This document shows, piece after piece, positions 1-64,000 of a stretch of 64,000 bases of DNA. The notes beneath the pieces are model-generated. The model worked only from the letters and a program-made list of their open reading frames with translations. It ran no database searches and had not been told where the DNA came from. Location of the stretch: positions 1 to 64,000 of the forward strand of contig NZ_ADFP01000086.1 of assembly GCF_000177335.1 (NCBI RefSeq). Reading direction: 5' to 3'. The DNA comes from Pyramidobacter piscolens W5455. GTDB taxonomy: Bacteria; Synergistota; Synergistia; Synergistales; Dethiosulfovibrionaceae. Every line of letters starts with the position of its first letter. The stretch's first letter is position 1. Position numbers and translations under genes: made by a program.

Positions 1-214
1 GCACGGAGGCGCCGCCGGCGGCGATCATCGTCACCGCGTAGGCCAGCCACATCGGCTGCGCGTTCAGCGCCGCGGCCGCCGTCGCCACGGCCCCCAGCGA
101 ACCGACCATGGCCACGTCGACGATATTCACCAGCGTGAACATCACGTTTTCGAAAACAGCCGGCAGCGCCAGACGGATCACCCGCCTCAACGTGCCCCGA
201 CGTTTTTCTTCCAT
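1..214 (-). CDS. MATE-family efflux transporter, N-terminal fragment
   Basis: Partial gene, cut by the left window edge; only the first 71 codons are present. The ATG at 214 opens a basic N-terminus (MEEKRRGTLRRVIRLALPAV) followed by a hydrophobic segment with the sequence FTLVNIVDVAMVGSLG. That segment is typical of the first helix of MATE multidrug and toxic-compound exporters, where a D and G-rich stretch follows a conserved asparagine. A GAGGG ribosome site lies just upstream. MATE pumps use Na+ or H+ gradients to expel cationic compounds across the inner membrane. The substrate cannot be told from this fragment, and a related polysaccharide-flippase fold is the main alternative. Confidence 0.75.
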   Translation of the reverse strand, partial: MEEKRRGTLRRVIRLALPAVFENVMFTLVNIVDVAMVGSLGAVATAAAALNAQPMWLAYAVTMIAAGGASV

Positions 215-331
215 GCCCTCCCCGTCCCTTCGCGCTCACTTTACCAGCTTTGCGGCGTTTTTGCAAAAAGAAAAATGAAAGGCACTTTTTAATAAAACAG
301 ATACGGCGAGCCGCGTTCCACGCGGGGCGCA

Positions 332-389
332 CGATACGAAAAAAGCCGGCGGTCGCTCCGATCGCCGGCTTTTTTCGTATCGTTTTTTT
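332..389. terminator. bidirectional intrinsic terminator
   Basis: A 20-bp perfect inverted repeat (332-351 with 363-382) around an 11-nt loop. Its GCCGGC core is flanked by A6 and T6 inside the stem, and T7 follows on the plus side. It lies 12 bp past the stop of the leftward DUF362 gene and would end that transcript. Confidence 0.85.
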
Positions 390-400
390 CGCGGCGGGCT

Positions 401-1543
401 CTATTCGCCTTCGCCTTCTTCGATGTGGATCGTCCTCAGCTCGTAGTCCAACGAGCCCATGCCGATCTTCGCGCCGTGCTCGAACTGGGCGTGCGGCGCG
501 GCGGCCGGATGAAGAAGCTGGAACTTGTCGTCGCCTTCGTGGAAATGATGTTCTTCCACAGCCGACCCCGAAGCGGCCATGACCATGTCGTAGCAGGCTT
601 TGTCAAGCGCCACGGGATCGGTGCTGGCGGCGATGCCGATGTTGGGGACGATGGGAGTGTCGCTCCAGCCGCAGCAGTCGCACAGCGGCGTGATGTCCAT
701 CATGACGTTGATGAACAGCGGGCGTGTTTTGTCTTTGATCGCGCCCCAGGCGTACTCGGCCATGCGGCAGTTGAAGCTCGACTTGTCCTCGTCGGCCGTC
801 CAGATCATGCCGACGGCCTGGGTGGGACAGACGGTCATGCACTCGCAGCATCCCAAACACGGTTCGGCGTGGATATGCGACGTCGTTTTGCCGGCGGCGT
901 CCTTCTCCATCGTGATGGCGTGCCCGGGGCAGTTGCGGAAGCAGCGTCCGCAGCCGATGCACTTTTCCTCGTCGACTTCGAGATGGACGGCGTGCTGGGC
1001 CTTTTTGCCGCGGGCCGGCGCGCAGCCCATGGCGAGGTTCTTGATCGTGCCGCCGTAGCCGGCCGCCACATGTCCCTTGAAGTGCGAGACGACGATGAGC
1101 GCGTCGGCTTCGGCGACGGCGGACGAGACTTCGACCTTTTGGAAGTACTGGCCGTCGATCTCCACCTCGCGGAAATCGTTGCTCTTCAGGCCGTCGGCGA
1201 TGATCAGCGGCGCTCCGGTGACTTCGTAGCCGAAGCCGTTCTCGATGGCGGTGATCAGGTGATCGACGGAATTCTTGCGGCTGCCCACGTAGAGCGTGTT
1301 GCTGTCGACGAGAAACGGCTTGCCGCCGCACTTCTTGACCTCGTCCACGACGGCGCGGATAAAGATGGGGCGCAGATAGGTGTCGTTGCCTTTCTCGCCA
1401 AAGTGCAACTTTACGGCCGTGAGCGCGTCCTTGGCGACGGTCTTTTTGAAATCCACGGCCTCGACGGCCTTTTTCAGCACGTCCACCTTGCTGACGCCGG
1501 ACGTAAAGGGCGCGAACCAGACGATCGACTTTTTATTTCCCAT
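401..1543 (-). CDS. DUF362 domain protein with two 4Fe-4S clusters
   Basis: A 380-aa cytoplasmic protein. The first two thirds form a DUF362 domain (HFGEKGN and HFKGHVAAGYGGTIKN motifs). It is followed by a bacterial-type double ferredoxin module with CIGCGRCFRNCP near residue 195 and CLGCCECMTVCP near 229, enough for two [4Fe-4S] clusters. DUF362 ferredoxins are common in strict anaerobes and are thought to serve electron transfer, but their partner is unknown. A longer reading from 1573 is open. The ATG at 1543 is preferred because an AGGGGGGAT ribosome site sits directly before it. It stands alone, between a MATE gene and a divergent channel gene, so context does not identify its redox partner. 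Confidence 0.85.
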   Translation of the reverse strand: MGNKKSIVWFAPFTSGVSKVDVLKKAVEAVDFKKTVAKDALTAVKLHFGEKGNDTYLRPIFIRAVVDEVKKCGGKPFLVDSNTLYVGSRKNSVDHLITAIENGFGYEVTGAPLIIADGLKSNDFREVEIDGQYFQKVEVSSAVAEADALIVVSHFKGHVAAGYGGTIKNLAMGCAPARGKKAQHAVHLEVDEEKCIGCGRCFRNCPGHAITMEKDAAGKTTSHIHAEPCLGCCECMTVCPTQAVGMIWTADEDKSSFNCRMAEYAWGAIKDKTRPLFINVMMDITPLCDCCGWSDTPIVPNIGIAASTDPVALDKACYDMVMAASGSAVEEHHFHEGDDKFQLLHPAAAPHAQFEHGAKIGMGSLDYELRTIHIEEGEGE

Positions 1544-1676
1544 TGTGAAAATCCCCCCTGCGAATTTTTTCACCGGAACGGCTCCCCCCGGAACCTCCCG
1601 CGGCTGTTCGACGAAAGTTTACCACATGAAGCGAACTCCAAGTCAAGCGGGCACTTAAAATAGGCGATTTTACCGA

Positions 1677-1706
1677 TTCGCATTCTCGGACATATTGGCT
1701 TATAAT
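1677..1706 (+). promoter_or_regulatory. candidate promoter for the MscS-like gene
   Basis: A perfect TATAAT at 1701-1706 lies 40 bp before the start codon. The best -35 match is TTCGCA (1677-1682) with an 18-bp spacer, so the -35 box is weak. Confidence 0.4.
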
Positions 1707-1745
1707 TTCTCAATGAGACCTATCAGGATTCAAGGAGTGTTGCCG

Positions 1746-4052
1746 ATGAAAAAAATCTTCCCGTTCGCCGCCGCGCTTTTGTTCGCGTGCGCTTTCGTCC
1801 GGCCGGCCGGAGCCGTCGACGCGCTGTCGGTCGTCACCGGCGGCGCGGAGCCCGCCGAAGGGGCGGCGTCCGCCGACCAGACCGCCGCCAAAGACGAAAT
1901 CCCCCAGCCCTACGTCCCTTCCGCCGCCGATGCGGAAGCCTGCAACAAGCGCCTCGCCGAGGTCGAACGGCTTTTCGCCGAATGGGAACACCTCACCACC
2001 GACGAAGCCGCCGCCCGTTTCGGCGTCACCGCCGAAGACGTCACCCGCCGCATTGAGACCCTGACGCTGCTCAAAAACGCTTACCCGCGCATCATCAACG
2101 CCATCAGCCGCAAAAAGCAGGACGACGCCGATCTGGCCCGACAGAAGGGCGACACCAGTTCGCCCGAACTGTCGCTGAACGACAAACCGCCTTACAAGCT
2201 CAGCTACTACGATTCCTACATCGGCAACCTCGACGATATCCGCAAACAAATCGACGACGCCAAAGAAAGTCTGGCGCGTTTCGACTCGTACGCCGCGGCC
2301 TCGCAAAAGCTCGTCGAGGAGCGCGAAGCGTCGTGGCGTCTTGCCCGCGACAACTACCAGAAAGACCAGAATCAGAAAACTTCCTGGCAGCTTCAGGGCG
2401 CCGCGTATCTGCTGGAAAGCGCCCGGACCCAGCTGATTCTCGACGGTTTCGAAAAAGAACGCGCCGCTACCGCCCTCGCGAAATACGAGCTGCAGTATCA
2501 GCGCCGCGGCTATCTGCAAAAATATATCCGCGAGAACCTCGACCTGAGCGCGGAGGGTTTCGCCGCCCAGATCGCCGCGCTGAACGCCGAGATCAAAAAG
2601 CTGGAAGACTCGCGTCCGGCCTTGAACCGCCAGCTCAAACAGGCGGAAGCCGCCGCCGAGACCGCCGAGATGAGATACGCCGCCGTCGCCGACGACAAAG
2701 ACAAAGGCGCCGCCCAACTGGAAATGAGCTATCGCACCGCCGAGCGCGACCGCTACCGCCTGCAGCTCGAACAGCTTCAGGAGACGCTGGTGCTCTACGC
2801 CGAGCGCAAGCGCCTGTGGACTCTGCGCTACGACCTGGGCCGTGGCGCCGTCGACGAAACGACCATTCCCGCCGTCGTCAAAAACATGAACGCCGAAATC
2901 AAAACCCTCGAAAACAACCTGCTCGACGTACAGAAGGATCTGCTCTCGCTGCAGAGCCGCCAGTCCGCTATCAGCAAGATGCTCGACAGCGAAATGACCG
3001 AGGCCAAATATCTGCCGGGGCTGAAAAAATACAGCTCCGCCGTGCAGGCCTCTATCGACAGCTGCCTCAGTTACACCGCCGCCGTCATCTCGCTGTCCGC
3101 GCAGGAACGCGCTTTCGTCGGCGAACTGCAGGAGACCTACAAGACCGTGTCCACCTTCGACAAGATCCACGCCTTCTGGAAAACGCACGCCGCCACGCTG
3201 CTGAACACCGAACTGTGGCAGAGCGGCGGCTACGCCGTGCGCCTCAAGGAATTTCTGATCGCGCTCGCCATCATCGTCTTCGGCACGTGGGGGGCCCGCA
3301 AACTGGTGCACATGTTCTCGTGGGTCGTGGGCAAATATTTCAAGTTCGACGAGACCAGCCGCCGCACCTTCGACCGTTTCGTGTTCTACCTCGCCGGCAT
3401 CGCCATCTTCCTGACGGCGCTGCACATCGTCGGCATCCCGCTGACGGCCTTCGCGTTCCTCGGCGGCGCCGTCGCCATCGCCATCGGTTTCGGCGCTCAG
3501 AACATGTTCAAGAACCTCATGGGCGGCATCCTGCTGACGCTCAACCGCCCCTTCCGCATCGGCGACGTCATCGAAGTGGCCGGCGTCTCCGGCACCGTCA
3601 CCGACCTGGGCGTGCGCTCCACACTGATCCGCACGTTCGACGAAAAGGAAGTCGTCGTCCCCAACAGCCAGCTGCTCGACAACCAGCTCATCAACTGGAG
3701 CCTGTCCGACGCGCTGCTGCGGGTCAGCGTCGATTTCGGCGTCGAGTACGGCACGCCGGCGAAGAAAGTCAAGGACGTGGTCCTGCGCATCGCCGACGCC
3801 AACCCCAAGATCCTCAAGAATCCCGCTCCGTGGGTCTATTTCGCCGATTTCGGCGACAGTGAGCTCAACTTCTCGCTTTACTTCTGGGTCAACCAGAAGA
3901 TCGCCAGCGGCATGAAAGTCAGCAGCGAACTCCGCGAGGCCATCCAGGAAGTCTTCGCGCAGGAAGGGTTGCGCATGGCCTACCCGCACATGGACGTGAG
4001 CATTTCCAGCGCCGGCGAAAAACAGCGAACATTACAGTCGCAGAATCTTTAA
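1746..4052 (+). CDS. large MscS-family mechanosensitive channel (MscK/YbiO-like)
   Basis: A 768-aa inner-membrane channel. The start at 1746 is set by AAGGAG 8 bp upstream and gives a clean signal peptide (MKKIFPFAAALLFACAF... ending at AGA). A long charged, heptad-rich segment (about residues 60-480) should be periplasmic coiled coil. Membrane helices follow, and then the MscS pore and beta domain: the pore-lining helix GGAVAIAIGFGAQNMFKNL, then RPFRIGDVIEV, VPNSQLLDNQLINWS and a mixed C-terminal domain. Such channels open when membrane tension rises and protect against hypo-osmotic shock. The large N-terminal extension resembles MscK or MscM types rather than the short MscS. It is monocistronic, with its own promoter and a strong terminator. 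Confidence 0.9.
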   Translation: MKKIFPFAAALLFACAFVRPAGAVDALSVVTGGAEPAEGAASADQTAAKDEIPQPYVPSAADAEACNKRLAEVERLFAEWEHLTTDEAAARFGVTAEDVTRRIETLTLLKNAYPRIINAISRKKQDDADLARQKGDTSSPELSLNDKPPYKLSYYDSYIGNLDDIRKQIDDAKESLARFDSYAAASQKLVEEREASWRLARDNYQKDQNQKTSWQLQGAAYLLESARTQLILDGFEKERAATALAKYELQYQRRGYLQKYIRENLDLSAEGFAAQIAALNAEIKKLEDSRPALNRQLKQAEAAAETAEMRYAAVADDKDKGAAQLEMSYRTAERDRYRLQLEQLQETLVLYAERKRLWTLRYDLGRGAVDETTIPAVVKNMNAEIKTLENNLLDVQKDLLSLQSRQSAISKMLDSEMTEAKYLPGLKKYSSAVQASIDSCLSYTAAVISLSAQERAFVGELQETYKTVSTFDKIHAFWKTHAATLLNTELWQSGGYAVRLKEFLIALAIIVFGTWGARKLVHMFSWVVGKYFKFDETSRRTFDRFVFYLAGIAIFLTALHIVGIPLTAFAFLGGAVAIAIGFGAQNMFKNLMGGILLTLNRPFRIGDVIEVAGVSGTVTDLGVRSTLIRTFDEKEVVVPNSQLLDNQLINWSLSDALLRVSVDFGVEYGTPAKKVKDVVLRIADANPKILKNPAPWVYFADFGDSELNFSLYFWVNQKIASGMKVSSELREAIQEVFAQEGLRMAYPHMDVSISSAGEKQRTLQSQNL

Positions 4053-4056
4053 CACA

Positions 4057-4105
4057 AAAATGCAGACAGTCCATCAGAGCCCCGGGACTGTCTGCATTTT
4101 TATAT
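4057..4105 (+). terminator. intrinsic terminator of the MscS-like gene
   Basis: A 16-bp perfect stem (4057-4072 with 4085-4100) with AAAA at its foot and TTTTTATAT after it, only 5 bp past the stop codon. The A-run also lets it work leftward. Confidence 0.9.
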
Positions 4106-4106
4106 C

Positions 4107-4266
4107 ATGCTATTTCTTAATTGAAAGGCTGACTCTTGCGGCACTCCGAGGGAGAGCCGCAAAGCGAGTTGCGCAGACCGCGGAGCGGTCCAGTATGTTC
4201 GAGCGGCTGGACTCCCCCGGAGCGCCCCGCGAGCTCTGTTGATTCTTTATTATCAAGAAATGGCAT
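4107..4266 (-). repeat. MITE-like palindromic element, copy A (inverted)
   Basis: A 160-bp element bounded by the terminal inverted repeat ATGCTATTTCTTAAT (4107-) and the complement of ATGCCATTTCTTGAT (ending 4266). Read on the minus strand it aligns along its length with copies B (29117), C (32182) and D (36207): the same termini, a GC-rich internal palindrome, and the shared block TCCCTCG-GC. It carries no gene. It sits between the MscS terminator and the end of the tetR-like gene. Confidence 0.8.
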
Positions 4267-4307
4267 CACAAGCAGGGGTGTGTCCGTTCATGCCTGCCTT
4301 ATTTTCC

Positions 4308-4895
4308 TTATCCATTATCCCCGCCGCTCGAGCTTTTCGGCGACGGTTCAGATTCATTCGCTCCTTCCGAAGCGGCGCGCGGCGAAAAAAACACGTCCAG
4401 CACCGACGTGAAGGAACGAATATCAGAGTTCATGCCATCGTGCAACCAGTACATAAAAAATCCCATCAATACATGCTCATAGAATGAAACCAGCGTTGTG
4501 CGATCCTTTTCATAAAAGGGATGGTTCTGCTGCTTTTCCCGTACGAATCGCGCGGCACCGTGCTTCACAAACGTCTCAATATCCCGCATCAGGATCGTCT
4601 TGTAGACCGAGTGAAAAATCCGCAGAATCTCTCTGCGATGGGCCAAACAATTGCTCACCAGCGACGCCACGCTGTCGTACAGGCCGTTTAGTTCGCGGTC
4701 CTCGCCGACAGGCGCCAGCCATTCCTTCAGTACCGCTTCCATCAGCGATTGAATGCTGTCGTAGTAATAATAAAAGGTGTTGCGGCTGATCTCGCAGCGA
4801 TCGGTAATGTTCTTCACCGTAAGCTTGCCGTAATTGGTCTCCTTAAGGATCTGCACGAACGTATCGTGAATCGCTTTCTCTGTGTAATTAATCAT
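4308..4895 (-). CDS. TetR/AcrR-family transcriptional regulator
   Basis: A 195-aa DNA-binding repressor. Residues about 1-60 form the TetR helix-turn-helix: TEKAIHDTFVQILKE, then LTVKNITDRCEISRNTFYYY, then DSIQSLMEAV. The C-terminal helical ligand and dimer domain is generic, so no ligand can be named. An open frame extends upstream to 5210, but the ATG at 4895 follows a GGAGGT ribosome site and begins exactly where TetR homology begins. The C-terminus is polar and serine-rich (ASEGANESEPSPKSSSGGD). No obvious target operon adjoins it; the downstream side is MITE copy A and the upstream side is 250 bp of non-coding DNA. Confidence 0.85.
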   Translation of the reverse strand: MINYTEKAIHDTFVQILKETNYGKLTVKNITDRCEISRNTFYYYYDSIQSLMEAVLKEWLAPVGEDRELNGLYDSVASLVSNCLAHRREILRIFHSVYKTILMRDIETFVKHGAARFVREKQQNHPFYEKDRTTLVSFYEHVLMGFFMYWLHDGMNSDIRSFTSVLDVFFSPRAASEGANESEPSPKSSSGGDNG

Positions 4896-5002
4896 GGCTG
4901 CACCTCCGCTCACTTGCCATGAGCAGTCTCCGCTGCCCCGTTTCGAAGCGCTCAGTAGCGGCTCTCTCTCCCTGCAGAAGGTCTTGTACCGTGGCACGAA
5001 CT

Positions 5003-5017
5003 CAATAAAATCTATTG
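5003..5017. promoter_or_regulatory. candidate TetR operator dyad
   Basis: CAATA-N5-TATTG lies about 110 bp upstream of the tetR-like start. It overlaps a possible leftward -10 (TACAAT on the minus strand, 5020-5015). Autoregulation is inferred only from position. Confidence 0.25.
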
Positions 5018-5148
5018 TACTGTCTGAAGACCGGTTTATGTCATCCGTAAAAACTACAGTTAACTTTTTTCGGAACTCTCCACGAAATTCGCTCGCTCTT
5101 TCCTGATAAAAAACGATCCCTGAAAATATTTCCTGCTTTCCGTGGAAC

Positions 5149-5181
5149 AAAGAAGGCGGCCCGTTTCGGGCCGCCTTCTTT
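5149..5181 (-). terminator. intrinsic terminator of the SLH porin gene
   Basis: A 15-bp perfect stem (5149-5163 with 5167-5181) closed by a 3-nt loop, with the core GGCGGCCCG. It lies 54 bp past the stop of the leftward porin gene. Confidence 0.8.
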
Positions 5182-5234
5182 CCTTTACCGCATTCCGCCT
5201 CGCGGAACACAGTAAGAAAGCTCGTTGATTCAGT

Positions 5235-6671
5235 TTAGAAGTTCAGGAATGTGCGGAAACGGACCAGATTGTTATCGTACGTCGGATCAACCGTAGTGCC
5301 GTTCATGCGGCCGTCGAAATCGGTGTAGTCAAGATAGAAGGCCAGGTTCGGGCTGTACTGATAACCAACGCCGACGGTCCACTCCTTGGCGTCTCCGTAG
5401 TCGTCCATATCGTACTTTCCATAACGCTCGTACGTGCTGAATTTCGCGCCCCACATCTGGACAGCGGAAACCTTCCAGACTTCAAGATCTTCGGCGATGG
5501 GCGAAGAGCCGCTGATTTTGTTGATGTCGAAATTGGTGTTCAGCGTGAAGGGAGCGGCGCCGTTCTGATAGATCCAGCCCTTGTCATACTGCATGTACTC
5601 GGCGCGCAGGTCGGTGAATTTCAGCACGTCCTGGCTGACGTCGAGGATGACCTTCCAGGCCTTGGGATCATCGTCAACAGCGTCGTCGATATCTTCCATG
5701 AAGTAAGCGCCGCTGAGCTTCAGTCCCTGGCCGAAGTTGAAACCGAGTCCGAACCAATAAGCATCCATATTCAGGTCCTTGGCGTCCCCCGTGCCGTCGC
5801 CGTTGAACCAATAGCCGTTGGCGCTGACGAAGAAACGTTCGCTCTCGTACTTCAGGCGGGCTCCGTAAACTTCGTCGCCGACGTTGTCGGTGTAAACGCC
5901 CTTATCGCCCGCTCCGACGTTGCTGGCGGCAAAGCCCTCGACGGTGAGGCCGCCACGGTTGTACTTCAGATCGGCGCCGCGGATCGTGGTATCGAAGAAG
6001 TTGGATTCGTCATCCCACATCGGCGTGGTCACATGCAGGCCGTCTTCGTTTTCCCAGTCGTTGGCGAAAGCGCCCAGCTTGGCAGTCAGCCCTTCGGCGC
6101 CGAACAGATCCTTGACGGTGACCCAGTAGCGGTCGATCTTATCGTCGTGCCAACGCATTTCAAAGCTCACGCCGTCAGACAGATCCTTGTGCATGAACAG
6201 ACGGGCACGGTTGTACTGGAAGCCGTCGTCCATCACGCCGGAACCGCCGTCGTTATCCCAACCGTGATAGTCGAAGCGCAGCTGCCCCCAGATCCTCAGG
6301 CCGCCGAGGCCCTTCTCAAGCGCGGAGAGGCGGCTGTCGAAGCCGTCCACTTTCACGCCCAGCGCTTCCAGCTCGGGCTGGAACTCCACCACCAGCGCCT
6401 TGAGTTTCTCCAGGTCTTCGCCGCTCAGGCCGCCCGTAGCCATCATGCGCGCCACCATCGTCGCGATCTCGTAGCGGGTCATGGCGCGGTTGCCCTTGAA
6501 CGTGCCGTTCGGATAACCTTCCAGGATGCCCTTCGCGCTCAGCTGCTCCACGGCGTCGTACGCCCAGTGGTTCATCGGCACGTCGCTGAACGGATTCGCG
6601 GCGAACGCGGGCGCGGCTACGGCCGCCAGCGACGCGGCGGCCACTACGGCGAGCATTTTCTTCATACTCAT
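5235..6671 (-). CDS. SLH-domain outer-membrane porin (OmpM/Slp-like)
   Basis: A 478-aa envelope protein. The signal peptide (MSMKKMLAVVAAASLAAVAA, cleaved after AFA) is followed by one S-layer homology domain (FSDVPMNHWAYDAVEQLSAK...GNRAMTRYEIATMVARM), a short coiled coil (about 75-110), and a 16-stranded-looking beta barrel rich in alternating aromatic and Gly/Asp segments. It ends in an aromatic residue (FRTFLNF), as outer-membrane barrels do. In Synergistota, Negativicutes and Deinococcus this architecture tethers the outer membrane to pyruvylated or polyaminated peptidoglycan through the SLH domain while the barrel acts as a general porin. The start at 6671 is set by GGAGGAG 7 bp upstream. 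It is probably abundant, being monocistronic with a strong terminator. Confidence 0.9.
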   Translation of the reverse strand: MSMKKMLAVVAAASLAAVAAPAFAANPFSDVPMNHWAYDAVEQLSAKGILEGYPNGTFKGNRAMTRYEIATMVARMMATGGLSGEDLEKLKALVVEFQPELEALGVKVDGFDSRLSALEKGLGGLRIWGQLRFDYHGWDNDGGSGVMDDGFQYNRARLFMHKDLSDGVSFEMRWHDDKIDRYWVTVKDLFGAEGLTAKLGAFANDWENEDGLHVTTPMWDDESNFFDTTIRGADLKYNRGGLTVEGFAASNVGAGDKGVYTDNVGDEVYGARLKYESERFFVSANGYWFNGDGTGDAKDLNMDAYWFGLGFNFGQGLKLSGAYFMEDIDDAVDDDPKAWKVILDVSQDVLKFTDLRAEYMQYDKGWIYQNGAAPFTLNTNFDINKISGSSPIAEDLEVWKVSAVQMWGAKFSTYERYGKYDMDDYGDAKEWTVGVGYQYSPNLAFYLDYTDFDGRMNGTTVDPTYDNNLVRFRTFLNF

Positions 6672-6903
6672 AAAAAATCTCCTCCTGAAACGAATGATTG
6701 GCGACGCCTTATGGCGTCTCTTCCCGGCCGAGAACGGACCGTCAGGAAAGAGTTCGCAAAAAGCTTTCGGAAGGAGTGGCCTCGTTTCCTCATTCCTCTT
6801 CGCTCTTTTCCGTCTCGTTCCTCCGAGTCTTCCCCGGACCGTGAAACCGTGTTCTCTATCGTGCAGGAAACCATCCTTTTCCATGATTTCCCTGAACGCA
6901 GTC

Positions 6904-7248
6904 CTACTCGCAGCTGGAAGTCTCTTTTCGTTCGAGATATTTCACGTGCTTTTTCAGCATGCGGCGTTCGGCTTTCAAGTTTCTGATGCTGGCCTTCAGA
7001 CAGCGGTTTTCCACTTTCAAGCGTTCCAGCTCGCCCATGGGCGGGCTTTCCTTATGGCTGCGCCCCGTTCCGCGAAGATCGTCGAGACCGCGCTCGCCGT
7101 ATTTGCGGAACTTGCTGACCCAAGAATATACCTGACCATAACTGACGCCGTACTTGCGAATGGCTTGAAGGTAGTCGGCGCCGTGATCAATGCAATAGTT
7201 CACGATCTCCAGTCGCTGCTCTTTGCTCGTCTGTTTTACCCCGCTCAT
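6904..7248 (-). CDS. orphan IS3-type OrfA / helix-turn-helix protein
   Basis: A 114-aa protein with an N-terminal helix-turn-helix (SKEQRLEIVNYCIDHGAD...YGVSYGQVYSWVSKFRKYG) and a C-terminal leucine-zipper-like helix (ERLKVENRCLKASIRNLKAERRMLKKHVKYLE). This is the plan of OrfA of IS3-group elements. The ATG at 7248 follows GAGGAGG. No orfB with an integrase DDE domain follows, and no terminal repeats were found. It is therefore either a relic or a domesticated DNA-binding protein. It lies directly upstream of, and in line with, the porin gene. Confidence 0.7.
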   Translation of the reverse strand: MSGVKQTSKEQRLEIVNYCIDHGADYLQAIRKYGVSYGQVYSWVSKFRKYGERGLDDLRGTGRSHKESPPMGELERLKVENRCLKASIRNLKAERRMLKKHVKYLERKETSSCE

Positions 7249-7681
7249 GGAAATTCCTCCTCGGCTCATCGGGAAAGGCTTGCAAAAGACCGAAAATTTC
7301 TTTCCAGAATCGCTGTGGAATTTCGTCCGACGCGCGGCCTTCGTGCCCGAAAGCCGCACCGGTCCCTCTGCGAACCGGCGCTCAGCCTCGCCGTTCACAA
7401 AACAGAACTCTCAAGGCTTTCTGAAAACATTTTACGAAACCCGCGTCTTTTCTCAATGTCAGTAATTGAAAGTGACCATTTTTTGTTCACTTCTAAAAAG
7501 CTGTATAGAATTTAATGATTTTTAAACGGCGGGAACTGTCCGACCGGGCAAAGGCGTCGCCGCGCGCTTTTTGCGGCACGGGCGCCGGCGCGGCATTTTC
7601 AATGGCGCTTTTCGATTGAAAATCAGCGTCAGGCGCAAGGCCCGGTGCCGTACTCCAAGCTCAAGGGACTCGCTCCGCAGG
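7249..7681. other. non-coding interval with small dyads
   Basis: No supported gene is seen here. AT-rich DNA at 7420-7515 holds an imperfect dyad (AGTGACC...GTTCACT, about 7469-7493) and a possible leftward -10 (TATACA on the minus strand near 7503-7508), which could serve the OrfA-like gene. A 9-bp dyad (ATTTTCAAT 7595-7603 with ATTGAAAAT 7615-7623) follows. Confidence 0.4.
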
Positions 7682-7743
7682 GGACAAAAGAGCGCGGGAT
7701 GCCGACGAATCCTGATTCGTCGGCATCCCGCGCTCTTTTGTCC
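7682..7743 (-). terminator. 30-bp perfect hairpin after the yhcH-like gene
   Basis: Two perfectly complementary 30-nt arms (7682-7711 and 7714-7743) separated by only 2 nt, with AAAAG/CTTTT near the foot. It lies 30 bp past the stop of the leftward yhcH-like gene. It is unusually long for a terminator. Confidence 0.7.
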
Positions 7744-7772
7744 TTCGTTTCGCCACTCCGGATGGTCATACG

Positions 7773-8249
7773 CTACGGCAATTCCCCGTGAGGGATCAGC
7801 GAGCGGTGGATCTTCGCCACGATCTTGCGGATCCGCCGCGGCGTCCCCGGCGCCACGCAGGGACGATGGGCGTCTTCGGGGAAGAAGACGGCGAACATGC
7901 CGCCCGTGCAGTCCAGCACCAGCCCTTCGCCGCGGAAGAACTGGATGTCGCGCTTTTCGTCGTACTCCCCAAGCGGCGTCACCCGGCCCAGCGGCGCGCA
8001 GCCGATCAGTTCGTCTCCGGCGATCGTCATCTGCACGTCCACGAACTCGCGGTGCGCCTCGAAAAGCGCCTGCTCGAGCGGCTTCGTCTCCGGCTCGTCG
8101 ATGGAAAACCACGCCTTGCCGGGGATCAGCTCCGTCCTGCCGGCCGGCAAATCTTTCAGATCGGCGCGGGCCAGCTGGCGCACGGCCCAGGCGAAGACCT
8201 CGCCGAGGCCGCCGTAATTCCCCGCGTCGTCGATATGCGCGTAAATCAT
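7773..8249 (-). CDS. YhcH/YjgK/YiaL-family protein (DUF386)
   Basis: A 158-aa small cytoplasmic beta-barrel protein of the YhcH/YiaL family. Family marks seen are REFVDVQMTIAGDELIGC, the FFRGEGLVLDCTGGMFAVFFPEDAHRP core with its histidine and acidic metal-binding residues, and KIVAKIH near the end. Members are cupin-like and often accompany sialic-acid or uncommon-sugar catabolism; a sugar-isomerase or anomerase role has been proposed but is not general. Here it follows an HD-domain hydrolase by 31 bp on the same strand and is probably co-transcribed. No sugar genes adjoin it, so its substrate is open. Confidence 0.85.
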   Translation of the reverse strand: MIYAHIDDAGNYGGLGEVFAWAVRQLARADLKDLPAGRTELIPGKAWFSIDEPETKPLEQALFEAHREFVDVQMTIAGDELIGCAPLGRVTPLGEYDEKRDIQFFRGEGLVLDCTGGMFAVFFPEDAHRPCVAPGTPRRIRKIVAKIHRSLIPHGELP

Positions 8250-8280
8250 AGACTCCCTCTCCTTCGGATAAAAACGCCGT

Positions 8281-9474
8281 TTATTTGAAACTGTCGAAAA
8301 GCGCCTTCACCTCGTAGCCGGCCACCCGGCGCGAGGCGAAAGAATCGTACAGGCGCATGGACGCTTCTTCGAGCGCCGCGGGGCGCACGCCGATGCGGAT
8401 CGATTCGCGCGCTTCGATGTAGGCCGACAGCTTGTCGCAAACTTCGATGACGCGGCCGTCGACGGGGTCCATCTCGTCGCGCCCCTCGGCGCCGGCGAGG
8501 TCGCGGCCGATGATGCGCACGCGGCCGTTCGTGCGGACGCGGTTTTCGAACTCGTCCATGACCATGTAGAGCACGTCGTCGCGCCACGCCGGCGGCAACA
8601 ACGGGAACAGGTTCTCTTCGACGCCGCGGCGTTCCAGCTTTTTGACCAGCTCGTCGAGCCCCTTGACGGAGCGCTTCACGGGCGAAATGATGTCGCGCGT
8701 CAGCACCTCGGGCAGGTCGTGGAAGAGGCCGCCGTAAAAGTCGTTGCGCCGCCGCCGCGCGCCCGCGCCGATTTCGAGCGAGATGAGCCAGCTCAGCAGC
8801 GCGACCACGAGCAGATGGCCGAGCACCGACGTGGGCGGCAGGCGCTGGATCTGCGCCCAGCGTTTCTGGAACTGCAGCTGCCCGACGAGGCTGATCAGGT
8901 CGTTGAAGGCGCCGCCCTCCGACGAAAGGATGTCGCTCACCGCGGCCAGATCGCGGTATTTTTCGATCTCGCCCATGATCTCTTCGCGCGTTTTTTCGAT
9001 GCCGTACAGCGGCTTGCTCCAATAGTAGATGAAGCCGAACTCCCAGCGCGTGGCGATATAGTGTGCGGCGCCGAGGATGCGGTCTTCGAGGCTGTCGGGC
9101 TCCGAGCCGAGATAGGCGCGGCACTGCTCGCACAGCGGATAATCGAGCGGCGACAACAGCGGCTCGAGCTGGGCGTAGACCCAATCGTTGAGCTGACGCT
9201 GCTGCGCACGGTCCTGCATGAGGCGGTGGAAGACGGGCGGCTTGATGTCGGTGACGAGCACGCGGTGCAAAAAGCTGAACGCGCCGTTGGCGATGAGCCG
9301 GTTCCAATCGACGGCGCGGCCGCGGTCCTCCTCGGCGCGGGCGATGAAATAGGCGATCATCGCCTTGTGCGCCTGCTTGTCGATCTCGGTGAACTGGGCC
9401 GTGCGCGGATGGTCGTTCCAACGCTCGATGCTCGATGCGGAAAAAATCAATTCCATCAGGCCTTTTGAAATCAT
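8281..9474 (-). CDS. HD-domain phosphohydrolase (two HD-like segments)
   Basis: A 397-aa cytoplasmic protein. An early helical region (residues 1-190, with AHKAMIAYFIAR) precedes a clear HD-type metal centre: SVLGHLLVVALLSW, then FYGGLFHDLPEVLTRDI, and finally GRVIEVCDKLSAYIEA, in which the terminal aspartate is the usual last ligand. This order (H...HD...D) resembles YfbR-type nucleotidases and related HD hydrolases that remove phosphate from nucleotides. The exact substrate cannot be stated. The start at 9474 has AAGGAGG 12 bp upstream; an in-frame ATG at 9456 is possible. It is first gene of a two-gene leftward unit with the yhcH-like gene. Confidence 0.85.
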   Translation of the reverse strand: MISKGLMELIFSASSIERWNDHPRTAQFTEIDKQAHKAMIAYFIARAEEDRGRAVDWNRLIANGAFSFLHRVLVTDIKPPVFHRLMQDRAQQRQLNDWVYAQLEPLLSPLDYPLCEQCRAYLGSEPDSLEDRILGAAHYIATRWEFGFIYYWSKPLYGIEKTREEIMGEIEKYRDLAAVSDILSSEGGAFNDLISLVGQLQFQKRWAQIQRLPPTSVLGHLLVVALLSWLISLEIGAGARRRRNDFYGGLFHDLPEVLTRDIISPVKRSVKGLDELVKKLERRGVEENLFPLLPPAWRDDVLYMVMDEFENRVRTNGRVRIIGRDLAGAEGRDEMDPVDGRVIEVCDKLSAYIEARESIRIGVRPAALEEASMRLYDSFASRRVAGYEVKALFDSFK

Positions 9475-9512
9475 GAAACGTTCGTCCCTCCTTCAGCGGG
9501 GATTCCGCACCG

Positions 9513-9542
9513 ATTATAATGGATGGCGCCGTTTTATGACAG
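9513..9542 (-). promoter_or_regulatory. candidate promoter for the HD/yhcH unit
   Basis: On the minus strand CTGTCA (9542-9537), an 18-bp spacer and TATAAT (9518-9513), 39 bp before the HD-gene start. A second TATAAT on the plus strand (9563-9568) precedes the divergent transglycosylase, but no good -35 was found for it. Confidence 0.45.
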
Positions 9543-9621
9543 CCCGCCCCGTCTTCATGTATTATAATAAAGGATCTTCGAAACCGCGCTCTCTTTCCGA
9601 GGGCGAACAGGAGGTTTGACC

Positions 9622-11673
9622 ATGAAAAAAATCATTCGGACGCTTCTGGCGTTTCTGGTGCTCGCAGTCCTGCCGCTGACGGCGGCCGCCGAGCCGCCGG
9701 TTTCCGCCGCGGAGCAGGCGGCGGAGAAATTCTTTTTGGCCCGCAACTGGAAGTCCGTCGAAACGTTGCTCGAACAGCGGGAAAAGCTCTCGCCCCGCGC
9801 CCTGTCGTTGGCGGCGAACGCGCTCTGGTACCAGTCGCGCTGGGGCGACGCTCTGGAACTGATGGAACAGATCGGCAGCCGCTATCCCAGAAGCGTCGCC
9901 CCCTATGCGAGCCTGCTCAAAGCGCTCGCGCTGGAACGCACCGAACGGCCCCATGAGGCCTATCAAGCCGGGCTGGAGCTCTACAAGGCAAAATCCACGC
10001 CGCGGCTGGCGCGCTACTACGCCATGTATCTGCTCTTCCGTCTCACCGAGAACGTCGACGAAAAGGAAAAATGGCTGCGCCGCATGGCCGACGCGACCGG
10101 CAGCGACGATCAGGGAGCGGAGATGCTGGGCGAGCTGGCGCAGCTCGGCCGCATGAAGTCCGCCGACGCGCTGCGCCTGCTCAAATTGGAGCCGCGCAAC
10201 GCCGCGGCGCTCAGGATCGCCGAAAAAGCGCCTTCGTCGCTGCAGCGCAGCTACCGCCTCGGCTACGCCGCCTACCTCGCCAACCGCTACCAGGACGGCG
10301 TCAAGCACCTGAGCCAGCTCAAATGGGGCGGCGCTTACGGCGAGTCGGGGGCCTACTACCTGGCCATGTGCTATCAGCGCTTGGGGAAGCCGCAGCTGGC
10401 GGCGCCGCTTTTCGAGAAACTCGTCTTCAAAAAAGACGGCGATTACGTGGCCCGCTCGCTCTCGCGCCTGTCGCTGATGATCGGCGGCGCGGCGGAAAAA
10501 GTGGCTCTGGCCGTCATGCTCAAAGCCGCCGGCGACGAAGACCCGTTCCGCGCCGCGTCGGCGCTCTACTCGCTGGCCACCAGCCGCTGGAGCAAAGCCG
10601 AAGAAGCCCGCGACGACTACATCAAACGCTTCCCCAGCGGGACACGCGCGAACGCGCTGCTCTGGGGCAAAGGCTGGGATGCCTTCCGCCGCAAAGACTA
10701 CGAGACGGCGCTGAAAATTTGGAAGCGCCCGGCCGCCCAGCCCGGCGACCTGAGCGCCGCCCGCCTGCTTTACTGGAGCGTCAGAGCGCTGAACGATCTG
10801 AACCGCGGCGCCGAAGCGGAAAAATGCGAAAAAGAACTGGGAGACGATCACGCCCTGAGCATCTACAGCTTTATGGCCTTCGACGGCGGCTCGCTCAAAA
10901 TCGCCGACGCGCCGCTGCCGAAGGACCTCGCCCCCGCGCCCGCGAGCGAGCTGGAACGCTGGGGCTTCATGACCCACGCCCGCATGCTGCTGACCGGCAA
11001 AAACGACCTGCCCAGCCGGATGCGCCGCTCTCAGCTGGCCCGCTGGCTCGGCCTCGAGGGGCAGGCGTACGCCGACCTGCACGGCGCCATCGAGAGCAAA
11101 CTGAAAGGGCGCGAGATTCCCCGCCCCCTGCTGGAGCTCGTCTACCCGCGCCCCTATCGCGCCGCCGTCGAAGCGCAGGCCGAAAAGTTCGGCGTCGATC
11201 CGCTCCTGGTCTGGTCGATCATGAAGCAGGAAAGCTCGTTCGACCCCCGCGCCACCAGCTGGGTGGGCGCGGCCGGGCTGATGCAGCTCATGCCGGCCAC
11301 GGCCGCCGCGGAAGCCAAAAAGATCGGCCTGAAAAAGTACAGTTCCTACAAGCCTGCCGACAACATCGCCATGGGGACCTCGCACATCGGCGGCCTGATC
11401 GCCCGTTTCGAGCGCCTCGACTGGGCCGTATCGGCCTACAACGCCGGCGGCGGTAACGTGAACAAATGGAACGCCGAACGCGGCGACTGGGAGCAGGACG
11501 CCTGGATGGAAAGCGTCCCCTTCCGCGAGACCAACGATTACGTCAAAAAAGTCCTCGGCAACTACGAAGTGTACAAAAAGCTCTACGGCGACTTCTACGC
11601 CGCGGAAAAAGCAAAGCGCGCCGCCGTCCAAAAAGCGGCGGCCGGCGATCAGGCGCCGCCCGTCCATGAATGA
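9622..11673 (+). CDS. soluble lytic murein transglycosylase (Slt-like)
   Basis: A 683-aa periplasmic protein. The signal peptide (MKKIIRTLLAFLVLAVLPLTAAA) is followed by a long alpha-helical, TPR-like superhelix (about 30-500) like the U-domain of Slt70. The C-terminal SLT domain holds the catalytic glutamate in IMKQESSFDP (residue 537), GLMQLMPATA and SAYNAGGGNVNKW. The enzyme cleaves the MurNAc-GlcNAc bond of peptidoglycan, leaving 1,6-anhydroMurNAc, during wall turnover. The start is the ATG at 9622, placed 7 bp after AGGAGG; the TTG at 9616 lies too close to that site. Its stop overlaps the thiN start by 8 bp, so the two are translationally coupled, an odd partnership. Confidence 0.92.
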   Translation: MKKIIRTLLAFLVLAVLPLTAAAEPPVSAAEQAAEKFFLARNWKSVETLLEQREKLSPRALSLAANALWYQSRWGDALELMEQIGSRYPRSVAPYASLLKALALERTERPHEAYQAGLELYKAKSTPRLARYYAMYLLFRLTENVDEKEKWLRRMADATGSDDQGAEMLGELAQLGRMKSADALRLLKLEPRNAAALRIAEKAPSSLQRSYRLGYAAYLANRYQDGVKHLSQLKWGGAYGESGAYYLAMCYQRLGKPQLAAPLFEKLVFKKDGDYVARSLSRLSLMIGGAAEKVALAVMLKAAGDEDPFRAASALYSLATSRWSKAEEARDDYIKRFPSGTRANALLWGKGWDAFRRKDYETALKIWKRPAAQPGDLSAARLLYWSVRALNDLNRGAEAEKCEKELGDDHALSIYSFMAFDGGSLKIADAPLPKDLAPAPASELERWGFMTHARMLLTGKNDLPSRMRRSQLARWLGLEGQAYADLHGAIESKLKGREIPRPLLELVYPRPYRAAVEAQAEKFGVDPLLVWSIMKQESSFDPRATSWVGAAGLMQLMPATAAAEAKKIGLKKYSSYKPADNIAMGTSHIGGLIARFERLDWAVSAYNAGGGNVNKWNAERGDWEQDAWMESVPFRETNDYVKKVLGNYEVYKKLYGDFYAAEKAKRAAVQKAAAGDQAPPVHE

Positions 11674-12310
11674 GAACGTCTGCTGGGTCGCGGGGGCCGG
11701 CGAGTTTTACGCCCCCGCTTTCGCGCCCCTGCCCGGCGATTACGTGATCGCCGCCGACGGCGGCTATGAAGCGCTGCGCCGCCTCGGCGCGCCGATCGAC
11801 ATGGCGCTGGGCGATTTCGACTCGCTGGGCTATGTGCCCGAACACCGCAACGTCGTGCGCTGCAATCCCGTCAAGGACGACACCGACATGACGCTCGCCG
11901 TCAAGGAAGGCCTGGGACGCGGCTACAAGCGCTTCGCGCTGCTGGGCGGCCTCGGCGGACGATTGGCGCATACGCTCGCCAACTTGCAGACGCTGATGTA
12001 TCTCTCGCGTCGCGGCGCGCGCGGTTTTCTGATCGGAAAAAACGAGATCGCCACGGCGCTGACCGACGGCGAGCTGCGCTTCAGCGCCGCGCACCGCGGT
12101 TACCTCTCGCTGTTCTGCCTGAGCGAACCGGCCTGCGGCGTCACGCTGCGGGGCCTCAAATACGAACTGACGGACGCCGCGCTGGAAAGTTCCGTCGCTC
12201 TCGGCGTCAGCAACGAATTCACCGGCCGGGAAAGCTCCGTCGCCGTCGCCCGCGGCACGCTCGTCGTCCTGTGGCAGGACGGCCGCCTGGAAGAAGCGCT
12301 GCGCACTTGA
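11666..12310 (+). CDS. thiN: thiamine pyrophosphokinase
   Basis: A 214-aa cytoplasmic enzyme that transfers pyrophosphate from ATP to thiamine, giving thiamine diphosphate. Motifs seen are ADGGYEALRRLG, LGDFDSLG (substrate site), NPVKDDTDMTLAV (Mg and nucleotide site) and GGLGGRLAHTLANL, where the usual Asp of GGRxDH is Ala. The C-terminal beta domain (thiamine side) follows. The gene overlaps the transglycosylase by 8 bp. Its stop codon lies inside the -35 box of the thiE riboswitch promoter, so thiN is outside direct riboswitch control but abuts that unit. Confidence 0.9.
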   Translation: MNENVCWVAGAGEFYAPAFAPLPGDYVIAADGGYEALRRLGAPIDMALGDFDSLGYVPEHRNVVRCNPVKDDTDMTLAVKEGLGRGYKRFALLGGLGGRLAHTLANLQTLMYLSRRGARGFLIGKNEIATALTDGELRFSAAHRGYLSLFCLSEPACGVTLRGLKYELTDAALESSVALGVSNEFTGRESSVAVARGTLVVLWQDGRLEEALRT

Positions 12311-12334
12311 CGCGGGCGCCGCAGGAACTATAAT
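12307..12334 (+). promoter_or_regulatory. promoter of the thiE-thiD leader
   Basis: TTGACG (12307-12312), a 16-bp spacer and TATAAT (12329-12334). The -35 overlaps the thiN stop codon. Transcription should begin near 12341, about 12 nt before the riboswitch. Confidence 0.8.
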
Positions 12335-12351
12335 TTCAAACGGGAACTTCA

Positions 12352-12447
12352 TCACGCAGGGGAGCCCGCACAGACGGGCTGGGAGGAGGCCGCGCGGCCT
12401 CGACCCTTTGAACCTGATACGGGATCATGCCGGCGAAGGAAGCGCTT
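12352..12447 (+). ncRNA. TPP riboswitch (THI element)
   Basis: The conserved blocks occur in order: GGGGAGCCC (P2/P3 arm), GGGCTGGGA, then GACCCTTTGAACCTGAT and a GGGATCATGCCGGCGAAGGAAG end block matching the pyrophosphate-sensor helix. The variable P3 stem is GGAGGCCGCGCGGCCTC. The RNA binds thiamine diphosphate. With the terminator immediately after it, it should switch off thiE-thiD when the cofactor is plentiful. Confidence 0.95.
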
Positions 12448-12451
12448 TCTG

Positions 12452-12496
12452 AAAAGGACGAGGGAGAGCCGGCACGCCGGTTTTCCCTCGTCCTTT
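12452..12496 (+). terminator. riboswitch-controlled terminator before thiE
   Basis: AAAGGACGAGGGA pairs with TCCCTCGTCCTTT around an inner GCCGGC hairpin, just downstream of the TPP aptamer and upstream of thiE. It is the expected expression platform for premature termination. Confidence 0.85.
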
Positions 12497-12565
12497 ATCT
12501 GCGGCGGAAACCGTCCCCGCGGCGAACGCCTCCAGTGAACACATCTGACGAAAGAAGGGAAACTC

Positions 12566-13207
12566 ATGAACTGCCCAAGAGAATCGCTGCGCCTCTACGC
12601 CGTCACCGACCGCCACTGGCTGGGCGCAAAGACGCTGGCCCAGGCCGTGGAAGAAGCGCTGCGCGGCGGCGCCACGATGGTGCAGCTGCGCGAGAAAAAC
12701 CTGGACCACGACCGTTTCCTGGCCGAAGCCCTGGCGATCAAATCCGTCGCGAAAAGGTACGGCGCGCCGCTGATCATCAACGACCGCGTCGAGATCGCCC
12801 TGGCCTGCGACGCCGACGGCGTCCATCTCGGACAGGACGACGCGGATCCGCGCGCGGCACGCCTGCGACTTGGCCCGCGCAAAATCATCGGCGTCTCGGC
12901 CCACAGCGCGGCGGAAGCCGTCGCCGCCGAACGGGACGGCGCCGATTACCTCGGCTCGGGGGCGTTGTTTCCGACCGACACCAAGGACAACGCCGCCGCG
13001 CTGCCGCTGGGCGAGCTGAAACGCATCGCCGCCGCCGTCTCCATTCCCGTCGTGGGCATCGGCGGCGTCACGGCGGACAACATGCCGCAGCTGAAAGGCA
13101 CGGGGCTGTGCGGCGCGGCCGTCGTCTCGGCGCTCTTCGCCGCGCCCGACGTCGAAGCGTCGGCGCGCCGCCTGCGCCGACTCGCCGACGAAATTTTCGG
13201 CGCCTGA
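12566..13207 (+). CDS. thiE: thiamine-phosphate synthase
   Basis: A 213-aa TIM-barrel enzyme joining HMP-pyrophosphate to thiazole phosphate to give thiamine monophosphate. Motifs include LYAVTDRHWLG, GATMVQLREKNL, PLIINDRVEIAL, DGVHLGQDD, IIGVSAHSAAEA, DYLGSGALFPTDTK and VVGIGGVTADN, which cover the pyrophosphate and Mg sites. It is the first coding gene behind the TPP riboswitch and is 26 bp upstream of thiD. No thiazole-branch or thiC gene lies in the window, so the precursor source is not visible here. Confidence 0.95.
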   Translation: MNCPRESLRLYAVTDRHWLGAKTLAQAVEEALRGGATMVQLREKNLDHDRFLAEALAIKSVAKRYGAPLIINDRVEIALACDADGVHLGQDDADPRAARLRLGPRKIIGVSAHSAAEAVAAERDGADYLGSGALFPTDTKDNAAALPLGELKRIAAAVSIPVVGIGGVTADNMPQLKGTGLCGAAVVSALFAAPDVEASARRLRRLADEIFGA

Positions 13208-13233
13208 AATTTTTTCGCAAAGGAGTCTTTCCG

Positions 13234-14028
13234 ATGGTATACAAAGTTCTCACGATCGCCGGTTCCGACTGTTCCGGCGGCGCCGGCGTCCAGGCCGACC
13301 TCAAGACCATGATCGCCCACAAAGTGTACGGCATGAGCGCGATCACGGCGCTGACCGCCCAGAACACCACGGGCGTCTTCGGCGTGCTCGAAGCTTCGCC
13401 GGAATTCGTGGCGCAGCAGATCGACTGCGTTTTCGACGACATCCGCCCCGACGCCGTGAAAATCGGCATGGTGTCCAGCGCCGCCATCATCTCGGCCATC
13501 GCCGCCCGGCTGAAGAAGTTCGACGCGCGCAACATCGTCGTCGATCCCGTTATGGTCGCCACCAGCGGCTCGCGCCTGCTCGACGAAGACGCGACCGCCG
13601 CGCTGCGGGGCGAGCTGCTGCCATTGGGAACGGTGATCACGCCCAACATTCCCGAGGCGGAAGCGCTCTGCGGCTTCGCCATCGTCGATCACGGCGACAT
13701 GGAACGGGCGGCGCGGCGCCTCGCCTCCGGCTTGGGCGGCGCCGTGCTGATCAAGGGCGGCCATCTGACCGACTGCGCCGACGACCTGCTCCTCAGCGAA
13801 GGACGCCTCGTCTGGCTGAATTCGCCGCGCCTGGACAATCCCAACACGCACGGCACGGGCTGCACGCTCTCGTCGGCCATCGCCTGTAATCTCGCCATGG
13901 GCCGCAGCGTCGAAGAAAGCGTGCGCCGCGCCAAAGCTTACGTCACCGGCGCGCTGCGGGCCGGGCTGAATCTCGGCCGCGGTTCGGGACCGCTCGACCA
14001 CGGCTGGGCCATCAGAGAAGCGGACTGA
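13234..14028 (+). CDS. thiD: hydroxymethylpyrimidine/phosphomethylpyrimidine kinase
   Basis: A 264-aa ribokinase-fold enzyme that phosphorylates HMP and HMP-phosphate. Seen are the N-terminal substrate loop LTIAGSDCSGGAGVQADLKT, the IGMVSS and DPVMVATSG motifs, ITPNIPEAEAL, and the anion-hole and catalytic motif GTGCTLSSAIA. AAAGGAG precedes the ATG at 13234. It is co-transcribed with thiE under riboswitch control. Its C-terminus (HGWAI) has none of the fused ThiE or TenA domains found in some lineages. Confidence 0.95.
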   Translation: MVYKVLTIAGSDCSGGAGVQADLKTMIAHKVYGMSAITALTAQNTTGVFGVLEASPEFVAQQIDCVFDDIRPDAVKIGMVSSAAIISAIAARLKKFDARNIVVDPVMVATSGSRLLDEDATAALRGELLPLGTVITPNIPEAEALCGFAIVDHGDMERAARRLASGLGGAVLIKGGHLTDCADDLLLSEGRLVWLNSPRLDNPNTHGTGCTLSSAIACNLAMGRSVEESVRRAKAYVTGALRAGLNLGRGSGPLDHGWAIREAD

Positions 14029-14036
14029 TACCGGAT

Positions 14037-14055
14037 CTCACGTTGACACCGTGAG
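14037..14055. promoter_or_regulatory. operator candidate bracketing a -35 box
   Basis: CTCACG (14037-14042)-N7-CGTGAG (14050-14055) is a perfect 6-bp dyad whose 7-bp centre is the TTGACA -35 box plus one base. A repressor bound here would block the amidohydrolase promoter. A second dyad, CCGTCA-N5-TGACGG (14114-14130), lies in the leader. Confidence 0.45.
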
Positions 14056-14071
14056 GCGCCATTGTTATAAT
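14043..14071 (+). promoter_or_regulatory. consensus sigma-70 promoter of the amidohydrolase/APC unit
   Basis: TTGACA (14043-14048), a 17-bp spacer and TATAAT (14066-14071): a full consensus match, about 90 bp before the start codon. Confidence 0.85.
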
Positions 14072-14160
14072 TCCCCAAAATCGCATAAAAAATTTTTAAT
14101 AACCAAGAAACGTCCGTCAAAAGCTGACGGTATCATACAAACAAGGCGAGGTGTTTGCGC

Positions 14161-15792
14161 ATGTCGTTATGGATCCGCAATGCGGCGATCGCCACCATGG
14201 ACCGCGAAAACCCGGCCGCCGAAGCGGCGGTCGTCGTCGGGGATTTCTTCGCGTACGCGGGCAGCGACCGGGGGGCGGAAGCGTATCTGAAAGAGCATCC
14301 GCAAAAAGATCTCGAAGTGCTGGACTGCCGCGGGGCGTTTTTGATGCCGGGCTTCAACGACAGCCACATGCATTTCCTCCATTACGCGAAATCCAAGCTG
14401 GGCTCGGTCGATCTGCGCGGCACGAAGTCCGTCGGCGAGATCGCCGCGCGCATGAAGAAGGGGCTGGAGAAGTACGACCCGGCCTCGGGACTGTGGCTGC
14501 TCGGCGAGGGCTGGAACCACGATTATTTCACCGACGAAAAGCGCTATCCCACGGCGGCCGATCTCGACGCGGTGACGGCGGACTATCCGCTGCTGGTCAT
14601 GCGCGCGTGCTTCCACATCGGCGTGCTCAACTCCAAAGCCATGGAGCTGGTGGGGCTCGACAAGGCCGCGGCGGAAAAGATGGACGATTTCGCCGGCAAA
14701 AATCCCGACGGCACGCCCAATGGCGTCGTCAAGGAGCACGTCGTGGACAACATCAAGGCCAACCTGCCCGCGCCCGATTTGAAAACGCTGCTGGACATGG
14801 TGCTGGCCTGCCAGAAGGATCTGTTCGCCCGCGGCATCACCAGCATCCAGTCGGACGACTTCAAATACACGCCCGACGGCTGCGCCTACGAGATGATGCG
14901 CCTGCTGCGCGACGCTTCGGAAGACGGGCGGCTCAAGGTGCGCTGGGGCGAGCAGGCGCTGCTGCCCACCAAGGCCGAGCTCGACGAATTCTTCGACCGC
15001 AAGGGCTGCGACGACAGCTACGGCAACCGCAGCTTCAAGATCTCGACGGTCAAGCTGCTCACCGACGGCTCGCTCGGGGCGCGCACGGCCTACATGCGCC
15101 GGCCCTACGCCGACGATCCTTCGACGCGCGGCCTGCCGACCTACACGCAGGAGGGGCTGGACGCGCTGGTGCTGAAGGCGCACGAGAACAACATGCCCGT
15201 AGCCATGCACGCCATCGGCGACGGCGCCATGGAAATGGCGCTTGGCGCCATCGAGCGCGCCCGCAAGGCGATGCCCTACGTGCACCCGCGCCACGGCGTC
15301 GTCCACTGCCAGATTACCGACCGGCGCCAGGTGGAGCGCTTCAGGGAGCTCGACGTGATCGCCTTTATCCAGCCGATTTTCATCGATTACGACATGCACA
15401 TCGTTTTCGACCGCGTCGGCAAAGAGCTGGGAAGCACGTCTTACGCCTGGAAGGATTACATCGAATCGGGCGTGCACGCGCCGTTCGGCACCGACGCGCC
15501 CGTGGAAGACTTCAATCCCATGCGCGGCCTGTACTGCGCCGTCACCAGCCGCGACCTGAACGGCGAGGGGCCGTTTTTGCCGCGGCAGATCCTCAGCCGC
15601 GAGCAGGCGCTCTACGGCTACACGGCGGCGGGAGCCTGGGCGACGCGCGACGAGAACGTGAAGGGCAAGATCAAACCCGGCATGTACGCCGACTTCATCA
15701 CGGTGGACCGCGACCTGCTGAAATGCCCGGAACGCGACATCCTCGCCGCCAGGGTCACGGCGACCTATATCGGCGGCGAAAAAGTGTTTTAA
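14161..15792 (+). CDS. YtcJ-like metal-dependent amidohydrolase (paralogue 1)
   Basis: A 543-aa member of the amidohydrolase superfamily (YtcJ/NfdA type, amidohydro_3). It has the N-terminal beta-sandwich edge, the metal HxH motif (FNDSHMHFLHY), a conserved LTDGSLGARTAYM segment, HAIGDGAMEMAL, HCQITDRR and the final metal aspartate in GTDAPVEDFNPM. Family members hydrolyse amides, including N-substituted formamides; the substrate here is unknown. The start is the ATG at 14161 after GAGGTG. It is followed after 55 bp by an APC permease, and a paralogue lies beyond that, which suggests uptake and hydrolysis of an amidated or acylated amino acid. Confidence 0.88.
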   Translation: MSLWIRNAAIATMDRENPAAEAAVVVGDFFAYAGSDRGAEAYLKEHPQKDLEVLDCRGAFLMPGFNDSHMHFLHYAKSKLGSVDLRGTKSVGEIAARMKKGLEKYDPASGLWLLGEGWNHDYFTDEKRYPTAADLDAVTADYPLLVMRACFHIGVLNSKAMELVGLDKAAAEKMDDFAGKNPDGTPNGVVKEHVVDNIKANLPAPDLKTLLDMVLACQKDLFARGITSIQSDDFKYTPDGCAYEMMRLLRDASEDGRLKVRWGEQALLPTKAELDEFFDRKGCDDSYGNRSFKISTVKLLTDGSLGARTAYMRRPYADDPSTRGLPTYTQEGLDALVLKAHENNMPVAMHAIGDGAMEMALGAIERARKAMPYVHPRHGVVHCQITDRRQVERFRELDVIAFIQPIFIDYDMHIVFDRVGKELGSTSYAWKDYIESGVHAPFGTDAPVEDFNPMRGLYCAVTSRDLNGEGPFLPRQILSREQALYGYTAAGAWATRDENVKGKIKPGMYADFITVDRDLLKCPERDILAARVTATYIGGEKVF

Positions 15793-15847
15793 CGGGGGCA
15801 ATCGGGAGAAACGATCTTTCTTAATAAAACAGGGGGAAAAACAAAAA

Positions 15848-17224
15848 ATGGCGGACAATCAGAATCTCGTTTCTCAGCTCAGTTCCGAAAAGACGGAATT
15901 CAAGCGCGAGATCACGCTGTTCGGCGGCGTCAGCATCCTCGGCGGCATCATGATCGGCGGCGGCATCTTCTATCTCGGCTCCTACGTTTTGCAGCGGGCC
16001 GGTTTCAGCCTCGGGCTGTCGCTGCTGTGCTGGTTCGCGGGCGGCGTCATCTCGCTGCTGGGCGGCCTGTGTTTCGCCGAGCTCGGCGCGATGATCCCCA
16101 AGGCCGGCGGCGTCACGGTGTACCTGAACACGGCGTATCATCCGCTGGTCGGCTTCATCAGCGGCTTCAACAGCTGGCTCCTGACGGGCCCCGCTTCGTT
16201 GGCCGCGGGCGCGGTGGCGCTGACGGCCATGTTCGGCCTCGGCGGCGTGGCGGCGCAGATCGCCGCTTCCGCCATCCTGATCGCCTTCACCGCCTACAAC
16301 TGCTTCGGCATCAAGCGCGGTTCCGTGCTGCAGAACGTCACGATGGTCGCCAAGCTGATCCCCATCTTCATCATCATGGGCTCGGCGTTTTTCATGGGCG
16401 ACGTTTCGCCCGACCTTTCCTTCACGCCCATGGACGGGGCGGTCCCCTTCTCCAAGGTGCTGAACATGGTCGGCTTCGCCACGCTGGCGACGCTGTGGGC
16501 CTACGAGGGCTGGACGAACCTCAACGCCGTCACCGAGGAGATCAGGGACCCGAAGCGCAACCTGCCGCTGTCGCTGATCATTTCCATCTCCGGCATCGCC
16601 GTGCTCTACATGCTGTTCAACTACGCGATTTACCGCGTGCTGCCTCTGGCCGAGATGCGCGCCATGATCGAGGCGAAAAAGCTCTATCTGGGCACCGAAG
16701 TCGCCCTGCGCCTGCTGGGCGGCGCGGGCGGCATCCTCGTCACCGTGGGCATGGTCGTCTCCATGCTCGGCTCCATCAACGGCATGACTATCGCCTTCCC
16801 GCGCAACTACTACGCCATGGCCAAGGAAGGGCATTTCTTCCGCTCGTTCGCCAGGCTGCATCCCACCTACAAGGTCCCCACGGCGCCGATCCTCTGCCAG
16901 TGCGTCATCTCCATCGCCTACATCTGGGTGCGCAGCCTCGACCAGCTCACCAACCTGGTGGTTTTCGGCTCGATGCTCATCAACGTGCTGATCATCGCCG
17001 CCGTGCTGGTGTTGCGCAAAAAACTGCCCGATCTGGAACGCCCCTACAAGGTGTGGGGCGGCGCGTTCACCGTCTGCCTGACGCTGCTGATCAACTTCGG
17101 CATGATGGTCAACACGCTGATCAACGACCCCGTCACCTGCGTCACCGGGCTCTCCATTCCCTGCATCGCGGCCTGCGTCTATTTCTACTTCGGCTTCAGA
17201 AACAAAAAGGAAGAACAGCGGTAG
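15848..17224 (+). CDS. APC-superfamily amino-acid permease
   Basis: A 458-aa inner-membrane carrier with about 12 predicted helices. The first helix carries the APC substrate-binding glycine motif (GGIMIGGGIFYLG); ELGAMIPKAGGVTVYLNTAYH and YEGWTNLNAVTEEIRDPKRNLP are standard APC marks. It should import an amino acid or a related compound by proton symport or exchange. It sits between two YtcJ-like amidohydrolases and is probably co-transcribed with the first. A terminator follows. The closest functional class cannot be settled; L-amino-acid/polyamine (LAT-like) members share these motifs. Confidence 0.9.
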   Translation: MADNQNLVSQLSSEKTEFKREITLFGGVSILGGIMIGGGIFYLGSYVLQRAGFSLGLSLLCWFAGGVISLLGGLCFAELGAMIPKAGGVTVYLNTAYHPLVGFISGFNSWLLTGPASLAAGAVALTAMFGLGGVAAQIAASAILIAFTAYNCFGIKRGSVLQNVTMVAKLIPIFIIMGSAFFMGDVSPDLSFTPMDGAVPFSKVLNMVGFATLATLWAYEGWTNLNAVTEEIRDPKRNLPLSLIISISGIAVLYMLFNYAIYRVLPLAEMRAMIEAKKLYLGTEVALRLLGGAGGILVTVGMVVSMLGSINGMTIAFPRNYYAMAKEGHFFRSFARLHPTYKVPTAPILCQCVISIAYIWVRSLDQLTNLVVFGSMLINVLIIAAVLVLRKKLPDLERPYKVWGGAFTVCLTLLINFGMMVNTLINDPVTCVTGLSIPCIAACVYFYFGFRNKKEEQR

Positions 17225-17237
17225 CCGAAAACACGCC

Positions 17238-17271
17238 ACGCTGCGGGACGGAATGTTCCGCGGCGTTTTTT
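17238..17271 (+). terminator. intrinsic terminator after the APC permease
   Basis: An 11-bp stem (17238-17248 with 17256-17266, two G-T pairs) followed by T6. It lies 14 bp past the permease stop, so the second amidohydrolase is likely read through only in part or has its own start. Confidence 0.65.
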
Positions 17272-17309
17272 CATGACGGGGCGCGACGCCTCGTTCGGAG
17301 GAACGGAAC

Positions 17310-18935
17310 ATGAGAAAATTCGCTCTTGTCAACGGGAAAATCTACGTGGAACGCGGCCGCTTCGCGCAGGCGCTCTACGCCGAAGACGGCGTGATCCGCC
17401 TCGTCGGACGCAACGACGAGATCAGATCGGCCGCCGGGCGCGGCGCGGAGGTCTTCGACTGCGAAGGCCGCACGGTGATCCCCGGCCTCAACGACAGCCA
17501 CATGCACCTGCTCGGCGTCGGCATGGAGATGTCGCAGCTGCGGCTGAACGGCGCGCGCTCCGTCGGCGAGATCGTCGCGCGCGGACAACGCTTCCTCGCC
17601 GGGCATCCCGAGCTGTGCCGCCACAGCGTCGCCGGCATCGGCTGGAACCAGGACCTTTTCGACGAAGGCGAAAAGCGCCTGCCCGACCGGCACGACCTCG
17701 ACCGAATCTCCACCGACGTCCCCGTGATCGTCGAGCGCGTCTGTCGTCACATCGCCGCCGTCAACACCAAGGCCATCGAGATGCTCGGCCTGGGCAGAAA
17801 TTCACCGCAGTACGAAAACGGCGAGTTCGAACTGGAAGCGGACGGTTTCCCCAGCGGCGTCTTCAAGGAACAGGCCGTCGCCCGCGCGAACCGGCTGATC
17901 CCGCCCAAGTCGGCGGCGGAATACGAAGACATGTTCGTCAAAGCCGCCGATTACGCCGTCGCCCATGGCCTCACCAGCGTGCAGTCGAACGACGCCGGCT
18001 TCGTTCCCGTTCCCGCCGGCGCGCTGATGGAGATCGTCGATCGCGCCCACGCCGGCGGCCGCACGGCGCTGCGCTACCGCCACCAAATGACCTTCCGCGG
18101 CGTCGGCGAATTTCAGGAATTTCTGCGCGGCGGCGCGCGCGAAAAATATCACGCCCCCGCCGCCCATGTCGAGATCGGCCCGCTCAAACTCTTCAAGGAC
18201 GGCTCGCTGGGCGGCCGCAGCGCCAAAATGAGCCGCGACTACCGCGACGATCCCGGCAACCGCGGCGTGGAAACGCTTTCCAACGAAGAGATGGATCTTT
18301 TCTGCCGCGCCGCCCGCGACGCCGGCGTGCAGATCATCACCCACGCCATTGGCGACCGGGCCATCGCCGACACGGTCGCCTGTTACGAGCGCATCATGCC
18401 CATCGGAGAAAACCCGCTGCGCCACATCGTCAACCACTGCCAGATCACCGACCGACCGCTGCTCGAACGCATCGCCGCAGACGGTCTCTGCGTCGCCTAC
18501 CAGCCGATCTTCCTCGATTACGACATGCACATCGCCGACTCCCGCTGCGGCGCGGAACTGGCAAGCACGTCCTACGCCTTCGGCACGGCCGCCGCGCTCG
18601 GCATACCCGTCGGCTACGGCACCGACGCGCCGGTCGAAGACTGCAACCCGTTCCCCTGCATCGGCGCCGCCGTCACGCGCACGGACCGCCTCGGCCGGCC
18701 CGAGGGCGGCTGGTTCCCGCGGGAGAAAGTCGACGTCGAAACGGCGATCGACGCCTACACGACCGGCAGCGCTTATCTCGAGTTCCACGAGCGCGACAAG
18801 GGGCGCCTCAAGCCCGGCTTCGTCGCCGACCTGGCCGTGCTCGACCGCGACATTTTCGACTGCCCGATCGCGCAGATCCGCGAGATCCTGCCCGTGGCGA
18901 CCGTGATCGGCGGCGAGATCGTCTACCGGCGCTAA
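17310..18935 (+). CDS. YtcJ-like metal-dependent amidohydrolase (paralogue 2)
   Basis: A 541-aa paralogue of the protein at 14161-15792, with the same order of motifs: LNDSHMHLLGVGMEM, FKDGSLGGRSAKMS, HAIGDRAIADT, NHCQITDRPLLE, YDMHIADSRCG and GTDAPVEDCNPF. The zinc-site residues are intact, so it should be active. A GGAGG site precedes the ATG at 17310. The two copies differ along most of their length, which points to old duplication with different substrates rather than recent amplification. It is the last gene of the amidohydrolase-APC-amidohydrolase group. Confidence 0.88.
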   Translation: MRKFALVNGKIYVERGRFAQALYAEDGVIRLVGRNDEIRSAAGRGAEVFDCEGRTVIPGLNDSHMHLLGVGMEMSQLRLNGARSVGEIVARGQRFLAGHPELCRHSVAGIGWNQDLFDEGEKRLPDRHDLDRISTDVPVIVERVCRHIAAVNTKAIEMLGLGRNSPQYENGEFELEADGFPSGVFKEQAVARANRLIPPKSAAEYEDMFVKAADYAVAHGLTSVQSNDAGFVPVPAGALMEIVDRAHAGGRTALRYRHQMTFRGVGEFQEFLRGGAREKYHAPAAHVEIGPLKLFKDGSLGGRSAKMSRDYRDDPGNRGVETLSNEEMDLFCRAARDAGVQIITHAIGDRAIADTVACYERIMPIGENPLRHIVNHCQITDRPLLERIAADGLCVAYQPIFLDYDMHIADSRCGAELASTSYAFGTAAALGIPVGYGTDAPVEDCNPFPCIGAAVTRTDRLGRPEGGWFPREKVDVETAIDAYTTGSAYLEFHERDKGRLKPGFVADLAVLDRDIFDCPIAQIREILPVATVIGGEIVYRR

Positions 18936-19026
18936 GCCGTTTGCAAGCCGCCGCAGCCGTCGGCTCCCGGGCCGTGCCGGCGGCCGAAATCGAGGGGACG
19001 CCCGCGGGATGTTTGCGCGAAAATTC

Positions 19027-19055
19027 TTGAACAAATCGTTTTTCAGGAGTAGAGT
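19027..19055 (+). promoter_or_regulatory. candidate promoter, TSUP gene 1
   Basis: TTGAAC, 17-bp spacer, TAGAGT, 33 bp before the start codon. The same layout recurs before the second TSUP gene. Confidence 0.5.
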
Positions 19056-19088
19056 AAGCGGAAAATCACCCAGAAACGGAGACCTGCC

Positions 19089-19814
19089 ATGAATGTCCTC
19101 ACCCTCACGCTCCTGATGAGCTCCGCAGCCGCCGGCGGGATCATCAACACCGTCTGCGGCTTCGGGCTCGGCGCCGTGGCCATGTCGATCTGGCCTTACC
19201 TGATGCCCTACATGCAGTCTGTATCGGTGGTCACTCTCTGCGGGCTGACGATCGATCTGCTGCTGCTGTCCAACACGTACCGCTTCATCAGCTGGAAAAA
19301 GCTGACGCCGTGCCTGATCTGCGGGATGCTCTTTTCCAGCCTGTCGGTTTATCTTTCCGTCGGCGCCGCCGAAAAGGCGCTCGTGCGCTCGCTGGGCGTC
19401 ATCCTCATCGCTCTGGGGATCTATTCGGTGTTCTTCAGCGGACGGATCCGCATCAAGGCGTCGCCGTTCAACGGCTGCATCGCCGGCGCGCTGGCCGGCG
19501 CTTTTTCGGGGCTCTTCTCCGTCGGCGGGCCGCCGGTGGCCATATACCTCCTCGCGGGGACCGACTCCAACAGCGAATACCGCGCCACGCTGAACGCGTA
19601 CTTCTGCTTCATCAACGTCAGCACCACCTGGGCGCGCTGGCGCAACGGCATCATCACGGCGCAGGTGCTGCAGGTCTGGCTGCTGCTGGCCGGCGCCGTC
19701 GGCCTGAGCATTTTCGTCGGCAACAAAGTCTTCTATAAACTCAACGGGGCGAAGTTGCGCAAAATAGTTTACGCTTACCTGATTTTCTCCGGCGCGCTGC
19801 TGCTCTTCCGCTGA
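19089..19814 (+). CDS. TSUP (TauE/SafE) family membrane transporter, copy 1
   Basis: A 241-aa inner-membrane protein with about eight helices and the two internal TSUP repeats, each with a glycine-rich signature (GGIINTVCGFGLGAVAMS near residue 17; GALAGAFSGLFSVGGPPVAIYLL near 140). The family exports sulfite, sulfonates or sulfoacetate, or moves small organic acids such as 2-oxoacids. The substrate is not evident here. A close homologue follows 116 bp downstream with its own promoter. Confidence 0.88.
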   Translation: MNVLTLTLLMSSAAAGGIINTVCGFGLGAVAMSIWPYLMPYMQSVSVVTLCGLTIDLLLLSNTYRFISWKKLTPCLICGMLFSSLSVYLSVGAAEKALVRSLGVILIALGIYSVFFSGRIRIKASPFNGCIAGALAGAFSGLFSVGGPPVAIYLLAGTDSNSEYRATLNAYFCFINVSTTWARWRNGIITAQVLQVWLLLAGAVGLSIFVGNKVFYKLNGAKLRKIVYAYLIFSGALLLFR

Positions 19815-19829
19815 ACTTCGATCGCTGAC

Positions 19830-19864
19830 AAGGATTGCTCTGCGGAAAGCGGCCTTCGTTTTTT
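19830..19864 (+). terminator. weak terminator between the two TSUP genes
   Basis: An imperfect hairpin (AAGG-N3-GCT with AGC-N2-CCTT) followed by CG and T6 at 19859-19864. Confidence 0.35.
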
Positions 19865-19869
19865 CGCGC

Positions 19870-19898
19870 TTGAAAAGGCGCGCCGAAAAGCGTAAAGT
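19870..19898 (+). promoter_or_regulatory. candidate promoter, TSUP gene 2
   Basis: TTGAAA, 17-bp spacer, TAAAGT, 32 bp before the start codon; nearly the same as the promoter of the first TSUP gene. Confidence 0.5.
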
Positions 19899-19930
19899 GG
19901 ATACATTCCCCTTAAAAAGGAGTTTTCTTC

Positions 19931-20656
19931 ATGCCGCCTCTTACTTTCACCGCAGCCTTCTCGGTCAGCCTGGTCGGCGCGGTCATTCAGGCTGTCTGCG
20001 GTTTCGGTTATGGCCCGGTGAACATGTCGCTGCTGCCCTACCTCTTTCCCTACGCGCAGGCGGTCGCCCTCTCCGGCCTGTGTGGGTCGACGACCTCCGT
20101 TCTCGTGCTCGCTTCCAGTTTCAGACACATCCGCTGGAAGACTCTGCTGCCCTGCGTCGTCACGGCGATGATTTTCGCGCCGCTGTCGGTGCGGCTGTCC
20201 GTCGGCGCCGCCGACAAAATCATGGTCCACAGTCTCGGCGCGATGCTGATCGCGCTGGGGATCTATTCGATTTTTTTCAGCGACCGCATCCGCATCAAGC
20301 CGACATTGTTCAACGGCGCCGCCGCCGGCACGCTCGCCGGCGTCCTCTCCGGGCTTTTCGCCGTCGGCGGGCCGCCCATCGCCCTCTACATGCTGGCCGC
20401 CACCGACACCAACGATGCCTACCGCGCCACGCTGAGCGCCCAGTTCTGCATCACCGCCTGCGTCACCACGTTCGCGCGCTGGCGCAGCGGCGCCTTTACC
20501 GCCGCGACGATCCACGTCTACGTCCTCATGCTCGCCTCGCTGCTGATCGGCGCCTGGATCGGCGGCAAAATTTTCCATCGTCTCGATCCCAAGCGTTTGC
20601 GGCTGATCGTTTACGGCTATCTGATCGTTTCGGGGATCCTGATGCTTTTCAAGTGA
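19931..20656 (+). CDS. TSUP (TauE/SafE) family membrane transporter, copy 2
   Basis: A 241-aa homologue of the neighbour at 19089-19814, equal in length, with matching repeats (GAVIQAVCGFGYGPVNMS and GTLAGVLSGLFAVGGPPIALYML) and the shared block ALGIYSIFFSDRIRIKP. AAGGAG precedes the ATG at 19931. The identical length and collinear motifs indicate tandem duplication. Keeping both copies, each with a promoter, suggests split substrates or heteromeric use. A bidirectional terminator separates it from the convergent M20 genes. Confidence 0.88.
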   Translation: MPPLTFTAAFSVSLVGAVIQAVCGFGYGPVNMSLLPYLFPYAQAVALSGLCGSTTSVLVLASSFRHIRWKTLLPCVVTAMIFAPLSVRLSVGAADKIMVHSLGAMLIALGIYSIFFSDRIRIKPTLFNGAAAGTLAGVLSGLFAVGGPPIALYMLAATDTNDAYRATLSAQFCITACVTTFARWRSGAFTAATIHVYVLMLASLLIGAWIGGKIFHRLDPKRLRLIVYGYLIVSGILMLFK

Positions 20657-20709
20657 GAGAAAAATCTTTCTCCGCCTGAAAGCGCTTCCGCGCTGCGTTC
20701 TCGATCAAT

Positions 20710-20725
20710 TGTTCCACGTGGAACA
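20710..20725. other. parS-like centromere site 1
   Basis: A perfect 16-bp palindrome TGTTCCACGTGGAACA, which matches the bacterial parS pattern (TGTTnCACGTGnAACA) bound by ParB/Spo0J. It is intergenic, next to a terminator. The same 16 bp recur at 47536 and 59745. Confidence 0.75.
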
Positions 20726-20737
20726 TTCGCTTTCGCG

Positions 20738-20782
20738 AAAAAACGGTTCTTCGGCATGACGAATGCCGAAGAACCGTTTTTT
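20738..20782. terminator. bidirectional terminator between convergent genes
   Basis: A 20-bp perfect stem (20738-20757 with 20763-20782) with A6 and T6 at its feet and a 5-nt loop. It serves the TSUP gene rightward and the M20 gene leftward. Confidence 0.9.
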
Positions 20783-20797
20783 TGTCGAAGCAGAGTG

Positions 20798-21988
20798 TCA
20801 GCGGCCGTGGCGCGCCAGCCACATGATCGCGCTGCCGGCGGCCATGGCGGTTCCGCGCCAGAGGATGCCGTCGTCGATCTCGAAACGCGGGCTGTGCTGC
20901 GGCGTGGGGCCGTGGGACGAGGGCGTGTACATGAGCAGGAAGGTGCCGGGACCTTTGAGCAGATAGCCGGCAAAATCCTCGCCGCCCGTGGTGGGCAGCG
21001 GCACGCGCAGGAAGGCTTCGTCGCCGAAAAGCTCGCGCCCGATGGCGACGACTTCTGCGGTGGCTTCGGGGTCGTTGACGAGGTTGGCGGCCCCGCGCGT
21101 CCAGACCAGTTCGGCTTTCGCTCCCGACGCTTCGGCGATCAGCTCCGCCATTTTCCTCATGCGCTCTTTGATGCGGCAGCGTTCCTCCTCGGAAAGGGCG
21201 CGTGCCGTGCCGCTCAGCACGCAGGTCTCGGGGATGATGTTGAAAGCCGCGCCGGGCGTGCGCACCTTGCAGACCGACAGGACCATCGGCTTCGTGGCGC
21301 TCTGTTCGCGGCTGACGAGGCTCTGCCAGGCGTCGATGACGCGGGCGGCGATCAGCACGGGATCGACGGCCAGCGACGGGAACGCGCCGTGTCCTCCCTT
21401 GCCGGCGATCGTGCACTGCCAGCTGTCGAGGAAGGACATAAACGCGCCGGGGTAATAGCCGAACGTGCCCGCCGGCCAGTCGTGCGGCGCGATCGAACCG
21501 GCGTGAAGGCCGACGATGAAATCGGTGTGGGGATTTTCCAGGCAGCCGTCGGCGATCATGGCGTTGGCGCCGTTGCCGGTCTCCTCGCCGGGCTGAAAGA
21601 GGATCTTCACCGTGCCGTTCAGTTCGTCTTTGCGTTTCATCAGCAGAGATGCCGCGCCCAGCGCCATGGCGGTGTGCGCGTCGTGGCCGCAGGCGTGCAT
21701 GCAGCCGTTTTTCGAGGCGTAGTCCACCGGCGTCTGCTCCACGACGGGCAGGCCGTCGCAGTCGGCGCGCCAGGTGAAGCACTTGCCGGGGCGGCCTTCG
21801 ATCAGGGCGACGACGCCGTGGCCGCCCACGCCCTTGCGGTACGGTACGCCGAGCGAGTCGAGCGCCTTGCAGATGTAGGCTTCGGTCTGGGGCGTTTCCA
21901 GCCCCAGCTCGGGGAACTGGTGCAGCTCGCGCCGCCAGGCGACGATCTGGGAACTGAGCTCTTTCGCTTCGTCGAGGATCGTTTTCAT
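20798..21988 (-). CDS. M20-family amidohydrolase/aminoacylase (paralogue 1)
   Basis: A 396-aa zinc-dependent hydrolase of the hippurate hydrolase/N-acyl-L-amino-acid amidohydrolase group (AbgB/HipO-like). Visible marks are RRELHQFPELGLETP, the metal motif CMHACGHDAHTAMALG, PGEETGNGANAMI (catalytic Glu and metal Glu), the lid domain with LSGTARA, and PTTGGEDFAGYL. Such enzymes release amino acids from N-acyl or amide conjugates. A GGATCG-type ribosome site is weak; the ATG at 21988 is nearly adjacent to the stop of the upstream paralogue, so they form one unit. Confidence 0.92.
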   Translation of the reverse strand: MKTILDEAKELSSQIVAWRRELHQFPELGLETPQTEAYICKALDSLGVPYRKGVGGHGVVALIEGRPGKCFTWRADCDGLPVVEQTPVDYASKNGCMHACGHDAHTAMALGAASLLMKRKDELNGTVKILFQPGEETGNGANAMIADGCLENPHTDFIVGLHAGSIAPHDWPAGTFGYYPGAFMSFLDSWQCTIAGKGGHGAFPSLAVDPVLIAARVIDAWQSLVSREQSATKPMVLSVCKVRTPGAAFNIIPETCVLSGTARALSEEERCRIKERMRKMAELIAEASGAKAELVWTRGAANLVNDPEATAEVVAIGRELFGDEAFLRVPLPTTGGEDFAGYLLKGPGTFLLMYTPSSHGPTPQHSPRFEIDDGILWRGTAMAAGSAIMWLARHGR

Positions 21989-21989
21989 G

Positions 21990-23183
21990 TCATTCGCCCT
22001 CTTTTGCGGAACGGCCGAGCGCCAGCGCCGCGAACAGCGCCGCGCCGCGCCACAGCCAGCGGTCGTTGATGCGGAAATGGCAGTTGTGCATGTTGTACGC
22101 GGGCCCGTCGGGCGGCGGCACGACGAGGAACGCCATGGCGCCGGGAATATGTTCCGTATAAAAGGCGAAATCGTCGCCGGCCAGCATCGGCTCGTTCACG
22201 AACAGCGCGTTTTCGTCGCCGAACAGCGCCGCCGCCGTCTTTTGCGCCGCGCCGATGACCCGTTCGTCGTTCAGCAGCGGCGGCGCGCCGCGCGTGTACT
22301 TCACGTCGGCTTTCACGCCCATGCTTTCCGCCGTGAGGCGGGCGATCTCGCCCAGGCGCCGCTCGATCAGGTCGCGCGTCTGCGGCCACAGCGTGCGCGC
22401 CGTGCCCACCAGACGGGCCGTCTCGGGGATGACGTTGGCGGTCTCGCCGGCCTCGAACTGGCACACCGAAACGACCGACGGGCACATCGGGCAGGCGTTG
22501 CGGCTGACGATCGTCTGCAGTCCGGTGACGATCCGTCCCGCCGCCACGACGGGATCGCGCGACAGCTCCGGGATCGCGCCGTGGCTGCCCTTGCCGGTCA
22601 GGTCGATCTCGAACTTGTCCATGCAGGCCAGCGCCGCGCCCTTGATGAAATGGAAGGAGCCGGCTTTTTTGTTTTCGCCCGACCCCATCGACACGTGGAT
22701 CGCGAACGCCGCGGCGGGAGCGGGATCTTCGAGACAGCCGCCGGCCATCATCGCCCGCGCGCCCGCGCCGATCTCCTCGGCGGGCTGGAACAGCACCTTG
22801 ACCGCGCCGTCCAGTTCGCCGCGGCGGGCCAGCAGCAGCTTGACCGCGCCCAGCCCCATGGCGCTGTGGGCGTCGTGCCCGCAGGCGTGCATGTTTTCGT
22901 TGCGCGACGAAAACGCCTCGCCCGATTCTTCGCGGATCGGCAGGCCGTCGCAGTCGCAGCGGAACATCAGGCATTTGCCCGGCCGCGCTCCCCTGACCAC
23001 GGCGACGACGCCGTGGCCGCCCACGCCGCGTCGGTATTCGGCCCCCATGGCGTCGAGCTGGCGGCACAGGTATTCTTCCGTCCGCGGCGTTTCCAGCCCC
23101 ACTTCGGGAAAGGCGTGAAGCTCGCGCCGCCAGCCGCGGATCAGCTCCTGAAGCGCTTCGGCGTCCTTTACGACAGAGTTCAT
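21990..23183 (-). CDS. M20-family amidohydrolase/aminoacylase (paralogue 2)
   Basis: A 397-aa paralogue of the next gene downstream, with RRELHAFPEVGLETPRTEEY, NMHACGHDAHSAMGLG, QPAEEIGAGARAMM and MLAGDDFAFY in the same places. All metal and catalytic residues are present. The ATG at 23183 is 8 bp from AAAGGA; a longer form from 23192 would lack a ribosome site. It ends 1 bp before the next M20 start, so translation is coupled. Upstream in the same direction lies the two-gene DUF5058-type membrane system, suggesting that the transported compound is the hydrolase substrate. Confidence 0.92.
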   Translation of the reverse strand: MNSVVKDAEALQELIRGWRRELHAFPEVGLETPRTEEYLCRQLDAMGAEYRRGVGGHGVVAVVRGARPGKCLMFRCDCDGLPIREESGEAFSSRNENMHACGHDAHSAMGLGAVKLLLARRGELDGAVKVLFQPAEEIGAGARAMMAGGCLEDPAPAAAFAIHVSMGSGENKKAGSFHFIKGAALACMDKFEIDLTGKGSHGAIPELSRDPVVAAGRIVTGLQTIVSRNACPMCPSVVSVCQFEAGETANVIPETARLVGTARTLWPQTRDLIERRLGEIARLTAESMGVKADVKYTRGAPPLLNDERVIGAAQKTAAALFGDENALFVNEPMLAGDDFAFYTEHIPGAMAFLVVPPPDGPAYNMHNCHFRINDRWLWRGAALFAALALGRSAKEGE

Positions 23184-23250
23184 TGCGCACATCCTTTCTT
23201 TTTTCCATAAAATTCCGCCTGCCCTGAAGCGGACAGGCGGAACGGCGAAT

Positions 23251-23934
23251 TTACTTCTTGATAACGCCGGCCTTGTAAAGCACGCGGGCCGCCGCGATCG
23301 TGCCGAAGACCGCGCCGAGGATCAGCGTCGCCGGATGCTGCAGCGCCGGCCTGCCGCTGGCGAAGAGCAGCCCGGGGATGCCGATGCCGGAGACGGCCAG
23401 CAGCGGTTCCTTGATGACGCAGGAAACGAACATGGCGCCGAAGACGGCCGGCACGGCGCAGCTTTTGAACGCGGCGACGATGCCCGCGGGAAGCACGGAG
23501 AGCACCGACGCGCCCGCCAGCGCCGCGAGCGTGACGAAGAACAGATTGACGACCACCGATCCCGTCAATCCCACGGTGGAAACGATCAGCGCCTCGGGCG
23601 AACCGCTCTCGGTGCCGACGGCTTCCTGAGCCGCCGCCGAGCAGGGCACGCGCAGATTGCCGATGTTGCCCGTCAGAAAAGCGATGTAGATGCCCACCTC
23701 GCCAAGCACGGGGAAGTAGGAGATCGGTTCGATGAAGTACACGGCGCCGCAGATGGAAACGATCATCAGCCAGGCCTGGAACGCCGCGCCCCAGCCGGGC
23801 CACGCGCCGTGAACGAAGTACAAATAAAGATTCGGGAAGAAGCAGGCCGCGATCACGATCCACAGCGTCGTCACGCCGATGCCGCGGGCCGGACGGTTCC
23901 ACACGCCGCCGAAAGCCGAAAGTTTGTCAGACAT
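23251..23934 (-). CDS. integral membrane protein, partner of the DUF5058 protein
   Basis: A 227-aa protein with about six hydrophobic segments (WIVIAACFFPNLYLYFVHG, AWLMIVSICGAVYFIEP, GIYIAFLTGNIGNLR, VNLFFVTLAALAGASVLSVL and others) and a conserved-looking centre, FLTGNIGNLRVPCSAAAQE. I do not recognise a named family beyond its regular pairing with DUF5058. It lies 24 bp downstream of the DUF5058 gene and 67 bp upstream of the M20 pair. It is likely the second subunit of a small-molecule carrier; this is inferred from context. Confidence 0.7.
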   Translation of the reverse strand: MSDKLSAFGGVWNRPARGIGVTTLWIVIAACFFPNLYLYFVHGAWPGWGAAFQAWLMIVSICGAVYFIEPISYFPVLGEVGIYIAFLTGNIGNLRVPCSAAAQEAVGTESGSPEALIVSTVGLTGSVVVNLFFVTLAALAGASVLSVLPAGIVAAFKSCAVPAVFGAMFVSCVIKEPLLAVSGIGIPGLLFASGRPALQHPATLILGAVFGTIAAARVLYKAGVIKK

Positions 23935-23958
23935 GAGTTTTTCCCTCTCTTCCTGCGA

Positions 23959-24705
23959 TCAAAAGAACGCGGCCACGATCATGCCGGCCAGCATGGCCAG
24001 ACCGAGATTGTACTCGCGCAGCTTGGGACGCTTCTTCGACACGCGGATCAGGACCGCCATGGCGATGCCGGCGGCGATCGTGGCGACCATCGGCTGCAGC
24101 GGGACCATGCCCGAGCCGCCCGCGGCGAGCGCCTTTTTGTAATTGCGCAGAGCCTTGCCGATCGTGTCGGCGCTGAGATACCCGTAGCAGCCCGTCGTCG
24201 CCGCCACGGCGATGAGCACCAGCCAGCGGGCGTCGCCGCCGCCGAACTTGGCGCGCACCTTCTCCAGATGGGGCGTCAGCACCGCGGCCACGACCAGCCA
24301 GCCGATGCCGTTGACGGCCATCGTCCACCACGAGGCGGCCAGCGCGTTCAGATCGTACTGGGGCGAGTTGAGCTCCACGCCGTACGCCTGGGCGCCCAGC
24401 ATCGCGCCCGTCATCTCGATCGGCGCCGAGCCGATGATCGAGCAGCGCAGCCACGCGATCGGCGCGCCCACCGCGCTGATCAGGCCGACCATGACGAGGA
24501 ACACCGCGAACGACGGCCCCACCGAAGAGACCGCGCCCGTCCACAATCCCTTGTACACGTTGCGGCGTTCGAAACCGATCGCGTCCGCGGCCTTCAGCGA
24601 CAGGCGGATGTAGAGCAGCGACTGGATCAGCGCCACCGCCACGACGATAAAGCACAGGAACCACACCACCGCGTTGTTCGCAACTTGAAAAACTTCCTGC
24701 GGCAT
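23959..24705 (-). CDS. DUF5058-family membrane protein (putative carrier subunit)
   Basis: A 248-aa protein with about six helices. The order FQVANNAVVWFLC, SLLYIRLSLKAADAIG, SSVGPSFAVFLVMVGLISAVGAPIAWLRCSIIGSA and LNALAASWWTMAVNGIGW agrees with my recollection of DUF5058. That family occurs in anaerobic Firmicutes and Synergistota beside M20 or other amidases. The ATG at 24705 is preferred over the TTG at 24708 because GGGAGG lies upstream. With its partner and the two M20 enzymes it forms a four-gene leftward unit. No substrate is known. Confidence 0.7.
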   Translation of the reverse strand: MPQEVFQVANNAVVWFLCFIVVAVALIQSLLYIRLSLKAADAIGFERRNVYKGLWTGAVSSVGPSFAVFLVMVGLISAVGAPIAWLRCSIIGSAPIEMTGAMLGAQAYGVELNSPQYDLNALAASWWTMAVNGIGWLVVAAVLTPHLEKVRAKFGGGDARWLVLIAVAATTGCYGYLSADTIGKALRNYKKALAAGGSGMVPLQPMVATIAAGIAMAVLIRVSKKRPKLREYNLGLAMLAGMIVAAFF

Positions 24706-24732
24706 CAAAAAGCCTCCCCCACAAATAAAAAT

Positions 24733-24785
24733 GATAATGATCTCCGCGGGCGAAAGTGTGACTTTCGCCCGCGGAGATCATTATC
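24733..24785 (-). terminator. terminator of the pucR-like gene
   Basis: A 24-bp perfect stem (24733-24756 with 24762-24785); on the minus strand ATTTTTATTTGT follows. It lies about 100 bp past the regulator stop and also insulates the DUF5058 unit. Confidence 0.75.
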
Positions 24786-24886
24786 GTCTTCCCCGTTTTC
24801 CTTTTCATCGTCCGAGCGCGACGAAAAAGAAGCATAAAATTTAAATATTTCGTTCTCGAATCAAATATCCGGGGACAAATGAACTG

Positions 24887-26509
24887 TCAGGACAAAGATT
24901 CGCCGCCGAAATCGTCCATTTGTTTCAGCTTGATCGCCAGTTCCACGCAGAAACGGCTTTCGCTGCTGGAAAAATCGTCGCTCAGCAGCGAACAGATCTT
25001 TCCCCAGCGGTACTTGAGCGTGTTGTAATGAAGCGCCAGCGCCGCGGCGCTCTTTTTCACGCTCCAGTTGCAGGCGACCATCGTCTCCAGCGTGCGCAGC
25101 AGCGGCTCTTCCTTTCTCGCCGCGTCGAAACGGAGCAGCGGCCCCAGCCTCGCTTCGACGAACTCCCGCGCCGCCGGTTCCCGCAGCGCCGCGCCGAGCA
25201 CGCGCGGCGCGCCCATGCGGTCCCACCAGGCGACGCGGTTGCCGCCGGACGTCCGCCGCGCCAGTTCCAGCGCCATGCGCGCCTGATTGTAGCCCTTCCA
25301 GCAGAGGAACACGTCGCCGCAGCGGCCGCCGACGCCCACGGTGACGGAAAAACCCGTCTGTTCCACGATCTGCTCCATCATCGGCGTCAAAATGCGTTCC
25401 AACTGGCGCTGCTCTTCCTCGAAAATTCCCCGCGAGGAAAGGATAAACGCCGCCGAATCGCTCATCTCGGCAAACGGGACGCGCCTGCCCATGCGGCCGA
25501 TGAACTCGCGGCAGACGGCGAAGATGCGCGCCTTCGACTCCTCCAGAGCGGCCGGCCCCTGTCCGGCGGCCATGGCGCGGGTGAGGCGGTTCTTGTAGTC
25601 GTCGATGTCGCAGACCACGACCTTCTTGGCGCCGGCCAGATCCCAGCCGAAAGAGCGCGAGCGGTTCCAGACCTCGTCCTTGAGGCGCAGATTGTTCATG
25701 AGGATGTCCATGACGAACTCGTTGCGGTAGCGCCGCTCCACCTGCGCGCCCGAGCTCCAGCGCTGGAAGAACAGCAGCAGCGCGCCCTTGGCCTGCGTGA
25801 CGGGGATCTCGCTCCATGGCTCGCGCAGGCGTTCGGGGGAAGCGTCGAAGACGAGCCAGGCGGAAACGTTCTCGCCGCAGAGAGAAATTTTCTCCCACGG
25901 ATAACGTTTCAGCACTTCGGGAAGCGGCAGCGACGCCAGCGCTTCCCGAAAAGGCCCCTCGTCGGCGCAGACGCGGTCGAAAGAACTTTCCGTACAGCGC
26001 AGCGCCAGATCGAGATGAGTGAAGCTGCGCAACGTTTCCAACAGATCCTCGAGGCTCGCGCACTGCACGTTCAGGTCGAAGAAAGCCTTCTGCACCGTTC
26101 CCGAATAGCGGAGCAGATGCGCCTGATCGCTGATCACGCGCGACTGCACGGGATGAAGGATCTCCGCGAACGGCATTTCCAGCGGAATGGAGATCAGCGG
26201 GAAGCCGAGCGCCTCCGCCAGATCGAGAGCCTGCCGCGGCAGCTCGCCGAGGTAACGCCCCAGCTTGATCCCCAAAGCGGCGTTGCCCGACTCGCAGCAG
26301 CCGCGGATCAAACGCTCCACGCTTTCCAGGTCGCGGAACGGATAGCCAGAGGTGATCACGAACTCGCCGCCCTGCGACCATTTATAACAGTCGGGCGCGT
26401 CCCCCACCGTCGTGCGCAGCACTTCGCGCCCCAGCCCGCCGGCTCCGGCCAGCAGGCGAAAACCCTTGAACTCGGGCATGTTGAGAATGTCCCGCACGGT
26501 TACAGCCAT
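24887..26509 (-). CDS. PucR/CdaR-type transcriptional regulator
   Basis: A 540-aa regulator. The N-terminal PucR domain (about residues 1-120: TVRDILNMPEFKGFRLLAG...GEFVITSGYPF...LGFPLISIP) is followed by a linker and a GGDEF-like middle region (VTVGVGGRCGDVFLCWKGYNQARMALELA), and then the C-terminal HTH_30 domain (LLRTLETMVACNWSVKKSAAALALHYNTLKYRWGKI). PucR proteins usually activate purine, amino-acid or amide catabolic genes in response to a ligand. The position, just upstream of the DUF5058/M20 unit on the same strand, makes that unit the likely target. The ATG at 26509 is chosen because GGGGG lies 7 bp before it. Confidence 0.88.
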   Translation of the reverse strand: MAVTVRDILNMPEFKGFRLLAGAGGLGREVLRTTVGDAPDCYKWSQGGEFVITSGYPFRDLESVERLIRGCCESGNAALGIKLGRYLGELPRQALDLAEALGFPLISIPLEMPFAEILHPVQSRVISDQAHLLRYSGTVQKAFFDLNVQCASLEDLLETLRSFTHLDLALRCTESSFDRVCADEGPFREALASLPLPEVLKRYPWEKISLCGENVSAWLVFDASPERLREPWSEIPVTQAKGALLLFFQRWSSGAQVERRYRNEFVMDILMNNLRLKDEVWNRSRSFGWDLAGAKKVVVCDIDDYKNRLTRAMAAGQGPAALEESKARIFAVCREFIGRMGRRVPFAEMSDSAAFILSSRGIFEEEQRQLERILTPMMEQIVEQTGFSVTVGVGGRCGDVFLCWKGYNQARMALELARRTSGGNRVAWWDRMGAPRVLGAALREPAAREFVEARLGPLLRFDAARKEEPLLRTLETMVACNWSVKKSAAALALHYNTLKYRWGKICSLLSDDFSSSESRFCVELAIKLKQMDDFGGESLS

Positions 26510-26531
26510 TTCCATCCCCCCGACCGCCGGC

Positions 26532-26639
26532 TCAGCTTGCGGATCTCACCGCGGCGGAACTGCCCCATACCCCGGTGACGATATACGAAACGCCCCAAAA
26601 GGCGACGGCCGTCAGGATCGCGAGATAGTGTTTGGTCAT
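26532..26639 (-). CDS. 35-aa membrane microprotein or EamA remnant
   Basis: A short open frame with GGAG 8 bp before its ATG, encoding one hydrophobic helix (YLAILTAVAFWGVSYIVTGV). The helix looks like the first transmembrane segment of EamA/DMT transporters (AxxFWGxSY), but the frame stops after a few further residues. It is either a true small membrane protein or the stump of a lost transporter. It lies 22 bp upstream of the pucR-like gene in the same direction and may be its leader cistron. Confidence 0.35.
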   Translation of the reverse strand: MTKHYLAILTAVAFWGVSYIVTGVWGSSAAVRSAS

Positions 26640-26994
26640 GATTACAGCTCCGTTTCCTCCGCCAAAGAATGTGCGCCCCCATACGGGGCAATTTATCATA
26701 CCACATTCGCCGCTCGGCGGCGGCCCCGCCCGTTCCCCGACGCGCGGTTTTTCCTTAAAAAGGACGCGTTCACACAAATTTTGCGATCCAAGAGCTTGAC
26801 CTTATCTGATTTATTTTATCCATCCTTTGAAAAAGCGAAAATCCGCCCTCCCCGCGCCGGGCGCCGCTCTCTCGTGGAAAGGGACGGAAGGCTGTGTTAC
26901 AATGCTCGTGAACGCTTGGCAAAAAAAGATCCCGCGACGGATTTTTTCGCCGCGCGGGACTTTATCTTTTCAGAAAAAGGGGCTCCAGAGAAAA
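26640..26994. other. non-coding interval upstream of the membrane protein gene
   Basis: No gene is supported. TGTTACAAT (26895-26903) is a possible rightward extended -10-like box (TACAAT at 26898) with a poor -35. An imperfect GC hairpin around a T-run (about 26928-26962) precedes the next start codon. Confidence 0.35.
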
Positions 26995-27594
26995 ATGCCT
27001 TCTCCCGTCACGAAACGGCAGGAACCGGAGCTGAGCTGGCGCGTCGGCGTGCCGGTCGGTTCCAATCCGCTGATCCTGCTCGACTTCGCTTCGATCCTCG
27101 TGGTCGCCTTCCTGCTCGCCTGGCTGGTGCTGCTTGCCGCGCAGTTTTACTTCGACGGATTCGTTACCGCCGCCCACGTATGGAGCGGCGCCATCGTCGC
27201 CTTCGACTTCTGCGTCCTGCTCGCGATCTTCTACGCGGTCGTCTGTTTTCTCGTCATGCGCAACCGCTACGCCGCGCTCTACCGCTTCGACCGCACGGGC
27301 GCGCATTGCGACAACCTGAAATGCTACCCCAAAGCGCTGGAACGGAGAGCGCTCCACTGCCTCTGCTATCCGATCGAGCCGCCGCCGTTCTCTTCGCGCA
27401 GCGTCGAAAAACACGTCGGCTGGGGCGACGTCACCCACCTCGCCGAGCTTCGCCCCCTGCGCGTCCTCCTGCTCAAGGGAAAACGCGGCACGCTGATGCG
27501 CGTTTACTGCCCCGACCGGGAAAGCTACGCCGCCGCGCTCCGCTTCGCCGAAGCGAAAATCGCCGCCGAACGAACGCCGCCCGACCGTCGATGA
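26995..27594 (+). CDS. two-helix membrane protein with PH-like tail, unknown function
   Basis: A 199-aa protein. Two adjacent hydrophobic helices lie near the N-terminus (ILLDFASILVVAFLLAWLVL and WSGAIVAFDFCVLLAIFYAV), then a soluble tail of alternating strands (RYAALYRFDRTGAHCDNLKC, GWGDVTHLAELRPLRVLLLK, GTLMRVYCPDRESYAAALRF). The plan resembles bacterial PH-domain membrane proteins, but I do not recognise the family. The ATG at 26995 was chosen at the start of the plausible protein; its ribosome site (CCAGAG) is weak and the frame is open upstream to 26827. Confidence 0.6.
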   Translation: MPSPVTKRQEPELSWRVGVPVGSNPLILLDFASILVVAFLLAWLVLLAAQFYFDGFVTAAHVWSGAIVAFDFCVLLAIFYAVVCFLVMRNRYAALYRFDRTGAHCDNLKCYPKALERRALHCLCYPIEPPPFSSRSVEKHVGWGDVTHLAELRPLRVLLLKGKRGTLMRVYCPDRESYAAALRFAEAKIAAERTPPDRR

Positions 27595-27700
27595 AAACCG
27601 CGGCGGGCGGCCGACGTTCGGGCGACCACCGAAAGCTCTCGCCCCATCAAGAGCGCACAAACGCCTCGCCGTCCCCAAGACGCGGGGCACCCCCTCAGCA

Positions 27701-27748
27701 AAAAAAACGAGTGCGGATGACTGGAGCTCGATCCAGTCATCCGCACTC
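27701..27748 (-). terminator. terminator of the larA-like gene
   Basis: A 17-bp perfect stem (27709-27725 with 27732-27748). On the minus strand a CG and then T7 (complement of 27701-27707) follow. It is 13 bp past the larA-like stop codon. Confidence 0.85.
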
Positions 27749-27760
27749 TTGTTCTCGCGC

Positions 27761-29023
27761 TTATTCCGCGGCGAAGACGTGGACGGCGTTGCCGCTGGGA
27801 ATCAGGATCGAGGTGCCGCCCGTTCCCGACTGTTCCTGCAGCCACATCTCGGCCGACTGCATGTCGCGGAAAACCTGCCCGGGAAAAGGCACGTTCTCGC
27901 GCGAAGTCACCAGCGCCGCGGGACGCCCGCGCAGTTCCAGCACGGCGCGCAGGGCGATGTATCCGGGGATCGTGAACGCCGTTTCCATGCGGCGCACAAA
28001 GGCCGGCGCATCGTGCAGCGAACTGCGCAGCGACGCTTCGAAATCGCCGGGGCCGAGACTGTCTTCCAGATCGGCGACGAGCACGATCGGCGCCCCGGGC
28101 TCCAGGGCCGACAGCGGCGAAAACAGCGCCTTGGTGGCCTGGTAAAGGTCGAGGTCCAGCGGGAAGCCGCCGCAGGAAGAGACGGCGCGCGCCGCTTTGC
28201 GCGGGATCCACAGCGAAGCGAAGGAGCGGCACGTCTCGCAGCCCGTCTCCCACGCTTTCCAGACGTCGCCGGCCACCCACGCCGCCGGTTGCCCTGCGCC
28301 GTCGGCGATCGTGTTGAGGATAAAGCACTTTTTGCCGCGCAGCGCCAGATCGGCGTAAGCGCGCTGATCCTGCGCCATCGGGTTGCGTTCCAGCAGGCCG
28401 CTGTCTGTGGCGGGATTCAACCCGCCGTCCTTGAGGCAGTGGTTGTGGTTCTTGACGATCGAAAGGCGTCCGGAAACGCCGGGCATGATCATCTTGCGCC
28501 CGCCCGAAAAGCCGGCCATATCGTGGAACGCGATGCCGCCCACCAGCACCGCCAAGTCGGCGGCGACGAAGGCCGAATCGAGCGTGACCGGCGTGCCCAG
28601 CGGCGTGACCAAGCCCGTGTCCACGACTTCTTCGCAGCTGTGGCTGTGCCAGCGGTCGCCTGACATCATCGCGCCGCCGAAGACCAGTTCTTTGTCCCGT
28701 TCCTCCACGGCGCGGTGCTGCCCCGTGCCCACGATCCACGTCACTTCGGCCGTCTTGTTGACGGCGAGGCGCTTTCTTACCGCCGCGCTCATCTCGGGGG
28801 CGCGGCACCAGCCGCGCGTGACGTCGGGCACGACGATGGCGATGCGGCGGGCGTCTTTCGCCAGATCCTCCAGCGCGGGAGAAGCGATGGGGCGGTCAAG
28901 CGCTTCCTCGACGGAGCATGACGCGCCGCACAGGCCGCGGCCGCGCGGCTGCGGGACGATATAGTCATACGGGCTCTGCCAGCGCTGCACGCCGCGGCCC
29001 ATTTTCACCTCGTAAGTTTTCAT
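27761..29023 (-). CDS. larA: LarA-type nickel-pincer racemase/epimerase
   Basis: A 420-aa cytoplasmic enzyme of the lactate racemase family (LarA_N, DUF2088). Seen are IAIVVPDVTRGWCRAPEM (equivalent of the DDxTRP loop), WIVGTGQHR with the His of the TGxHR motif, and GFSGGRKMIMPGVSGR, which has the lysine that carries the nickel-pincer cofactor in characterised LarA. Many LarA homologues act on 2-hydroxyacids other than lactate, so the substrate is uncertain. No larB, larC or larE maturation genes and no lactate permease are nearby. It is monocistronic, with a good promoter and a terminator. Confidence 0.85.
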   Translation of the reverse strand: MKTYEVKMGRGVQRWQSPYDYIVPQPRGRGLCGASCSVEEALDRPIASPALEDLAKDARRIAIVVPDVTRGWCRAPEMSAAVRKRLAVNKTAEVTWIVGTGQHRAVEERDKELVFGGAMMSGDRWHSHSCEEVVDTGLVTPLGTPVTLDSAFVAADLAVLVGGIAFHDMAGFSGGRKMIMPGVSGRLSIVKNHNHCLKDGGLNPATDSGLLERNPMAQDQRAYADLALRGKKCFILNTIADGAGQPAAWVAGDVWKAWETGCETCRSFASLWIPRKAARAVSSCGGFPLDLDLYQATKALFSPLSALEPGAPIVLVADLEDSLGPGDFEASLRSSLHDAPAFVRRMETAFTIPGYIALRAVLELRGRPAALVTSRENVPFPGQVFRDMQSAEMWLQEQSGTGGTSILIPSGNAVHVFAAE

Positions 29024-29055
29024 GACGGACTCCTTGCGACAGAAAATTTTGTCTC

Positions 29056-29085
29056 ATTATAGCCCCATCAGAGCCAAAAGGTCAA
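29056..29085 (-). promoter_or_regulatory. promoter of the larA-like gene
   Basis: On the minus strand TTGACC (29085-29080), 18-bp spacer, TATAAT (29061-29056), 33 bp before the start codon. An imperfect AT-rich dyad (GACAGAAAATTTTGTC, 29038-29053) lies in the leader. Confidence 0.7.
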
Positions 29086-29116
29086 TCATAATTTCAAAAA
29101 TGAATTTTTGTACATA

Positions 29117-29276
29117 ATACTGATTCTTGACAGAAAGCATTAACACAGCTTTTTGGACGCTGCGAGGGAGTTCAGTCGCTCGGAACCGCCTCGACTGCCG
29201 CGCGGCCCGCGCAGTTCGATTTGTGGATCTCCCTCGCAGCGCCCTCGTGTTCGTTTTTTTGATCAAGGAACAGTAT
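29117..29276 (+). repeat. MITE-like palindromic element, copy B
   Basis: 160 bp, from ATACTGATTCTTGAC (29117-) to the near-complement ending ATCAAGGAACAGTAT (29276). The interior carries GACGCTGCGAGGGAG and its complement-like CTCCCTCGCAGCGCC. It is in the same orientation as copy C at 32182; the two flank the lipM-lipS gene trio. Confidence 0.85.
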
Positions 29277-29318
29277 TAAAGCGCGCCGCACCTGCATTTC
29301 AGCTGAACTGGATCTGAT

Positions 29319-29370
29319 ACGCATGAAGCGCCGCCATCCCCGACACAGGGGACGGCGGCGCTTCATGCGT
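29319..29370 (-). terminator. hairpin after lipM
   Basis: A 23-nt stem (29319-29341 with 29348-29370) that begins 1 bp after the lipM stop codon. No T-run follows on the minus strand, so it may act as a stability hairpin or as a Rho-independent terminator of low efficiency. Confidence 0.55.
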
Positions 29371-30198
29371 TTAGCGGCGACGGTTCCAATCGCACGTCGC
29401 GTATTTATTTTCGATCAGATCCTCCGCCAACGAAAGCTCGTCGTCAGTCAAGTCGTCTTCCACGAAATGAGCGTCCAGATCGCGCTCCAACGCGATGAAG
29501 AAGCCTTCTTTAAACGCGTCAAAGAGCTCGTTCCACGGAAGCGGGCGGCCAATGAGATGGCGTATGCTCGTCGCTTTTTCAAGAAACGTCGCCTTGGCCC
29601 GTTCCAATCTCTGAGGTTTTTCGTCCTTCATGGTTGCAAAAAGCATCTCTGGATTCAGGTCGTTGAGCACTGAACCATGCTGGAGCACGGAGCCAAAGCG
29701 ACGGGCTTGGGCGCTCCCAACAATTTTTTTGCCGTCCGCTTCAAGCTCCCAGACCGAAAGGGCGTCGAAGCAGGCCGCGGAACTTCCCAGTTTACCGCTT
29801 CGCGGCGCCGGACGACTCATCGTTACGGGCAAATTGAGTATCCGAAAGCCTTCGGCCAGTCCTCTGGAGAGCACGCGATACGAGTCAGTGATGCTGTCAG
29901 GCAGCGGGCAGCCCTCATGAGGCATAATGATGCTGTAGGTCAACTCTTGGTCGTGGAGAACGGCGCGGCCGCCGGTGAGACGGCGCACGACGTCGATGCC
30001 GAGATGGGCGCAGGCGTCGAAGTTCACGTCGCGTTCGGCCTTTTGAAAATACCCCAGCGTGAGCGCAGGCGGCGCCCAACGGTAAAAACGGAGAGTCGGC
30101 GGCACGCGTCCGGCGGCACAGCAGGTCATAACGGCCTCGTCGATCGCCATGTTCCACGCGCCCGAATGGATTTTTGTATCAATGAATCGCCATTTCAT
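29371..30198 (-). CDS. lipM: LipM-type octanoyl/lipoyl-protein transferase
   Basis: A 275-aa cytoplasmic enzyme of the biotin/lipoate ligase fold. Seen are the lipoate-fold motif VVRRLTGGRAVLHDQELTYS (about 71-88), a candidate catalytic cysteine in SSAACFDALSVWE (Cys143), where LipM carries its acyl-thioester cysteine, and the lysine motif KKIVGSAQARR. LipM moves octanoate from acyl carrier protein to GcvH or an E2 lipoyl domain. LplA-type lipoate ligase is the alternative, but the ACFD motif favours LipM. The start overlaps the end of the upstream radical-SAM gene by 20 bp, showing tight coupling with lipoyl synthesis. Confidence 0.82.
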   Translation of the reverse strand: MKWRFIDTKIHSGAWNMAIDEAVMTCCAAGRVPPTLRFYRWAPPALTLGYFQKAERDVNFDACAHLGIDVVRRLTGGRAVLHDQELTYSIIMPHEGCPLPDSITDSYRVLSRGLAEGFRILNLPVTMSRPAPRSGKLGSSAACFDALSVWELEADGKKIVGSAQARRFGSVLQHGSVLNDLNPEMLFATMKDEKPQRLERAKATFLEKATSIRHLIGRPLPWNELFDAFKEGFFIALERDLDAHFVEDDLTDDELSLAEDLIENKYATCDWNRRR

Positions 30199-31216
30199 GA
30201 GGGCACCTCCTTGTTTCCCCGTCGGTGGCGGGGGCCAGATCGTTCAGGTCTGTCTGAGCAAACAAACGCGTTTCTTTCAAGGCGTGGATGACCTCTGAGT
30301 TTTTCAGCGGGCGAGGGTAGTTGTACATCACGCCGTGTCCGGGATTTTCGTTGTAGTAAGGACGGTTGCAGTCGCGGCATCCCGCCGTCTCAAACGCCTC
30401 GCCGGAGGATAGGACTGATAGCAGTTCTTTCATGTCTCCGTCAATGCCAGTGAGTTTCCCATTCGAAAAAGACATGTCGGAAACGCGCCGGCGTTTCGTT
30501 TTGATCAGCCAGTTTGCCAGCTGAACGCGACGGTAGCGGCCGGCCTCAGGGGGCGGGCACTTCGCCATGCGCGTGCCGCGCAGAGGCGTGAAGGCGAAAA
30601 GCCCCACGGTGACATTCAGGTCGTGCATGTTTTGTATCGCGGCGATCACGTCTTCCTCCGACTCTCCAAGGCCGACGATGAAGTGCGTGGTGATTCGTCC
30701 GGGGTAGCGCCTCGCGCATTCGGTCAGGAGTTGGACCTTGCGAGCGTAGCCCGTGCCTTTCACCTGATCATGAAGGGATTGAGTGGCGGCGTCAAGCGCA
30801 ATGCTTACTCGCGCCGCCTCGTTTCCCATCAGCTGATCAACCTGACTGGCAGAGGTGATATTGGTCGAGACGCTGACGGGGAGCGCTACTGCGTTCGTCA
30901 CGGCTTTGAGAATAACGAGGGTGCGCTCAAAGGAACCGGCGTTCAGGGTAACCTGAATGCACGCACGGCGAACAGTCCCGCGTCGAGCGGCGGTGATAAG
31001 GCCGCTGAGGACGTCTTCCAAGTCATAAACCGGCCAGATAACCCTTGAGAGATAATCTTCTCCCGTTTCGGCCTCTCGCGCCTGAGCGCAGAACGCGCAA
31101 TTATGCGCGCATCTGCCGCCCGTATCCATCAGATACGCTGTGGTGGGAAGCGCGTCGGATTTAAGACGCGCAAGACCAAGAACAGCTGCGGTGCCGATTG
31201 ACAGACGTATCTTCAC
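30179..31216 (-). CDS. radical-SAM lipoyl synthase subunit (LipS1/LipS2-like, A)
   Basis: A 345-aa radical-SAM protein. The SAM-cluster motif is CAHNCAFCAQA (Cx3Cx2C) near the N-terminus, followed by TIM-barrel segments (ACIQVTLNAG, STNITSASQVD, TTHFIVGLGESEEDV, FAFTPLRGTRMA). Near the C-terminus is a second cysteine set (GCRDCNRPYY), consistent with an auxiliary Fe-S cluster. It resembles the biotin-synthase-related halves of the split lipoyl synthase LipS1/LipS2 described in archaea and anaerobes. The start is taken as the GTG at 31216, whose GTGA overlaps the upstream stop; a GTG at 31228 is also open. Which of LipS1 or LipS2 this is cannot be settled by eye. Confidence 0.72.
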   Translation of the reverse strand: MKIRLSIGTAAVLGLARLKSDALPTTAYLMDTGGRCAHNCAFCAQAREAETGEDYLSRVIWPVYDLEDVLSGLITAARRGTVRRACIQVTLNAGSFERTLVILKAVTNAVALPVSVSTNITSASQVDQLMGNEAARVSIALDAATQSLHDQVKGTGYARKVQLLTECARRYPGRITTHFIVGLGESEEDVIAAIQNMHDLNVTVGLFAFTPLRGTRMAKCPPPEAGRYRRVQLANWLIKTKRRRVSDMSFSNGKLTGIDGDMKELLSVLSSGEAFETAGCRDCNRPYYNENPGHGVMYNYPRPLKNSEVIHALKETRLFAQTDLNDLAPATDGETRRCPHEMAIH

Positions 31217-32112
31217 AATACGCAGCACTCCTTCCGGTCAATGAGCTTAAGGCCGAGCGAGCGCGCCAGGCGCAGCGCCGGCGGCGTGGGGTTCACAAGA
31301 CGGTTGAGACCGCTGGCGACGGCAAGCGTGTCAAGTTCGGCTCTGTAGCGTCCTGCCGGACGCATGCATCCAAGATTGATCGATTGGCGCGGGAACAGTT
31401 CCCGCGCGCGGGCAAAGACGTTCGCGACATCCTCAAGCGGAGGCGGCTGGCGGTCGGCAAAAGCCGTGCCGGGGGTCGGTATGAGAACGATAAAGACCAG
31501 CGCGTCAGCGCCAAGTTCGGCGAGCACGCGCAGCGCGTCGTACTCGCCACGCACCTGACCGCCCCAGAGGCCGACGCAAATGTGAGGGACGACCCGGGCT
31601 CCAGCGGCGCGCAGCCGGCGATAAGTATCAATATAATCATCTCCGGTACGCGTCAGACCAAATACATCACGGATAGTCCGATTGTCAGTCACCATATCGA
31701 ATGAGATCCGATCGGCGAGCGGCGCTAAAACGTCGATCTCGGCCTGGCTGATGAGGCCGGCGTGCACGTTGATTTTCAGCCCGCGGCTCTTAAGCCGCAT
31801 TACGAGTTCTTCCTGGCGGGCGACTTCAACCTTGCCGGCCGGCGTGCATCCGCCCGAAAGGAGACAGCTGGTATAGCGCCCCGTCGCGAGAGCCGCTTCA
31901 ATTTTTTCAATTGGAGTCATCCCCTCGAGGTAGTGCCCACCGCAGTGAGCGCAGTTGAGAGCGCACTTCGCGCCTGTAAGCGAAACGGCGAGCGTGGAGC
32001 CGGGACGATCGCAGATCAGCTGCGGCGGAAAATGCGAGCGGGCCGTGTTCCAAGCGCGCTCGACCGCGGCCCTTGCTTTTAGCGAAAGTCTTGTCAATTC
32101 GTCGGCGGTCAT
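31213..32112 (-). CDS. radical-SAM lipoyl synthase subunit (LipS1/LipS2-like, B)
   Basis: A 299-aa radical-SAM protein. The cluster motif is CALNCAHCGGHYLEGM, followed by CLLSGGCTPAGKVEV, GLKINVHAGLIS, RISFDMVTDN, VVPHICVGLWGG, VFIVLIPTPGTAF and a C-terminal CMRPAGRYRAELD. It ends with paired cysteines (RKECCVL) that could help bind an auxiliary cluster. It is the expected partner of the next gene in a two-protein lipoyl synthase that inserts sulfur at C6 and C8 of octanoyl-lysine. The ATG at 32112 follows AAAGGA by 9 bp. A TATAAT on the minus strand (32162-32157) lies 20 bp from the edge of MITE copy C and may be its promoter. Confidence 0.72.
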   Translation of the reverse strand: MTADELTRLSLKARAAVERAWNTARSHFPPQLICDRPGSTLAVSLTGAKCALNCAHCGGHYLEGMTPIEKIEAALATGRYTSCLLSGGCTPAGKVEVARQEELVMRLKSRGLKINVHAGLISQAEIDVLAPLADRISFDMVTDNRTIRDVFGLTRTGDDYIDTYRRLRAAGARVVPHICVGLWGGQVRGEYDALRVLAELGADALVFIVLIPTPGTAFADRQPPPLEDVANVFARARELFPRQSINLGCMRPAGRYRAELDTLAVASGLNRLVNPTPPALRLARSLGLKLIDRKECCVL

Positions 32113-32181
32113 GGCGGCGTTCCTTTCAGTCACATCTCTGCAGAAACATTTTATTTATTATAGCACGGCGGCTCTCTTCTC

Positions 32182-32341
32182 ATACTGATTCTTGATGGAA
32201 AGTGTCGACGCAGTTTTCCGGACGCTGCGAAGGCGTTCCGTTGCTCGGAACTACCCCGACTGCCGCGCGGTCCGCGCTGCTCGCTTTGTGGATTTCCCTC
32301 GCAGCGCCCTCGTATTCGGCTTTTCGATCGAGAAATGGTAT
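32182..32341 (+). repeat. MITE-like palindromic element, copy C
   Basis: 160 bp, ATACTGATTCTTGAT (32182-) to ATCGAGAAATGGTAT (32341). It has the same length and orientation as copy B, 3.07 kb away (start to start). It lies between the divergent lipS-like and aminotransferase genes. Confidence 0.85.
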
Positions 32342-32385
32342 AAAACGCTCCGCTCGCGGTCACGTATGATCCAACGGAGCGTTTT
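32342..32385. terminator. hairpin abutting MITE copy C
   Basis: AAAACGCTCCG (32342-32352) pairs perfectly with CGGAGCGTTTT (32375-32385). It has A4/T5 feet and begins at the first base after the MITE. It would stop rightward transcription that enters from the element. Confidence 0.55.
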
Positions 32386-32412
32386 TGATTTCCGCCGGCG
32401 GCGTACTATAAT
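32385..32412 (+). promoter_or_regulatory. promoter of the aminotransferase gene
   Basis: TTGATT (32385-32390), 16-bp spacer, TATAAT (32407-32412), 32 bp before the start codon. Confidence 0.6.
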
Positions 32413-32443
32413 GTGCGCATAAACGTTTTTTCAGGAGGACGCC

Positions 32444-33535
32444 ATGGAATATCGCATCGCCCGCGCTGTCAAAAATCAGGCCCGCGTCAGCTACGCGCTC
32501 GGAGCGGAAACGCCGCCCTGCGAGGTGGACTGCGGCGAAGGCGTTAACGTCGAACTGGCTTCGCCGGCGGCGCGTCGGGCCTTCGCGACGCTCGATTTCA
32601 ACATGTGCGCGCCGTATCCCCACGCCAACGAACTGAAGGAGGCAATCGCCGCCTATTGGAAGGATTACGCCGCGCTGGGAGACGAAAACATCGTCCTCAC
32701 CGAAGGCTCCGTCAGCGGTCTGTATCTCGTCAACCGGCTGTTTCTGGAGCCGAACGACCGCGTGCTGGGCGGCGCTTCGCTGTTTTTCGAGTACGGCGCC
32801 GACGTGCGTCTGCACGGCTGTTTTTTTGAGACGGTGCCGCTGAAAGCGGAGGAAAATTACCGTTTCAGCGCCGCGCGTTTTGCAGCGGCGCTGTCGCCGC
32901 GCTTCAAGCTGGCGGCGTTCGACAATCCCAACAATCCGACGGGGCAGGCGATCTCGCCCGCCGAACTTGAAAGGATCCTCGCCGCGGCGCGGGAGGCGAA
33001 CGTCTGCGTGCTCGTCGACGAAGCCTACGGCGATTACGTGCCGCGCGGGCGTTCGGCCGTGAGCCTGTTCGACGCGTACGACAATCTGATCGTCGCCCGC
33101 TCCTTCTCCAAGGGATTCGGGCTGGCGGGGCTGCGCGCCGGCTACCTGCTCCTGCCTCCCGGGCTGGCCGCGGCGGCGAACAATCTTTCCAATCCCTATG
33201 CCGTGTCGTCGCTCTCGCGCCACGTGGCCGCCGCGGCATTGAGCGAGCCGGAATTCCTGAACGAACTGCGCGCCCGCACCGCCGCCGCCAAAAGGCGTTT
33301 GCTGCGCCCGTGGCGGCGCCTTTCCTTCGCGCACACGGACGACAGCGTGGCGATCTGCATGGTCGTCCACGCCGACCCGAACGTCGACCTGGCGCGCGAG
33401 TTCGCCCGCCGCGGCGTGCTCGCCGTTTCCTGCGAAGGTTTTGCGGGGCGCAACGCGGCGCGCCTGCGCGTGCCCGTCGGGCCTCGCCTCGAAAAAGTTC
33501 TGACAGCCATGGAACGGATCGACGCGGGACAATAG
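32444..33535 (+). CDS. class I/II PLP aminotransferase (HisC-like)
   Basis: A 363-aa fold-type I PLP enzyme close to histidinol-phosphate aminotransferases and threonine-phosphate decarboxylases. Motifs are YPHANELKEAIAAYW, ENIVLTEGSVSGLYLV, FDNPNNPTGQAIS (pyridine-ring Asn), VLVDEAYGDY (PLP Asp) and RSFSKGFGLAGLRAGYLL (Schiff-base Lys). HisC itself, an aromatic aminotransferase or a CobD-type decarboxylase are possible. No histidine or cobalamin genes adjoin it, so the substrate is open. GGAGG precedes the ATG at 32444. It is monocistronic, with a clear terminator. Confidence 0.85.
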   Translation: MEYRIARAVKNQARVSYALGAETPPCEVDCGEGVNVELASPAARRAFATLDFNMCAPYPHANELKEAIAAYWKDYAALGDENIVLTEGSVSGLYLVNRLFLEPNDRVLGGASLFFEYGADVRLHGCFFETVPLKAEENYRFSAARFAAALSPRFKLAAFDNPNNPTGQAISPAELERILAAAREANVCVLVDEAYGDYVPRGRSAVSLFDAYDNLIVARSFSKGFGLAGLRAGYLLLPPGLAAAANNLSNPYAVSSLSRHVAAAALSEPEFLNELRARTAAAKRRLLRPWRRLSFAHTDDSVAICMVVHADPNVDLAREFARRGVLAVSCEGFAGRNAARLRVPVGPRLEKVLTAMERIDAGQ

Positions 33536-33539
33536 AGCG

Positions 33540-33568
33540 AAAGGACGCCCCGCCGGGCGTCCTTTTTT
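33540..33568 (+). terminator. terminator of the aminotransferase gene
   Basis: GGACGCCC (33543-33550) and GGGCGTCC (33555-33562) around a CGCC loop, then T6; 7 bp past the stop codon. Confidence 0.9.
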
Positions 33569-33589
33569 GCGCGACAAACGGCGGCGGCC

Positions 33590-33618
33590 TTGTCAGCGGG
33601 GAATAAAACTGTTATGCT
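33590..33618 (+). promoter_or_regulatory. candidate promoter of rlmN
   Basis: TTGTCA (33590-33595), 17-bp spacer, TATGCT (33613-33618). Confidence 0.55.
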
Positions 33619-33698
33619 TTTCGTAATCGAAAGGCCGGGCGGCGCTTTGCCGCTGGGGGGAGCGCGCGGCTTTCATGAAAGGGAAAAGGGAAAGAACA

Positions 33699-34772
33699 AT
33701 GGAAAACGACGAACTGAACGTGACGAACGCGCCCGAAAAAGCGACGAAACGGAACGCCTTCGAGATGACGCTGGCCGACTGGGAGCGTTTCGTGCAGGAA
33801 GAGCTGGACATGCCGCGTTACACGGCCGACCAGCTGTGCCAGTGGATCTACAAGAAGAAAGTCTTCGACTTCAGGGCCATGACCAATCTGTCCAAAGCGC
33901 TGCGCGAGCGTCTGCCCGAGCTGCTGGAGATCCGGCTGCCGAAGCTGGCCAAGCGGCAGACGGCCGCCGACGGCACGCGCAAGTACCTGTGGCGGCTCGA
34001 CGACGGCGAGTACGTCGAGTCGGTGCTGATGGACCACGGCAACCATTACACGGCCTGCATCTCCTCTCAGGTCGGCTGTCCGCTGCGCTGCGAATTTTGC
34101 GCCACGGGGCAGCAGGGCTTCAAGCGCAACCTCAGCGCCGGCGAGATCGTCTCGCATTTCGCGGCCATGGAGTCCGACGTCGGGCACGACATCAACAACG
34201 TCGTCTTCATGGGCATGGGCGAGCCGCTTCTCAATTACGAGAACGTCGTCAAAGCCGTGCGCATGTTCCTCGAGCCGAAGATGCGGGGCTTGAGCGTGCG
34301 GCACGTCACCATCTCCACGTCAGGCATCCCCGAGGGCATCCGCCGCCTCGCCGACGAAGGGCTGGACATCTACCTGTGCCTGTCGCTGCACGCGCCTAAC
34401 AACGAGTTGAGATCGCGCATCATGCCCGTGAACGAGCGCTTCCCGCTCGGCGCCGTGTTCAGCGCGCTCGAATACTGGCAGAAGAAGACCGGCGTGCGCC
34501 TCACCATCGAGTACGTCATGCTCAAGAACGTCAACGACACGCCCGACTGCGCCTACGAGCTGGCGACGCTGTTCTCGAACCTGCAGGTCTACGTGAACCT
34601 GATCCCGTACAACCCCGTGGCCGGCACGCAATTCGCCCGCCCTTCGGCCAGCCGCATCGCGCCGTTCATGAAGATCCTCAAAGGGCTGAACGTGGAGTGC
34701 GAGGTGCGCAAGGAACACGGGGCCGACATCGACGCCGCCTGCGGACAGCTGCGCGGCAAGACGGTCAGTTAA
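33699..34772 (+). CDS. rlmN: dual-specificity 23S rRNA/tRNA adenine-C2 methyltransferase
   Basis: A 357-aa radical-SAM methylase that adds methyl to C2 of A2503 in 23S rRNA and A37 of some tRNAs. The RlmN order is present: MPRYTADQLCQWIYKKKV, VESVLMDHGNHYTACISSQVGCPL, the cluster motif CRCEFCATG-type (CPLRCEFCATGQQGF), NNVVFMGMGEPLLNYENV, STSGIPEGIRRLADEG, LSLHAPNNELRS, and the methyl-accepting cysteine near the C-terminus in AACGQLRGK. The ATG at 33699 follows GGGAAAG; an in-frame ATG at 33675 would add eight residues. The next gene begins at the base after its stop. Confidence 0.95.
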   Translation: MENDELNVTNAPEKATKRNAFEMTLADWERFVQEELDMPRYTADQLCQWIYKKKVFDFRAMTNLSKALRERLPELLEIRLPKLAKRQTAADGTRKYLWRLDDGEYVESVLMDHGNHYTACISSQVGCPLRCEFCATGQQGFKRNLSAGEIVSHFAAMESDVGHDINNVVFMGMGEPLLNYENVVKAVRMFLEPKMRGLSVRHVTISTSGIPEGIRRLADEGLDIYLCLSLHAPNNELRSRIMPVNERFPLGAVFSALEYWQKKTGVRLTIEYVMLKNVNDTPDCAYELATLFSNLQVYVNLIPYNPVAGTQFARPSASRIAPFMKILKGLNVECEVRKEHGADIDAACGQLRGKTVS

Positions 34773-35141
34773 ATGAAGCCCAATCCTCTCGGCCCGTCGG
34801 CGAAAGTCATGGCGCTCACGGCCGCGCTGGCGCTCGTCGTCTGCACCGTCGTGCTCTGGGGCGTCGTCGCCCGCAGCGGCAAAGTGACGCGGGACGCCGC
34901 CGAACTGGCGGCACGGATGCGCCTGATGGCTCCCGAACCACGGTGGAATGACCGCCTGAACCGCGCGGCGCTGGAGAAGTCTCTGCGCGCAGCCCGTCCC
35001 GATCTGCCCGAAAACGCCCAGCTCTGTTTCGTCGCGCCGTGCTGGGCCGTCGTGCACCTTGCTGATTCTTCGCTGCTGCTGCGCTGGCAACCCGAAGCGG
35101 CGGATTTCGGCTGGACCGAATTGGACCGGACGAAGCGCTGA
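34773..35141 (+). CDS. 122-aa single-pass membrane protein, unknown
   Basis: One N-terminal hydrophobic helix (VMALTAALALVVCTVVLWGVVA) and a short soluble domain with two cysteines (LCFVAPCWAVVHLADSSLLL). No family is recognised. It starts at the base following the rlmN stop, so it is translated from the same mRNA. Its last codons (about 35120-35141) may lie inside, or have been replaced by, the left part of degenerate MITE copy E, so the native C-terminus could have been altered. Confidence 0.6.
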   Translation: MKPNPLGPSAKVMALTAALALVVCTVVLWGVVARSGKVTRDAAELAARMRLMAPEPRWNDRLNRAALEKSLRAARPDLPENAQLCFVAPCWAVVHLADSSLLLRWQPEAADFGWTELDRTKR

Positions 35142-35142
35142 G

Positions 35143-35250
35143 CGCCCCCAAGGGAGCCCCGCACGGCGCGTTACGCAGGCCGCGCGCTTACCGTGCGAAT
35201 TTCTCCCGCAGCGCCCCCGAGTTCAACCTCGGTTAATAAAGAAATAGTAT
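35143..35250 (+). repeat. MITE-like element, copy E (degenerate, left end lost)
   Basis: The right half is clear: CTCCCGCAGCGCCCCCGAG and the terminus AATAAAGAAATAGTAT ending at 35250. The left terminus is not recognisable; the boundary given is approximate. Confidence 0.6.
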
Positions 35251-35352
35251 GACATTATCACTGAACAGCCATGTCAGTCGAGACCCTTGACTTATTGTTT
35301 CAAAAATCGATAATGAGAGGGGAAACTATCGCACACTTCCGGAGACAATGAA

Positions 35353-36072
35353 ATGACTATACCTCTTTATTATCAGATTTATCGCGATTTACAGTACAAA
35401 ATCTGCGAAGGGCTCTATAAGCCGGGGGCAATGCTGCCGACAGAAGCCGAACTCGAGAAAATTTACGGGACCAGTCGCGCCCCGGTACGATAGGCCCTAG
35501 GGGCGCTTGAAAATGAAGGGCTCGTTCTCCGCCTCCAAGGCAAGGGGACTTTTGTCACCAAACAGGTGCGCACGCACCCTTGGTTTACCGCCACAGGCTT
35601 CGTAAATGTGTATGAGCAATATTGGGATCGACTTTCAACCCAAACGTTGGAGATTTCCCTGAAAGTCCCGCACGATCAGGACATTCAAAATTTCCTGAAT
35701 TTGGGCAAAAAGGAACAAACGACTTATTTGATCCGCAGTCAATGTATCGAAGAAACTCCCGTTTTCGTCTTTGAGCATTATCTTCCGCAGCGTTTTGACC
35801 TCTCCATTTTCAAAGCGGCAGGAGATTTTATCTCCATGAAAGAGATGCTGACCTCTAAATTCAACACCATGATTTGCCGCGTTCACGAGAAACTTGCCGT
35901 TCGTATCCCGCCTAAAAAGATCACGGACTATTTGAAGGTTGCTGAGCACACTCCGGTTCTAAGAGTTCGTCGTTTCCTTTCCGACAACCAGGGGAAACCT
36001 GTCTGGGTCAGCAATCAATATGTTTTTACCGATAAATGGGAATACGAGATGGATTCTACACTTAACTATTGA
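35353..36072 (+). pseudogene. GntR/HutC-family regulator interrupted by an amber codon
   Basis: One continuous frame from the ATG at 35353 to 36072 encodes a full HutC-subfamily GntR protein (239 codons), except for TAG at 35491-35493 (codon 47). Residues 1-70 are the winged helix (IPLYYQIYRDLQYKICEGLY, MLPTEAELEKIYGTSRAPVR, then ALGALENEGLVLRLQGKGTF); the stop replaces a position normally Gln (VRQAL), a single C-to-T change. The UTRA ligand domain follows intact to the end. No frameshift is needed. It is AT-richer than its surroundings and lies between MITE copies E and D, which suggests acquisition. Either the gene is dead, or a suppressor or a sequencing error restores it. Confidence 0.8.
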
Positions 36073-36118
36073 CGCACGTAATCCGGGCATTCTATCGGCA
36101 CGCATAAAGCACGCCTTA

Positions 36119-36168
36119 AAACTGTTGGGATGGCGCAAACGTTACCGTTTGTGTCATCCCAACAGTTA
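36119..36168 (+). terminator. terminator after the gntR-like gene
   Basis: A 23-nt stem with one mismatch (36119-36141 with 36146-36168) and a 4-nt loop; moderate T content follows. Confidence 0.7.
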
Positions 36169-36206
36169 TTTACAGGGTTTTACAAAAAATCCAGCATTTC
36201 CGATTA

Positions 36207-36354
36207 ATACTATCTCTTGATAAAAGGCGTTAATATAGTTTGCCGGGCGCTGCGAGGAGGTCCCGTCGCTCAGGACTACCTCGACCGCTGCGCGGTCTGC
36301 GTAACTCTTCCTCGCCGCGTCCTTGTGTTTGGCCTTGTCATTGAGAAATAGTAT
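36207..36354 (+). repeat. MITE-like palindromic element, copy D
   Basis: 148 bp, ATACTATCTCTTGAT (36207-) to ATTGAGAAATAGTAT (36354). The core GGCGCTGCGAGGAGGTC and GCGCGGTCTGCG match the other copies, with a short deletion on the right arm. It ends 3 bp before the last codon of the ABC ATPase gene, so it may act as that operon's 3-prime hairpin. Confidence 0.8.
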
Positions 36355-36357
36355 AAG

Positions 36358-37338
36358 CTACAAGCGCTCGTCCAAGCTCAGCTGATTGATTTCCCGCGCC
36401 CGGTGGCAGGCAACAAAGTGGTGGGGGCGGAGCTCGTCGAGCTTGGGCGTTTCCCGAAAGCAGTGGTCCTCGACATAAGGACAGCGTTTCGCAAAACGGC
36501 ATTCGTCACCGAGTCCGACAGGCGAGGTAATCTCGCCTTTCAGCAACGAACGCTCCTTCTTCGCTCCGATCACCGGTATGGGGACGGCGGCCAACAAGGC
36601 CTGCGTGTAGGGATGCAAACGAATGTTGAACATTTCTTCCGAATCGGCAAACTCCACCATGCTGCCCAGATACATGACCATGATATCGTCAGAAACATGG
36701 CGGACAACCGACATGTCGTGGGTGATGAACATATAGGTGAGGTTCATGGCTTCCTGAAGATCCTGCATCAGGTTGATGATCTGCGCCTGAATGGACACGT
36801 CCAGTGCCGACACGGGTTCGTCGCAGACGATGAACTTCGGCTCCAGCGCCAGGGCGCGGGCCACTCCAATGCGCTGCCGACGGCCGCCGTCGAGCTCGTG
36901 GGGATAGGAGTTCGCCAGACGGCGCGCCAGGCCGACGGTATCCATCAGTTGAGCGACGTGACGAGCTAGCTCGCGTTCAGTTCCGTGTTTCTTATAGATC
37001 AACAGAGGCTCGGCGATCAGCTGGCCGACGGACATACGCGGATTCAACGAAGAAAAGGGATCCTGAAAAATCATCTGCATGTCTTCGCGCAGGTTTTTGA
37101 GCTGATGTTCATCAACGTGGCTGATATCCCTCCCTTCAAAGACAATCGTGCCAGATGTCGGTTCCTGTAAGTGGATCACGGTACGCCCCAACGTAGATTT
37201 GCCGCAGCCCGATTCACCCACGACGCCGAGGGTTTTGCCTCGCTCGATTGCAAAGGACACGTCGTCCACGGCGTGCAGCAAACCGCGGGGCGTCTCGAAA
37301 TACTTTCTCAGATTGTAGACTTCAAGAATCGCGGACAT
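36358..37338 (-). CDS. dipeptide/oligopeptide ABC transporter ATPase (DppF/OppF type)
   Basis: A 326-aa ATP-binding subunit. Walker A is GESGCGKSTLG, the Q-loop is MIFQDPFSSLNPR, the signature region is LDGGRRQRIGVARAL (the usual LSGGQ reads LDGGR), Walker B is FIVCDEPVSALD, and the switch His is in ITHDMS. A C-terminal cysteine motif (CRFAKRCPYVEDHC) matches the oligopeptide-ATPase domain that can hold an Fe-S cluster. The LSGGQ to LDGGR change is unusual and worth noting. The ATG at 37338 follows AGGGGAG. It is the last gene of the eight-gene leftward operon. Confidence 0.9.
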   Translation of the reverse strand: MSAILEVYNLRKYFETPRGLLHAVDDVSFAIERGKTLGVVGESGCGKSTLGRTVIHLQEPTSGTIVFEGRDISHVDEHQLKNLREDMQMIFQDPFSSLNPRMSVGQLIAEPLLIYKKHGTERELARHVAQLMDTVGLARRLANSYPHELDGGRRQRIGVARALALEPKFIVCDEPVSALDVSIQAQIINLMQDLQEAMNLTYMFITHDMSVVRHVSDDIMVMYLGSMVEFADSEEMFNIRLHPYTQALLAAVPIPVIGAKKERSLLKGEITSPVGLGDECRFAKRCPYVEDHCFRETPKLDELRPHHFVACHRAREINQLSLDERL

Positions 37339-37340
37339 GG

Positions 37341-38324
37341 CTACTCCCCTCTGCCCGCAAAGTTCAGGCAGCGTACAAAATGGCCGGGCGCAATTTCCAC
37401 ATTTGGAATGACGCCGTGACGGCAAGACTCCTGCCCCCCTGGACAACGCTCGGCGAATACGCATCCGTCGGGCAGGTTGGCCGGGTCGGGCATCAGACCG
37501 GCGATCGGTTTGAGGCGGCGAACTTTTTTGTCGAAGTTGGGGATCGAGCCGAACAGTCCCTGCGTATAGGGATGCGACGTATGGTTGTAGATATGCTCCA
37601 GCGTGCCGTACTCCACGATGTTTCCGGCGTAGACAATGCCCACTCGATCGCAGACTTCGGCCACAACGCCAAGATCATGGGTGATCAGCACCAACGACGT
37701 GCCGAAACGCTTCTTGAGCGTTTCGATGAGGTGCAGCACCTGTTCCTGGATCGTCACATCCAGCGCCGTCGTCGGCTCGTCGGCCAGCAGCAGCGAAGGA
37801 TTGCAGGCCAGCGCAATGGCGATGACAATGCGCTGCTGCATGCCGCCGGAAAACTGATGGGGATATTCGTGGCAGCGTCCGCCCTCGATGCCGACCATTT
37901 CCATCATTTCCATGGCCTTGCGCAGCGCTTCCTTCCTGGTGATCTTCCGGTGCAGGCCGATGACCTCGGCGATCTGGTCGCCGACGGTCAGTACGGGGTT
38001 CAGCGCCGTCATCGGATCCTGAAAGATCATGGAGATCTCGTGACCGCGGATCTTGCGCATCTCCTCTTCGGATTTCTTGCAGAGATCCTCCCCTTTGTAG
38101 AGGATAGAGCCGCCGACGATACGTCCGGGAGGATTGGGGACCAAACGCATAATGCCGAGAGCCGTCGTGGTTTTCCCGGCGCCGGTTTCGCCGACCAGGC
38201 CGAGAGATTCTCCCTGCGCCAGGGCAAAACTGATGCCGTTGACCGCTTTGACCACCGTTTTATCGACGAAATAATGAATCGTCAGATCTCTGACTTCAAG
38301 GAGGTTCTTGTCGTTTTCACTCAT
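37341..38324 (-). CDS. dipeptide/oligopeptide ABC transporter ATPase (DppD/OppD type)
   Basis: A 327-aa ATP-binding subunit with Walker A GETGAGKTTTALG, Q-loop SMIFQDPMTALNP, canonical signature FSGGMQQRIVIAIAL, Walker B LLLADEPTTALDV, switch LVLITHDLG, and the C-terminal CVFAERCPGGQESC motif. It pairs with the next gene, from which it is separated by 2 bp, to power the two permeases. In contrast to its partner, its signature motif is intact, so the heterodimer may have one degenerate site. Confidence 0.93.
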   Translation of the reverse strand: MSENDKNLLEVRDLTIHYFVDKTVVKAVNGISFALAQGESLGLVGETGAGKTTTALGIMRLVPNPPGRIVGGSILYKGEDLCKKSEEEMRKIRGHEISMIFQDPMTALNPVLTVGDQIAEVIGLHRKITRKEALRKAMEMMEMVGIEGGRCHEYPHQFSGGMQQRIVIAIALACNPSLLLADEPTTALDVTIQEQVLHLIETLKKRFGTSLVLITHDLGVVAEVCDRVGIVYAGNIVEYGTLEHIYNHTSHPYTQGLFGSIPNFDKKVRRLKPIAGLMPDPANLPDGCVFAERCPGGQESCRHGVIPNVEIAPGHFVRCLNFAGRGE

Positions 38325-38342
38325 CGTGTCGGCCTCCGCTCA

Positions 38343-39254
38343 TCAGGATTTCAAACGGGGATCCAGCGCGTCGCGCAGACCGTCGCCGAACAGGTTGAAG
38401 GCGAACACCGTGATCATGATGGCCACTCCGGGGAACGTGATCAGGTTCCAGTGGTCGCGGATGAACTGACGGCCGGTGGAAAGCATGCCGCCCCACTCGG
38501 GCGTCGGCGCCGGCACTCCCAAACCGATGAAGCTCAGACCGGAAATGGTTAGAATCGCCGTCGCGATGCCCATGGACACCTGGACGATGATCGGCGCCAT
38601 GGCGTTCGGCAGCACATATTTCCAGATGATGCGCAAATTCGAGGCCCCCGTGGAACGGGCCGCTTCGATATACTGCTCGCCGCGTACCGTGATCACGGCC
38701 GAGCGGGTGACGCGCGCAAAACTCGACATCAGCCCAAGACCGATGGCTAGGATCAGGTTGGGAATGCTGTTCCCCAACGCGGCCACGATAGAGATGCCCA
38801 GCAGCAAGTTGGGAACCGCCAGCAGCACATCGATACAGCGCATCAGCACGTTGTCAAGCCAACCGCCGTAAAATCCAGCCACACAGCCCACCGTCGTGCC
38901 AATGACACAGGCGATCACAACCGAGCTCAATCCAATCGTTAGAGACGTGCGGCAGCCCCAGATCACGCGGGTAAAGATATCGCGCCCCAGCTCGTCGGTC
39001 CCCATCCAGTGCTCCGCCGACAGCGGCAGATAACGCATGCGAAGATTGGGGCGGGCATAATCGAATCCGCTGATCTGACCGGGAAACAACGCGCAGACGA
39101 CGAGGATGACGATGATGACCAGCCCGAGCACAGCGGCTCGATTCTTCAGGAATCGTTTGCAAATGTCTTTCAGCTGTCCGCGGCTGCTGATGGAAATTTC
39201 TTCGCGTTCGGCGGGATTTTCAAACACCGCTGTTTTTTTCTCGAAATCAGACAT
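38343..39254 (-). CDS. dipeptide/oligopeptide ABC permease (DppC/OppC type)
   Basis: A 303-aa inner-membrane subunit with an N-terminal cytoplasmic tail, one leading helix (AAVLGLVIIVILVVCALFP), the HWMGTDELGRDIFTRVIWG motif of DppC/OppC, and the EAA loop (EAARSTGASNLRIIWKYVLPN). It ends in FGDGLRDALDPRL, the family signature. Its ATG is the base after the stop of the dppB-like gene, so the two permeases are coupled. It forms the translocation pore with the preceding gene product. Confidence 0.93.
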   Translation of the reverse strand: MSDFEKKTAVFENPAEREEISISSRGQLKDICKRFLKNRAAVLGLVIIVILVVCALFPGQISGFDYARPNLRMRYLPLSAEHWMGTDELGRDIFTRVIWGCRTSLTIGLSSVVIACVIGTTVGCVAGFYGGWLDNVLMRCIDVLLAVPNLLLGISIVAALGNSIPNLILAIGLGLMSSFARVTRSAVITVRGEQYIEAARSTGASNLRIIWKYVLPNAMAPIIVQVSMGIATAILTISGLSFIGLGVPAPTPEWGGMLSTGRQFIRDHWNLITFPGVAIMITVFAFNLFGDGLRDALDPRLKS

Positions 39255-40229
39255 CTACGCTCCCTCCTTTGCTGATTTCCTGCCAAGACGCGACCGCCGC
39301 GGCTTCAGATATTGCGAACGAATGCGCGGATCCACGTAGGCGTAAAGCACGTCGATGACCAGATTGACGATTGACATGGCCAAAGCGATGAACATAATGC
39401 CTCCCTGAACCAGCGGCGCGTTCTTCACCCTGATGGCGCCGATGATCAAGTTTCCTAGCCCGGGGATGGCGAACACAACCTCGCTGATCGCCGCTCCGCC
39501 CAACATCTTGCCGAAGTTGACGCCCACCACCGTCATGACGGGGATGATCGCGTTGCGGAAAGCATGGTGCCAAACGACTTTCACTTCGGACTGTCCCTTG
39601 GAACGAGCCGTGCGCACATAATCCTGACGAATGGCCTCCAACATGCTGGAACGGGTCATGCGCATCACTGAGGCCGCCGAGGAAGTGCCAATGGTCAGCG
39701 CCGGGAGCACCACGTGTTTCCAGCTGCTGAATCCTGACGACGGGAACCACCTCAGAACAACCGAAAAGAGAATGATCAGCAGCAATCCCTGCCAGAAGTT
39801 CGGCATGGACACGCCGATCATGGCCAATACGCGGCAAATGTTATCCCATATAGTATACTGTTTGACCGCCGAAATAATGCCGGTGACGATTCCCAGAGCC
39901 ACCGCGATCAACGTGCTGAAAAAAGCCAGCTGAAATGTGGTCGGGAAGCGGCTCATGATCTCGGTGACCACAGGCTGCTTCGTCGTGTAGGAAATGCCCA
40001 GATCCCCCGTCAGGGCCTTCCTGATGTAGTTGAAATACTGGATGATGAATGGATCGTTCAAGCCGTTTTCAGCCCGGAATTTTGCCTTGTCCTCTACGGT
40101 CGCCATGTCACCGAGGATGTAATCCTCAGGCTTTCCGGGAGAAAAGTACATCATGCTGAAGACCAGCAGAACGACGCCCAGCATGACCGGGACCATCATC
40201 AGGATGCGTTTGCCGATGAATTTAAGCAT
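39255..40229 (-). CDS. dipeptide/oligopeptide ABC permease (DppB/OppB type)
   Basis: A 324-aa inner-membrane subunit: the first helix (KRILMMVPVMLGVVLLVFSM), MYFSPGKPEDY, the conserved LGISYTTKQPV, about six helices in all, the EAA loop (QDYVRTARSKGQSEVKVVWHHAFRN) and the family end IDVLYAYVDPRIR. It lies 106 bp downstream of the solute-binding-protein gene, with an intrinsic terminator between them, so it is probably made at a lower level than the binding protein. Confidence 0.93.
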   Translation of the reverse strand: MLKFIGKRILMMVPVMLGVVLLVFSMMYFSPGKPEDYILGDMATVEDKAKFRAENGLNDPFIIQYFNYIRKALTGDLGISYTTKQPVVTEIMSRFPTTFQLAFFSTLIAVALGIVTGIISAVKQYTIWDNICRVLAMIGVSMPNFWQGLLLIILFSVVLRWFPSSGFSSWKHVVLPALTIGTSSAASVMRMTRSSMLEAIRQDYVRTARSKGQSEVKVVWHHAFRNAIIPVMTVVGVNFGKMLGGAAISEVVFAIPGLGNLIIGAIRVKNAPLVQGGIMFIALAMSIVNLVIDVLYAYVDPRIRSQYLKPRRSRLGRKSAKEGA

Positions 40230-40267
40230 GCGCCGGATTTCCCCTTCCTCGTAAAAAACTCATTCTA

Positions 40268-40302
40268 AAAAGCAGCCGGATTCTTCGGAAGAGTCCGGCT
40301 GC
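40268..40302 (-). terminator. intra-operon terminator between binding protein and permease
   Basis: GCAGCCGGATTCTT pairs with GAGTCCGGCTGC (one G-T) between 40272 and 40302. On the minus strand T5 follows directly (complement of 40267-40271). It lies within the operon, so partial read-through is expected. Confidence 0.75.
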
Positions 40303-40335
40303 CCAAGCGTGGCACGTAAAGACGAGGCGCGAATA

Positions 40336-41823
40336 CTACTCTTCGACCTCCCAGTCCTTGACGTTGACACGGAATATCGTCGTAGGCATGACGAAGTTCT
40401 TGACCTTGTCGCTGACGCCGAAGATCGTGTCGGCTTCGGCAAAGGGAATGGAATAGCGTTTCTCATAGAGGTAATCCTGAATCTCGCCGAGCAGGACCTT
40501 CCGTTCCTCCCGATCGTACAACGTCTTCAACTTCTTAAGCATGCCGTCAAGTTTCACGTCGTTGGGAGCCAGGCGCGAACCGAATTCTTTCTCGTAAATG
40601 ATGAGAATATTGGAGATCTCGTTGGCCGTCGCCGTACGGATCGAGGCCTCCCATGGCCCCTGCGCCTCACGGGTCGCCAGGGCGCTCTGTTCGATGTGAG
40701 CGTTCACGCCCACGGCTGCCCAGTACGCCTGAACAATCTCCCCCATCTGCTGATACAGAGCTTCAGGCAGAAGGTGCAGCTCGACGTCGAAGCCGTTGGG
40801 ATAGCCGGCCTCGGCCAGAAGCTGCTTGGCTTTCTCCGGGTTGTATTCCCAACCGCCCATATCTTTCCAGCCCTCGACGATGGAGGGATATACGCCTGTC
40901 ATGGCATGGGCGTGACCGTCGAAGGCCGCGTCGGCCAAAGCGGGAATGTCAATGGCGTAGGACAGAGCATGACGGACTTTCTGGTTCGACAGAATCGGGT
41001 GGTTCATGGCCATCGTGATCAGATAATACTTTTCGGAGCGCCCCGATTCGACGTGGCAGCCGTCAATCGCATTGACGCGATCGATGTCAGACCCGTTGAT
41101 GTAAAACGCGAAGTCGGCGGCGCCGGTCTCCAGCTCAATCACGCGAGAAGCGGGTTCGGGAACGAACTTGAGCAGGACTTTCTTCGTTTTGGCGGGAGTG
41201 CCCCAATACTTTTCGTTGCGTTCGAAGAGCATGCTGGCGCCGTTGGTCCACTTGACCAGCTTGTAAGCGCCGGAACCGACAGGAGCGCGGGCATAATCCT
41301 TTTCGCCCATTTCCTCCATGGCCTTCTTGCAGCCGATCCAGCAACGTCCGCTGGCCAGCACGTTGAACACGGGAGCGTAAGGCTGGTGCATGGACAGGAC
41401 CACCGTGTAGGGATCTTCGGCCCGGGAGTTCTTTTCATCGTACCAGATCATCGTCGAATAGGAGGTGGAATCGTCCTTGGTGCGCGCCAGGCTGAAGAGG
41501 ACGTCCTCGGCAGTCAGCGGGTATCCGTTGGAAAACACCACGCCGCGGCGCAGATGCATCCTCAGGTGCGTCCTGTCGATGAATTCCCAGCTCGTCGCCA
41601 GACGGGGAATCTCCTTGCCCTCGCGGTCAAGATCCACCAGCGAATCGTAGATCAGCGTCATGACGATGTTGTTGGAAATGCCGTTGCCGCGCCGAGGGTC
41701 CAGCGTGTCCGGCTCCAGTTCATTCACCATCGTGATCGTGTCCTTGAAAGCCGCGGGGGCAGACATGGCACACACACCCATCAGAGACACAGCGCACAGA
41801 ACCATTACAAAAAGCTTTCTCAT
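40336..41823 (-). CDS. periplasmic substrate-binding protein, family 5 (DppA/OppA-like)
   Basis: A 495-aa secreted protein: the signal peptide MRKLFVMVLCAVSLMGVCAMSAPA (type I; the Cys lies before the cleavage region and there is no clear lipobox), then the SBP_bac_5 order: TITMVNELEPDTLDPRRGNG, IYDSLVDLDREGKEIPRLATSWE, LRRGVVFSNGYPLTAEDVLFSL, APVGSGAYKLVKWTNG, and KVRHALSYAIDI. It captures peptides or related compounds for the ABC importer encoded downstream. Its place behind creatininase-, nitrilase- and RraA-like genes suggests a substrate that is not a plain peptide. Confidence 0.93.
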   Translation of the reverse strand: MRKLFVMVLCAVSLMGVCAMSAPAAFKDTITMVNELEPDTLDPRRGNGISNNIVMTLIYDSLVDLDREGKEIPRLATSWEFIDRTHLRMHLRRGVVFSNGYPLTAEDVLFSLARTKDDSTSYSTMIWYDEKNSRAEDPYTVVLSMHQPYAPVFNVLASGRCWIGCKKAMEEMGEKDYARAPVGSGAYKLVKWTNGASMLFERNEKYWGTPAKTKKVLLKFVPEPASRVIELETGAADFAFYINGSDIDRVNAIDGCHVESGRSEKYYLITMAMNHPILSNQKVRHALSYAIDIPALADAAFDGHAHAMTGVYPSIVEGWKDMGGWEYNPEKAKQLLAEAGYPNGFDVELHLLPEALYQQMGEIVQAYWAAVGVNAHIEQSALATREAQGPWEASIRTATANEISNILIIYEKEFGSRLAPNDVKLDGMLKKLKTLYDREERKVLLGEIQDYLYEKRYSIPFAEADTIFGVSDKVKNFVMPTTIFRVNVKDWEVEE

Positions 41824-41901
41824 ATTTCTCCCTCCTGCAGAACAAATATGATGAGATTCAATCCGCGGCCACAGGGCCGCTCCCCCACAGAGACGCAGAG
41901 A

Positions 41902-42573
41902 CTACATTTTCTTCGTGCCGGAACGAATATCGGCGACAATCTGTTCCATGTTCGCCTCAATAAGAGGATCGACGCTGCGCAGCGAAATTTTTCCATCGGC
42001 AAAATCCTCACGCATCTTTGCTTCTCGTACCGTCGCCGCTTCGGCTTTGGCCAAGTACGCTTCGGAGTTATCGGGAGGCATCACGATCACGCCGTCGGCG
42101 TCGCCAAAAACGATATCGCCGGGATGCACGACAGCGCCGCCACAGTTGACGGGAATGTCGTACTGCCCCGAAAGCCCCCATACGTTGGTCGTCGCTACCG
42201 AGATACCGGCGCAGAACACGGGGAACCCCATACGGTCGATCCAGACCGAATCGGTCGCCAGGCCGTCGATGACGATCCCTGCCAGACCGAGAGCCCGAGC
42301 GTTGCGCGCCACCATCTCTCCGACATAGGCAAAGACCTCGTCGCCGGCACGGTCAATGACCAGCACAGAGCCTCCGGGAGCCTCTTGAATGGCCTTATAC
42401 ATGGCGCAGGAATCCTTGCCGAGGATGCGCGCTGTGTAAGCGGGGCCGATCATTTTCATCGAACGGCTGACCGGTTTGATGCGTGGCATCATGAAGCTGA
42501 CGCCGGGAAAATGTCCGTAAGTTGCCGGATCGGTGCTCATAAAGCGCTTTACCAGTTCTGGCGTCCATTCCAT
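41902..42573 (-). CDS. RraA/HMG-aldolase-like family protein
   Basis: A 223-aa member of the RraA/demethylmenaquinone-methyltransferase-like fold, which in catabolic settings acts as 4-hydroxy-4-methyl-2-oxoglutarate/oxaloacetate aldolase or decarboxylase. Family features are GPAYTARIL, GSVLVIDRAGD, GEMVARNARALGLAGIVIDGLATD (metal and substrate loop, with the R and D present) and PVNCGGAVVHPGDIVFGDADGVIVMP. The ATG at 42573 follows AGGTG; the upstream GTG at 42582 is less likely. It sits between nitrilase-like and binding-protein genes, consistent with cleaving a keto-acid product at the end of the pathway. Confidence 0.87.
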   Translation of the reverse strand: MEWTPELVKRFMSTDPATYGHFPGVSFMMPRIKPVSRSMKMIGPAYTARILGKDSCAMYKAIQEAPGGSVLVIDRAGDEVFAYVGEMVARNARALGLAGIVIDGLATDSVWIDRMGFPVFCAGISVATTNVWGLSGQYDIPVNCGGAVVHPGDIVFGDADGVIVMPPDNSEAYLAKAEAATVREAKMREDFADGKISLRSVDPLIEANMEQIVADIRSGTKKM

Positions 42574-42582
42574 GGCAGACAC

Positions 42583-43407
42583 CTACTTCCTGACCGTGTC
42601 GTACACGTCGGCGCGGCGATTCTTCAACGACGGCAAATGAGAGCGCACCTTGTCGAGATAGTCGAGGTCAATCTCGCCGACAGCGAGGCCGGCGCCTTCG
42701 GAAGCACGGGCGACAACCGTTCCCCATGGGTCGATGATCATGCTGTTGCCGAAAGAATCGGACGTTCCGTGTTTTTTGCCGTATTGCCCGGCCGCCACCA
42801 CGTAACAGGTGTTCTCGATAGCGCGGGCGCGCAAAATCGCTTCCCAGTGATCCTTCCCCGTCGCCATGCGGAAGTTGGCCGGCGCGAATAGGATTTGCGC
42901 GCCGTGCAGGGCCAGATAACGGTACAGCTCGGGGAAACGGATATCGTAGCAGATCGACAGCCCGAGACAACCCATTTCCGTGTCAGCCGTCACCATCTCC
43001 CGGCCGGGTTTGATGCGGGCCGATTCCTCAGCCACGCTGCCATCGGGAAGGGTGATGTCGAACGTGTGAAGCTTGCGGTATTTGGCAACCATTCTGCCTT
43101 GGGGATTCAATACCGCGGTCGTGTTGAACTTGCGGTCACCCTCCGGGTTCACTTCGGCGATGCTGCCGCAATGGATCCAGAGATTATGCCGGCGGGCTTT
43201 TTCAGCCATCAGGGAAATTGTCCGTCCTTCGGGAACAAGTTCAGGCGCTTCCTGCCCCTCGTCAATTACATTGAAAACTTCCGGGAAAGAGACAAACTTC
43301 GCGCCTTTGGACGCCGCCTCGTCGATAAAGTCACAGGCAGCCTTCAGATTGGCGTCTTTATTGTCGCGCGTATCCATTTGAATCACGGCCATCAGGTATT
43401 TTCTCAT
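42583..43407 (-). CDS. nitrilase-superfamily amidase (carbon-nitrogen hydrolase)
   Basis: A 274-aa enzyme with the complete Glu-Lys-Cys catalytic set: FVSFPEVFNVI (Glu), AKYRKLHTFDI (Lys) and GLSICYDIRFPELYRYLAL (Cys). It resembles omega-amidase/Nit2 and N-carbamoyl or ureido-acid amidases. These hydrolyse a carbon-nitrogen bond and release ammonia. It lies 41 bp after the creatininase-like gene, and its stop lies 9 bp before the rraA-like ATG, so they are co-transcribed. Together the enzymes could open a cyclic amide, remove nitrogen and cleave the carbon skeleton; this is an inference. Confidence 0.9.
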   Translation of the reverse strand: MRKYLMAVIQMDTRDNKDANLKAACDFIDEAASKGAKFVSFPEVFNVIDEGQEAPELVPEGRTISLMAEKARRHNLWIHCGSIAEVNPEGDRKFNTTAVLNPQGRMVAKYRKLHTFDITLPDGSVAEESARIKPGREMVTADTEMGCLGLSICYDIRFPELYRYLALHGAQILFAPANFRMATGKDHWEAILRARAIENTCYVVAAGQYGKKHGTSDSFGNSMIIDPWGTVVARASEGAGLAVGEIDLDYLDKVRSHLPSLKNRRADVYDTVRK

Positions 43408-43448
43408 CTATGTCGCAATCTCCTTCTTATCTAATTCATCGAACCGCT

Positions 43449-44174
43449 TTAATGCCATTGCTTGAGAAACTCGACGACGCGGTCCACTGTTTTGCCGACG
43501 ATCTGTTCGCCTTTCTCCGCGCTGGCCGGCGTGGGATCCCCTACATGAGCCTCGGGATACGTTTCCACAAAGGGAATGAACTGAGGAATATCGGGATATT
43601 CGTTGGCGACAAGCCCCACATCCTTCAGACGCTCCCCCTTGACCAAGTCGGGACGCAGATACATAAACGTGGAGGTACCGGCCTCAGCGGCATGGGCATG
43701 GGCAGGACGGCCGTCATACTTGAGAATCCCCCTGCAAATGGGCTGGATGATCCGCCACCAGTCGATCAGGCAGCACTTCACGTTCCTGGTACGGCGCAGA
43801 TGTGTGGCAATCTCGGTAATGACAGACACGTTGCCCAGATGGGGACCGACAAAGCAGAAACGGTTCACTCCCGTTTCCGCAAGGCTATCGACAATGTCAT
43901 AAAGATAATTGCGCAGCGATTCGGGACGAACCGTAACAGTACCGCCTTCAGGCGCAAAAAGACTCTCCGAATAGCCAACGGGAACCGAAGGGCCGACGAC
44001 CCAGCCAATCTTTTCGGAAATACGATTGGCGATCTCTTCAGCCACCAACGTATCAGCGCCGACGGGAAGGTGCGGTCCCCAGACTTCGAACGCACCGACG
44101 GGGAGGATCATCGCGCGAGTCTTGGCAATCTCGGTACGGTAATCAACAAAGTTCATCTCTTTCATCAACAGCAT
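43449..44174 (-). CDS. creatininase-family amidohydrolase, divergent
   Basis: A 241-aa enzyme of the creatininase family (creatinine amidohydrolase, MftE and ArfB relatives). The fold marks are PVGAFEVWGPHLPVGADT near the N-terminus, CFVGPHLGNVSVITEI, and HAHAAEAGTSTFMYLRPDLV. In standard members the first motif is ExH-GPHLPxxxD; here ExW is read, so one usual metal-binding His is replaced by Trp, while the later H, D and E are present. It may use fewer metals or have a different substrate. GGAGG precedes the ATG at 44174. It is the first gene of the eight-gene operon. Confidence 0.85.
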   Translation of the reverse strand: MLLMKEMNFVDYRTEIAKTRAMILPVGAFEVWGPHLPVGADTLVAEEIANRISEKIGWVVGPSVPVGYSESLFAPEGGTVTVRPESLRNYLYDIVDSLAETGVNRFCFVGPHLGNVSVITEIATHLRRTRNVKCCLIDWWRIIQPICRGILKYDGRPAHAHAAEAGTSTFMYLRPDLVKGERLKDVGLVANEYPDIPQFIPFVETYPEAHVGDPTPASAEKGEQIVGKTVDRVVEFLKQWH

Positions 44175-44241
44175 TGCTCAGCCTCCATATAACATTATAA
44201 AAACTTTTAATTTAATCATGTAACTCTGTGAATTGCATAAG

Positions 44242-44270
44242 ATTATAACATCATAATCACTTAACTGCAA
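44242..44270 (-). promoter_or_regulatory. promoter of the creatininase-dpp operon with overlapping dyad
   Basis: On the minus strand TTGCAG (44270-44265), 17-bp spacer, TATAAT (44247-44242), about 70 bp before the start codon, in AT-rich DNA. The dyad GATTAT-N6-ATAATC (44241-44258) covers the -10, a possible operator for the GntR-type regulator at the other end of the operon. Confidence 0.7.
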
Positions 44271-44457
44271 GTTTTTATCAGCCATATTTACCGCGAAGTA
44301 CTCCATGCCAGGGAATATTATAAAATCAAGAATAACCCTTTTAGCACAGCAACACATGCGTAAAATCGGATGTTGTCTGCCGCGCTCTCAACTTCCCCTT
44401 GACCTTCCCTCTGCGGGAAGGTTGAAAATGATGGCGTCGTTCAAGGGAGGTGCGATC

Positions 44458-45867
44458 ATGACGGAGAAAACGTTCGTTCATCCTTACATGCCCAACGGCG
44501 TGCCCGCGGTCAGGGCGGCGATGCTGAAGGAGCTGGGGATTTCGTCGGTCGAGGAAATTTACAGGAGCATCATTCCCGACAGACTTCTGTTCAAAGGCCG
44601 TCTCGGCCTGCCCGAGGCCATCGGGAGCGAAGCGGAGCTGGCCGATCATGTGCTGGGTCTGTTGAGTCAAAACGTCAGCTGCGCCGACGCGGTCAGCTTT
44701 CTCGGCGCGGGCTGTTACCGCCACCACGTGCCGGCGCTCTGCGACGAGATCGCCAATCGCGCCGAGTTCCTCACCGCTTACTGCGGCGACACCTACTCCG
44801 ATCACGGCAAGATGCAGGCCATCTTCGAATACGCCAGCATGATGGGCGAGCTGCTCGACGCCGACGTGGTCAGCTATACGACGTACGACGGCGGGCAGGC
44901 CGTGTGCTCGTCGCTGCGCATGGCGATGCGCATGACGGGGCGAACCGAGGCGCTGGTTCCGGAGACGATGAATCCCGAGATACTTTCGCAGGCACGCACG
45001 TATTGCCGCAGCGCGGGAAGCGTGACGCCGGTAAAAGCCGACCGAGAAACGGGGCGCATGGACCTGTCCGACCTGAAAGCAAAACTGTCGTCCCGGACGG
45101 CCGTCGTGTTTTTCGAAAATCCGTCCTATCTCGGCTTTCTCGAGGAAGAGCCGCGGCGCATCGCGGCGCTGGCGCACGAAGCGGGGGCGCTGTGCGTCGT
45201 GATGCCGGAGGTCGCTTCGCTGGGCGCGCTCGAATCGCCCATGAACTACGGCGCGGATTTCGTCTGCGGCGAGATCCAGCCGCTGGGCATGCACCTGCAG
45301 CTGGGCGGCGGCTGCGGTGGCTTCATCGCCGGGCCGCAGGATTCCCGCTTCGTCGAAGAGCTGCCGACGTACCTTTACGGGCTGGCGCCCACCGCCGACC
45401 CGAACGCTTTCGGCTGGGGGCGGGCGCTGCTTTCGCGCTGCTCGCACGGCAGCCGCGAAAAGGCGCGCGAATATTTCGGCACCGAGTCGGGGCTGTGGGC
45501 GATCGTCGCCGGCGTCTACCTCGCCTCCATGGGGCCGCTGGGCATGAAGGAGTTGGGCGAGACGATCATGCAGCGCGCCGCTTACGCGATCAAAACGCTG
45601 TCGCCGCTGCCCGGCCTGCGCGTCCACATCTTCGGCGGCGCCGTGTTTCAGGAGTTCGCCGTCAACTTCGACGCCGCGGGCAAAACCGCGGCGCAGGTCA
45701 ACAAAGAGCTGCTCGCGCGCGGCATTTTCGGCGGCAAGGACCTGAGCCGCGACTTCCCGCAGTACGGACAGAGCGCGCTCTACGCCGTCACGGAAACGGT
45801 GACGGCGGCGCAGATCGACCGCCTCGCCGCGGCGCTGGCGGAAATCGCCGGAGGCGAACGTTCATGA
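44458..45867 (+). CDS. gcvPA: glycine dehydrogenase (decarboxylating) subunit 1
   Basis: A 469-aa N-terminal half of the P protein of the glycine cleavage system. Characteristic are FVHPYMPNGVP, SFLGAGCYRHHVPALCD, AYCGDTYSDHGKMQAIFEY, SYTTYDGGQAVCSSLRMAMR, and GADFVCGEIQPLGMHLQLGGG. With subunit 2 it decarboxylates glycine using PLP and passes the aminomethyl group to lipoyl-GcvH. The ATG at 44458 follows GGGAGGTG; open frame upstream to 44305 is not expected to be used. Its stop overlaps the gcvPB start by 4 bp. No gcvT or gcvH lies nearby. Confidence 0.94.
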   Translation: MTEKTFVHPYMPNGVPAVRAAMLKELGISSVEEIYRSIIPDRLLFKGRLGLPEAIGSEAELADHVLGLLSQNVSCADAVSFLGAGCYRHHVPALCDEIANRAEFLTAYCGDTYSDHGKMQAIFEYASMMGELLDADVVSYTTYDGGQAVCSSLRMAMRMTGRTEALVPETMNPEILSQARTYCRSAGSVTPVKADRETGRMDLSDLKAKLSSRTAVVFFENPSYLGFLEEEPRRIAALAHEAGALCVVMPEVASLGALESPMNYGADFVCGEIQPLGMHLQLGGGCGGFIAGPQDSRFVEELPTYLYGLAPTADPNAFGWGRALLSRCSHGSREKAREYFGTESGLWAIVAGVYLASMGPLGMKELGETIMQRAAYAIKTLSPLPGLRVHIFGGAVFQEFAVNFDAAGKTAAQVNKELLARGIFGGKDLSRDFPQYGQSALYAVTETVTAAQIDRLAAALAEIAGGERS

Positions 45868-47426
45868 AAAAAGCCGTCTTTCACGAAGCCCGCTGGAACG
45901 AACCGATCATCATGGAGCTGGGCGCTCCGGGCGAGCGCGGCATCCTCGTGCCGAAAACCGAGGCCAAGGTCGCCGCGGCCGCCGGCCCCGCCGCGTCGTT
46001 AATCCCGGAGGCGCTGAAGCGCAAAAGTGCGCCGCGGCTGCCCGAGATCTCGCAGATGCAGCTGCTGAGGCACTATCTGCGCCTCTCGCAGGAGACCGTC
46101 GGCGCCGATTTGAACGCCGACATCGGCCTTGGCACCTGCACGATGAAGTACAACCCCAAGATTCACGAACAGTTCGTGCGTTCGCCGCAGTTCGCGGAGC
46201 TTCATCCCTGCCAGGACGAGGACACGCTGCAGGGGATCCTGAAAATCATTTACGACACGGGCGAATACCTCAAAGCCATCTCCGGCATGGACGCCTTCTG
46301 CCTGACGCCCGCCGGCGGCAGCCAGGCCATCTACGCTAACGTCGCCGTGATCCGCGCCTGGCACGAGTCGCGCGGCGAGGGAACGCAGCGCGACGAGATC
46401 ATCACCACCATCCTCTCCCACCCCGCCAACCCCGGCGCGGCCGCCACGCTCGGCTACAAAGTGATCACGCTCACGCCCGGCCCCGACGGCACGCCCGACT
46501 TCGAAGCGCTCAGGAGCGCCGTCTCGCCGCGCACCGCCGGGCTGTTGATCACCAACCCGGAAGACACCGGCATCTACAACGAGCGCATCACCGAATTCGT
46601 CGATCTCGTCCATCGGGCCGGCGGATTGTGCGCCTACGATCAGGCCAACGCCAACGGCACCTTCGGCATCGCCCGCGCCCGCGAGGCCGGCTTCGACCTG
46701 TGCCACTTCAACCTGCACAAGTCGTTCGGCTCGCCGCACGGCTGCCAAGGGCCGGCCGCCGGCGCTCAGGGAGCCGTGAAAAAACTGGAGCCGTTCCTGC
46801 CGCTGCCCCGCGTCGCCTTCGACGGCAAAAAATATCATCTTGTCGGCGACGCGCCGCTGAGCGTCGGCTATCTGCGCAAGTTCCTCGGCGTGCCCGCCGT
46901 GGTCCTGCGCGCCTACGCCTATATCCGCAGCCTCGGCCCCGACGGGCTGAAACAGGCCAGCGAGCTGTCGATCCTCAACAACAACTATCTGATCAAAAAG
47001 CTGCTGGAAATCGACGGGCTCAAACTGCCCTGGGCCCCCGGCAAACGGCGCATGGAACAGGCCCGCCTCAGCTGGCGGACGCTGACCGACGAGACCGGCG
47101 TCACCACCGACGATATCGACCGCCGCGTCGTGGACTACGGGTATCAGAGCTACTTTTCCAGCCACCACCCGCGCGTCATCCCCGAGCCGTTCACGCCCGA
47201 ACCGGCCGAAACGTATTCAAAGGCCGACATCGACGGCTACGCCGAAACCATGGCCGCCATCGCCGCCGAAGCCCGCTCCGACCCCGAAATCGTGAAGACC
47301 GCGCCGCACAACGCCGCTCTGGCCTCGCGCATCGACGAGAGCGCGCTGAACGACGAAAACCGACTCGCCACCACCTGGCGCGCGTGGAAAAAGCTGAACG
47401 CCGCCGCGCCGTCGGAACCGTCATAG
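45864..47426 (+). CDS. gcvPB: glycine dehydrogenase (decarboxylating) subunit 2
   Basis: A 520-aa C-terminal half of the P protein with the PLP lysine in CHFNLHKSFGSPHGCQG. Other marks are LGTCTMKYNPKIHE, PCQDEDTLQG, CLTPAGGSQAIYA, LITNPEDTGIYN and AYDQANANGTFG. The ATG at 45864 overlaps the gcvPA stop (ATGA). In this two-subunit form, common in Firmicutes and Synergistota, both chains are needed. The operon ends in a terminator and a parS-like site. Lipoate for GcvH could come from the adjacent lplA or from the lipM cluster. Confidence 0.94.
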   Translation: MKKAVFHEARWNEPIIMELGAPGERGILVPKTEAKVAAAAGPAASLIPEALKRKSAPRLPEISQMQLLRHYLRLSQETVGADLNADIGLGTCTMKYNPKIHEQFVRSPQFAELHPCQDEDTLQGILKIIYDTGEYLKAISGMDAFCLTPAGGSQAIYANVAVIRAWHESRGEGTQRDEIITTILSHPANPGAAATLGYKVITLTPGPDGTPDFEALRSAVSPRTAGLLITNPEDTGIYNERITEFVDLVHRAGGLCAYDQANANGTFGIARAREAGFDLCHFNLHKSFGSPHGCQGPAAGAQGAVKKLEPFLPLPRVAFDGKKYHLVGDAPLSVGYLRKFLGVPAVVLRAYAYIRSLGPDGLKQASELSILNNNYLIKKLLEIDGLKLPWAPGKRRMEQARLSWRTLTDETGVTTDDIDRRVVDYGYQSYFSSHHPRVIPEPFTPEPAETYSKADIDGYAETMAAIAAEARSDPEIVKTAPHNAALASRIDESALNDENRLATTWRAWKKLNAAAPSEPS

Positions 47427-47535
47427 GGCAGCGGACACCGAAACCTCACAGCTCCGTCTCGCGTCGGCAAAACCCAACAGACGCCTTTTTGGCGAACTGT
47501 CACAAACGCAGCCGACAACAAGATTCCATGCAAAA

Positions 47536-47551
47536 TGTTCCACGTGGAACA
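47536..47551. other. parS-like centromere site 2
   Basis: A perfect TGTTCCACGTGGAACA, identical to the sites at 20710 and 59745. It lies between convergent gcvPB and lplA, 13 bp from a terminator stem. Confidence 0.75.
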
Positions 47552-47563
47552 TTCCCCATGAAA

Positions 47564-47613
47564 AAGAGTCTGCCTCGAAATCCCCATTCCCCGGGGAAAA
47601 GAGGCAGACTCTT
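47564..47613. terminator. terminator between convergent gcvPB and lplA
   Basis: AAGAGTCTGCCTC (47564-47576) pairs perfectly with GAGGCAGACTCTT (47601-47613); the loop holds a second small CCCC/GGGG hairpin. An A5 run on the left gives T5 for the leftward transcript. Confidence 0.8.
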
Positions 47614-47629
47614 GTGCGCTCATGCAGTT

Positions 47630-48637
47630 CTATTCGGCAAGGAAAGCGCGGAACTCCGCGGGCGAAACGGAGACAAAACTCCTCTCGAGCAGTTCGTCGG
47701 GAAGCAGCGCTTCCAATCCGACAAAAGGATAACGTTGGCCGCGGATGCGCGCTTCGACTTCTCCGGGAGTCCCCAAGCTGAAAAAATCGCCGTAAATGCG
47801 GCAATCTTCCACGCACCCTTCCTTGACGACAAGGCCTATCTGCACGGTGCCGCCGGAAAAACGGCGTTCGCTGTTCACGGTGAAATCGGGCGAACTGCCC
47901 CATGTCCAGTTCCACGAGGCGTATTTGCTTACGGCCAGCTCCCGCGCATTGAGCGCCTCGGCTGCCGTAGGCGAGCGCACGGTCTCTGCGTGATAAAAAC
48001 GGATCAACGCCGCCGCGAATCCTGTCTGAAAACGCTCGAGCGTCATTTTCTGCGGAAGGTGCGGCAGAAGGTTGGTAATGCGGCTGCGGACGGATCGAAA
48101 ACCTTTTGACTGATATTTCTCCGGTTTGACCCGCAGGGCGCGCTCCACGTCTTCAAGGCGGGAATCGAAGAGGATCGTGCCATGGTGAAGCACCATTCCG
48201 GCCGCTGCGTACTGCGCCACGCCGGAGATCTTGCATCCTTTCACCGTCACGTCGTTGCGCCCCGAGCGTTCCGCCGCAACTCCCAGAGACTGAAGATACT
48301 GCAAAAGCGGGACGCTGAACGCCTGGATATCCAACCGTGATCCATCACGAGACGGCAGGATCACGGAGTAATTGAGGTTGCCGCGGTCGTGATACACGGC
48401 GCCGCCGCCCGTTATGCGCCGCACGACGTGAATCCCGCGCGGCGCGATGAACTCGCGCGTCACTTCCTGAGCAGTGTTCTGAAACCGCCCCACGACGACG
48501 GTGGGATCGTTGCTCCAAAGCATGAGGAACCCTTCCCGCGTTTTCACGGCTTCTTCGAAAAGGACTTCCTCGAGGGCAAGGTTGTAGCGCGGATCGTGAG
48601 CGTCGTTCAGAATGTAGCTGAAGTTCATTCGATTCAT
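47630..48637 (-). CDS. lplA: lipoate-protein ligase A
   Basis: A 335-aa two-domain enzyme that adenylates free lipoate and attaches it to lipoyl domains. Seen are YNLALEEVLFEEA, VVVGRFQNTAQEV, VVRRITGGGAVYHDRGNLNYS (lipoate and AMP loop), NDVTVKGCKISGVAQYAA (catalytic Lys), HHGTILFD, and a C-terminal LplA accessory domain (TPGEVEARIRGQRY). The start is taken at 48637 in preference to 48628; both have only weak ribosome sites. It should salvage lipoate for GcvH or the AcoC E2 component encoded 10 kb away. It differs from lipM at 29371, so the cell appears to have both routes. Confidence 0.9.
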   Translation of the reverse strand: MNRMNFSYILNDAHDPRYNLALEEVLFEEAVKTREGFLMLWSNDPTVVVGRFQNTAQEVTREFIAPRGIHVVRRITGGGAVYHDRGNLNYSVILPSRDGSRLDIQAFSVPLLQYLQSLGVAAERSGRNDVTVKGCKISGVAQYAAAGMVLHHGTILFDSRLEDVERALRVKPEKYQSKGFRSVRSRITNLLPHLPQKMTLERFQTGFAAALIRFYHAETVRSPTAAEALNARELAVSKYASWNWTWGSSPDFTVNSERRFSGGTVQIGLVVKEGCVEDCRIYGDFFSLGTPGEVEARIRGQRYPFVGLEALLPDELLERSFVSVSPAEFRAFLAE

Positions 48638-48671
48638 CCCGCCGTTTCCGTAAGATCTTCTTCCTTGAAAA

Positions 48672-48707
48672 GTCCCCGTGCGGCCGCACTGCACGGGGAC
48701 CTTTTTT
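48672..48707. terminator. terminator of the gldA-like gene
   Basis: GTCCCCGTGC (48672-48681) and GCACGGGGAC (48691-48700) with T6 on the plus side and T4 on the minus side. It serves the leftward dehydrogenase gene. Confidence 0.75.
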
Positions 48708-48763
48708 ATGGACAGATTGTTTTTTCGAGCCTTCTCCGACAGGACCCAAACGCGTCGCGCGGC

Positions 48764-49867
48764 TTAACGTTCGGCGTTCAATGCCCTGCGCCCGTAAGCG
48801 TCGGCGGCGATCATGGCGTTGTAAACCATTTCCGCGTCGACCTTGAAGGGCATGTTGTGCAGCGTGTCCGTCGGCGCGCATGCGGCGTCCGCCACCGGCA
48901 TCAGATGTTCGCGGCTGGTGTCGGTGACGCCGAGTTCCGCGAAGGTGACCGGCAATCCGACGGCGATCATCCAGTCGAGCATCTCCGCCAATTCCTCCTC
49001 GGGAATGTTTTCCATCACCAGCTGGGTCAGCGTACCGAAGTTTACTTTTTCGCCGTGCTGCATGTGATGGCATTCCGGAAGCTGGGTCAGCCCATTGTGA
49101 ATCGCGTGCGCGGCGGCGATGCCGCAGGATTCGAAGCCAAGCCCCGAAAGCAGCGTGTTCGCTTCGATAATGCGTTCGACGGCGGGGGTCAGCGCCTGTG
49201 ATTCTAGAGCGATTTTCGCTTTCAAGCCGTCGCTGACGAGCGTGTCATAACACAGTTTGGCGATGCCGAACGATGTGACGCCAACGGTGCCGCCGGCAAA
49301 ATTGCCGGCGCCGGAGTTCACACAGGCGCGCGCTTCGAAGTACGTAGCCATGGCATCCCCCATGCCGGAGACGGTAAGGCGCAGCGGGCTTTGGGCAATG
49401 ACTTCAGTGTCCATCAGCACAAGATTGGGATTGGCCGGCAGGAACAGATACTCTGCAAAAGCGCCCTCGTCGGTATAAATGACCGAAAGGGCGGAGCAGG
49501 GCGCGTCGGTGGAAGCGACCGTAGGGCAAATGGCGACAGGGATCCCGGCGTAGTACGCCGCGGCCTTGGCCGTGTCGAAAATCTTGCCGCCGCCGACGCC
49601 GATCATCACGTCAAAACCCTGTTCCTTTACGAGCTTTACAAGGCGATCGATCTCCGTCCGCGAGCATTCGCCGTTGAATTTCTCAAAGACGACGGAAGCC
49701 TCGCTTTGGGCAAAGCTCTTTTTGATCCGCTCGCCGACGCGGCCGATGCCGCCGGCGGAAATCAAGCAGAGCGCCTTGCTTCCGAGCTTGGCCGCATACA
49801 TGCCGACGTCGTTCATCGCTCCACGGCCCTGAACATAACGCGACGGAGAAATAACCGTGACTGCCAT
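48764..49867 (-). CDS. glycerol-dehydrogenase-like iron/zinc alcohol dehydrogenase
   Basis: A 367-aa NAD-dependent enzyme of the GldA branch: VISPSRYVQGRGAM, MIGVGGGKIFDTAK (NAD pyrophosphate loop), CPTVASTDAPCSALSVIY, SGMGDAMATYFEARAC (first metal Asp), AAAHAIHNGLTQLPE and HGEKVNFGTLTQL (metal His residues). It oxidises glycerol to dihydroxyacetone; GldA enzymes also interconvert 1,2-propanediol, 2,3-butanediol and acetoin. The neighbouring SDR, E3 and aco genes make the diol-acetoin role attractive. AAGGA lies upstream of the ATG. Confidence 0.88.
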   Translation of the reverse strand: MAVTVISPSRYVQGRGAMNDVGMYAAKLGSKALCLISAGGIGRVGERIKKSFAQSEASVVFEKFNGECSRTEIDRLVKLVKEQGFDVMIGVGGGKIFDTAKAAAYYAGIPVAICPTVASTDAPCSALSVIYTDEGAFAEYLFLPANPNLVLMDTEVIAQSPLRLTVSGMGDAMATYFEARACVNSGAGNFAGGTVGVTSFGIAKLCYDTLVSDGLKAKIALESQALTPAVERIIEANTLLSGLGFESCGIAAAHAIHNGLTQLPECHHMQHGEKVNFGTLTQLVMENIPEEELAEMLDWMIAVGLPVTFAELGVTDTSREHLMPVADAACAPTDTLHNMPFKVDAEMVYNAMIAADAYGRRALNAER

Positions 49868-50082
49868 GCTGAAACATCCTTTTCATTCTCGCTCTCGTAC
49901 GTGAATTATCGTGCGTACCTCAACAAAGGAATCGCAATTCCCCCGAAGAAGAACCGGAGAGGATCGCGGGAATATCGGAAAACGCCTCGACGAGTTTCAC
50001 CGTTCGGGCGCGAACGCATTTTCGCATTCGCAGCGAAAACGGAAAACCGTGTCCTCTCCGGGCGATCTCCGGCGGAATCGAC

Positions 50083-50880
50083 CTAAGCCGTCGTACCGCC
50101 GTCTACCGCGATAACCTGCCCCGTAATTTCCTTGGACAGATGGCTGCACAGGAAGAGAACCGCGTCGGCGATGTCCTCCTCCACCTGGGGAACGCCGAAG
50201 GGGATCAGCTTCTTGACGCTGTCGTCGAAGGTGCTGTTGCGGCAATCGGCATTGTCGGAACCGCCTGTCATGGAGTCCAGAATCTCCTCCCACATCTTCG
50301 TGCGAATGATCCCCGGAGCGACGCTGTTGACGTTAATGTGATAAGGCGCCGCCACTTTGGCGAGGTTCTTCGTCAGAGAAACGACGGCCGCCTTCGTAGC
50401 GCTGTAATGTTCCAGCATCCCGAGCTGGGCGATTCCTGCGATGGAGGAGGTCGTGACGATCCGTCCTTCCTTCTGGGCGATCATTTTCTTCAGAGCGCAA
50501 CGCACCACGTTGGAGAGTCCGATGACGTTGATGTCGTAGACTCTTTTGGCGCCCTCTCCGTCCAGCTCCAGAAAAGGAACCGTCTCGATGACCCCGGCGT
50601 TGTTGACGACAAAATCGATTTTGCCGCCGGCAAATGCCTCTCCGGCTCTGAAGAACTCCTCTACCTCGGCGTCGACGGAGACGTCCACCTTTTTGAAATC
50701 GGCTTTGACTCCCAGTTTGCGGAGTTCCTCGACGACGCTCTCGCCCTCGGCTTCCTTCCGGTTGCCGATGAAGACGTTGGCGCCCGCTTTTGCCAACACT
50801 TCCGCAATCGCTTTGCCCAAGCCGCGTCCGCCTCCGGTGAGCAGCGCGGTTTTCCCTTTCAGATCAATCTGAATGCTCAC
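50083..50880 (-). CDS. short-chain dehydrogenase/reductase (acetoin/diol dehydrogenase-like)
   Basis: A 265-aa classical SDR. The NAD(P) motif is TGGGRGLGKAIA, with NNAGVIE, the catalytic Ser in VTTSSIAGIAQ and the YSATKAAVVSLTKNLA pair (Tyr and Lys). The C-terminal GGTTA end is typical. A longer insert precedes PFGVPQVEEDIADAVLFL. Acetoin reductase/2,3-butanediol dehydrogenase and gluconate 5-dehydrogenase share this pattern. The setting, between the gldA-like gene and E3, favours acetoin or diacetyl. It lies on the same strand as both but with gaps of over 160 bp, so co-transcription is not certain. Confidence 0.85.
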   Translation of the reverse strand: MSIQIDLKGKTALLTGGGRGLGKAIAEVLAKAGANVFIGNRKEAEGESVVEELRKLGVKADFKKVDVSVDAEVEEFFRAGEAFAGGKIDFVVNNAGVIETVPFLELDGEGAKRVYDINVIGLSNVVRCALKKMIAQKEGRIVTTSSIAGIAQLGMLEHYSATKAAVVSLTKNLAKVAAPYHINVNSVAPGIIRTKMWEEILDSMTGGSDNADCRNSTFDDSVKKLIPFGVPQVEEDIADAVLFLCSHLSKEITGQVIAVDGGTTA

Positions 50881-51047
50881 AAGAACTCCCTCCCTTTCTT
50901 CACGTTACGGTAGTTTTCCGGTTTTACCTTCAGACGCCTCGGATGTTGACGCAGATCGTCTTTTTGCCCTCACCTCCTCCCGAAAATCAATCGCCTCGGG
51001 GCGGTGATATTGCAATAAAGAGTTTCCTCTCCTTTGCTCCCTTGGCC

Positions 51048-52451
51048 TTATCCCTTGGGCGGCAGGTGCAGCGCTCTGTTCAAAACGTCCAGCGACGCTT
51101 CCTTGACCGTCTCGCCAAGGGTAGGATGCGCGTGGATCGTGGCAACGATTTCGTCGACCGTCAGCTCGGATTTCATGGCGAGCGTCCCTTCCACGATCAA
51201 ATCCGTAGCCCTGGGCCCCAGAAGGTGCATGCCCAGGATCTCGCCGGTTTCTTTGTCCGCAAGGACTTTGACCATCCCGTCGGGCATCCCCGCGATCAAC
51301 GCCTTGGCGTTGGAGTTCATCGGGAAGCGTCCGACGGTAAAGGGGCGTCCCGACTTGGCCAGCTCCACCTCCGTCGGGCCCACTCCCGCAAGCTCTGGGG
51401 CGGTATAGACGCCGCTCGGGACGCAGCGGTAATCCATAGCCGCTTTGTGTCCCATGATGACCTCCGCCGCGACCTCCCCTTCGGTCGAGGCAACGTGCGC
51501 CAGCATGATAGGCGAGGCACAGTCGCCGATGGCATAGATGCCGGGGACGCTGGTCCTCATCCGTTCATCGACCGCGACGCGTCCGCGCTCGGTGCGGACC
51601 CCGATCTCCTCGAGTCCGAGTCCCTGCGTGAAAGGACGGCGCCCCGTACAGACGAAAACCTTTTCCGTGACGATTTCCTCCTCCGCGTCCGTCGCGACGA
51701 CTGTCGCGTATCCGTTTTCCGTGAGGCGAACCGCCTTGACCGTGGCGGAAGTCAGGATCCGAATGCCCCGGGCCTCCAGAATCTGCCTGAGGTACTCGAC
51801 GAGTTCGACATCCATATTCGGCAGGATCTCCGGCAGCATTTCGACGACAGTGACCTTGACCCCCAACGCGGAGAATACGGAAGCGAATTCGACGCCAATG
51901 ACGCCGCCGCCGACAAGGAGGATAGACTTCGGCAAAGCATCCAGCGTCAGAGCTCCGTCGCTCGTGAGGATCCCGGGCAGGTCGAACCCGGGCACGGGCG
52001 GCAGCGCCGGAACGGATCCCGTCGCGACGATGAAGGCATCGGCTGACAGGGACCGCACCGCGCCGTCCTCCTGCGTGACGACGATTTCTTTCGGAGAACG
52101 AAAGACCGCGCTTCCGCGGACGACTTCCACTCCATTGGCTCCCAGCAGAAAACCGACTCCCTCGACGAGGCGCGCGACGATCTCCGCCTTGCGCTGCATC
52201 AGGACCTTCCAGTCGACGCGAGCCCCTTTTACGAAGAGACCGACGGACTCTCCCTCCCTGACGGCCGAGGCCAGCTCCGCCGTGTGCAGCAGCACTTTGG
52301 TCGGAATGCAGCCTCTGTTGAGACAGGTTCCTCCCAGCGCATTTTTCTCCACAAGGACGACGGCGGCTCCCAGCTGCGCGGCGCGCAGTGCGGCAACGTA
52401 TCCGCCGGTTCCTCCGCCGATGACCACGACCTTCTTTGATCCTTCCGCCAT
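51048..52451 (-). CDS. acoL: dihydrolipoamide dehydrogenase (E3) of the Aco complex
   Basis: A 467-aa FAD disulfide reductase. FAD motif VVVIGGGTGGYVAALRAAQLG; redox pair GGTCLNRGCIPTK (Cys43/Cys48); NAD motif LLVGGGVIGVEFASVF; IYAIGDC; and the C-terminal His-Glu of HAHPTLGETVKEA. It reoxidises dihydrolipoyl-E2 and reduces NAD+. It carries no N-terminal lipoyl domain, unlike some AcoL proteins. It lies upstream of the SDR and downstream of the response regulator on the minus strand, divergent from the E1/E2 operon. Confidence 0.92.
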   Translation of the reverse strand: MAEGSKKVVVIGGGTGGYVAALRAAQLGAAVVLVEKNALGGTCLNRGCIPTKVLLHTAELASAVREGESVGLFVKGARVDWKVLMQRKAEIVARLVEGVGFLLGANGVEVVRGSAVFRSPKEIVVTQEDGAVRSLSADAFIVATGSVPALPPVPGFDLPGILTSDGALTLDALPKSILLVGGGVIGVEFASVFSALGVKVTVVEMLPEILPNMDVELVEYLRQILEARGIRILTSATVKAVRLTENGYATVVATDAEEEIVTEKVFVCTGRRPFTQGLGLEEIGVRTERGRVAVDERMRTSVPGIYAIGDCASPIMLAHVASTEGEVAAEVIMGHKAAMDYRCVPSGVYTAPELAGVGPTEVELAKSGRPFTVGRFPMNSNAKALIAGMPDGMVKVLADKETGEILGMHLLGPRATDLIVEGTLAMKSELTVDEIVATIHAHPTLGETVKEASLDVLNRALHLPPKG

Positions 52452-52490
52452 AATCTTTCCTCCTTGTCACACAGATTGGGAGAGCTCTGC

Positions 52491-53363
52491 CTAAGAGTCG
52501 GGATTTTCCCCGGTTAACGCCGGCCTTCTTCGCAAGGTGCTCGGCGCGACTCCAAATACTTTCTTGAAAGCGAGCCCAAAGTAGGCGACATTGCCGTATC
52601 CCGATTCCCGGGCAGCTTGCCGCACGGAAGCCCCCGCGAGAAGGAGACCTCGTGCCCGCTGCATCCTGGCGTCCTTCAAGACGTCCATAAAACGGACGCC
52701 CTCCTCCCGGAACAGGCGGCTGAGATGTCCAGGGCTGACGCCGACGTGCTTTGCAGTTTCCTCCAGCGACGCTGTGCCAGGTTCCTCTCGGATGAAAGCC
52801 ACGGCTCTCCGCACAGGCGAGCGTTCCGCATCGTCCGTCCCTTCCACGGAGGCGGAGAGAAAGTTCCCATGCTCCGCCAACTTTTTGAGCGCCTCCGTGA
52901 ACCCTTGTTCCAGCGCCTTGATGCGCATGGTCTGACGAATCTCCGCCTGCCGGCGCTGGACGCACTTTTCCATCGCCTCCCGCAGAGCTTCCGCCCGAAC
53001 CGGCTTCCAGAGGAAAGAGGCAACCTCGTCCTCCAAGGCACGGGCCAGGTTCGCGAGGGTATTATGGGCCGTCACGACCACGACTTGAGCGCCCAAACCT
53101 CCGCGGCGCAACCGCTCCAAGCTCAGCATCCCGTTCCCGCCGGGAAGGCTGATGTCCAGCAGCACGATGTCCGGAGAGCGTTCCCGGGCAAGACGCTCGA
53201 ATTCAGGAACGTTTCCGGCCTCGTCGATCTCGAGCGATGGGAAAAAACCGTGGAGCAGCAGGACCAGCGCGTCGCGCTCCAGTTTCTCGTCCTCAACGAC
53301 GAGCGCTCTCAACGGCTGGATCGATGGAAGTTCAAGCGCAGACACAGCGGACTCCAAGCTCAT
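52491..53363 (-). CDS. YesN-type response regulator with AraC DNA-binding domain
   Basis: A 290-aa regulator. The receiver domain (about residues 18-130) has the acidic pair VVEDEKLERD, the phospho-acceptor Asp70 in DIVLLDISLPGGNG, VVTAHN and WKPVRAE (Lys). After a linker, the AraC double helix-turn-helix (about 190-285) reads ASLEETAKHVGVSPGHLSRLF and ARESGYGNVAYFGLAFKKVFG. The ATG at 53363 overlaps the kinase stop by 4 bp, so a frame open to 53759 is not the start. It should activate the acetoin operon and E3 genes between which it lies. Confidence 0.92.
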   Translation of the reverse strand: MSLESAVSALELPSIQPLRALVVEDEKLERDALVLLLHGFFPSLEIDEAGNVPEFERLARERSPDIVLLDISLPGGNGMLSLERLRRGGLGAQVVVVTAHNTLANLARALEDEVASFLWKPVRAEALREAMEKCVQRRQAEIRQTMRIKALEQGFTEALKKLAEHGNFLSASVEGTDDAERSPVRRAVAFIREEPGTASLEETAKHVGVSPGHLSRLFREEGVRFMDVLKDARMQRARGLLLAGASVRQAARESGYGNVAYFGLAFKKVFGVAPSTLRRRPALTGENPDS

Positions 53364-54682
53364 GGAAGGTTCACCGGCCTTTCCGGAAGCCGCAGTTCGA
53401 TGCGGGTTCCTCCGCGGGGGATACTCCTGACTTCTATGGAAGCAGACTTCTCGTAGTAGAGGTGCAAACGTTTCCGAACGTTTGCCAGTCCCATTCCTTC
53501 CCGAAAACGGTTCATCTCGAACCCCACCCCGTTGTCTTTCAGAACGATATGGAGAGAGTTCCTTTCTTTTCTCGCCGCCAAGAGGAGCTTCCCCTTCCGA
53601 AGCGAGGGTTCGAGCCCGTGGATCAGGGCGTTTTCCACCAACGGCTGGAGCAACATGAAAGGGACCAGACACTCGCGCACTTCCGGATCCTCCTCGACGG
53701 AGAAAGAGAGGCGATCCCCGAAGCGAACCCGGTAGATTGCAAGGTAGCTGCGCACGCACTGGAGTTCTTCGCCGAAGCAGACCAATCCATGTTCACTCTG
53801 CTCCTGCAGGGTATAGCGCAGATAGTCCGCGAGCTGCTCGGTCATCTCCATCGTTTTCTTGGCGGCCTCGAAAAGAGCCAAGCGCGCGATACAGTTCAGA
53901 CTGTTGAAGAGGAAGTGCGGATTGATCTGGTTCCTCAGAGCTTTTAGCTGGGCACGATGGAGCGCGTGTTCCATATCCGCGCCTCTCTGCCTTTGCTGGG
54001 ACAACAAAAGGCTCTGCTCGAGAATCTTCTGCCGAGCTAGATTGATCTCGCATAATTCGACGATCTGCGTGGAAAGAAGGCGCATGATCTCGAGCGCCCG
54101 TTTCAGCTCGGTTTCATCCAGGATGGGAAGCTGCCGGTACTTCTCGATTAAAAAGGAACGCTCCTCGTCGTTCCTCACAAAGGTCCACCGCTTCGAGACG
54201 GCCTCGAGCTCCGCGTTGCCGACGATCTTGGAATGGACCTGCCCCGAGGCCAAGAACCCCGCCAGGCGGCCGTTGATATAAAGCGGAGCGCACAGATCGG
54301 TCAGACCGTTCGCACAGGTATACATGTGAATGTCCCCCTGTTTCAGCGAAGTTCGTATGGCCCTTTTGTCGCACGCGTCGCAAATGGCTTTGCCCTTGCG
54401 TATCGAATGTACGTGTTCGCAGAACGCCGAGGCATTCACCAGGATCACTTTCCGCCCCTTCGGAGTCAGCAGGGAAACCCCAACCCGAAAGAGATCGGCG
54501 AAGCTTCGGAAGAGTTCTTCCAGTTTGGCGATGTCCACCGTCTTCTGCCACCACTCTAAGGAACCGTATTCGAGGTTCTCGTCAGGCGACACTCCCCCTT
54601 CCTTCTCGCCGCGCGCGTCCTGTTCGAATGACATTTTTTCTAATGGTATGTCGTTTTTTATGACATTATTTTTCGACACCAT
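53360..54682 (-). CDS. PocR-domain sensor histidine kinase
   Basis: A 440-aa kinase with no transmembrane segment, so it senses a cytoplasmic signal. Residues about 45-180 form a PocR domain with its conserved cysteines (AFCEHVHSIRKGKAICDAC, MYTCANGLTDLCAPLYINGR, GFLASGQV). PocR domains are predicted to sense small hydrocarbon derivatives such as 1,2-propanediol. A coiled coil (about 205-245) leads to the LytS/YesM-type kinase core with His256 in LRNQINPHFLFNSLNCIARL, and the ATPase domain (PLVENALIHGLEPS, DNGVGF, GMGLANVRKRL). AAGGAG lies upstream of the ATG at 54682. A diol or acetoin is the natural ligand candidate given the neighbours. Confidence 0.9.
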   Translation of the reverse strand: MVSKNNVIKNDIPLEKMSFEQDARGEKEGGVSPDENLEYGSLEWWQKTVDIAKLEELFRSFADLFRVGVSLLTPKGRKVILVNASAFCEHVHSIRKGKAICDACDKRAIRTSLKQGDIHMYTCANGLTDLCAPLYINGRLAGFLASGQVHSKIVGNAELEAVSKRWTFVRNDEERSFLIEKYRQLPILDETELKRALEIMRLLSTQIVELCEINLARQKILEQSLLLSQQRQRGADMEHALHRAQLKALRNQINPHFLFNSLNCIARLALFEAAKKTMEMTEQLADYLRYTLQEQSEHGLVCFGEELQCVRSYLAIYRVRFGDRLSFSVEEDPEVRECLVPFMLLQPLVENALIHGLEPSLRKGKLLLAARKERNSLHIVLKDNGVGFEMNRFREGMGLANVRKRLHLYYEKSASIEVRSIPRGGTRIELRLPERPVNLP

Positions 54683-54851
54683 TGATATAGCAACTCCTTT
54701 GGTGTAAAATATAACACAAAGATAAAAAATATGCTAGTTCTTCTTGTAAATATTTAATCCGTTTCCGGTGCGGTGAAGCGGATTATGTCACTCGAGGTTG
54801 CGCCACTCGGAAGAGACTTCACAGTAAGACATGAAAGGAGGTTTTGCACCC
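54683..54851. promoter_or_regulatory. divergent control region between the kinase and aco operon
   Basis: 169 bp, AT-rich on its left half. On the minus strand a TATATT box precedes the kinase start. No convincing sigma-70 -35/-10 pair, and no GG-N10-GC sigma-54 element, was found in front of the rightward aco operon, so activation by the response regulator at a weak promoter is likely. Confidence 0.4.
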
Positions 54852-55202
54852 ATGAAGCGTTTCATCGTGGAGCTGGGCATGGGGACGGATCTTCACGGCG
54901 GGGACGTCACGAAGGCGGCGAAGCGAGCGGTGCGCGACGCTGTTTCCAAAAGCTGCCTCTGCGGGATCTTCGAGGTAGCCAAGCTGGAGAAACCGGACGA
55001 CATGTGCATTCGCCTGAAGATATGCTGCCCCACGCCGGAACTGCTGGATAAGGAACAAGTGATCAAGTCGGTCCCCTTTGGCACAGTGGAGCTCACCGTT
55101 CAGGAGGGGGGAATGGTTACGGAGGGGCTCCATCTTCCTCAGTTGGGAAAGGGCAGTTCCATCGTAGTGGCACTGGCGTCTCTGACTGTCTGCGTGGAAT
55201 GA
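54852..55202 (+). CDS. Lin0512-family conserved protein
   Basis: A 116-aa small soluble protein of the Lin0512 family (function unknown). Matching features are the start MKRFIVELGMGTDLHGGDVT, KAAKRAVRDAVSKSCLCGI, and the later repeats of short strands with a C-terminal GSSIVVALASLTVCVE. The family occurs beside acetoin- or ring-cleavage-type operons in several anaerobes; a role in complex assembly or as a tautomerase-like enzyme has been guessed from size but not shown. The ATG at 54852 follows AAAGGAGG; an ATG at 54831 overlaps that ribosome site and is rejected. It is the first gene of the aco operon. Confidence 0.82.
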   Translation: MKRFIVELGMGTDLHGGDVTKAAKRAVRDAVSKSCLCGIFEVAKLEKPDDMCIRLKICCPTPELLDKEQVIKSVPFGTVELTVQEGGMVTEGLHLPQLGKGSSIVVALASLTVCVE

Positions 55203-55252
55203 GCGGCCGGCAGGGACTCGCGTGAACGAGAATTTTTTAAGGAGGTAAAGGC

Positions 55253-56212
55253 ATGAAGGTCACGAAAGAGAAACTTCTGGACATGTACAGGACGATGTTC
55301 ATGATCCGTTCCTTCGAACTGAAGGCGGCCGAGCTCTTCGCGGCCGGAAGGATCCCCGGCTTCGTCCACCTTTATGTGGGAGAGGAGGCCGTCGCCACGG
55401 GAGTATGCGCCAATCTGAAGAAGGGCGACTACATCACAAGCACCCACCGCGGGCACGGACACCTTCTGGCCAAGGGAGGCGACGTCAATCTGATGATGGC
55501 CGAGCTCTTCGGAAAGGCCTCAGGGTATTGCAAGGGCAAGGGCGGATCGATGCATATCGCTGACGTGGATCTGGGCATCCTCGGAGCCAACGGGATCGTC
55601 GGAGCGGGATTCCCGATCGCCGTAGGCGCGGCGTTTTCCTGCAAATACCGCAAGACAGGCGATGTGACAGTCTGCTTCTTCGGAGACGCGGCCTCGAATC
55701 GGGGAACGTTCCACGAGGGGATCAACTTCGCCTCGATCCACAAACTGCCGGTCGTTTTCGTCTGCGAGAACAACATGTACGGCATTTCCAACTACCAGAA
55801 AGCGGGCATGAACATCAACGACATCGCCGACCGCAGCGAAGGGTACGGCATACCGGGCGCGAGCGTGGACGGCAACGACGTCATGGCGGTCTACGAAGCC
55901 GCCAGCGCAGCCATCGAAAACGCCCGCAAGGGCGACGGGCCCAGCCTGATCGAGTGCAAGACATGGCGCCAGCGCGGTCACTTCGAGGGCGACCCGGGGA
56001 AATACAAGGATCCCGAGGAACAGAAGAACTGGGTTGCCAAGGATCCGCTGCCGCGTCTTGAGAAGCGTTTGGAGGAACTGGGATACGCCTCCAAGGATGA
56101 GCTCGAAGCCATGCAGAAGGAAATTCTTCAGAGAATCGAAGCCGCAGTCCAGTTTGCGGAGAGCGGCCCCGATCCATCGCCGAGCGAGCTGCTCACCGAC
56201 GTACTGGCCTGA
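55253..56212 (+). CDS. acoA: acetoin dehydrogenase E1 component, alpha subunit
   Basis: A 319-aa thiamine-diphosphate enzyme chain. Seen are MYRTMFMIRSFELKAAELF, GFVHLYVGEEAVATGVCANL, STHRGHGHLLAKGGDVN, GKGGSMHIADVDLGILGANG, and the ThDP motif CFFGDAASNRGTFHEGINFA through ENNMYGIS. With the beta chain it cleaves acetoin to an acetyl group and acetaldehyde and passes the acetyl to lipoyl-E2. Pyruvate or branched-chain 2-oxoacid E1 are possible on sequence; the adjacent acoX and the reductase genes favour acetoin. It follows the Lin0512 gene by 50 bp, with AAGGAGG before the ATG. Confidence 0.9.
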   Translation: MKVTKEKLLDMYRTMFMIRSFELKAAELFAAGRIPGFVHLYVGEEAVATGVCANLKKGDYITSTHRGHGHLLAKGGDVNLMMAELFGKASGYCKGKGGSMHIADVDLGILGANGIVGAGFPIAVGAAFSCKYRKTGDVTVCFFGDAASNRGTFHEGINFASIHKLPVVFVCENNMYGISNYQKAGMNINDIADRSEGYGIPGASVDGNDVMAVYEAASAAIENARKGDGPSLIECKTWRQRGHFEGDPGKYKDPEEQKNWVAKDPLPRLEKRLEELGYASKDELEAMQKEILQRIEAAVQFAESGPDPSPSELLTDVLA

Positions 56213-56248
56213 GCGATTCCATTCCGACAACAACAAGAGGTGAAAACG

Positions 56249-57226
56249 ATGACGCAGATGAGTTACAGTGAAGCGATCAGGGACGGCATCCGTATGGAGA
56301 TGCGCAGGGATCCCGGCGTGTTTCTGGCCGGGGAAGACGTGGGGATTTTCGGCGGCTGCTTCGGCGTGACGGCTGGCCTGCTGGACGAGTTCGGCAAGGA
56401 ACGCGTTGTGGACACGCCAGTCACCGAGACGGCGATCATGGGGCTCGGAGTGGGCTCGGCCGCTACGGGACTGCGCCCGATCGTGGAGATCATGTTCGCC
56501 GACTTCATGGGCGTCTGCTTGGACGAGCTCTACAATCAGGCGGCCAAGATGCGCTACATGTTCGGCGGCAAGACAAAGATCCCGATGGTGATCCGCGCTC
56601 CCGTCGGCGCCGGAGTTTCGGCTGCCGCCCAACATTCACAGTCCAATGAAGCGTGGTTCGCTCATATTCCAGGCATCAAGGTGGTCATGCCCGGTTCGCC
56701 GGCGGACGCCAAGGGACTCTTGGAAGCTGCCGTCCGCGACGACAACCCCGTGGTGTTCCTGGAACACAAGCTGATGCTGGGGGTGCAGGGTGACGTCCCG
56801 GAGGGAGAGTATGTCGTCCCGATCGGCAAAGCGGACATCAAGCGCTCCGGCGCGGACGTCAGCATCATCACCTGGTCCGGCATGGTGCCGAAGGCCCTCG
56901 CCGCGGCCGAGATGCTGGCGGCGGAGGGCATCGATGCAGAGGTCGTGGACTTGCGGACGCTCACTCCCCTGGACAAGGAGACCTTGCTGGGTTCCGTGGA
57001 GAAAACCGGACGCGCGGTGATCGTGCACGAGGCCGTCAAAACCGGCGGATTCGGCGGAGAAGTCGCCGCCGTCATTGCGGACGAAGGGTTCGGTTATTTG
57101 GACGCGCCCATCAAGCGCGTCACCGCCCCCGACACTCCCATTCCTTTCAGCCCCGCTCTGGAAAAGCTCTGGATTCCCGACGAGGCGCGGATCGCCGCGA
57201 CGGCAAAGGAACTCGTCCGGGGATAA
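56249..57226 (+). CDS. acoB: acetoin dehydrogenase E1 component, beta subunit
   Basis: A 325-aa partner chain: MSYSEAIRDGIRMEMRRDPG, FLAGEDVGIFGGCFGVT, VVDTPVTETAIMGLGVGSA (conserved Glu that activates ThDP), GLRPIVEIMFADFMG, HSQSNEAWFAHIPGIKVVMP and the C-terminal transketolase segment with VVDLRTLTPLDKETLL and HEAVKTGGFGGEVAAVI. The ATG at 56249 lies 6 bp after AGAGGTG; the GTG at 56240 is inside that site. It forms an alpha2-beta2 E1 with AcoA. Confidence 0.92.
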   Translation: MTQMSYSEAIRDGIRMEMRRDPGVFLAGEDVGIFGGCFGVTAGLLDEFGKERVVDTPVTETAIMGLGVGSAATGLRPIVEIMFADFMGVCLDELYNQAAKMRYMFGGKTKIPMVIRAPVGAGVSAAAQHSQSNEAWFAHIPGIKVVMPGSPADAKGLLEAAVRDDNPVVFLEHKLMLGVQGDVPEGEYVVPIGKADIKRSGADVSIITWSGMVPKALAAAEMLAAEGIDAEVVDLRTLTPLDKETLLGSVEKTGRAVIVHEAVKTGGFGGEVAAVIADEGFGYLDAPIKRVTAPDTPIPFSPALEKLWIPDEARIAATAKELVRG

Positions 57227-57251
57227 GCTCGGATCGAAAGGGGATATGAGG

Positions 57252-58277
57252 ATGGCAGCCCCCGCGACGGTGGGAATCATCGCCAATCCGGCGTCCGGCA
57301 AGGACATCCGCCGCCTGGTCGCCTATGGCACGGTCTTCGACAATCAAGAGAAGGTGAACATCGTCCGCAGGGTTCTGCTTGGCCTCTCGGGCACAGGGGT
57401 CGAGCGCGTGCTCTACATGCCCGACTATTACGGCATCGTCGCCAAAGCGGTCGCGGGCATGCGCAGCAGAGATTCCCTGAACCTGAAAATCGCGCCGCTG
57501 GAAATGGAGCTGACAGCAACGCAGCTCGACTCCTGCAACGCAGCTGCCGCCCTTGCCGAGGCGGGGGCGGGATGCATCGTGACACTGGGGGGCGACGGGA
57601 CAAACCGCATGGTCGCCAAAAGCTGTGGGAATGTCCCTCTGCTCCCCATCTCCACGGGGACGAACAACGTCTTTCCCTTCTTCCTGGAGGGGACGATCGC
57701 AGGGCTCGCCGCCGGAGCCGTTGCCCAAGGATATGCCGGCACGGACTCCGTGTACCGTTCAAAACGCCTCGCCGTGTTTCGGAACGGCGTCCCCGTGGAC
57801 ATTGCCCTGATCGATGCGGTCGTTTTGGACAACCCGTTTGTCGCTTCCCGCGCCATGTGGGATGTGGAGGACATGCGGATGGCGGTTTTTACGCGCGGCG
57901 AGGCCCATAACATCGGCATTGCCTCCCTGCTGGGGACGTCGACCCCCGTGACTGTTTACGATCCCTGGGGAGCCTTCGTCACTCTGGATCCCTCGAAACG
58001 GGACCGCGTCGCCGCCATCGCTCCGGGGTTGCTGCTTCCGGTGGGGACATCCGTCCCATGCCGCATGGAACTTGGGGAAAGCGTGGAGATCGCACCTGTT
58101 CCCTGCATCGTCGCCTTGGACGGCGAGCGGGAGGTAGAGTTCCAAGAGGGAGATCGCGGGGAAATCCGCTTGGACCGAGATGGTCCGAACGTGGTGGCCC
58201 CCGATCGGGCCCTCAGGAATGCCGTTGCCGACGGCTTCTTCAGTCGGCCGGAGGTGCTGGGGATTCATCTGCAATGA
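57252..58277 (+). CDS. acoX: AcoX, NAD-kinase-like protein of acetoin operons
   Basis: A 341-aa protein with an NAD/diacylglycerol-kinase-like fold: VGIIANPASGKDIRRL, a long alpha/beta region, the nucleotide motif IVTLGGDGTNRMVAKSCG, PISTGTNNVFPF and a C-terminal beta domain. AcoX is regularly found in acetoin operons, yet its reaction is not established. Retained GGDGTN suggests nucleotide binding. The ATG at 57252 has AGGGG 8 bp upstream; an ATG at 57246 is too close. It lies between acoB and acoC, with gaps of 25 and 19 bp. Confidence 0.87.
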   Translation: MAAPATVGIIANPASGKDIRRLVAYGTVFDNQEKVNIVRRVLLGLSGTGVERVLYMPDYYGIVAKAVAGMRSRDSLNLKIAPLEMELTATQLDSCNAAAALAEAGAGCIVTLGGDGTNRMVAKSCGNVPLLPISTGTNNVFPFFLEGTIAGLAAGAVAQGYAGTDSVYRSKRLAVFRNGVPVDIALIDAVVLDNPFVASRAMWDVEDMRMAVFTRGEAHNIGIASLLGTSTPVTVYDPWGAFVTLDPSKRDRVAAIAPGLLLPVGTSVPCRMELGESVEIAPVPCIVALDGEREVEFQEGDRGEIRLDRDGPNVVAPDRALRNAVADGFFSRPEVLGIHLQ

Positions 58278-58296
58278 AAAGAGCTGGAGGTCATCT

Positions 58297-59490
58297 ATGG
58301 CAACCGAGATCACAATGCCCAAGTTAGGGCTCACCATGAAAGTTGGCAGGATAGGCAAATGGCTCAAGAAAGAGGGCGATCCCGTCAAGAAAGGCGAGGC
58401 GATCGCAGAAGTGTTGACGGACAAGATCGCGAACGTGCTCGAGGCCGCGGCGGAAGGGATACTTCTGAAAATAGCGGCCCCTGTCGGCGCGCAGCTTCCC
58501 GTGGGCGGCCTGATGGGCTACATCGGAGCGGTCGGCGAGAACGTTCCCGATGCAGCCGGCGCAGCTCCGGCGATCGAGACGGCGCAGCCCGCGGCGACAG
58601 CCGCCGCCCCTAAACCGGCGCCAAGCTCCGGCGGGAAAAAGCCGAGGGCGACTCCCGTGGCCCGCAAGCTGGCCGAACAACACGGCGTCGATCTGTCGCG
58701 TCTCGCGGGAACAGGGCCGAATGGCAGTATCGTGCGCGAGGACGTGGAAAAGTTCCTGGCGCAGGGGCTTCCCCAGGAAACCCCGCCGCCGGCCCAGCCC
58801 GAGGCGTTCGAGGTCATGCCCTATGCCGGAATACGTCAGGTCATCGGGGAGAATATGCTGAGGAGCTGGCTGGAGATCCCGAAAGTCGATCATCACGCCA
58901 GCGTAGACATGACGGAACTGCTGGCCGCAAGACGGGCTATCAACGAAAACCTGCCGGAGAGCGAAAGAGTCTCCGTGACGGATCTTCTCGTCATGCTCAC
59001 CGCCCGGGCCCTGGAGATGAAGACGATTTTCAACGCTCTTATGGAGCCGGACGGGATCAAAATCTATCGCAATGTCCACATGGGGGTCGCCATCGCGCTG
59101 GAAAACGGTTTGGTGGTGCCCGTCGTGCGCGACGCCAACAAAAAACGGCTCCGCGAGATCAGCGCGGAGATCAAGGATCTGGCGGCGCGAGCGCGGGAGA
59201 ATCGTTTGACGGAGATGGACTTTATCGGCGGAACCTTCACCTTGACGAACCTGGGCGGCTATCGCTCGACGGAGCACTTCACCCCGATCATCAACCCGCC
59301 TCAGGCGGCCATTCTCGGCGTCGGCCGCACCAAGGACGTGCCGGTCGCGGTGGACGGAGAGGTTCGCATCCGGCCAATCATGGCGCTGTCGCTGTCTCAC
59401 GACCACAGGATCGTGGACGGCGCTCCGGCGGCCGAATTTCTGGGCATCCTGATGCGGATGATCGAAATGCCCTCCAGGGTGCTGTATTAG
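58297..59490 (+). CDS. acoC: acetoin dehydrogenase E2 (dihydrolipoyl acetyltransferase)
   Basis: A 397-aa core protein. One lipoyl domain (residues 1-78) with the modified lysine in EVLTDKIANVLE (Lys43), an Ala/Pro-rich linker (80-112), a peripheral-subunit-binding domain (ATPVARKLAEQHGVDLSRLAGTGPNG), and the catalytic acyltransferase with SHDHRIVDG (His about 368, Asp about 372). It moves acetyl from E1 to CoA. It is the type II CoA transferase form, unlike AcoC proteins that are alpha/beta hydrolases. GGAGG precedes the ATG. Lipoate must be added by LplA or LipM/LipS encoded elsewhere in the window. Confidence 0.92.
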   Translation: MATEITMPKLGLTMKVGRIGKWLKKEGDPVKKGEAIAEVLTDKIANVLEAAAEGILLKIAAPVGAQLPVGGLMGYIGAVGENVPDAAGAAPAIETAQPAATAAAPKPAPSSGGKKPRATPVARKLAEQHGVDLSRLAGTGPNGSIVREDVEKFLAQGLPQETPPPAQPEAFEVMPYAGIRQVIGENMLRSWLEIPKVDHHASVDMTELLAARRAINENLPESERVSVTDLLVMLTARALEMKTIFNALMEPDGIKIYRNVHMGVAIALENGLVVPVVRDANKKRLREISAEIKDLAARARENRLTEMDFIGGTFTLTNLGGYRSTEHFTPIINPPQAAILGVGRTKDVPVAVDGEVRIRPIMALSLSHDHRIVDGAPAAEFLGILMRMIEMPSRVLY

Positions 59491-59580
59491 AGCGCGTTCT
59501 CGCCGCTTCGAAAATGGCGGTGACGCGCCGGCCCGCCAGTACAAGACCGATAACGAGCCTCATCATAACGGGGCACGGCG

Positions 59581-59656
59581 GGGCCATCTGCGCAGCTCGC
59601 TTTGCGAATCCCCCTCGCAGCGCCCCCGTGTTCGGCTTTTTGATCAAGAATAGTAT
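59581..59656 (+). repeat. MITE-like element, copy F (right half)
   Basis: TGCGCAGCTCGCTTTGCGA, CCCTCGCAGCGCCCCCGTG, TTCGGCTTTTTGATCAAG and the end AATAGTAT (59656) match the right half of copies B and C almost base for base. The left half is absent. The boundary at 59581 is approximate. Confidence 0.7.
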
Positions 59657-59698
59657 CAGCCCGTTTTTCAGCGCGCAACGAAACAGACGAGTAACGCG

Positions 59699-59735
59699 AA
59701 ATCCCTGACGGTTTTTAAAACGCCAGGGATTTTTC
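59699..59735. terminator. terminator after the aco operon
   Basis: AAAATCCCTG (59699-59708) pairs with CAGGGATTTT (59725-59734), followed by a further T and CATAT. It lies 200 bp past acoC, displaced by MITE copy F. The stem also overlaps the end of the leftward small ORF. Confidence 0.7.
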
Positions 59736-59918
59736 ATATACGATGTTCCACGTGGAACATCGCCAGCCGTCAAATTTTTCTTCGCGCCGCCGGGGCGTTT
59801 TCCCCGCCGGATCGCACTCTGAAAACGCGGGCGTCTCCCGTGAAGCCGCGTCCGCCGTCGCGGCCAGCATAGCGCGGAGCGCCGACAATCCCAAAAACTC
59901 CAACAATGGGCGCTTCAT
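59715..59918 (-). CDS. 67-aa ORF with strong ribosome site, unknown
   Basis: The ATG at 59918 follows GGAGGGG by 6-7 bp. The product has a mildly hydrophobic start (MKRPLLEFLGLSALRAMLAA) and a charged tail; two cysteines are present. No family is recognised. Its last codons read through the parS-like palindrome (encoding CSTWNI) and into the terminator stem, so the C-terminus is set by non-coding elements. A TGTTATAAT extended -10 on the minus strand (59996-59988) lies 70 bp upstream. It may be a real small protein or chance reading. Confidence 0.4.
   Translation of the reverse strand: MKRPLLEFLGLSALRAMLAATADAASRETPAFSECDPAGKTPRRREEKFDGWRCSTWNIVYEKSLAF
59745..59760. other. parS-like centromere site 3
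   Basis: A perfect TGTTCCACGTGGAACA, identical to the sites at 20710 and 47536. Here it falls inside the 3-prime end of a small leftward ORF. Confidence 0.75.
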
Positions 59919-59987
59919 GTTTTCCCCTCCGGCCTTTTCGAATGTTTTTCCCGCTGCCGCAAGATTTCGTCGGCCGAGTTCAAGCAC

Positions 59988-59996
59988 ATTATAACA
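59988..59996 (-). promoter_or_regulatory. extended -10 promoter for the 67-aa ORF
   Basis: TGTTATAAT on the minus strand (TGn followed by TATAAT) with no good -35 box. Confidence 0.35.
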
Positions 59997-60040
59997 CGGC
60001 GGCCGCGCTCTCCGGGGATTGCCGGCCGGCTCCGGCGCGC

Positions 60041-61279
60041 TTACGCGGCGTTTTTCCCCTCGCCGCCCCGCTCCGGCCGCGACGTGCGCCAAAAAAGCGC
60101 GGCCGCGCCCAGTTCGGCCGACATGGAAAAGAGCGCCATGCCCGCCGGAGAACGGTCGTACAGGCAGCCCATCAGCCAGCCGCCCGCGAACAGGCAGACG
60201 CCGAACGCCGTCTGGAACGAACCGTAGCCCGAGCTGCGGCGCTCCTTGGGAACCAGCGTCGCCACCGCCGCCTTGAGGATCGATTCCTGCGCGCCCATGC
60301 CGACGCCCCACAGCGCCGCGCCGGCGTACAGCGCCCCGCCTCCCGGCAGCAGGAAAATCAGCGCGCTGAAAGGCGCCGTCAGTAACGCCGACAGCGCCAG
60401 CGCTTTCATGCCCCAGCGGTCGTAAAGCCAGCCGAAAACAAGCGCCGCCCCCGCGTCGACGCCCATCGCCGCGGCGTAAAGCAGCGGCAGGCCGCCCGGC
60501 GACATCAGGCCGCGCCGCGAGACGTGCATGGAGATCATCGCGAAATCCATGAAGCCCAGCGCGAACAGGCTGATTCCGGCGATATAGAGAGTGAATTTTT
60601 TTCCGAAAGCAAAATTTCCGACAGCAGCTTTTTTCGTATCCGGTTCGAACTTCTCCGGCCGCGGAAAGAGACAGCGCGCCGCCAGCAGCAGCCCCAGCGT
60701 GACCAGAGCCGGAGCGGCCAGCAGCGCGAAACAGCGGCGGTAATCGGCAAAGCTGTCGCCGGAACCTTTGAAGTACATCACGGCGAACAGCGCCACGGGC
60801 CCCAGAAACGCTCCCAGCTGGTCGAGAAGTTCCTGCAGCGCGAAGCTCCGCCCCACGCCGTTCTGCGCGGCGGCAAAGGACAGCAGCGTGTCCTTGGCGG
60901 GTTTTTTGACGGCTTTGCCGGCGCGTTCCACGACGATCAGCGCCGCCGCCCAGAGCCAGCCGTTTTCGGGCACCAGAGCCAGCGCCGGCACGGCGAGAAG
61001 ATCGACGGCGTAGCCGAGGATCGTCAGCAGCCAATACCTTTTCGTGCGGTCGGCCAGCCGTCCCGTCGCGCAGCGAAGCGAATAGCCGATCAGCTCGCCG
61101 AAGCCGGAAACGAACCCCACGGCCGCCGCCGACGCCCCCGTCAGGCTCAGATAAGCGCCGAGAATGCTCTTGCCGCCCTCGTGCGTCATGTCCGAAAAGA
61201 GGCTGACGACGCCCATCAGCACGATGAACGACAGCGCGGCGCGCTTCAGATCCTTGTTTTCATTAACTCGCTCATTCAT
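60041..61279 (-). CDS. MFS transporter
   Basis: A 412-aa inner-membrane protein with about 12 helices. Major-facilitator marks are the loop GRLADRTKRYW between helices 2 and 3, RAGKAVKKPAKDTLLSF, and a repeat in the second half, GWLYDRWGMKALALSALL. The conserved start VSLFSDMTHEGGKSILG resembles a subgroup of uncharacterised bacterial MFS exporters seen beside metabolic genes. The substrate is unknown. The ATG at 61279 lacks a strong ribosome site. It is on the same strand as, and 48 bp past, the ICMT-like gene, so they may be co-transcribed. Confidence 0.88.
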   Translation of the reverse strand: MNERVNENKDLKRAALSFIVLMGVVSLFSDMTHEGGKSILGAYLSLTGASAAAVGFVSGFGELIGYSLRCATGRLADRTKRYWLLTILGYAVDLLAVPALALVPENGWLWAAALIVVERAGKAVKKPAKDTLLSFAAAQNGVGRSFALQELLDQLGAFLGPVALFAVMYFKGSGDSFADYRRCFALLAAPALVTLGLLLAARCLFPRPEKFEPDTKKAAVGNFAFGKKFTLYIAGISLFALGFMDFAMISMHVSRRGLMSPGGLPLLYAAAMGVDAGAALVFGWLYDRWGMKALALSALLTAPFSALIFLLPGGGALYAGAALWGVGMGAQESILKAAVATLVPKERRSSGYGSFQTAFGVCLFAGGWLMGCLYDRSPAGMALFSMSAELGAAALFWRTSRPERGGEGKNAA

Positions 61280-61327
61280 GAAGACTCACGGCTTTCGACA
61301 ATTTTTTTACGCGCTCACACCCGTATT

Positions 61328-61933
61328 TTAATAGATCCAGAACAGTTTGGGGAGAGCCCCCGCATCGCCCAGCATTTCGAGCACTTCCATCAACCCGGCG
61401 AGCCAGACGAACCACACCGCGTCGAAGACTTCGCGCCGGAACACGCGCGGCGTCACGACGTATTCCCGCGGCTCCTCAAAGAGCGAAAGGCGGGGGACGA
61501 AGCGCGGCACGGCCGCCATGTAGCGCCGGTAATCGTCGCCGAAGCGCGCCAGCAAGTCCTTTTCTTCGGACAGAATCACGCCCGGATACGTCAGCGCGAA
61601 CGCCGCGGCGACGCCCAGCGCCAGCGTCGCCGATTCAGTGCAGCAGCCCACGCCGACGGCGCCGAGAAAGCTGAAGAAGTACAGCGGATTGCGGCAGAGC
61701 GAATAAGGGCCCTTGTCGATCAAGCGGTCCGCCTTGTATCCGGCGATATACTGCGCGCACCAGATCCGCCCCACGGCCCCCAGCCCGGCCAAAAAACAGC
61801 CCGCGGCGAACATCGCCTCGGCCGCAGCCGGAAACGAAAGCTCCAGTTTCTTCCCCGAAAAGGCGCACAGCCCCACGAAAAAAACGCCGGCCAGCTGCGA
61901 CAGCCTGGTCCGATAACGAACGAAGAATTCCAA
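61328..61933 (-). CDS. ICMT/PEMT-type membrane methyltransferase-like protein
   Basis: A 201-aa membrane protein with about five helices and the isoprenylcysteine/phospholipid methyltransferase signature: ADRLIDKGPYSLCRNPLYFF, then ALTYPGVILSEEKDLLARFGDDYRRYMAAVPRFVP (SAM-binding end). Bacterial members methylate lipids or are of unknown use. The start is uncertain: a TTG at 61933 has AAAGGGG at 8 bp and is preferred, while a GTG at 61972 is open but lacks a ribosome site. Confidence 0.78.
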   Translation of the reverse strand: MEFFVRYRTRLSQLAGVFFVGLCAFSGKKLELSFPAAAEAMFAAGCFLAGLGAVGRIWCAQYIAGYKADRLIDKGPYSLCRNPLYFFSFLGAVGVGCCTESATLALGVAAAFALTYPGVILSEEKDLLARFGDDYRRYMAAVPRFVPRLSLFEEPREYVVTPRVFRREVFDAVWFVWLAGLMEVLEMLGDAGALPKLFWIY

Positions 61934-62197
61934 GAACGCCACCCCTTTATCCCATTCGGTTCGCCACCGCACGGCCCGCTTTATGAATCTTCCCGGCGGC
62001 GCCGCGCGAAAAAAACGACGGCGAAGGCAGCGAAGCCTTTTGTACGCCGCGTTTCCCTCTCCCGAAGGATATCGTCATGATTTTTTTGCGGGAAAGCCTC
62101 CGCCCTTTCCTTTCAGGCAGAGATTGTACGCCCGGGATCTAACGCCCTTCTTAGCGAATTCTAAACAATTCCTAAACGCTCCCTCGCGCCGCCGCGT
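61934..62197. other. non-coding interval
   Basis: No gene is supported. Small runs of poly-A and GC are present; no convincing promoter was found on either strand. Confidence 0.4.
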
Positions 62198-62257
62198 AAA
62201 AAAATCCCTTCCGCTTCTGTCCGGCACGTGCCGGATCAAAGCGGAAGGGATTTTTTT
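62198..62257 (-). terminator. strong bidirectional terminator
   Basis: A 12-bp GC-rich outer stem plus A7/T7 (62198-62216 with 62239-62257) and an inner 14-bp palindrome CCGGCACGTGCCGG (62221-62234). It ends the leftward two-component operon. Confidence 0.9.
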
Positions 62258-62269
62258 CGGAGCTTCGGG

Positions 62270-62965
62270 CTAATCGGCCGTAAAGCGATAGCCCGCGCCC
62301 CAGACCGTTTCGATATATTCGGGGCGGGAAGGGTCCTTCTCGATCTTGTCGCGGATGCGGTTGACGTGCACTGTGACGGTAGCCGCGTCGCCAGGGTGAT
62401 CTTCGCCCCAAATGCGCTCGAACAGCGTCTCGCGGGAAAAAACGATATCGGGATTGGCGGCGAGGAACAGGAGCAGTTCGTACTCCCGCCGCGCCAGCGC
62501 CACCTCGCGCCCGCCGACGAACACGCGGCGCGAAAGGGGCAGGATTTTCAGCCCTTTCACCTCTATGGGGCGCTCCGCGCCGGACGAGGCGCCGCTTGAA
62601 AGCCGTTCGTGGATTTGGATATGGGCCCGGCAGCGCGCCACCAGTTCCGACGGGCTGAAGGGCTTGACCACGTAATCGTCGGCGCCGAGTCCGAGCCCGC
62701 GGATCTTGTCCACGTCGTCCTTGCGGGCGGTGACCATGACGACGGGCACGTTTTTGCTCTTTCGCACCTCGCGGCAGATTTCGAAGCCGCTGATTCCCGG
62801 CAGCATCACGTCGAGCAGCAGCAACGCGTATTCCTCCGTCCGCGCCAGACGCAGCCCTTCGCGGCCGTCGAAGGCGATCTCCACCGCGAAGCCGTTGGCT
62901 TCCAGATAGTCGCGTTCCAGTTCCGCGATCGGGCGGTCGTCCTCCACAATCAGGATTTTCCGCAT
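62270..62965 (-). CDS. OmpR/PhoB-family response regulator
   Basis: A 231-aa regulator. Receiver domain: ILIVEDDRPIAELERDYLE, phospho-acceptor Asp in LLLLDVMLPGISGFE (Asp52), VMVTARKD and DYVVKPFSPSELVARCRA (Lys). Winged-helix output: LARREYELLLFLAANPDIVFS, ERIWGEDHPGDAATVTVHVN, RIRDKIEKD, and ETVWGAGYRF. It resembles VanR/YycF-like regulators; targets are unknown. Its ATG lies 1 bp from the stop of the kinase frame, so the order is regulator first downstream of the kinase on the minus strand. Confidence 0.93.
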   Translation of the reverse strand: MRKILIVEDDRPIAELERDYLEANGFAVEIAFDGREGLRLARTEEYALLLLDVMLPGISGFEICREVRKSKNVPVVMVTARKDDVDKIRGLGLGADDYVVKPFSPSELVARCRAHIQIHERLSSGASSGAERPIEVKGLKILPLSRRVFVGGREVALARREYELLLFLAANPDIVFSRETLFERIWGEDHPGDAATVTVHVNRIRDKIEKDPSRPEYIETVWGAGYRFTAD

Positions 62966-62966
62966 G

Positions 62967-64000
62967 TTATTCCGCCCCTTTCGCCGCGGCGGCTTCGGGA
63001 ATTCTGATCTCGACGGTCAGTCCGCCGTCGTTGCGCGCCGCGATCGTCCCCCCGTGGCCTTCCACGACTTGCCGGGCGACCGCCAAGCCCAGGCCGCTGC
63101 CGCTCTCGTGATGGGCGCGGGATTTGTCGCCGCGGTAAAAACTCTCGAAGATGTGCGGCAAGTCGTCCGCGGCGACGCCGGCGCCGTCGTCGGCCACGGC
63201 GATCTTCGCCCATCCGTTTTCCGCTTCGACGCGCACCGAGACCGAAACGTCGTCCTTCCCAGCGTGCCTGACGCTGTTGTCGAACAGGTTGACGAACACG
63301 CGGCGCATCTCCTGAACGTCGAGTTCCGCCTCGAAGGACGGCGCGCGGTTTTCGTAGTTCAGCCGCAGCCGGCCGCCGGACGCGGCGCGGTAGTGACGGA
63401 TCAGCCCGTCGAGCCAGCCGTCGAGGAGGACGCGCTCGCGGCGGTAGCGGTAGCGTTTGTTTTCCAGCCGCGAAAAGAGCAGGAGCGAATCCGCCAACGC
63501 CTCCACTTCCATGGTGCCGCTGCGGATGGCCTGGCAGTATCTTCTCTGTTTTTCGGACGTGTCGGCGACGCCGTCCGTCAGCCCCTCGGCGTAGCCGCGG
63601 ATCGCCGTCAGCGGCGTGCGCAGGTCGTGGGAAATGCCCGAAAGCAGCTCGCGGCGGTAGTTCTCGTAGCGCAGTTTTTCCGCCACGGACTCCTTGAGGC
63701 GGGCGCGCATCCGGTCGAATTCGCGGCAGACGTCGCCGAACTCGTCGTCTTTCGCGTAGTCCGGCCTGAAGTCGAGGTTTCCGCCGGCAATTTCGCGCGC
63801 GCCGAGTTTGAGGATGCGCAGCGGCTTGAGGATCATGCGGCTGACGGCTCCGCTGAGAAGGTAATCGGTGAGCGCCACCGTCAGCAGAATGAAAATCAGA
63901 AAGACGGCCAAGAAAGCGACCACGTATTTCTGCACATAGGAATCGCCGCGGACGCCGCCGCGCCGTTTCGCCAGAAACACGGCGGTGATGCTGCCGCGTT
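62967..64000 (-). CDS. membrane sensor histidine kinase, N-terminus cut off
   Basis: Partial: the frame stays open through the right window edge; 344 codons are seen. It contains one membrane helix (YVVAFLAVFLIFILLTVALT), a HAMP domain (KPLRILKLGAREIAGGNLDF...DEFGDVCREFDRM), the phospho-acceptor His in ELLSGISHDLRTPLTAIRGY, and the ATPase domain (VNLFDNSVRHAG, VADDGAGVAADDLPHIFESF, SGSGLGLAVARQVVEGHGG). The upstream sensor region and first helix lie outside the window. It is the cognate kinase of the adjoining OmpR-type regulator. Confidence 0.93.
   Translation of the reverse strand, partial: RGSITAVFLAKRRGGVRGDSYVQKYVVAFLAVFLIFILLTVALTDYLLSGAVSRMILKPLRILKLGAREIAGGNLDFRPDYAKDDEFGDVCREFDRMRARLKESVAEKLRYENYRRELLSGISHDLRTPLTAIRGYAEGLTDGVADTSEKQRRYCQAIRSGTMEVEALADSLLLFSRLENKRYRYRRERVLLDGWLDGLIRHYRAASGGRLRLNYENRAPSFEAELDVQEMRRVFVNLFDNSVRHAGKDDVSVSVRVEAENGWAKIAVADDGAGVAADDLPHIFESFYRGDKSRAHHESGSGLGLAVARQVVEGHGGTIAARNDGGLTVEIRIPEAAAAKGAE

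What the first reader, a model, noticed from the sequence alone, without database searches (positions are those of the whole stretch)
20798..26509. PucR regulator, DUF5058 two-gene carrier and two M20 hydrolases
Gene order on one strand is pucR-like, DUF5058, partner membrane protein, M20, M20. The two membrane proteins are of similar size and always close to amidases in what I recall, which suggests a two-component uptake system for conjugated amino acids, with cytoplasmic release by M20 enzymes.
Basis: inference. Interest (0 to 1): 0.5.

Follow-up and report, generated by a model that had tools for sequence, protein, structure and literature searches.

The report
Two-gene amide-nutrient importer with hydrolases
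A gut-type anaerobe carries an operon whose two small membrane proteins, of unknown function, are found as a pair and usually next to enzymes that cut amide bonds, so they probably form an unrecognised importer for amino acids that carry an attached group.

Summary
In detail: on the minus strand lie pucR, DUF5058 (PF16481), an unnamed membrane protein and two M20D amidohydrolases. In 149 Synergistota genomes DUF5058 and the partner occur in the same 53; in 398 Bacillota genomes all 31 with DUF5058 over the cut-off have the partner, and the one extra partner is cut at a contig end. The pair is adjacent in 111 of 112 fetched regions. The two phylogenies match (r 0.94), while the neighbouring M20 is exchanged (r 0.45). 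M20 lies beside the pair in 57/80 and 25/32 regions. Elsewhere other hydrolases stand there: amidase, amidohydrolases, C45, M81, M19, M42, an N-carbamoylsarcosine-amidase-like enzyme. In Tissierellia the last sits near sarcosine-reductase-type genes, which hints at the substrate class. Lysine/arginine distribution puts the two proteins in opposite membrane orientations. Best reading: an obligate two-subunit carrier that imports N-acyl or N-carbamoyl amino acids for release in the cytoplasm. Transport, direction and substrate are unproven. PucR is not a constant part. No paper in the held library names DUF5058 or PF16481.

The parts
24887..26515 (-). PucR-family transcriptional regulator, 542 aa (PucR N-terminal, GGDEF-like, HTH_30)
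   Evidence: PF07905 107.1 bits, PF13556 55.3, PF17853 41.5, all over cut-off
24733..24785 (-). perfect inverted repeat, 25-bp arms and 3-base loop, T-rich tail: terminator- or attenuator-like hairpin between pucR and DUF5058
   Evidence: folded; terminator-like, 20 pairs counted; a related, imperfect hairpin lies upstream of the orthologues in L035 (the same contig as L199, by its length) and L193
23959..24705 (-). DUF5058 membrane protein, 248 aa; about six hydrophobic segments, K/R pattern N-out/C-out; conserved WxRLSxIGAAxTELxA segment (R87, E97)
   Evidence: 207.9 bits, cut-off 28.2; model pLDDT 85.9
23251..23934 (-). partner membrane protein, 227 aa, no Pfam or NCBIfam family; K/R pattern N-in/C-in; conserved EPISYY...GNIGNMRVPCA segment (E69, N90, N93, R95)
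   Evidence: no family at E 0.001; only scattered weak matches at E up to 1; co-occurrence; model pLDDT 87.1
21990..23192 (-). M20D amidohydrolase 1, 400 aa (or 397 from ATG 23183), no signal peptide seen by eye; HACGHD and PAEE motifs present
   Evidence: TIGR01891 288.4 bits, cut-off 153.75; closest solved: YxeP 1ysj, IAA-amino acid hydrolase 1xmb, 4ewt, acyl-glutamine aminoacylase 6slf
20798..21988 (-). M20D amidohydrolase 2, 396 aa, no signal peptide seen by eye; HACGHD and PGEE motifs present
   Evidence: (TIGR01891 289.2 bits)

Best explanation
DUF5058 and its partner are the two subunits of one membrane carrier, lying in the membrane in opposite orientations. It imports amino acids whose amino group is blocked by an acyl, aminoacyl or carbamoyl group. 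A hydrolase encoded next to the carrier and left in the cytoplasm (here two M20D amidohydrolases) then cuts the amide bond and feeds the amino acid into fermentation; here a PucR-type regulator probably senses the substrate. Shown by computation: obligate pairing, adjacency to hydrolases, no evident signal peptide on the window's two M20s, opposite charge bias. Inferred: that the pair transports, that it imports, the substrate class, and the driving force (ion-coupled or exchange, since none of the five proteins is an ATPase or binding protein).
For: Pairing: DUF5058 and partner in the same 53 of 149 Synergistota genomes and in all 31 of 398 Bacillota genomes over the cut-off; same-strand adjacent in 32/32 and 79/80 regions and in 79 of the 80 best loci. 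Mirror trees on 82 loci: DUF5058-partner r 0.94, DUF5058-M20 r 0.45, partner-M20 r 0.39, bootstrap difference 0.37 to 0.62. Hydrolases: M20 in 57/80 and 25/32, five and one of the misses having under 1.8 kb downstream, against 31 M20 matches (29 over cut-off) in this 2.56-Mb genome; M20 domain density about 0.353 per kb in the first 2 kb downstream, 0.00 to 0.04 per kb in the bins beyond 4 kb. M20-free loci carry PF01425 amidase, PF07969, PF01979, C45, M81, M19, M42 or isochorismatase-family enzymes, with at least 13 M20/other changes on the tree. Substrate pointer: the isochorismatase-family neighbour in L089 is closest to N-carbamoylsarcosine amidohydrolase among solved proteins (1nba, 1.5e-63), and L083, L089 and L111 carry glycine/sarcosine/betaine-reductase genes (GrdG of L083 over the sarcosine model's cut-off). 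Opposite topology: K/R excess in predicted cytoplasmic loops in 127/129 DUF5058 and 133/133 partner sequences.
Against: No transport measurement exists here. The 80 best loci are a similarity-ranked sample (80 of 132). The hydrolase list beyond M20 and amidase was drawn up after seeing the misses. Five regions with enough sequence on both sides have no listed hydrolase (L123, L136, L147 in Bacillota; L204, L213 in Synergistota); the genes after the partner in L136 and L147 are PGA_cap and LysR. No resemblance to a known carrier by sequence or fold was found. A GrdG-like cluster occurs in only 5 of 80 loci, and the two isochorismatase-family proteins scanned score far below every NCBIfam cut-off. 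Other transporter genes lie near some loci: an ABC-ATPase-like cluster (by eye from L102) in 8 of 80 at scattered positions, and a sodium-symporter-like gene (by eye) beside the grd genes of L089.
Confidence: 0.7

Rival explanations
1. The pair is an exchanger or exporter: it swaps the incoming conjugate for a product, or expels the released acid or amine, while another system brings the substrate in.
For: Fermenting anaerobes often use substrate/product exchange (general knowledge). Neither direction nor ion coupling can be read from sequence; none of the operon's five proteins is an ATPase or binding protein. An ABC-ATPase-like cluster lies near 8 of 80 loci, at scattered positions (family by eye from L102).
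Against: The leaving groups of the neighbouring hydrolase families should differ widely, which a product exporter would have to follow. Among the recurrent neighbour clusters looked at (clusters 4-18 by eye) I saw no other transporter at a fixed position; rarer neighbours were not examined.
Confidence: 0.13
2. The pair imports free amino acids or another nutrient of the same pathway, and the hydrolases are neighbours only because they share a catabolic regulon.
For: grd genes beside some loci would also suit import of sarcosine or glycine themselves.
Against: The hydrolase is the usual neighbour and grd genes are rare (GrdG-like cluster in 5 of 80 loci). In L089 a sodium-symporter-like gene (by eye) already stands next to the grd genes. 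The shared feature of the swapped enzymes is bond hydrolysis, not one amino acid.
Confidence: 0.1
3. The two proteins are not a carrier: they form a membrane anchor, sensor or enzyme that works with the hydrolase.
For: No known carrier fold or family was matched.
Against: About six hydrophobic segments each, strongly conserved polar and Gly/Pro-rich stretches among them, no evident soluble domain in either, and unrelated hydrolases beside the same pair, which a dedicated enzyme partner would not allow easily.
Confidence: 0.06

Closest known systems
abg system of E. coli (AbgT importer with M20D hydrolase AbgA/AbgB)
   Same: An importer encoded beside two hydrolase subunits that cleave the imported amide (p-aminobenzoyl-glutamate); AbgT imports PABA-Glu (PMC5082436, passages read). 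The window also has two adjacent M20D genes; an aminobenzoyl-glutamate utilization protein (3io1) is among their PDB matches.
   Different: AbgT is a single larger protein of another family (recalled); the window's two membrane proteins give no AbgT match in Pfam. The E. coli regulator also differs (recalled: LysR type).
DUF5058 (Pfam PF16481)
   Same: The first membrane protein is a clear member (207.9 bits).
   Different: Pfam gives no function, and the constant partner has no Pfam or NCBIfam family.
N-carbamoylsarcosine / sarcosine reductase route of creatinine and N-methylhydantoin fermenters
   Same: In some Tissierellia and Clostridium loci the pair lies beside an N-carbamoylsarcosine-amidase-like gene and near grdF/grdG-type genes, enzymes of the route described in PMC4417704 and PMC5364220 (both read whole).
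   Different: Neither paper names a transporter for this route; the window itself has M20D enzymes instead.
YjiG/YjiH two-gene membrane pair beside the isoaspartyl dipeptidase gene in E. coli (recalled, not from a call)
   Same: Two small membrane proteins encoded beside an amide-cleaving dipeptidase.
   Different: No Gate-domain match (PF07670, recalled) for the window proteins in Pfam; no sequence relation shown.

Membership tests
DUF5058 (PF16481) | score over the curated cut-off of 28.2 bits over the whole profile | tested here: met
   207.9 bits, profile 1-222 of 222
M20D amidohydrolase subfamily (TIGR01891) | score over 153.75 bits | tested here: met
   288.4 and 289.2 bits
M20D amidohydrolase subfamily (TIGR01891) | hydrolysis of an N-acyl amino acid or related amide | not testable with these tools
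   needs an enzyme assay
Carboxypeptidase CpsA (NF040868) | score over 500 bits | tested here: not met
   271.8 and 324.6 bits
PucR-family regulator | PucR N-terminal domain and C-terminal HTH_30 over cut-off | tested here: met
   107.1 and 55.3 bits
AbgT transporter family | match of the window's membrane proteins to an AbgT profile in Pfam | tested here: not met
   the window DUF5058 and partner proteins list no AbgT match (member 1); for other members of A2 only 25 of 40 families were shown
ABC importer | ATPase and binding-protein genes in the operon | tested here: not met
   Pfam of the operon's five proteins shows none
Carrier with inverted structural repeats (here split in two genes) | halves in opposite topology | tested here: met
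   by charge bias only: opposite in 127/129 DUF5058 and 133/133 partner sequences, on loop limits that I chose from the models and hydropathy
Carrier with inverted structural repeats (here split in two genes) | halves homologous to each other | tested here: inconclusive
   hhalign probability 1.8% and 1.5% on larger alignments, score 19.9 against at most 19.0 in 30 block shuffles and 12.6 reversed; circular shifts score higher, up to 27.6, still under 13% probability
Carrier with inverted structural repeats (here split in two genes) | same fold as a solved carrier | tested here: inconclusive
   no Foldseek match at E 0.001 or better; best VIA Z 4.8 and 4.7
Carrier with inverted structural repeats (here split in two genes) | transport activity | not testable with these tools
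   needs uptake assays

The most novel reading that the evidence does not exclude
DUF5058 and its partner found a new superfamily of secondary carriers: an obligate heteromer whose two six-helix halves sit upside-down to each other, each with a conserved Arg-bearing segment reaching in from opposite sides (R87/E97 and R95). They import N-acyl and N-carbamoyl amino acids, and evolution has repeatedly swapped the cytoplasmic amide hydrolase while keeping the carrier. In one lineage the carrier feeds N-carbamoylsarcosine into sarcosine reductase, which would give the missing importer of creatinine-derived nutrients in anaerobes.
Probability: 0.4. Interest if true: 0.75.

Novelty: new variant of a known kind. 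Interest (0 to 1): 0.55.

Why it matters
It turns one DUF and one nameless protein family, found in 53 of 149 sampled Synergistota and 31 of 398 sampled genomes of one Bacillota phylum, into a testable transporter hypothesis. It also gives a handle on how gut and sludge anaerobes take up blocked amino acids (N-acyl, N-carbamoyl, dipeptide-like), a nutrient class whose importers are, to my knowledge, mostly unknown. A two-subunit carrier with opposite topologies would be of interest for transporter evolution.

Tried and rejected
Structure: AlphaFold models of both proteins are confident, but Foldseek against the PDB gave nothing at E 0.001 or better and the VIA second look gave only Z 4.8 and 4.7 on part of each model. 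This does not show a new fold. PDB sequence search gave one chance-level match for DUF5058 (E 0.9) and none for the partner.

Homology between the two subunits: looked for because their helix order is alike; hhalign does not support it. A circularly permuted alignment scored higher but pairs charged loops at 13% identity and is not claimed.

Viral contigs: no relative, with a single-protein query that finds close relatives only. Gene fusion of the two subunits: none among those of the 80 loci in which both were located. Rfam at gathering thresholds gives no element in the operon. A riboswitch or attenuator reading of the hairpin was not pursued.

Rows dropped: L146 (broken DUF5058 gene, partner still adjacent) and L148 (G376, partner cut at the contig end) from the region counts; sequences outside length limits before one search's totals, then those at 90% identity or more (184 to 129 and 182 to 133); eight unlabelled rows in the change count. 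L219, a DUF5058 fragment, is the one region without a partner; L213 has the order reversed. Some M20 domain hits are pieces of one gene, so densities count domains and are approximate.

Literature: 'DUF5058' and 'PF16481' give 0 papers; two wider searches gave nothing on point (listings only). Searches were used to find the precedent papers.
Full report
Observation. Pfam and NCBIfam place the first as a PucR-family regulator, the second as DUF5058 (Pfam only), and the last two as M20D amidohydrolases; the partner membrane protein matches no family at E 0.001, and at E up to 1 the 71 partner proteins of alignment A3 give only scattered weak matches, the best DUF554 at 0.0021 in one member. DUF5058, partner, M20 and M20 are separated by 24, 58 and 1 bases; a perfect 25-bp hairpin with a T-rich tail lies between pucR and DUF5058, so the last four genes look like the operon and pucR like a separately terminated neighbour (inference).

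Same genome. There are three DUF5058 genes in the 2.56-Mb assembly. Each has the partner next to it: PucR-DUF5058-partner-M20 on C43, amidase-DUF5058-partner on C23, and the window copy. The closest named contig is from Pyramidobacter sp. C12-8 (L035, 97% identity), so the window is probably from that genus.

Does DUF5058 occur without the partner? A profile of the partner was built from 71 sequences. In a draw of 149 Synergistota genomes, DUF5058 occurs in 53 and the partner in 53, and the two lists of handles are the same. In a draw of 398 genomes of the phylum of L080 (Acidaminobacter; called Bacillota here), DUF5058 occurs in 31 over the cut-off (33 at E 0.001), the partner in 32: the same 31 plus G376, where the partner is cut off by the contig end. 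I scanned 114 regions (111 fetched for these hits, three of the own genome); 112 hold a DUF5058 gene by the local profile, and 111 of these have the partner on the same strand within 400 bases. The exception is a gene fragment (L219). In the 80 loci most similar to the window protein (80 of 132 found) the partner follows in 79; the other contig ends 109 bases further on.

Do they evolve together? In 82 loci with all three genes, tree distances of DUF5058 and partner correlate at 0.94, those of DUF5058 and the neighbouring M20 at 0.45, partner and M20 at 0.39. The carrier pair is inherited as a unit; the hydrolase much less so.

Hydrolases. An M20 gene lies on the same strand beside the pair in 57 of 80 Synergistota and 25 of 32 Bacillota regions; five and one of the misses have under 1.8 kb of downstream sequence. 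This genome has 31 M20 matches, 29 over cut-off, in 2.56 Mb, so about 0.02 would be expected in a 3.5-kb same-strand stretch (my arithmetic). M20 domain density is about 0.353 per kb in the first 2 kb downstream, 0.123 in the next 2 kb, 0.103 in the 2 kb upstream, and 0.00 to 0.04 per kb in the bins beyond 4 kb. Where M20 is missing, the neighbour is often another hydrolase: PF01425 amidase (615 bits to PRK07486, cut-off 465), PF07969 enzymes that resemble N-acyl-D-amino-acid deacylases (that name is my recall), PF01979 enzymes nearest Xaa-Pro dipeptidase but under its cut-off, C45 acyltransferase/hydrolase, M81/MlrC, M19 dipeptidase, M42, isochorismatase family, ATC hydrolase. With these counted, 74/80 and 28/32 regions have such a neighbour, and 74 of the 80 best loci, whose six misses are all at cut contigs. 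The list was made after seeing the misses, so these totals are descriptive. Five regions with enough flanking sequence have none (L123, L136, L147, L204, L213). On a tree of 119 pairs the M20/other state changes at least 13 times (FastTree, many weak forks, eight unlabelled rows left out).

A substrate pointer. In L083, L084 and L111 (Tissierellia), L089 (Clostridium sp. Cult2) and L104 (Fretibacterium) the gene before DUF5058 belongs to one isochorismatase-family cluster. The one from L089 is closest to N-carbamoylsarcosine amidohydrolase among solved proteins (1nba, E 1.5e-63). The NCBIfam scores of the L083 and L089 proteins are low, best biuret hydrolase far below cut-off, so the assignment is likely, not certain. 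In L083, L089 and L111 genes for glycine/sarcosine/betaine reductase component B are nearby; the GrdG of L083 passes the sarcosine model's cut-off (854 against 780 bits), while its GrdF stops at 349 residues of 435 with 669 of 800 bits, as expected if a selenocysteine UGA ends the frame (the UGA reading is inference). In L094 an M20 gene stands before the grd genes and, by eye, another after them. N-carbamoylsarcosine is an amino acid with a carbamoyl-blocked nitrogen, the same broad class as M20D substrates. N-methylhydantoin and creatinine fermenters carry N-carbamoylsarcosine amidohydrolase and sarcosine reductase genes (PMC4417704, PMC5364220, both read whole); neither text names a transporter. 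A GrdG-like cluster is near only 5 of the 80 loci.

Anatomy. Both membrane proteins have about six hydrophobic segments (by eye on hydropathy and model helices) and confident models. Positive charges sit after segments 1, 3 and 5 in DUF5058, and at the ends and after segments 2 and 4 in the partner, in 127 of 129 and 133 of 133 sequences, so the two should lie in opposite orientations. Between segments 2 and 3 each has a strongly conserved stretch, WxRLSxIGAAxTELxA in DUF5058 (R87 and E97 at 99%) and GNIGNMRVPCA in the partner (N90 95%, N93 92%, R95 81%). These would face opposite sides of the membrane, as re-entrant segments of inverted-repeat carriers do (inference). Sequence does not show the two halves to be homologous.

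Mechanism. The two M20D proteins of the window show no signal peptide by eye, so their substrate must reach the cytoplasm. None of the operon's five proteins is an ATPase or binding protein. The simplest account is a two-subunit secondary carrier that brings in N-blocked amino acids, which cytoplasmic hydrolases then free for fermentation. The closest working precedent is E. coli AbgT with AbgA/AbgB (PMC5082436, passages). The window's DUF5058 and partner proteins give no AbgT match in Pfam, so it would work like that system without belonging to it. The closest solved relatives of the two M20s include YxeP, a plant IAA-amino acid hydrolase and an N-acyl-glutamine aminoacylase.

What remains open. 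Transport itself, direction, coupling and substrate are untested. PucR is an occasional neighbour (21/80 and 7/32), not part of the core. Other transporter genes occur near some loci, such as an ABC-ATPase-like cluster in 8 of 80 at scattered positions (family by eye). The window copy sits on a long branch (0.78), so its substrate may differ from that of the Tissierellia copies.

Novelty. No paper in the held library contains DUF5058 or PF16481; subscription papers and databases such as TCDB were not searched. I rate it a new variant of a known kind: an importer-plus-amidase operon with an unrecognised, obligately two-gene carrier.

Noticed in passing
window 29371-32133, - strand: LipS2-family lipoyl synthase (354.9 bits, cut-off 270) between a lipoate-protein-ligase-like gene and a second radical-SAM-like ORF (31213-32133), probably LipS1 (not tested).
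   Followed up: partly
window 24733-24785: Perfect 25-bp inverted repeat upstream of DUF5058; a related imperfect hairpin recurs in orthologous leaders (L035, which is the L199 contig, and L193).
   Followed up: partly
window 17310-20656, + strand: Amidohydro_3 enzyme followed by two tandem TauE/SafE-type membrane proteins, convergent with the M20 genes.
   Followed up: no
window 27761-29023, - strand: Nickel-pincer (LarA-type) racemase homologue, nearest LarAH10 but well under its cut-off (263 of 540 bits).
   Followed up: no
window 12348-12458, + strand: TPP riboswitch (57 bits).
   Followed up: no
L213 (G028:C27:13606-24289): The only region of 112 with the order partner-DUF5058 reversed; it has no listed hydrolase and is followed by two similar membrane proteins that look like alanine:cation symporters (by eye).
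   Followed up: no
L054, L072, L073, L074, L076, L077, L086, L087, L094, L096: A YajC-like small protein (name by eye) recurs a few genes downstream in 10 of the 80 loci.
   Followed up: no
L089:3919-5253: A sodium:neurotransmitter-symporter-like gene (by eye) between the grd genes and the regulator upstream of DUF5058.
   Followed up: no
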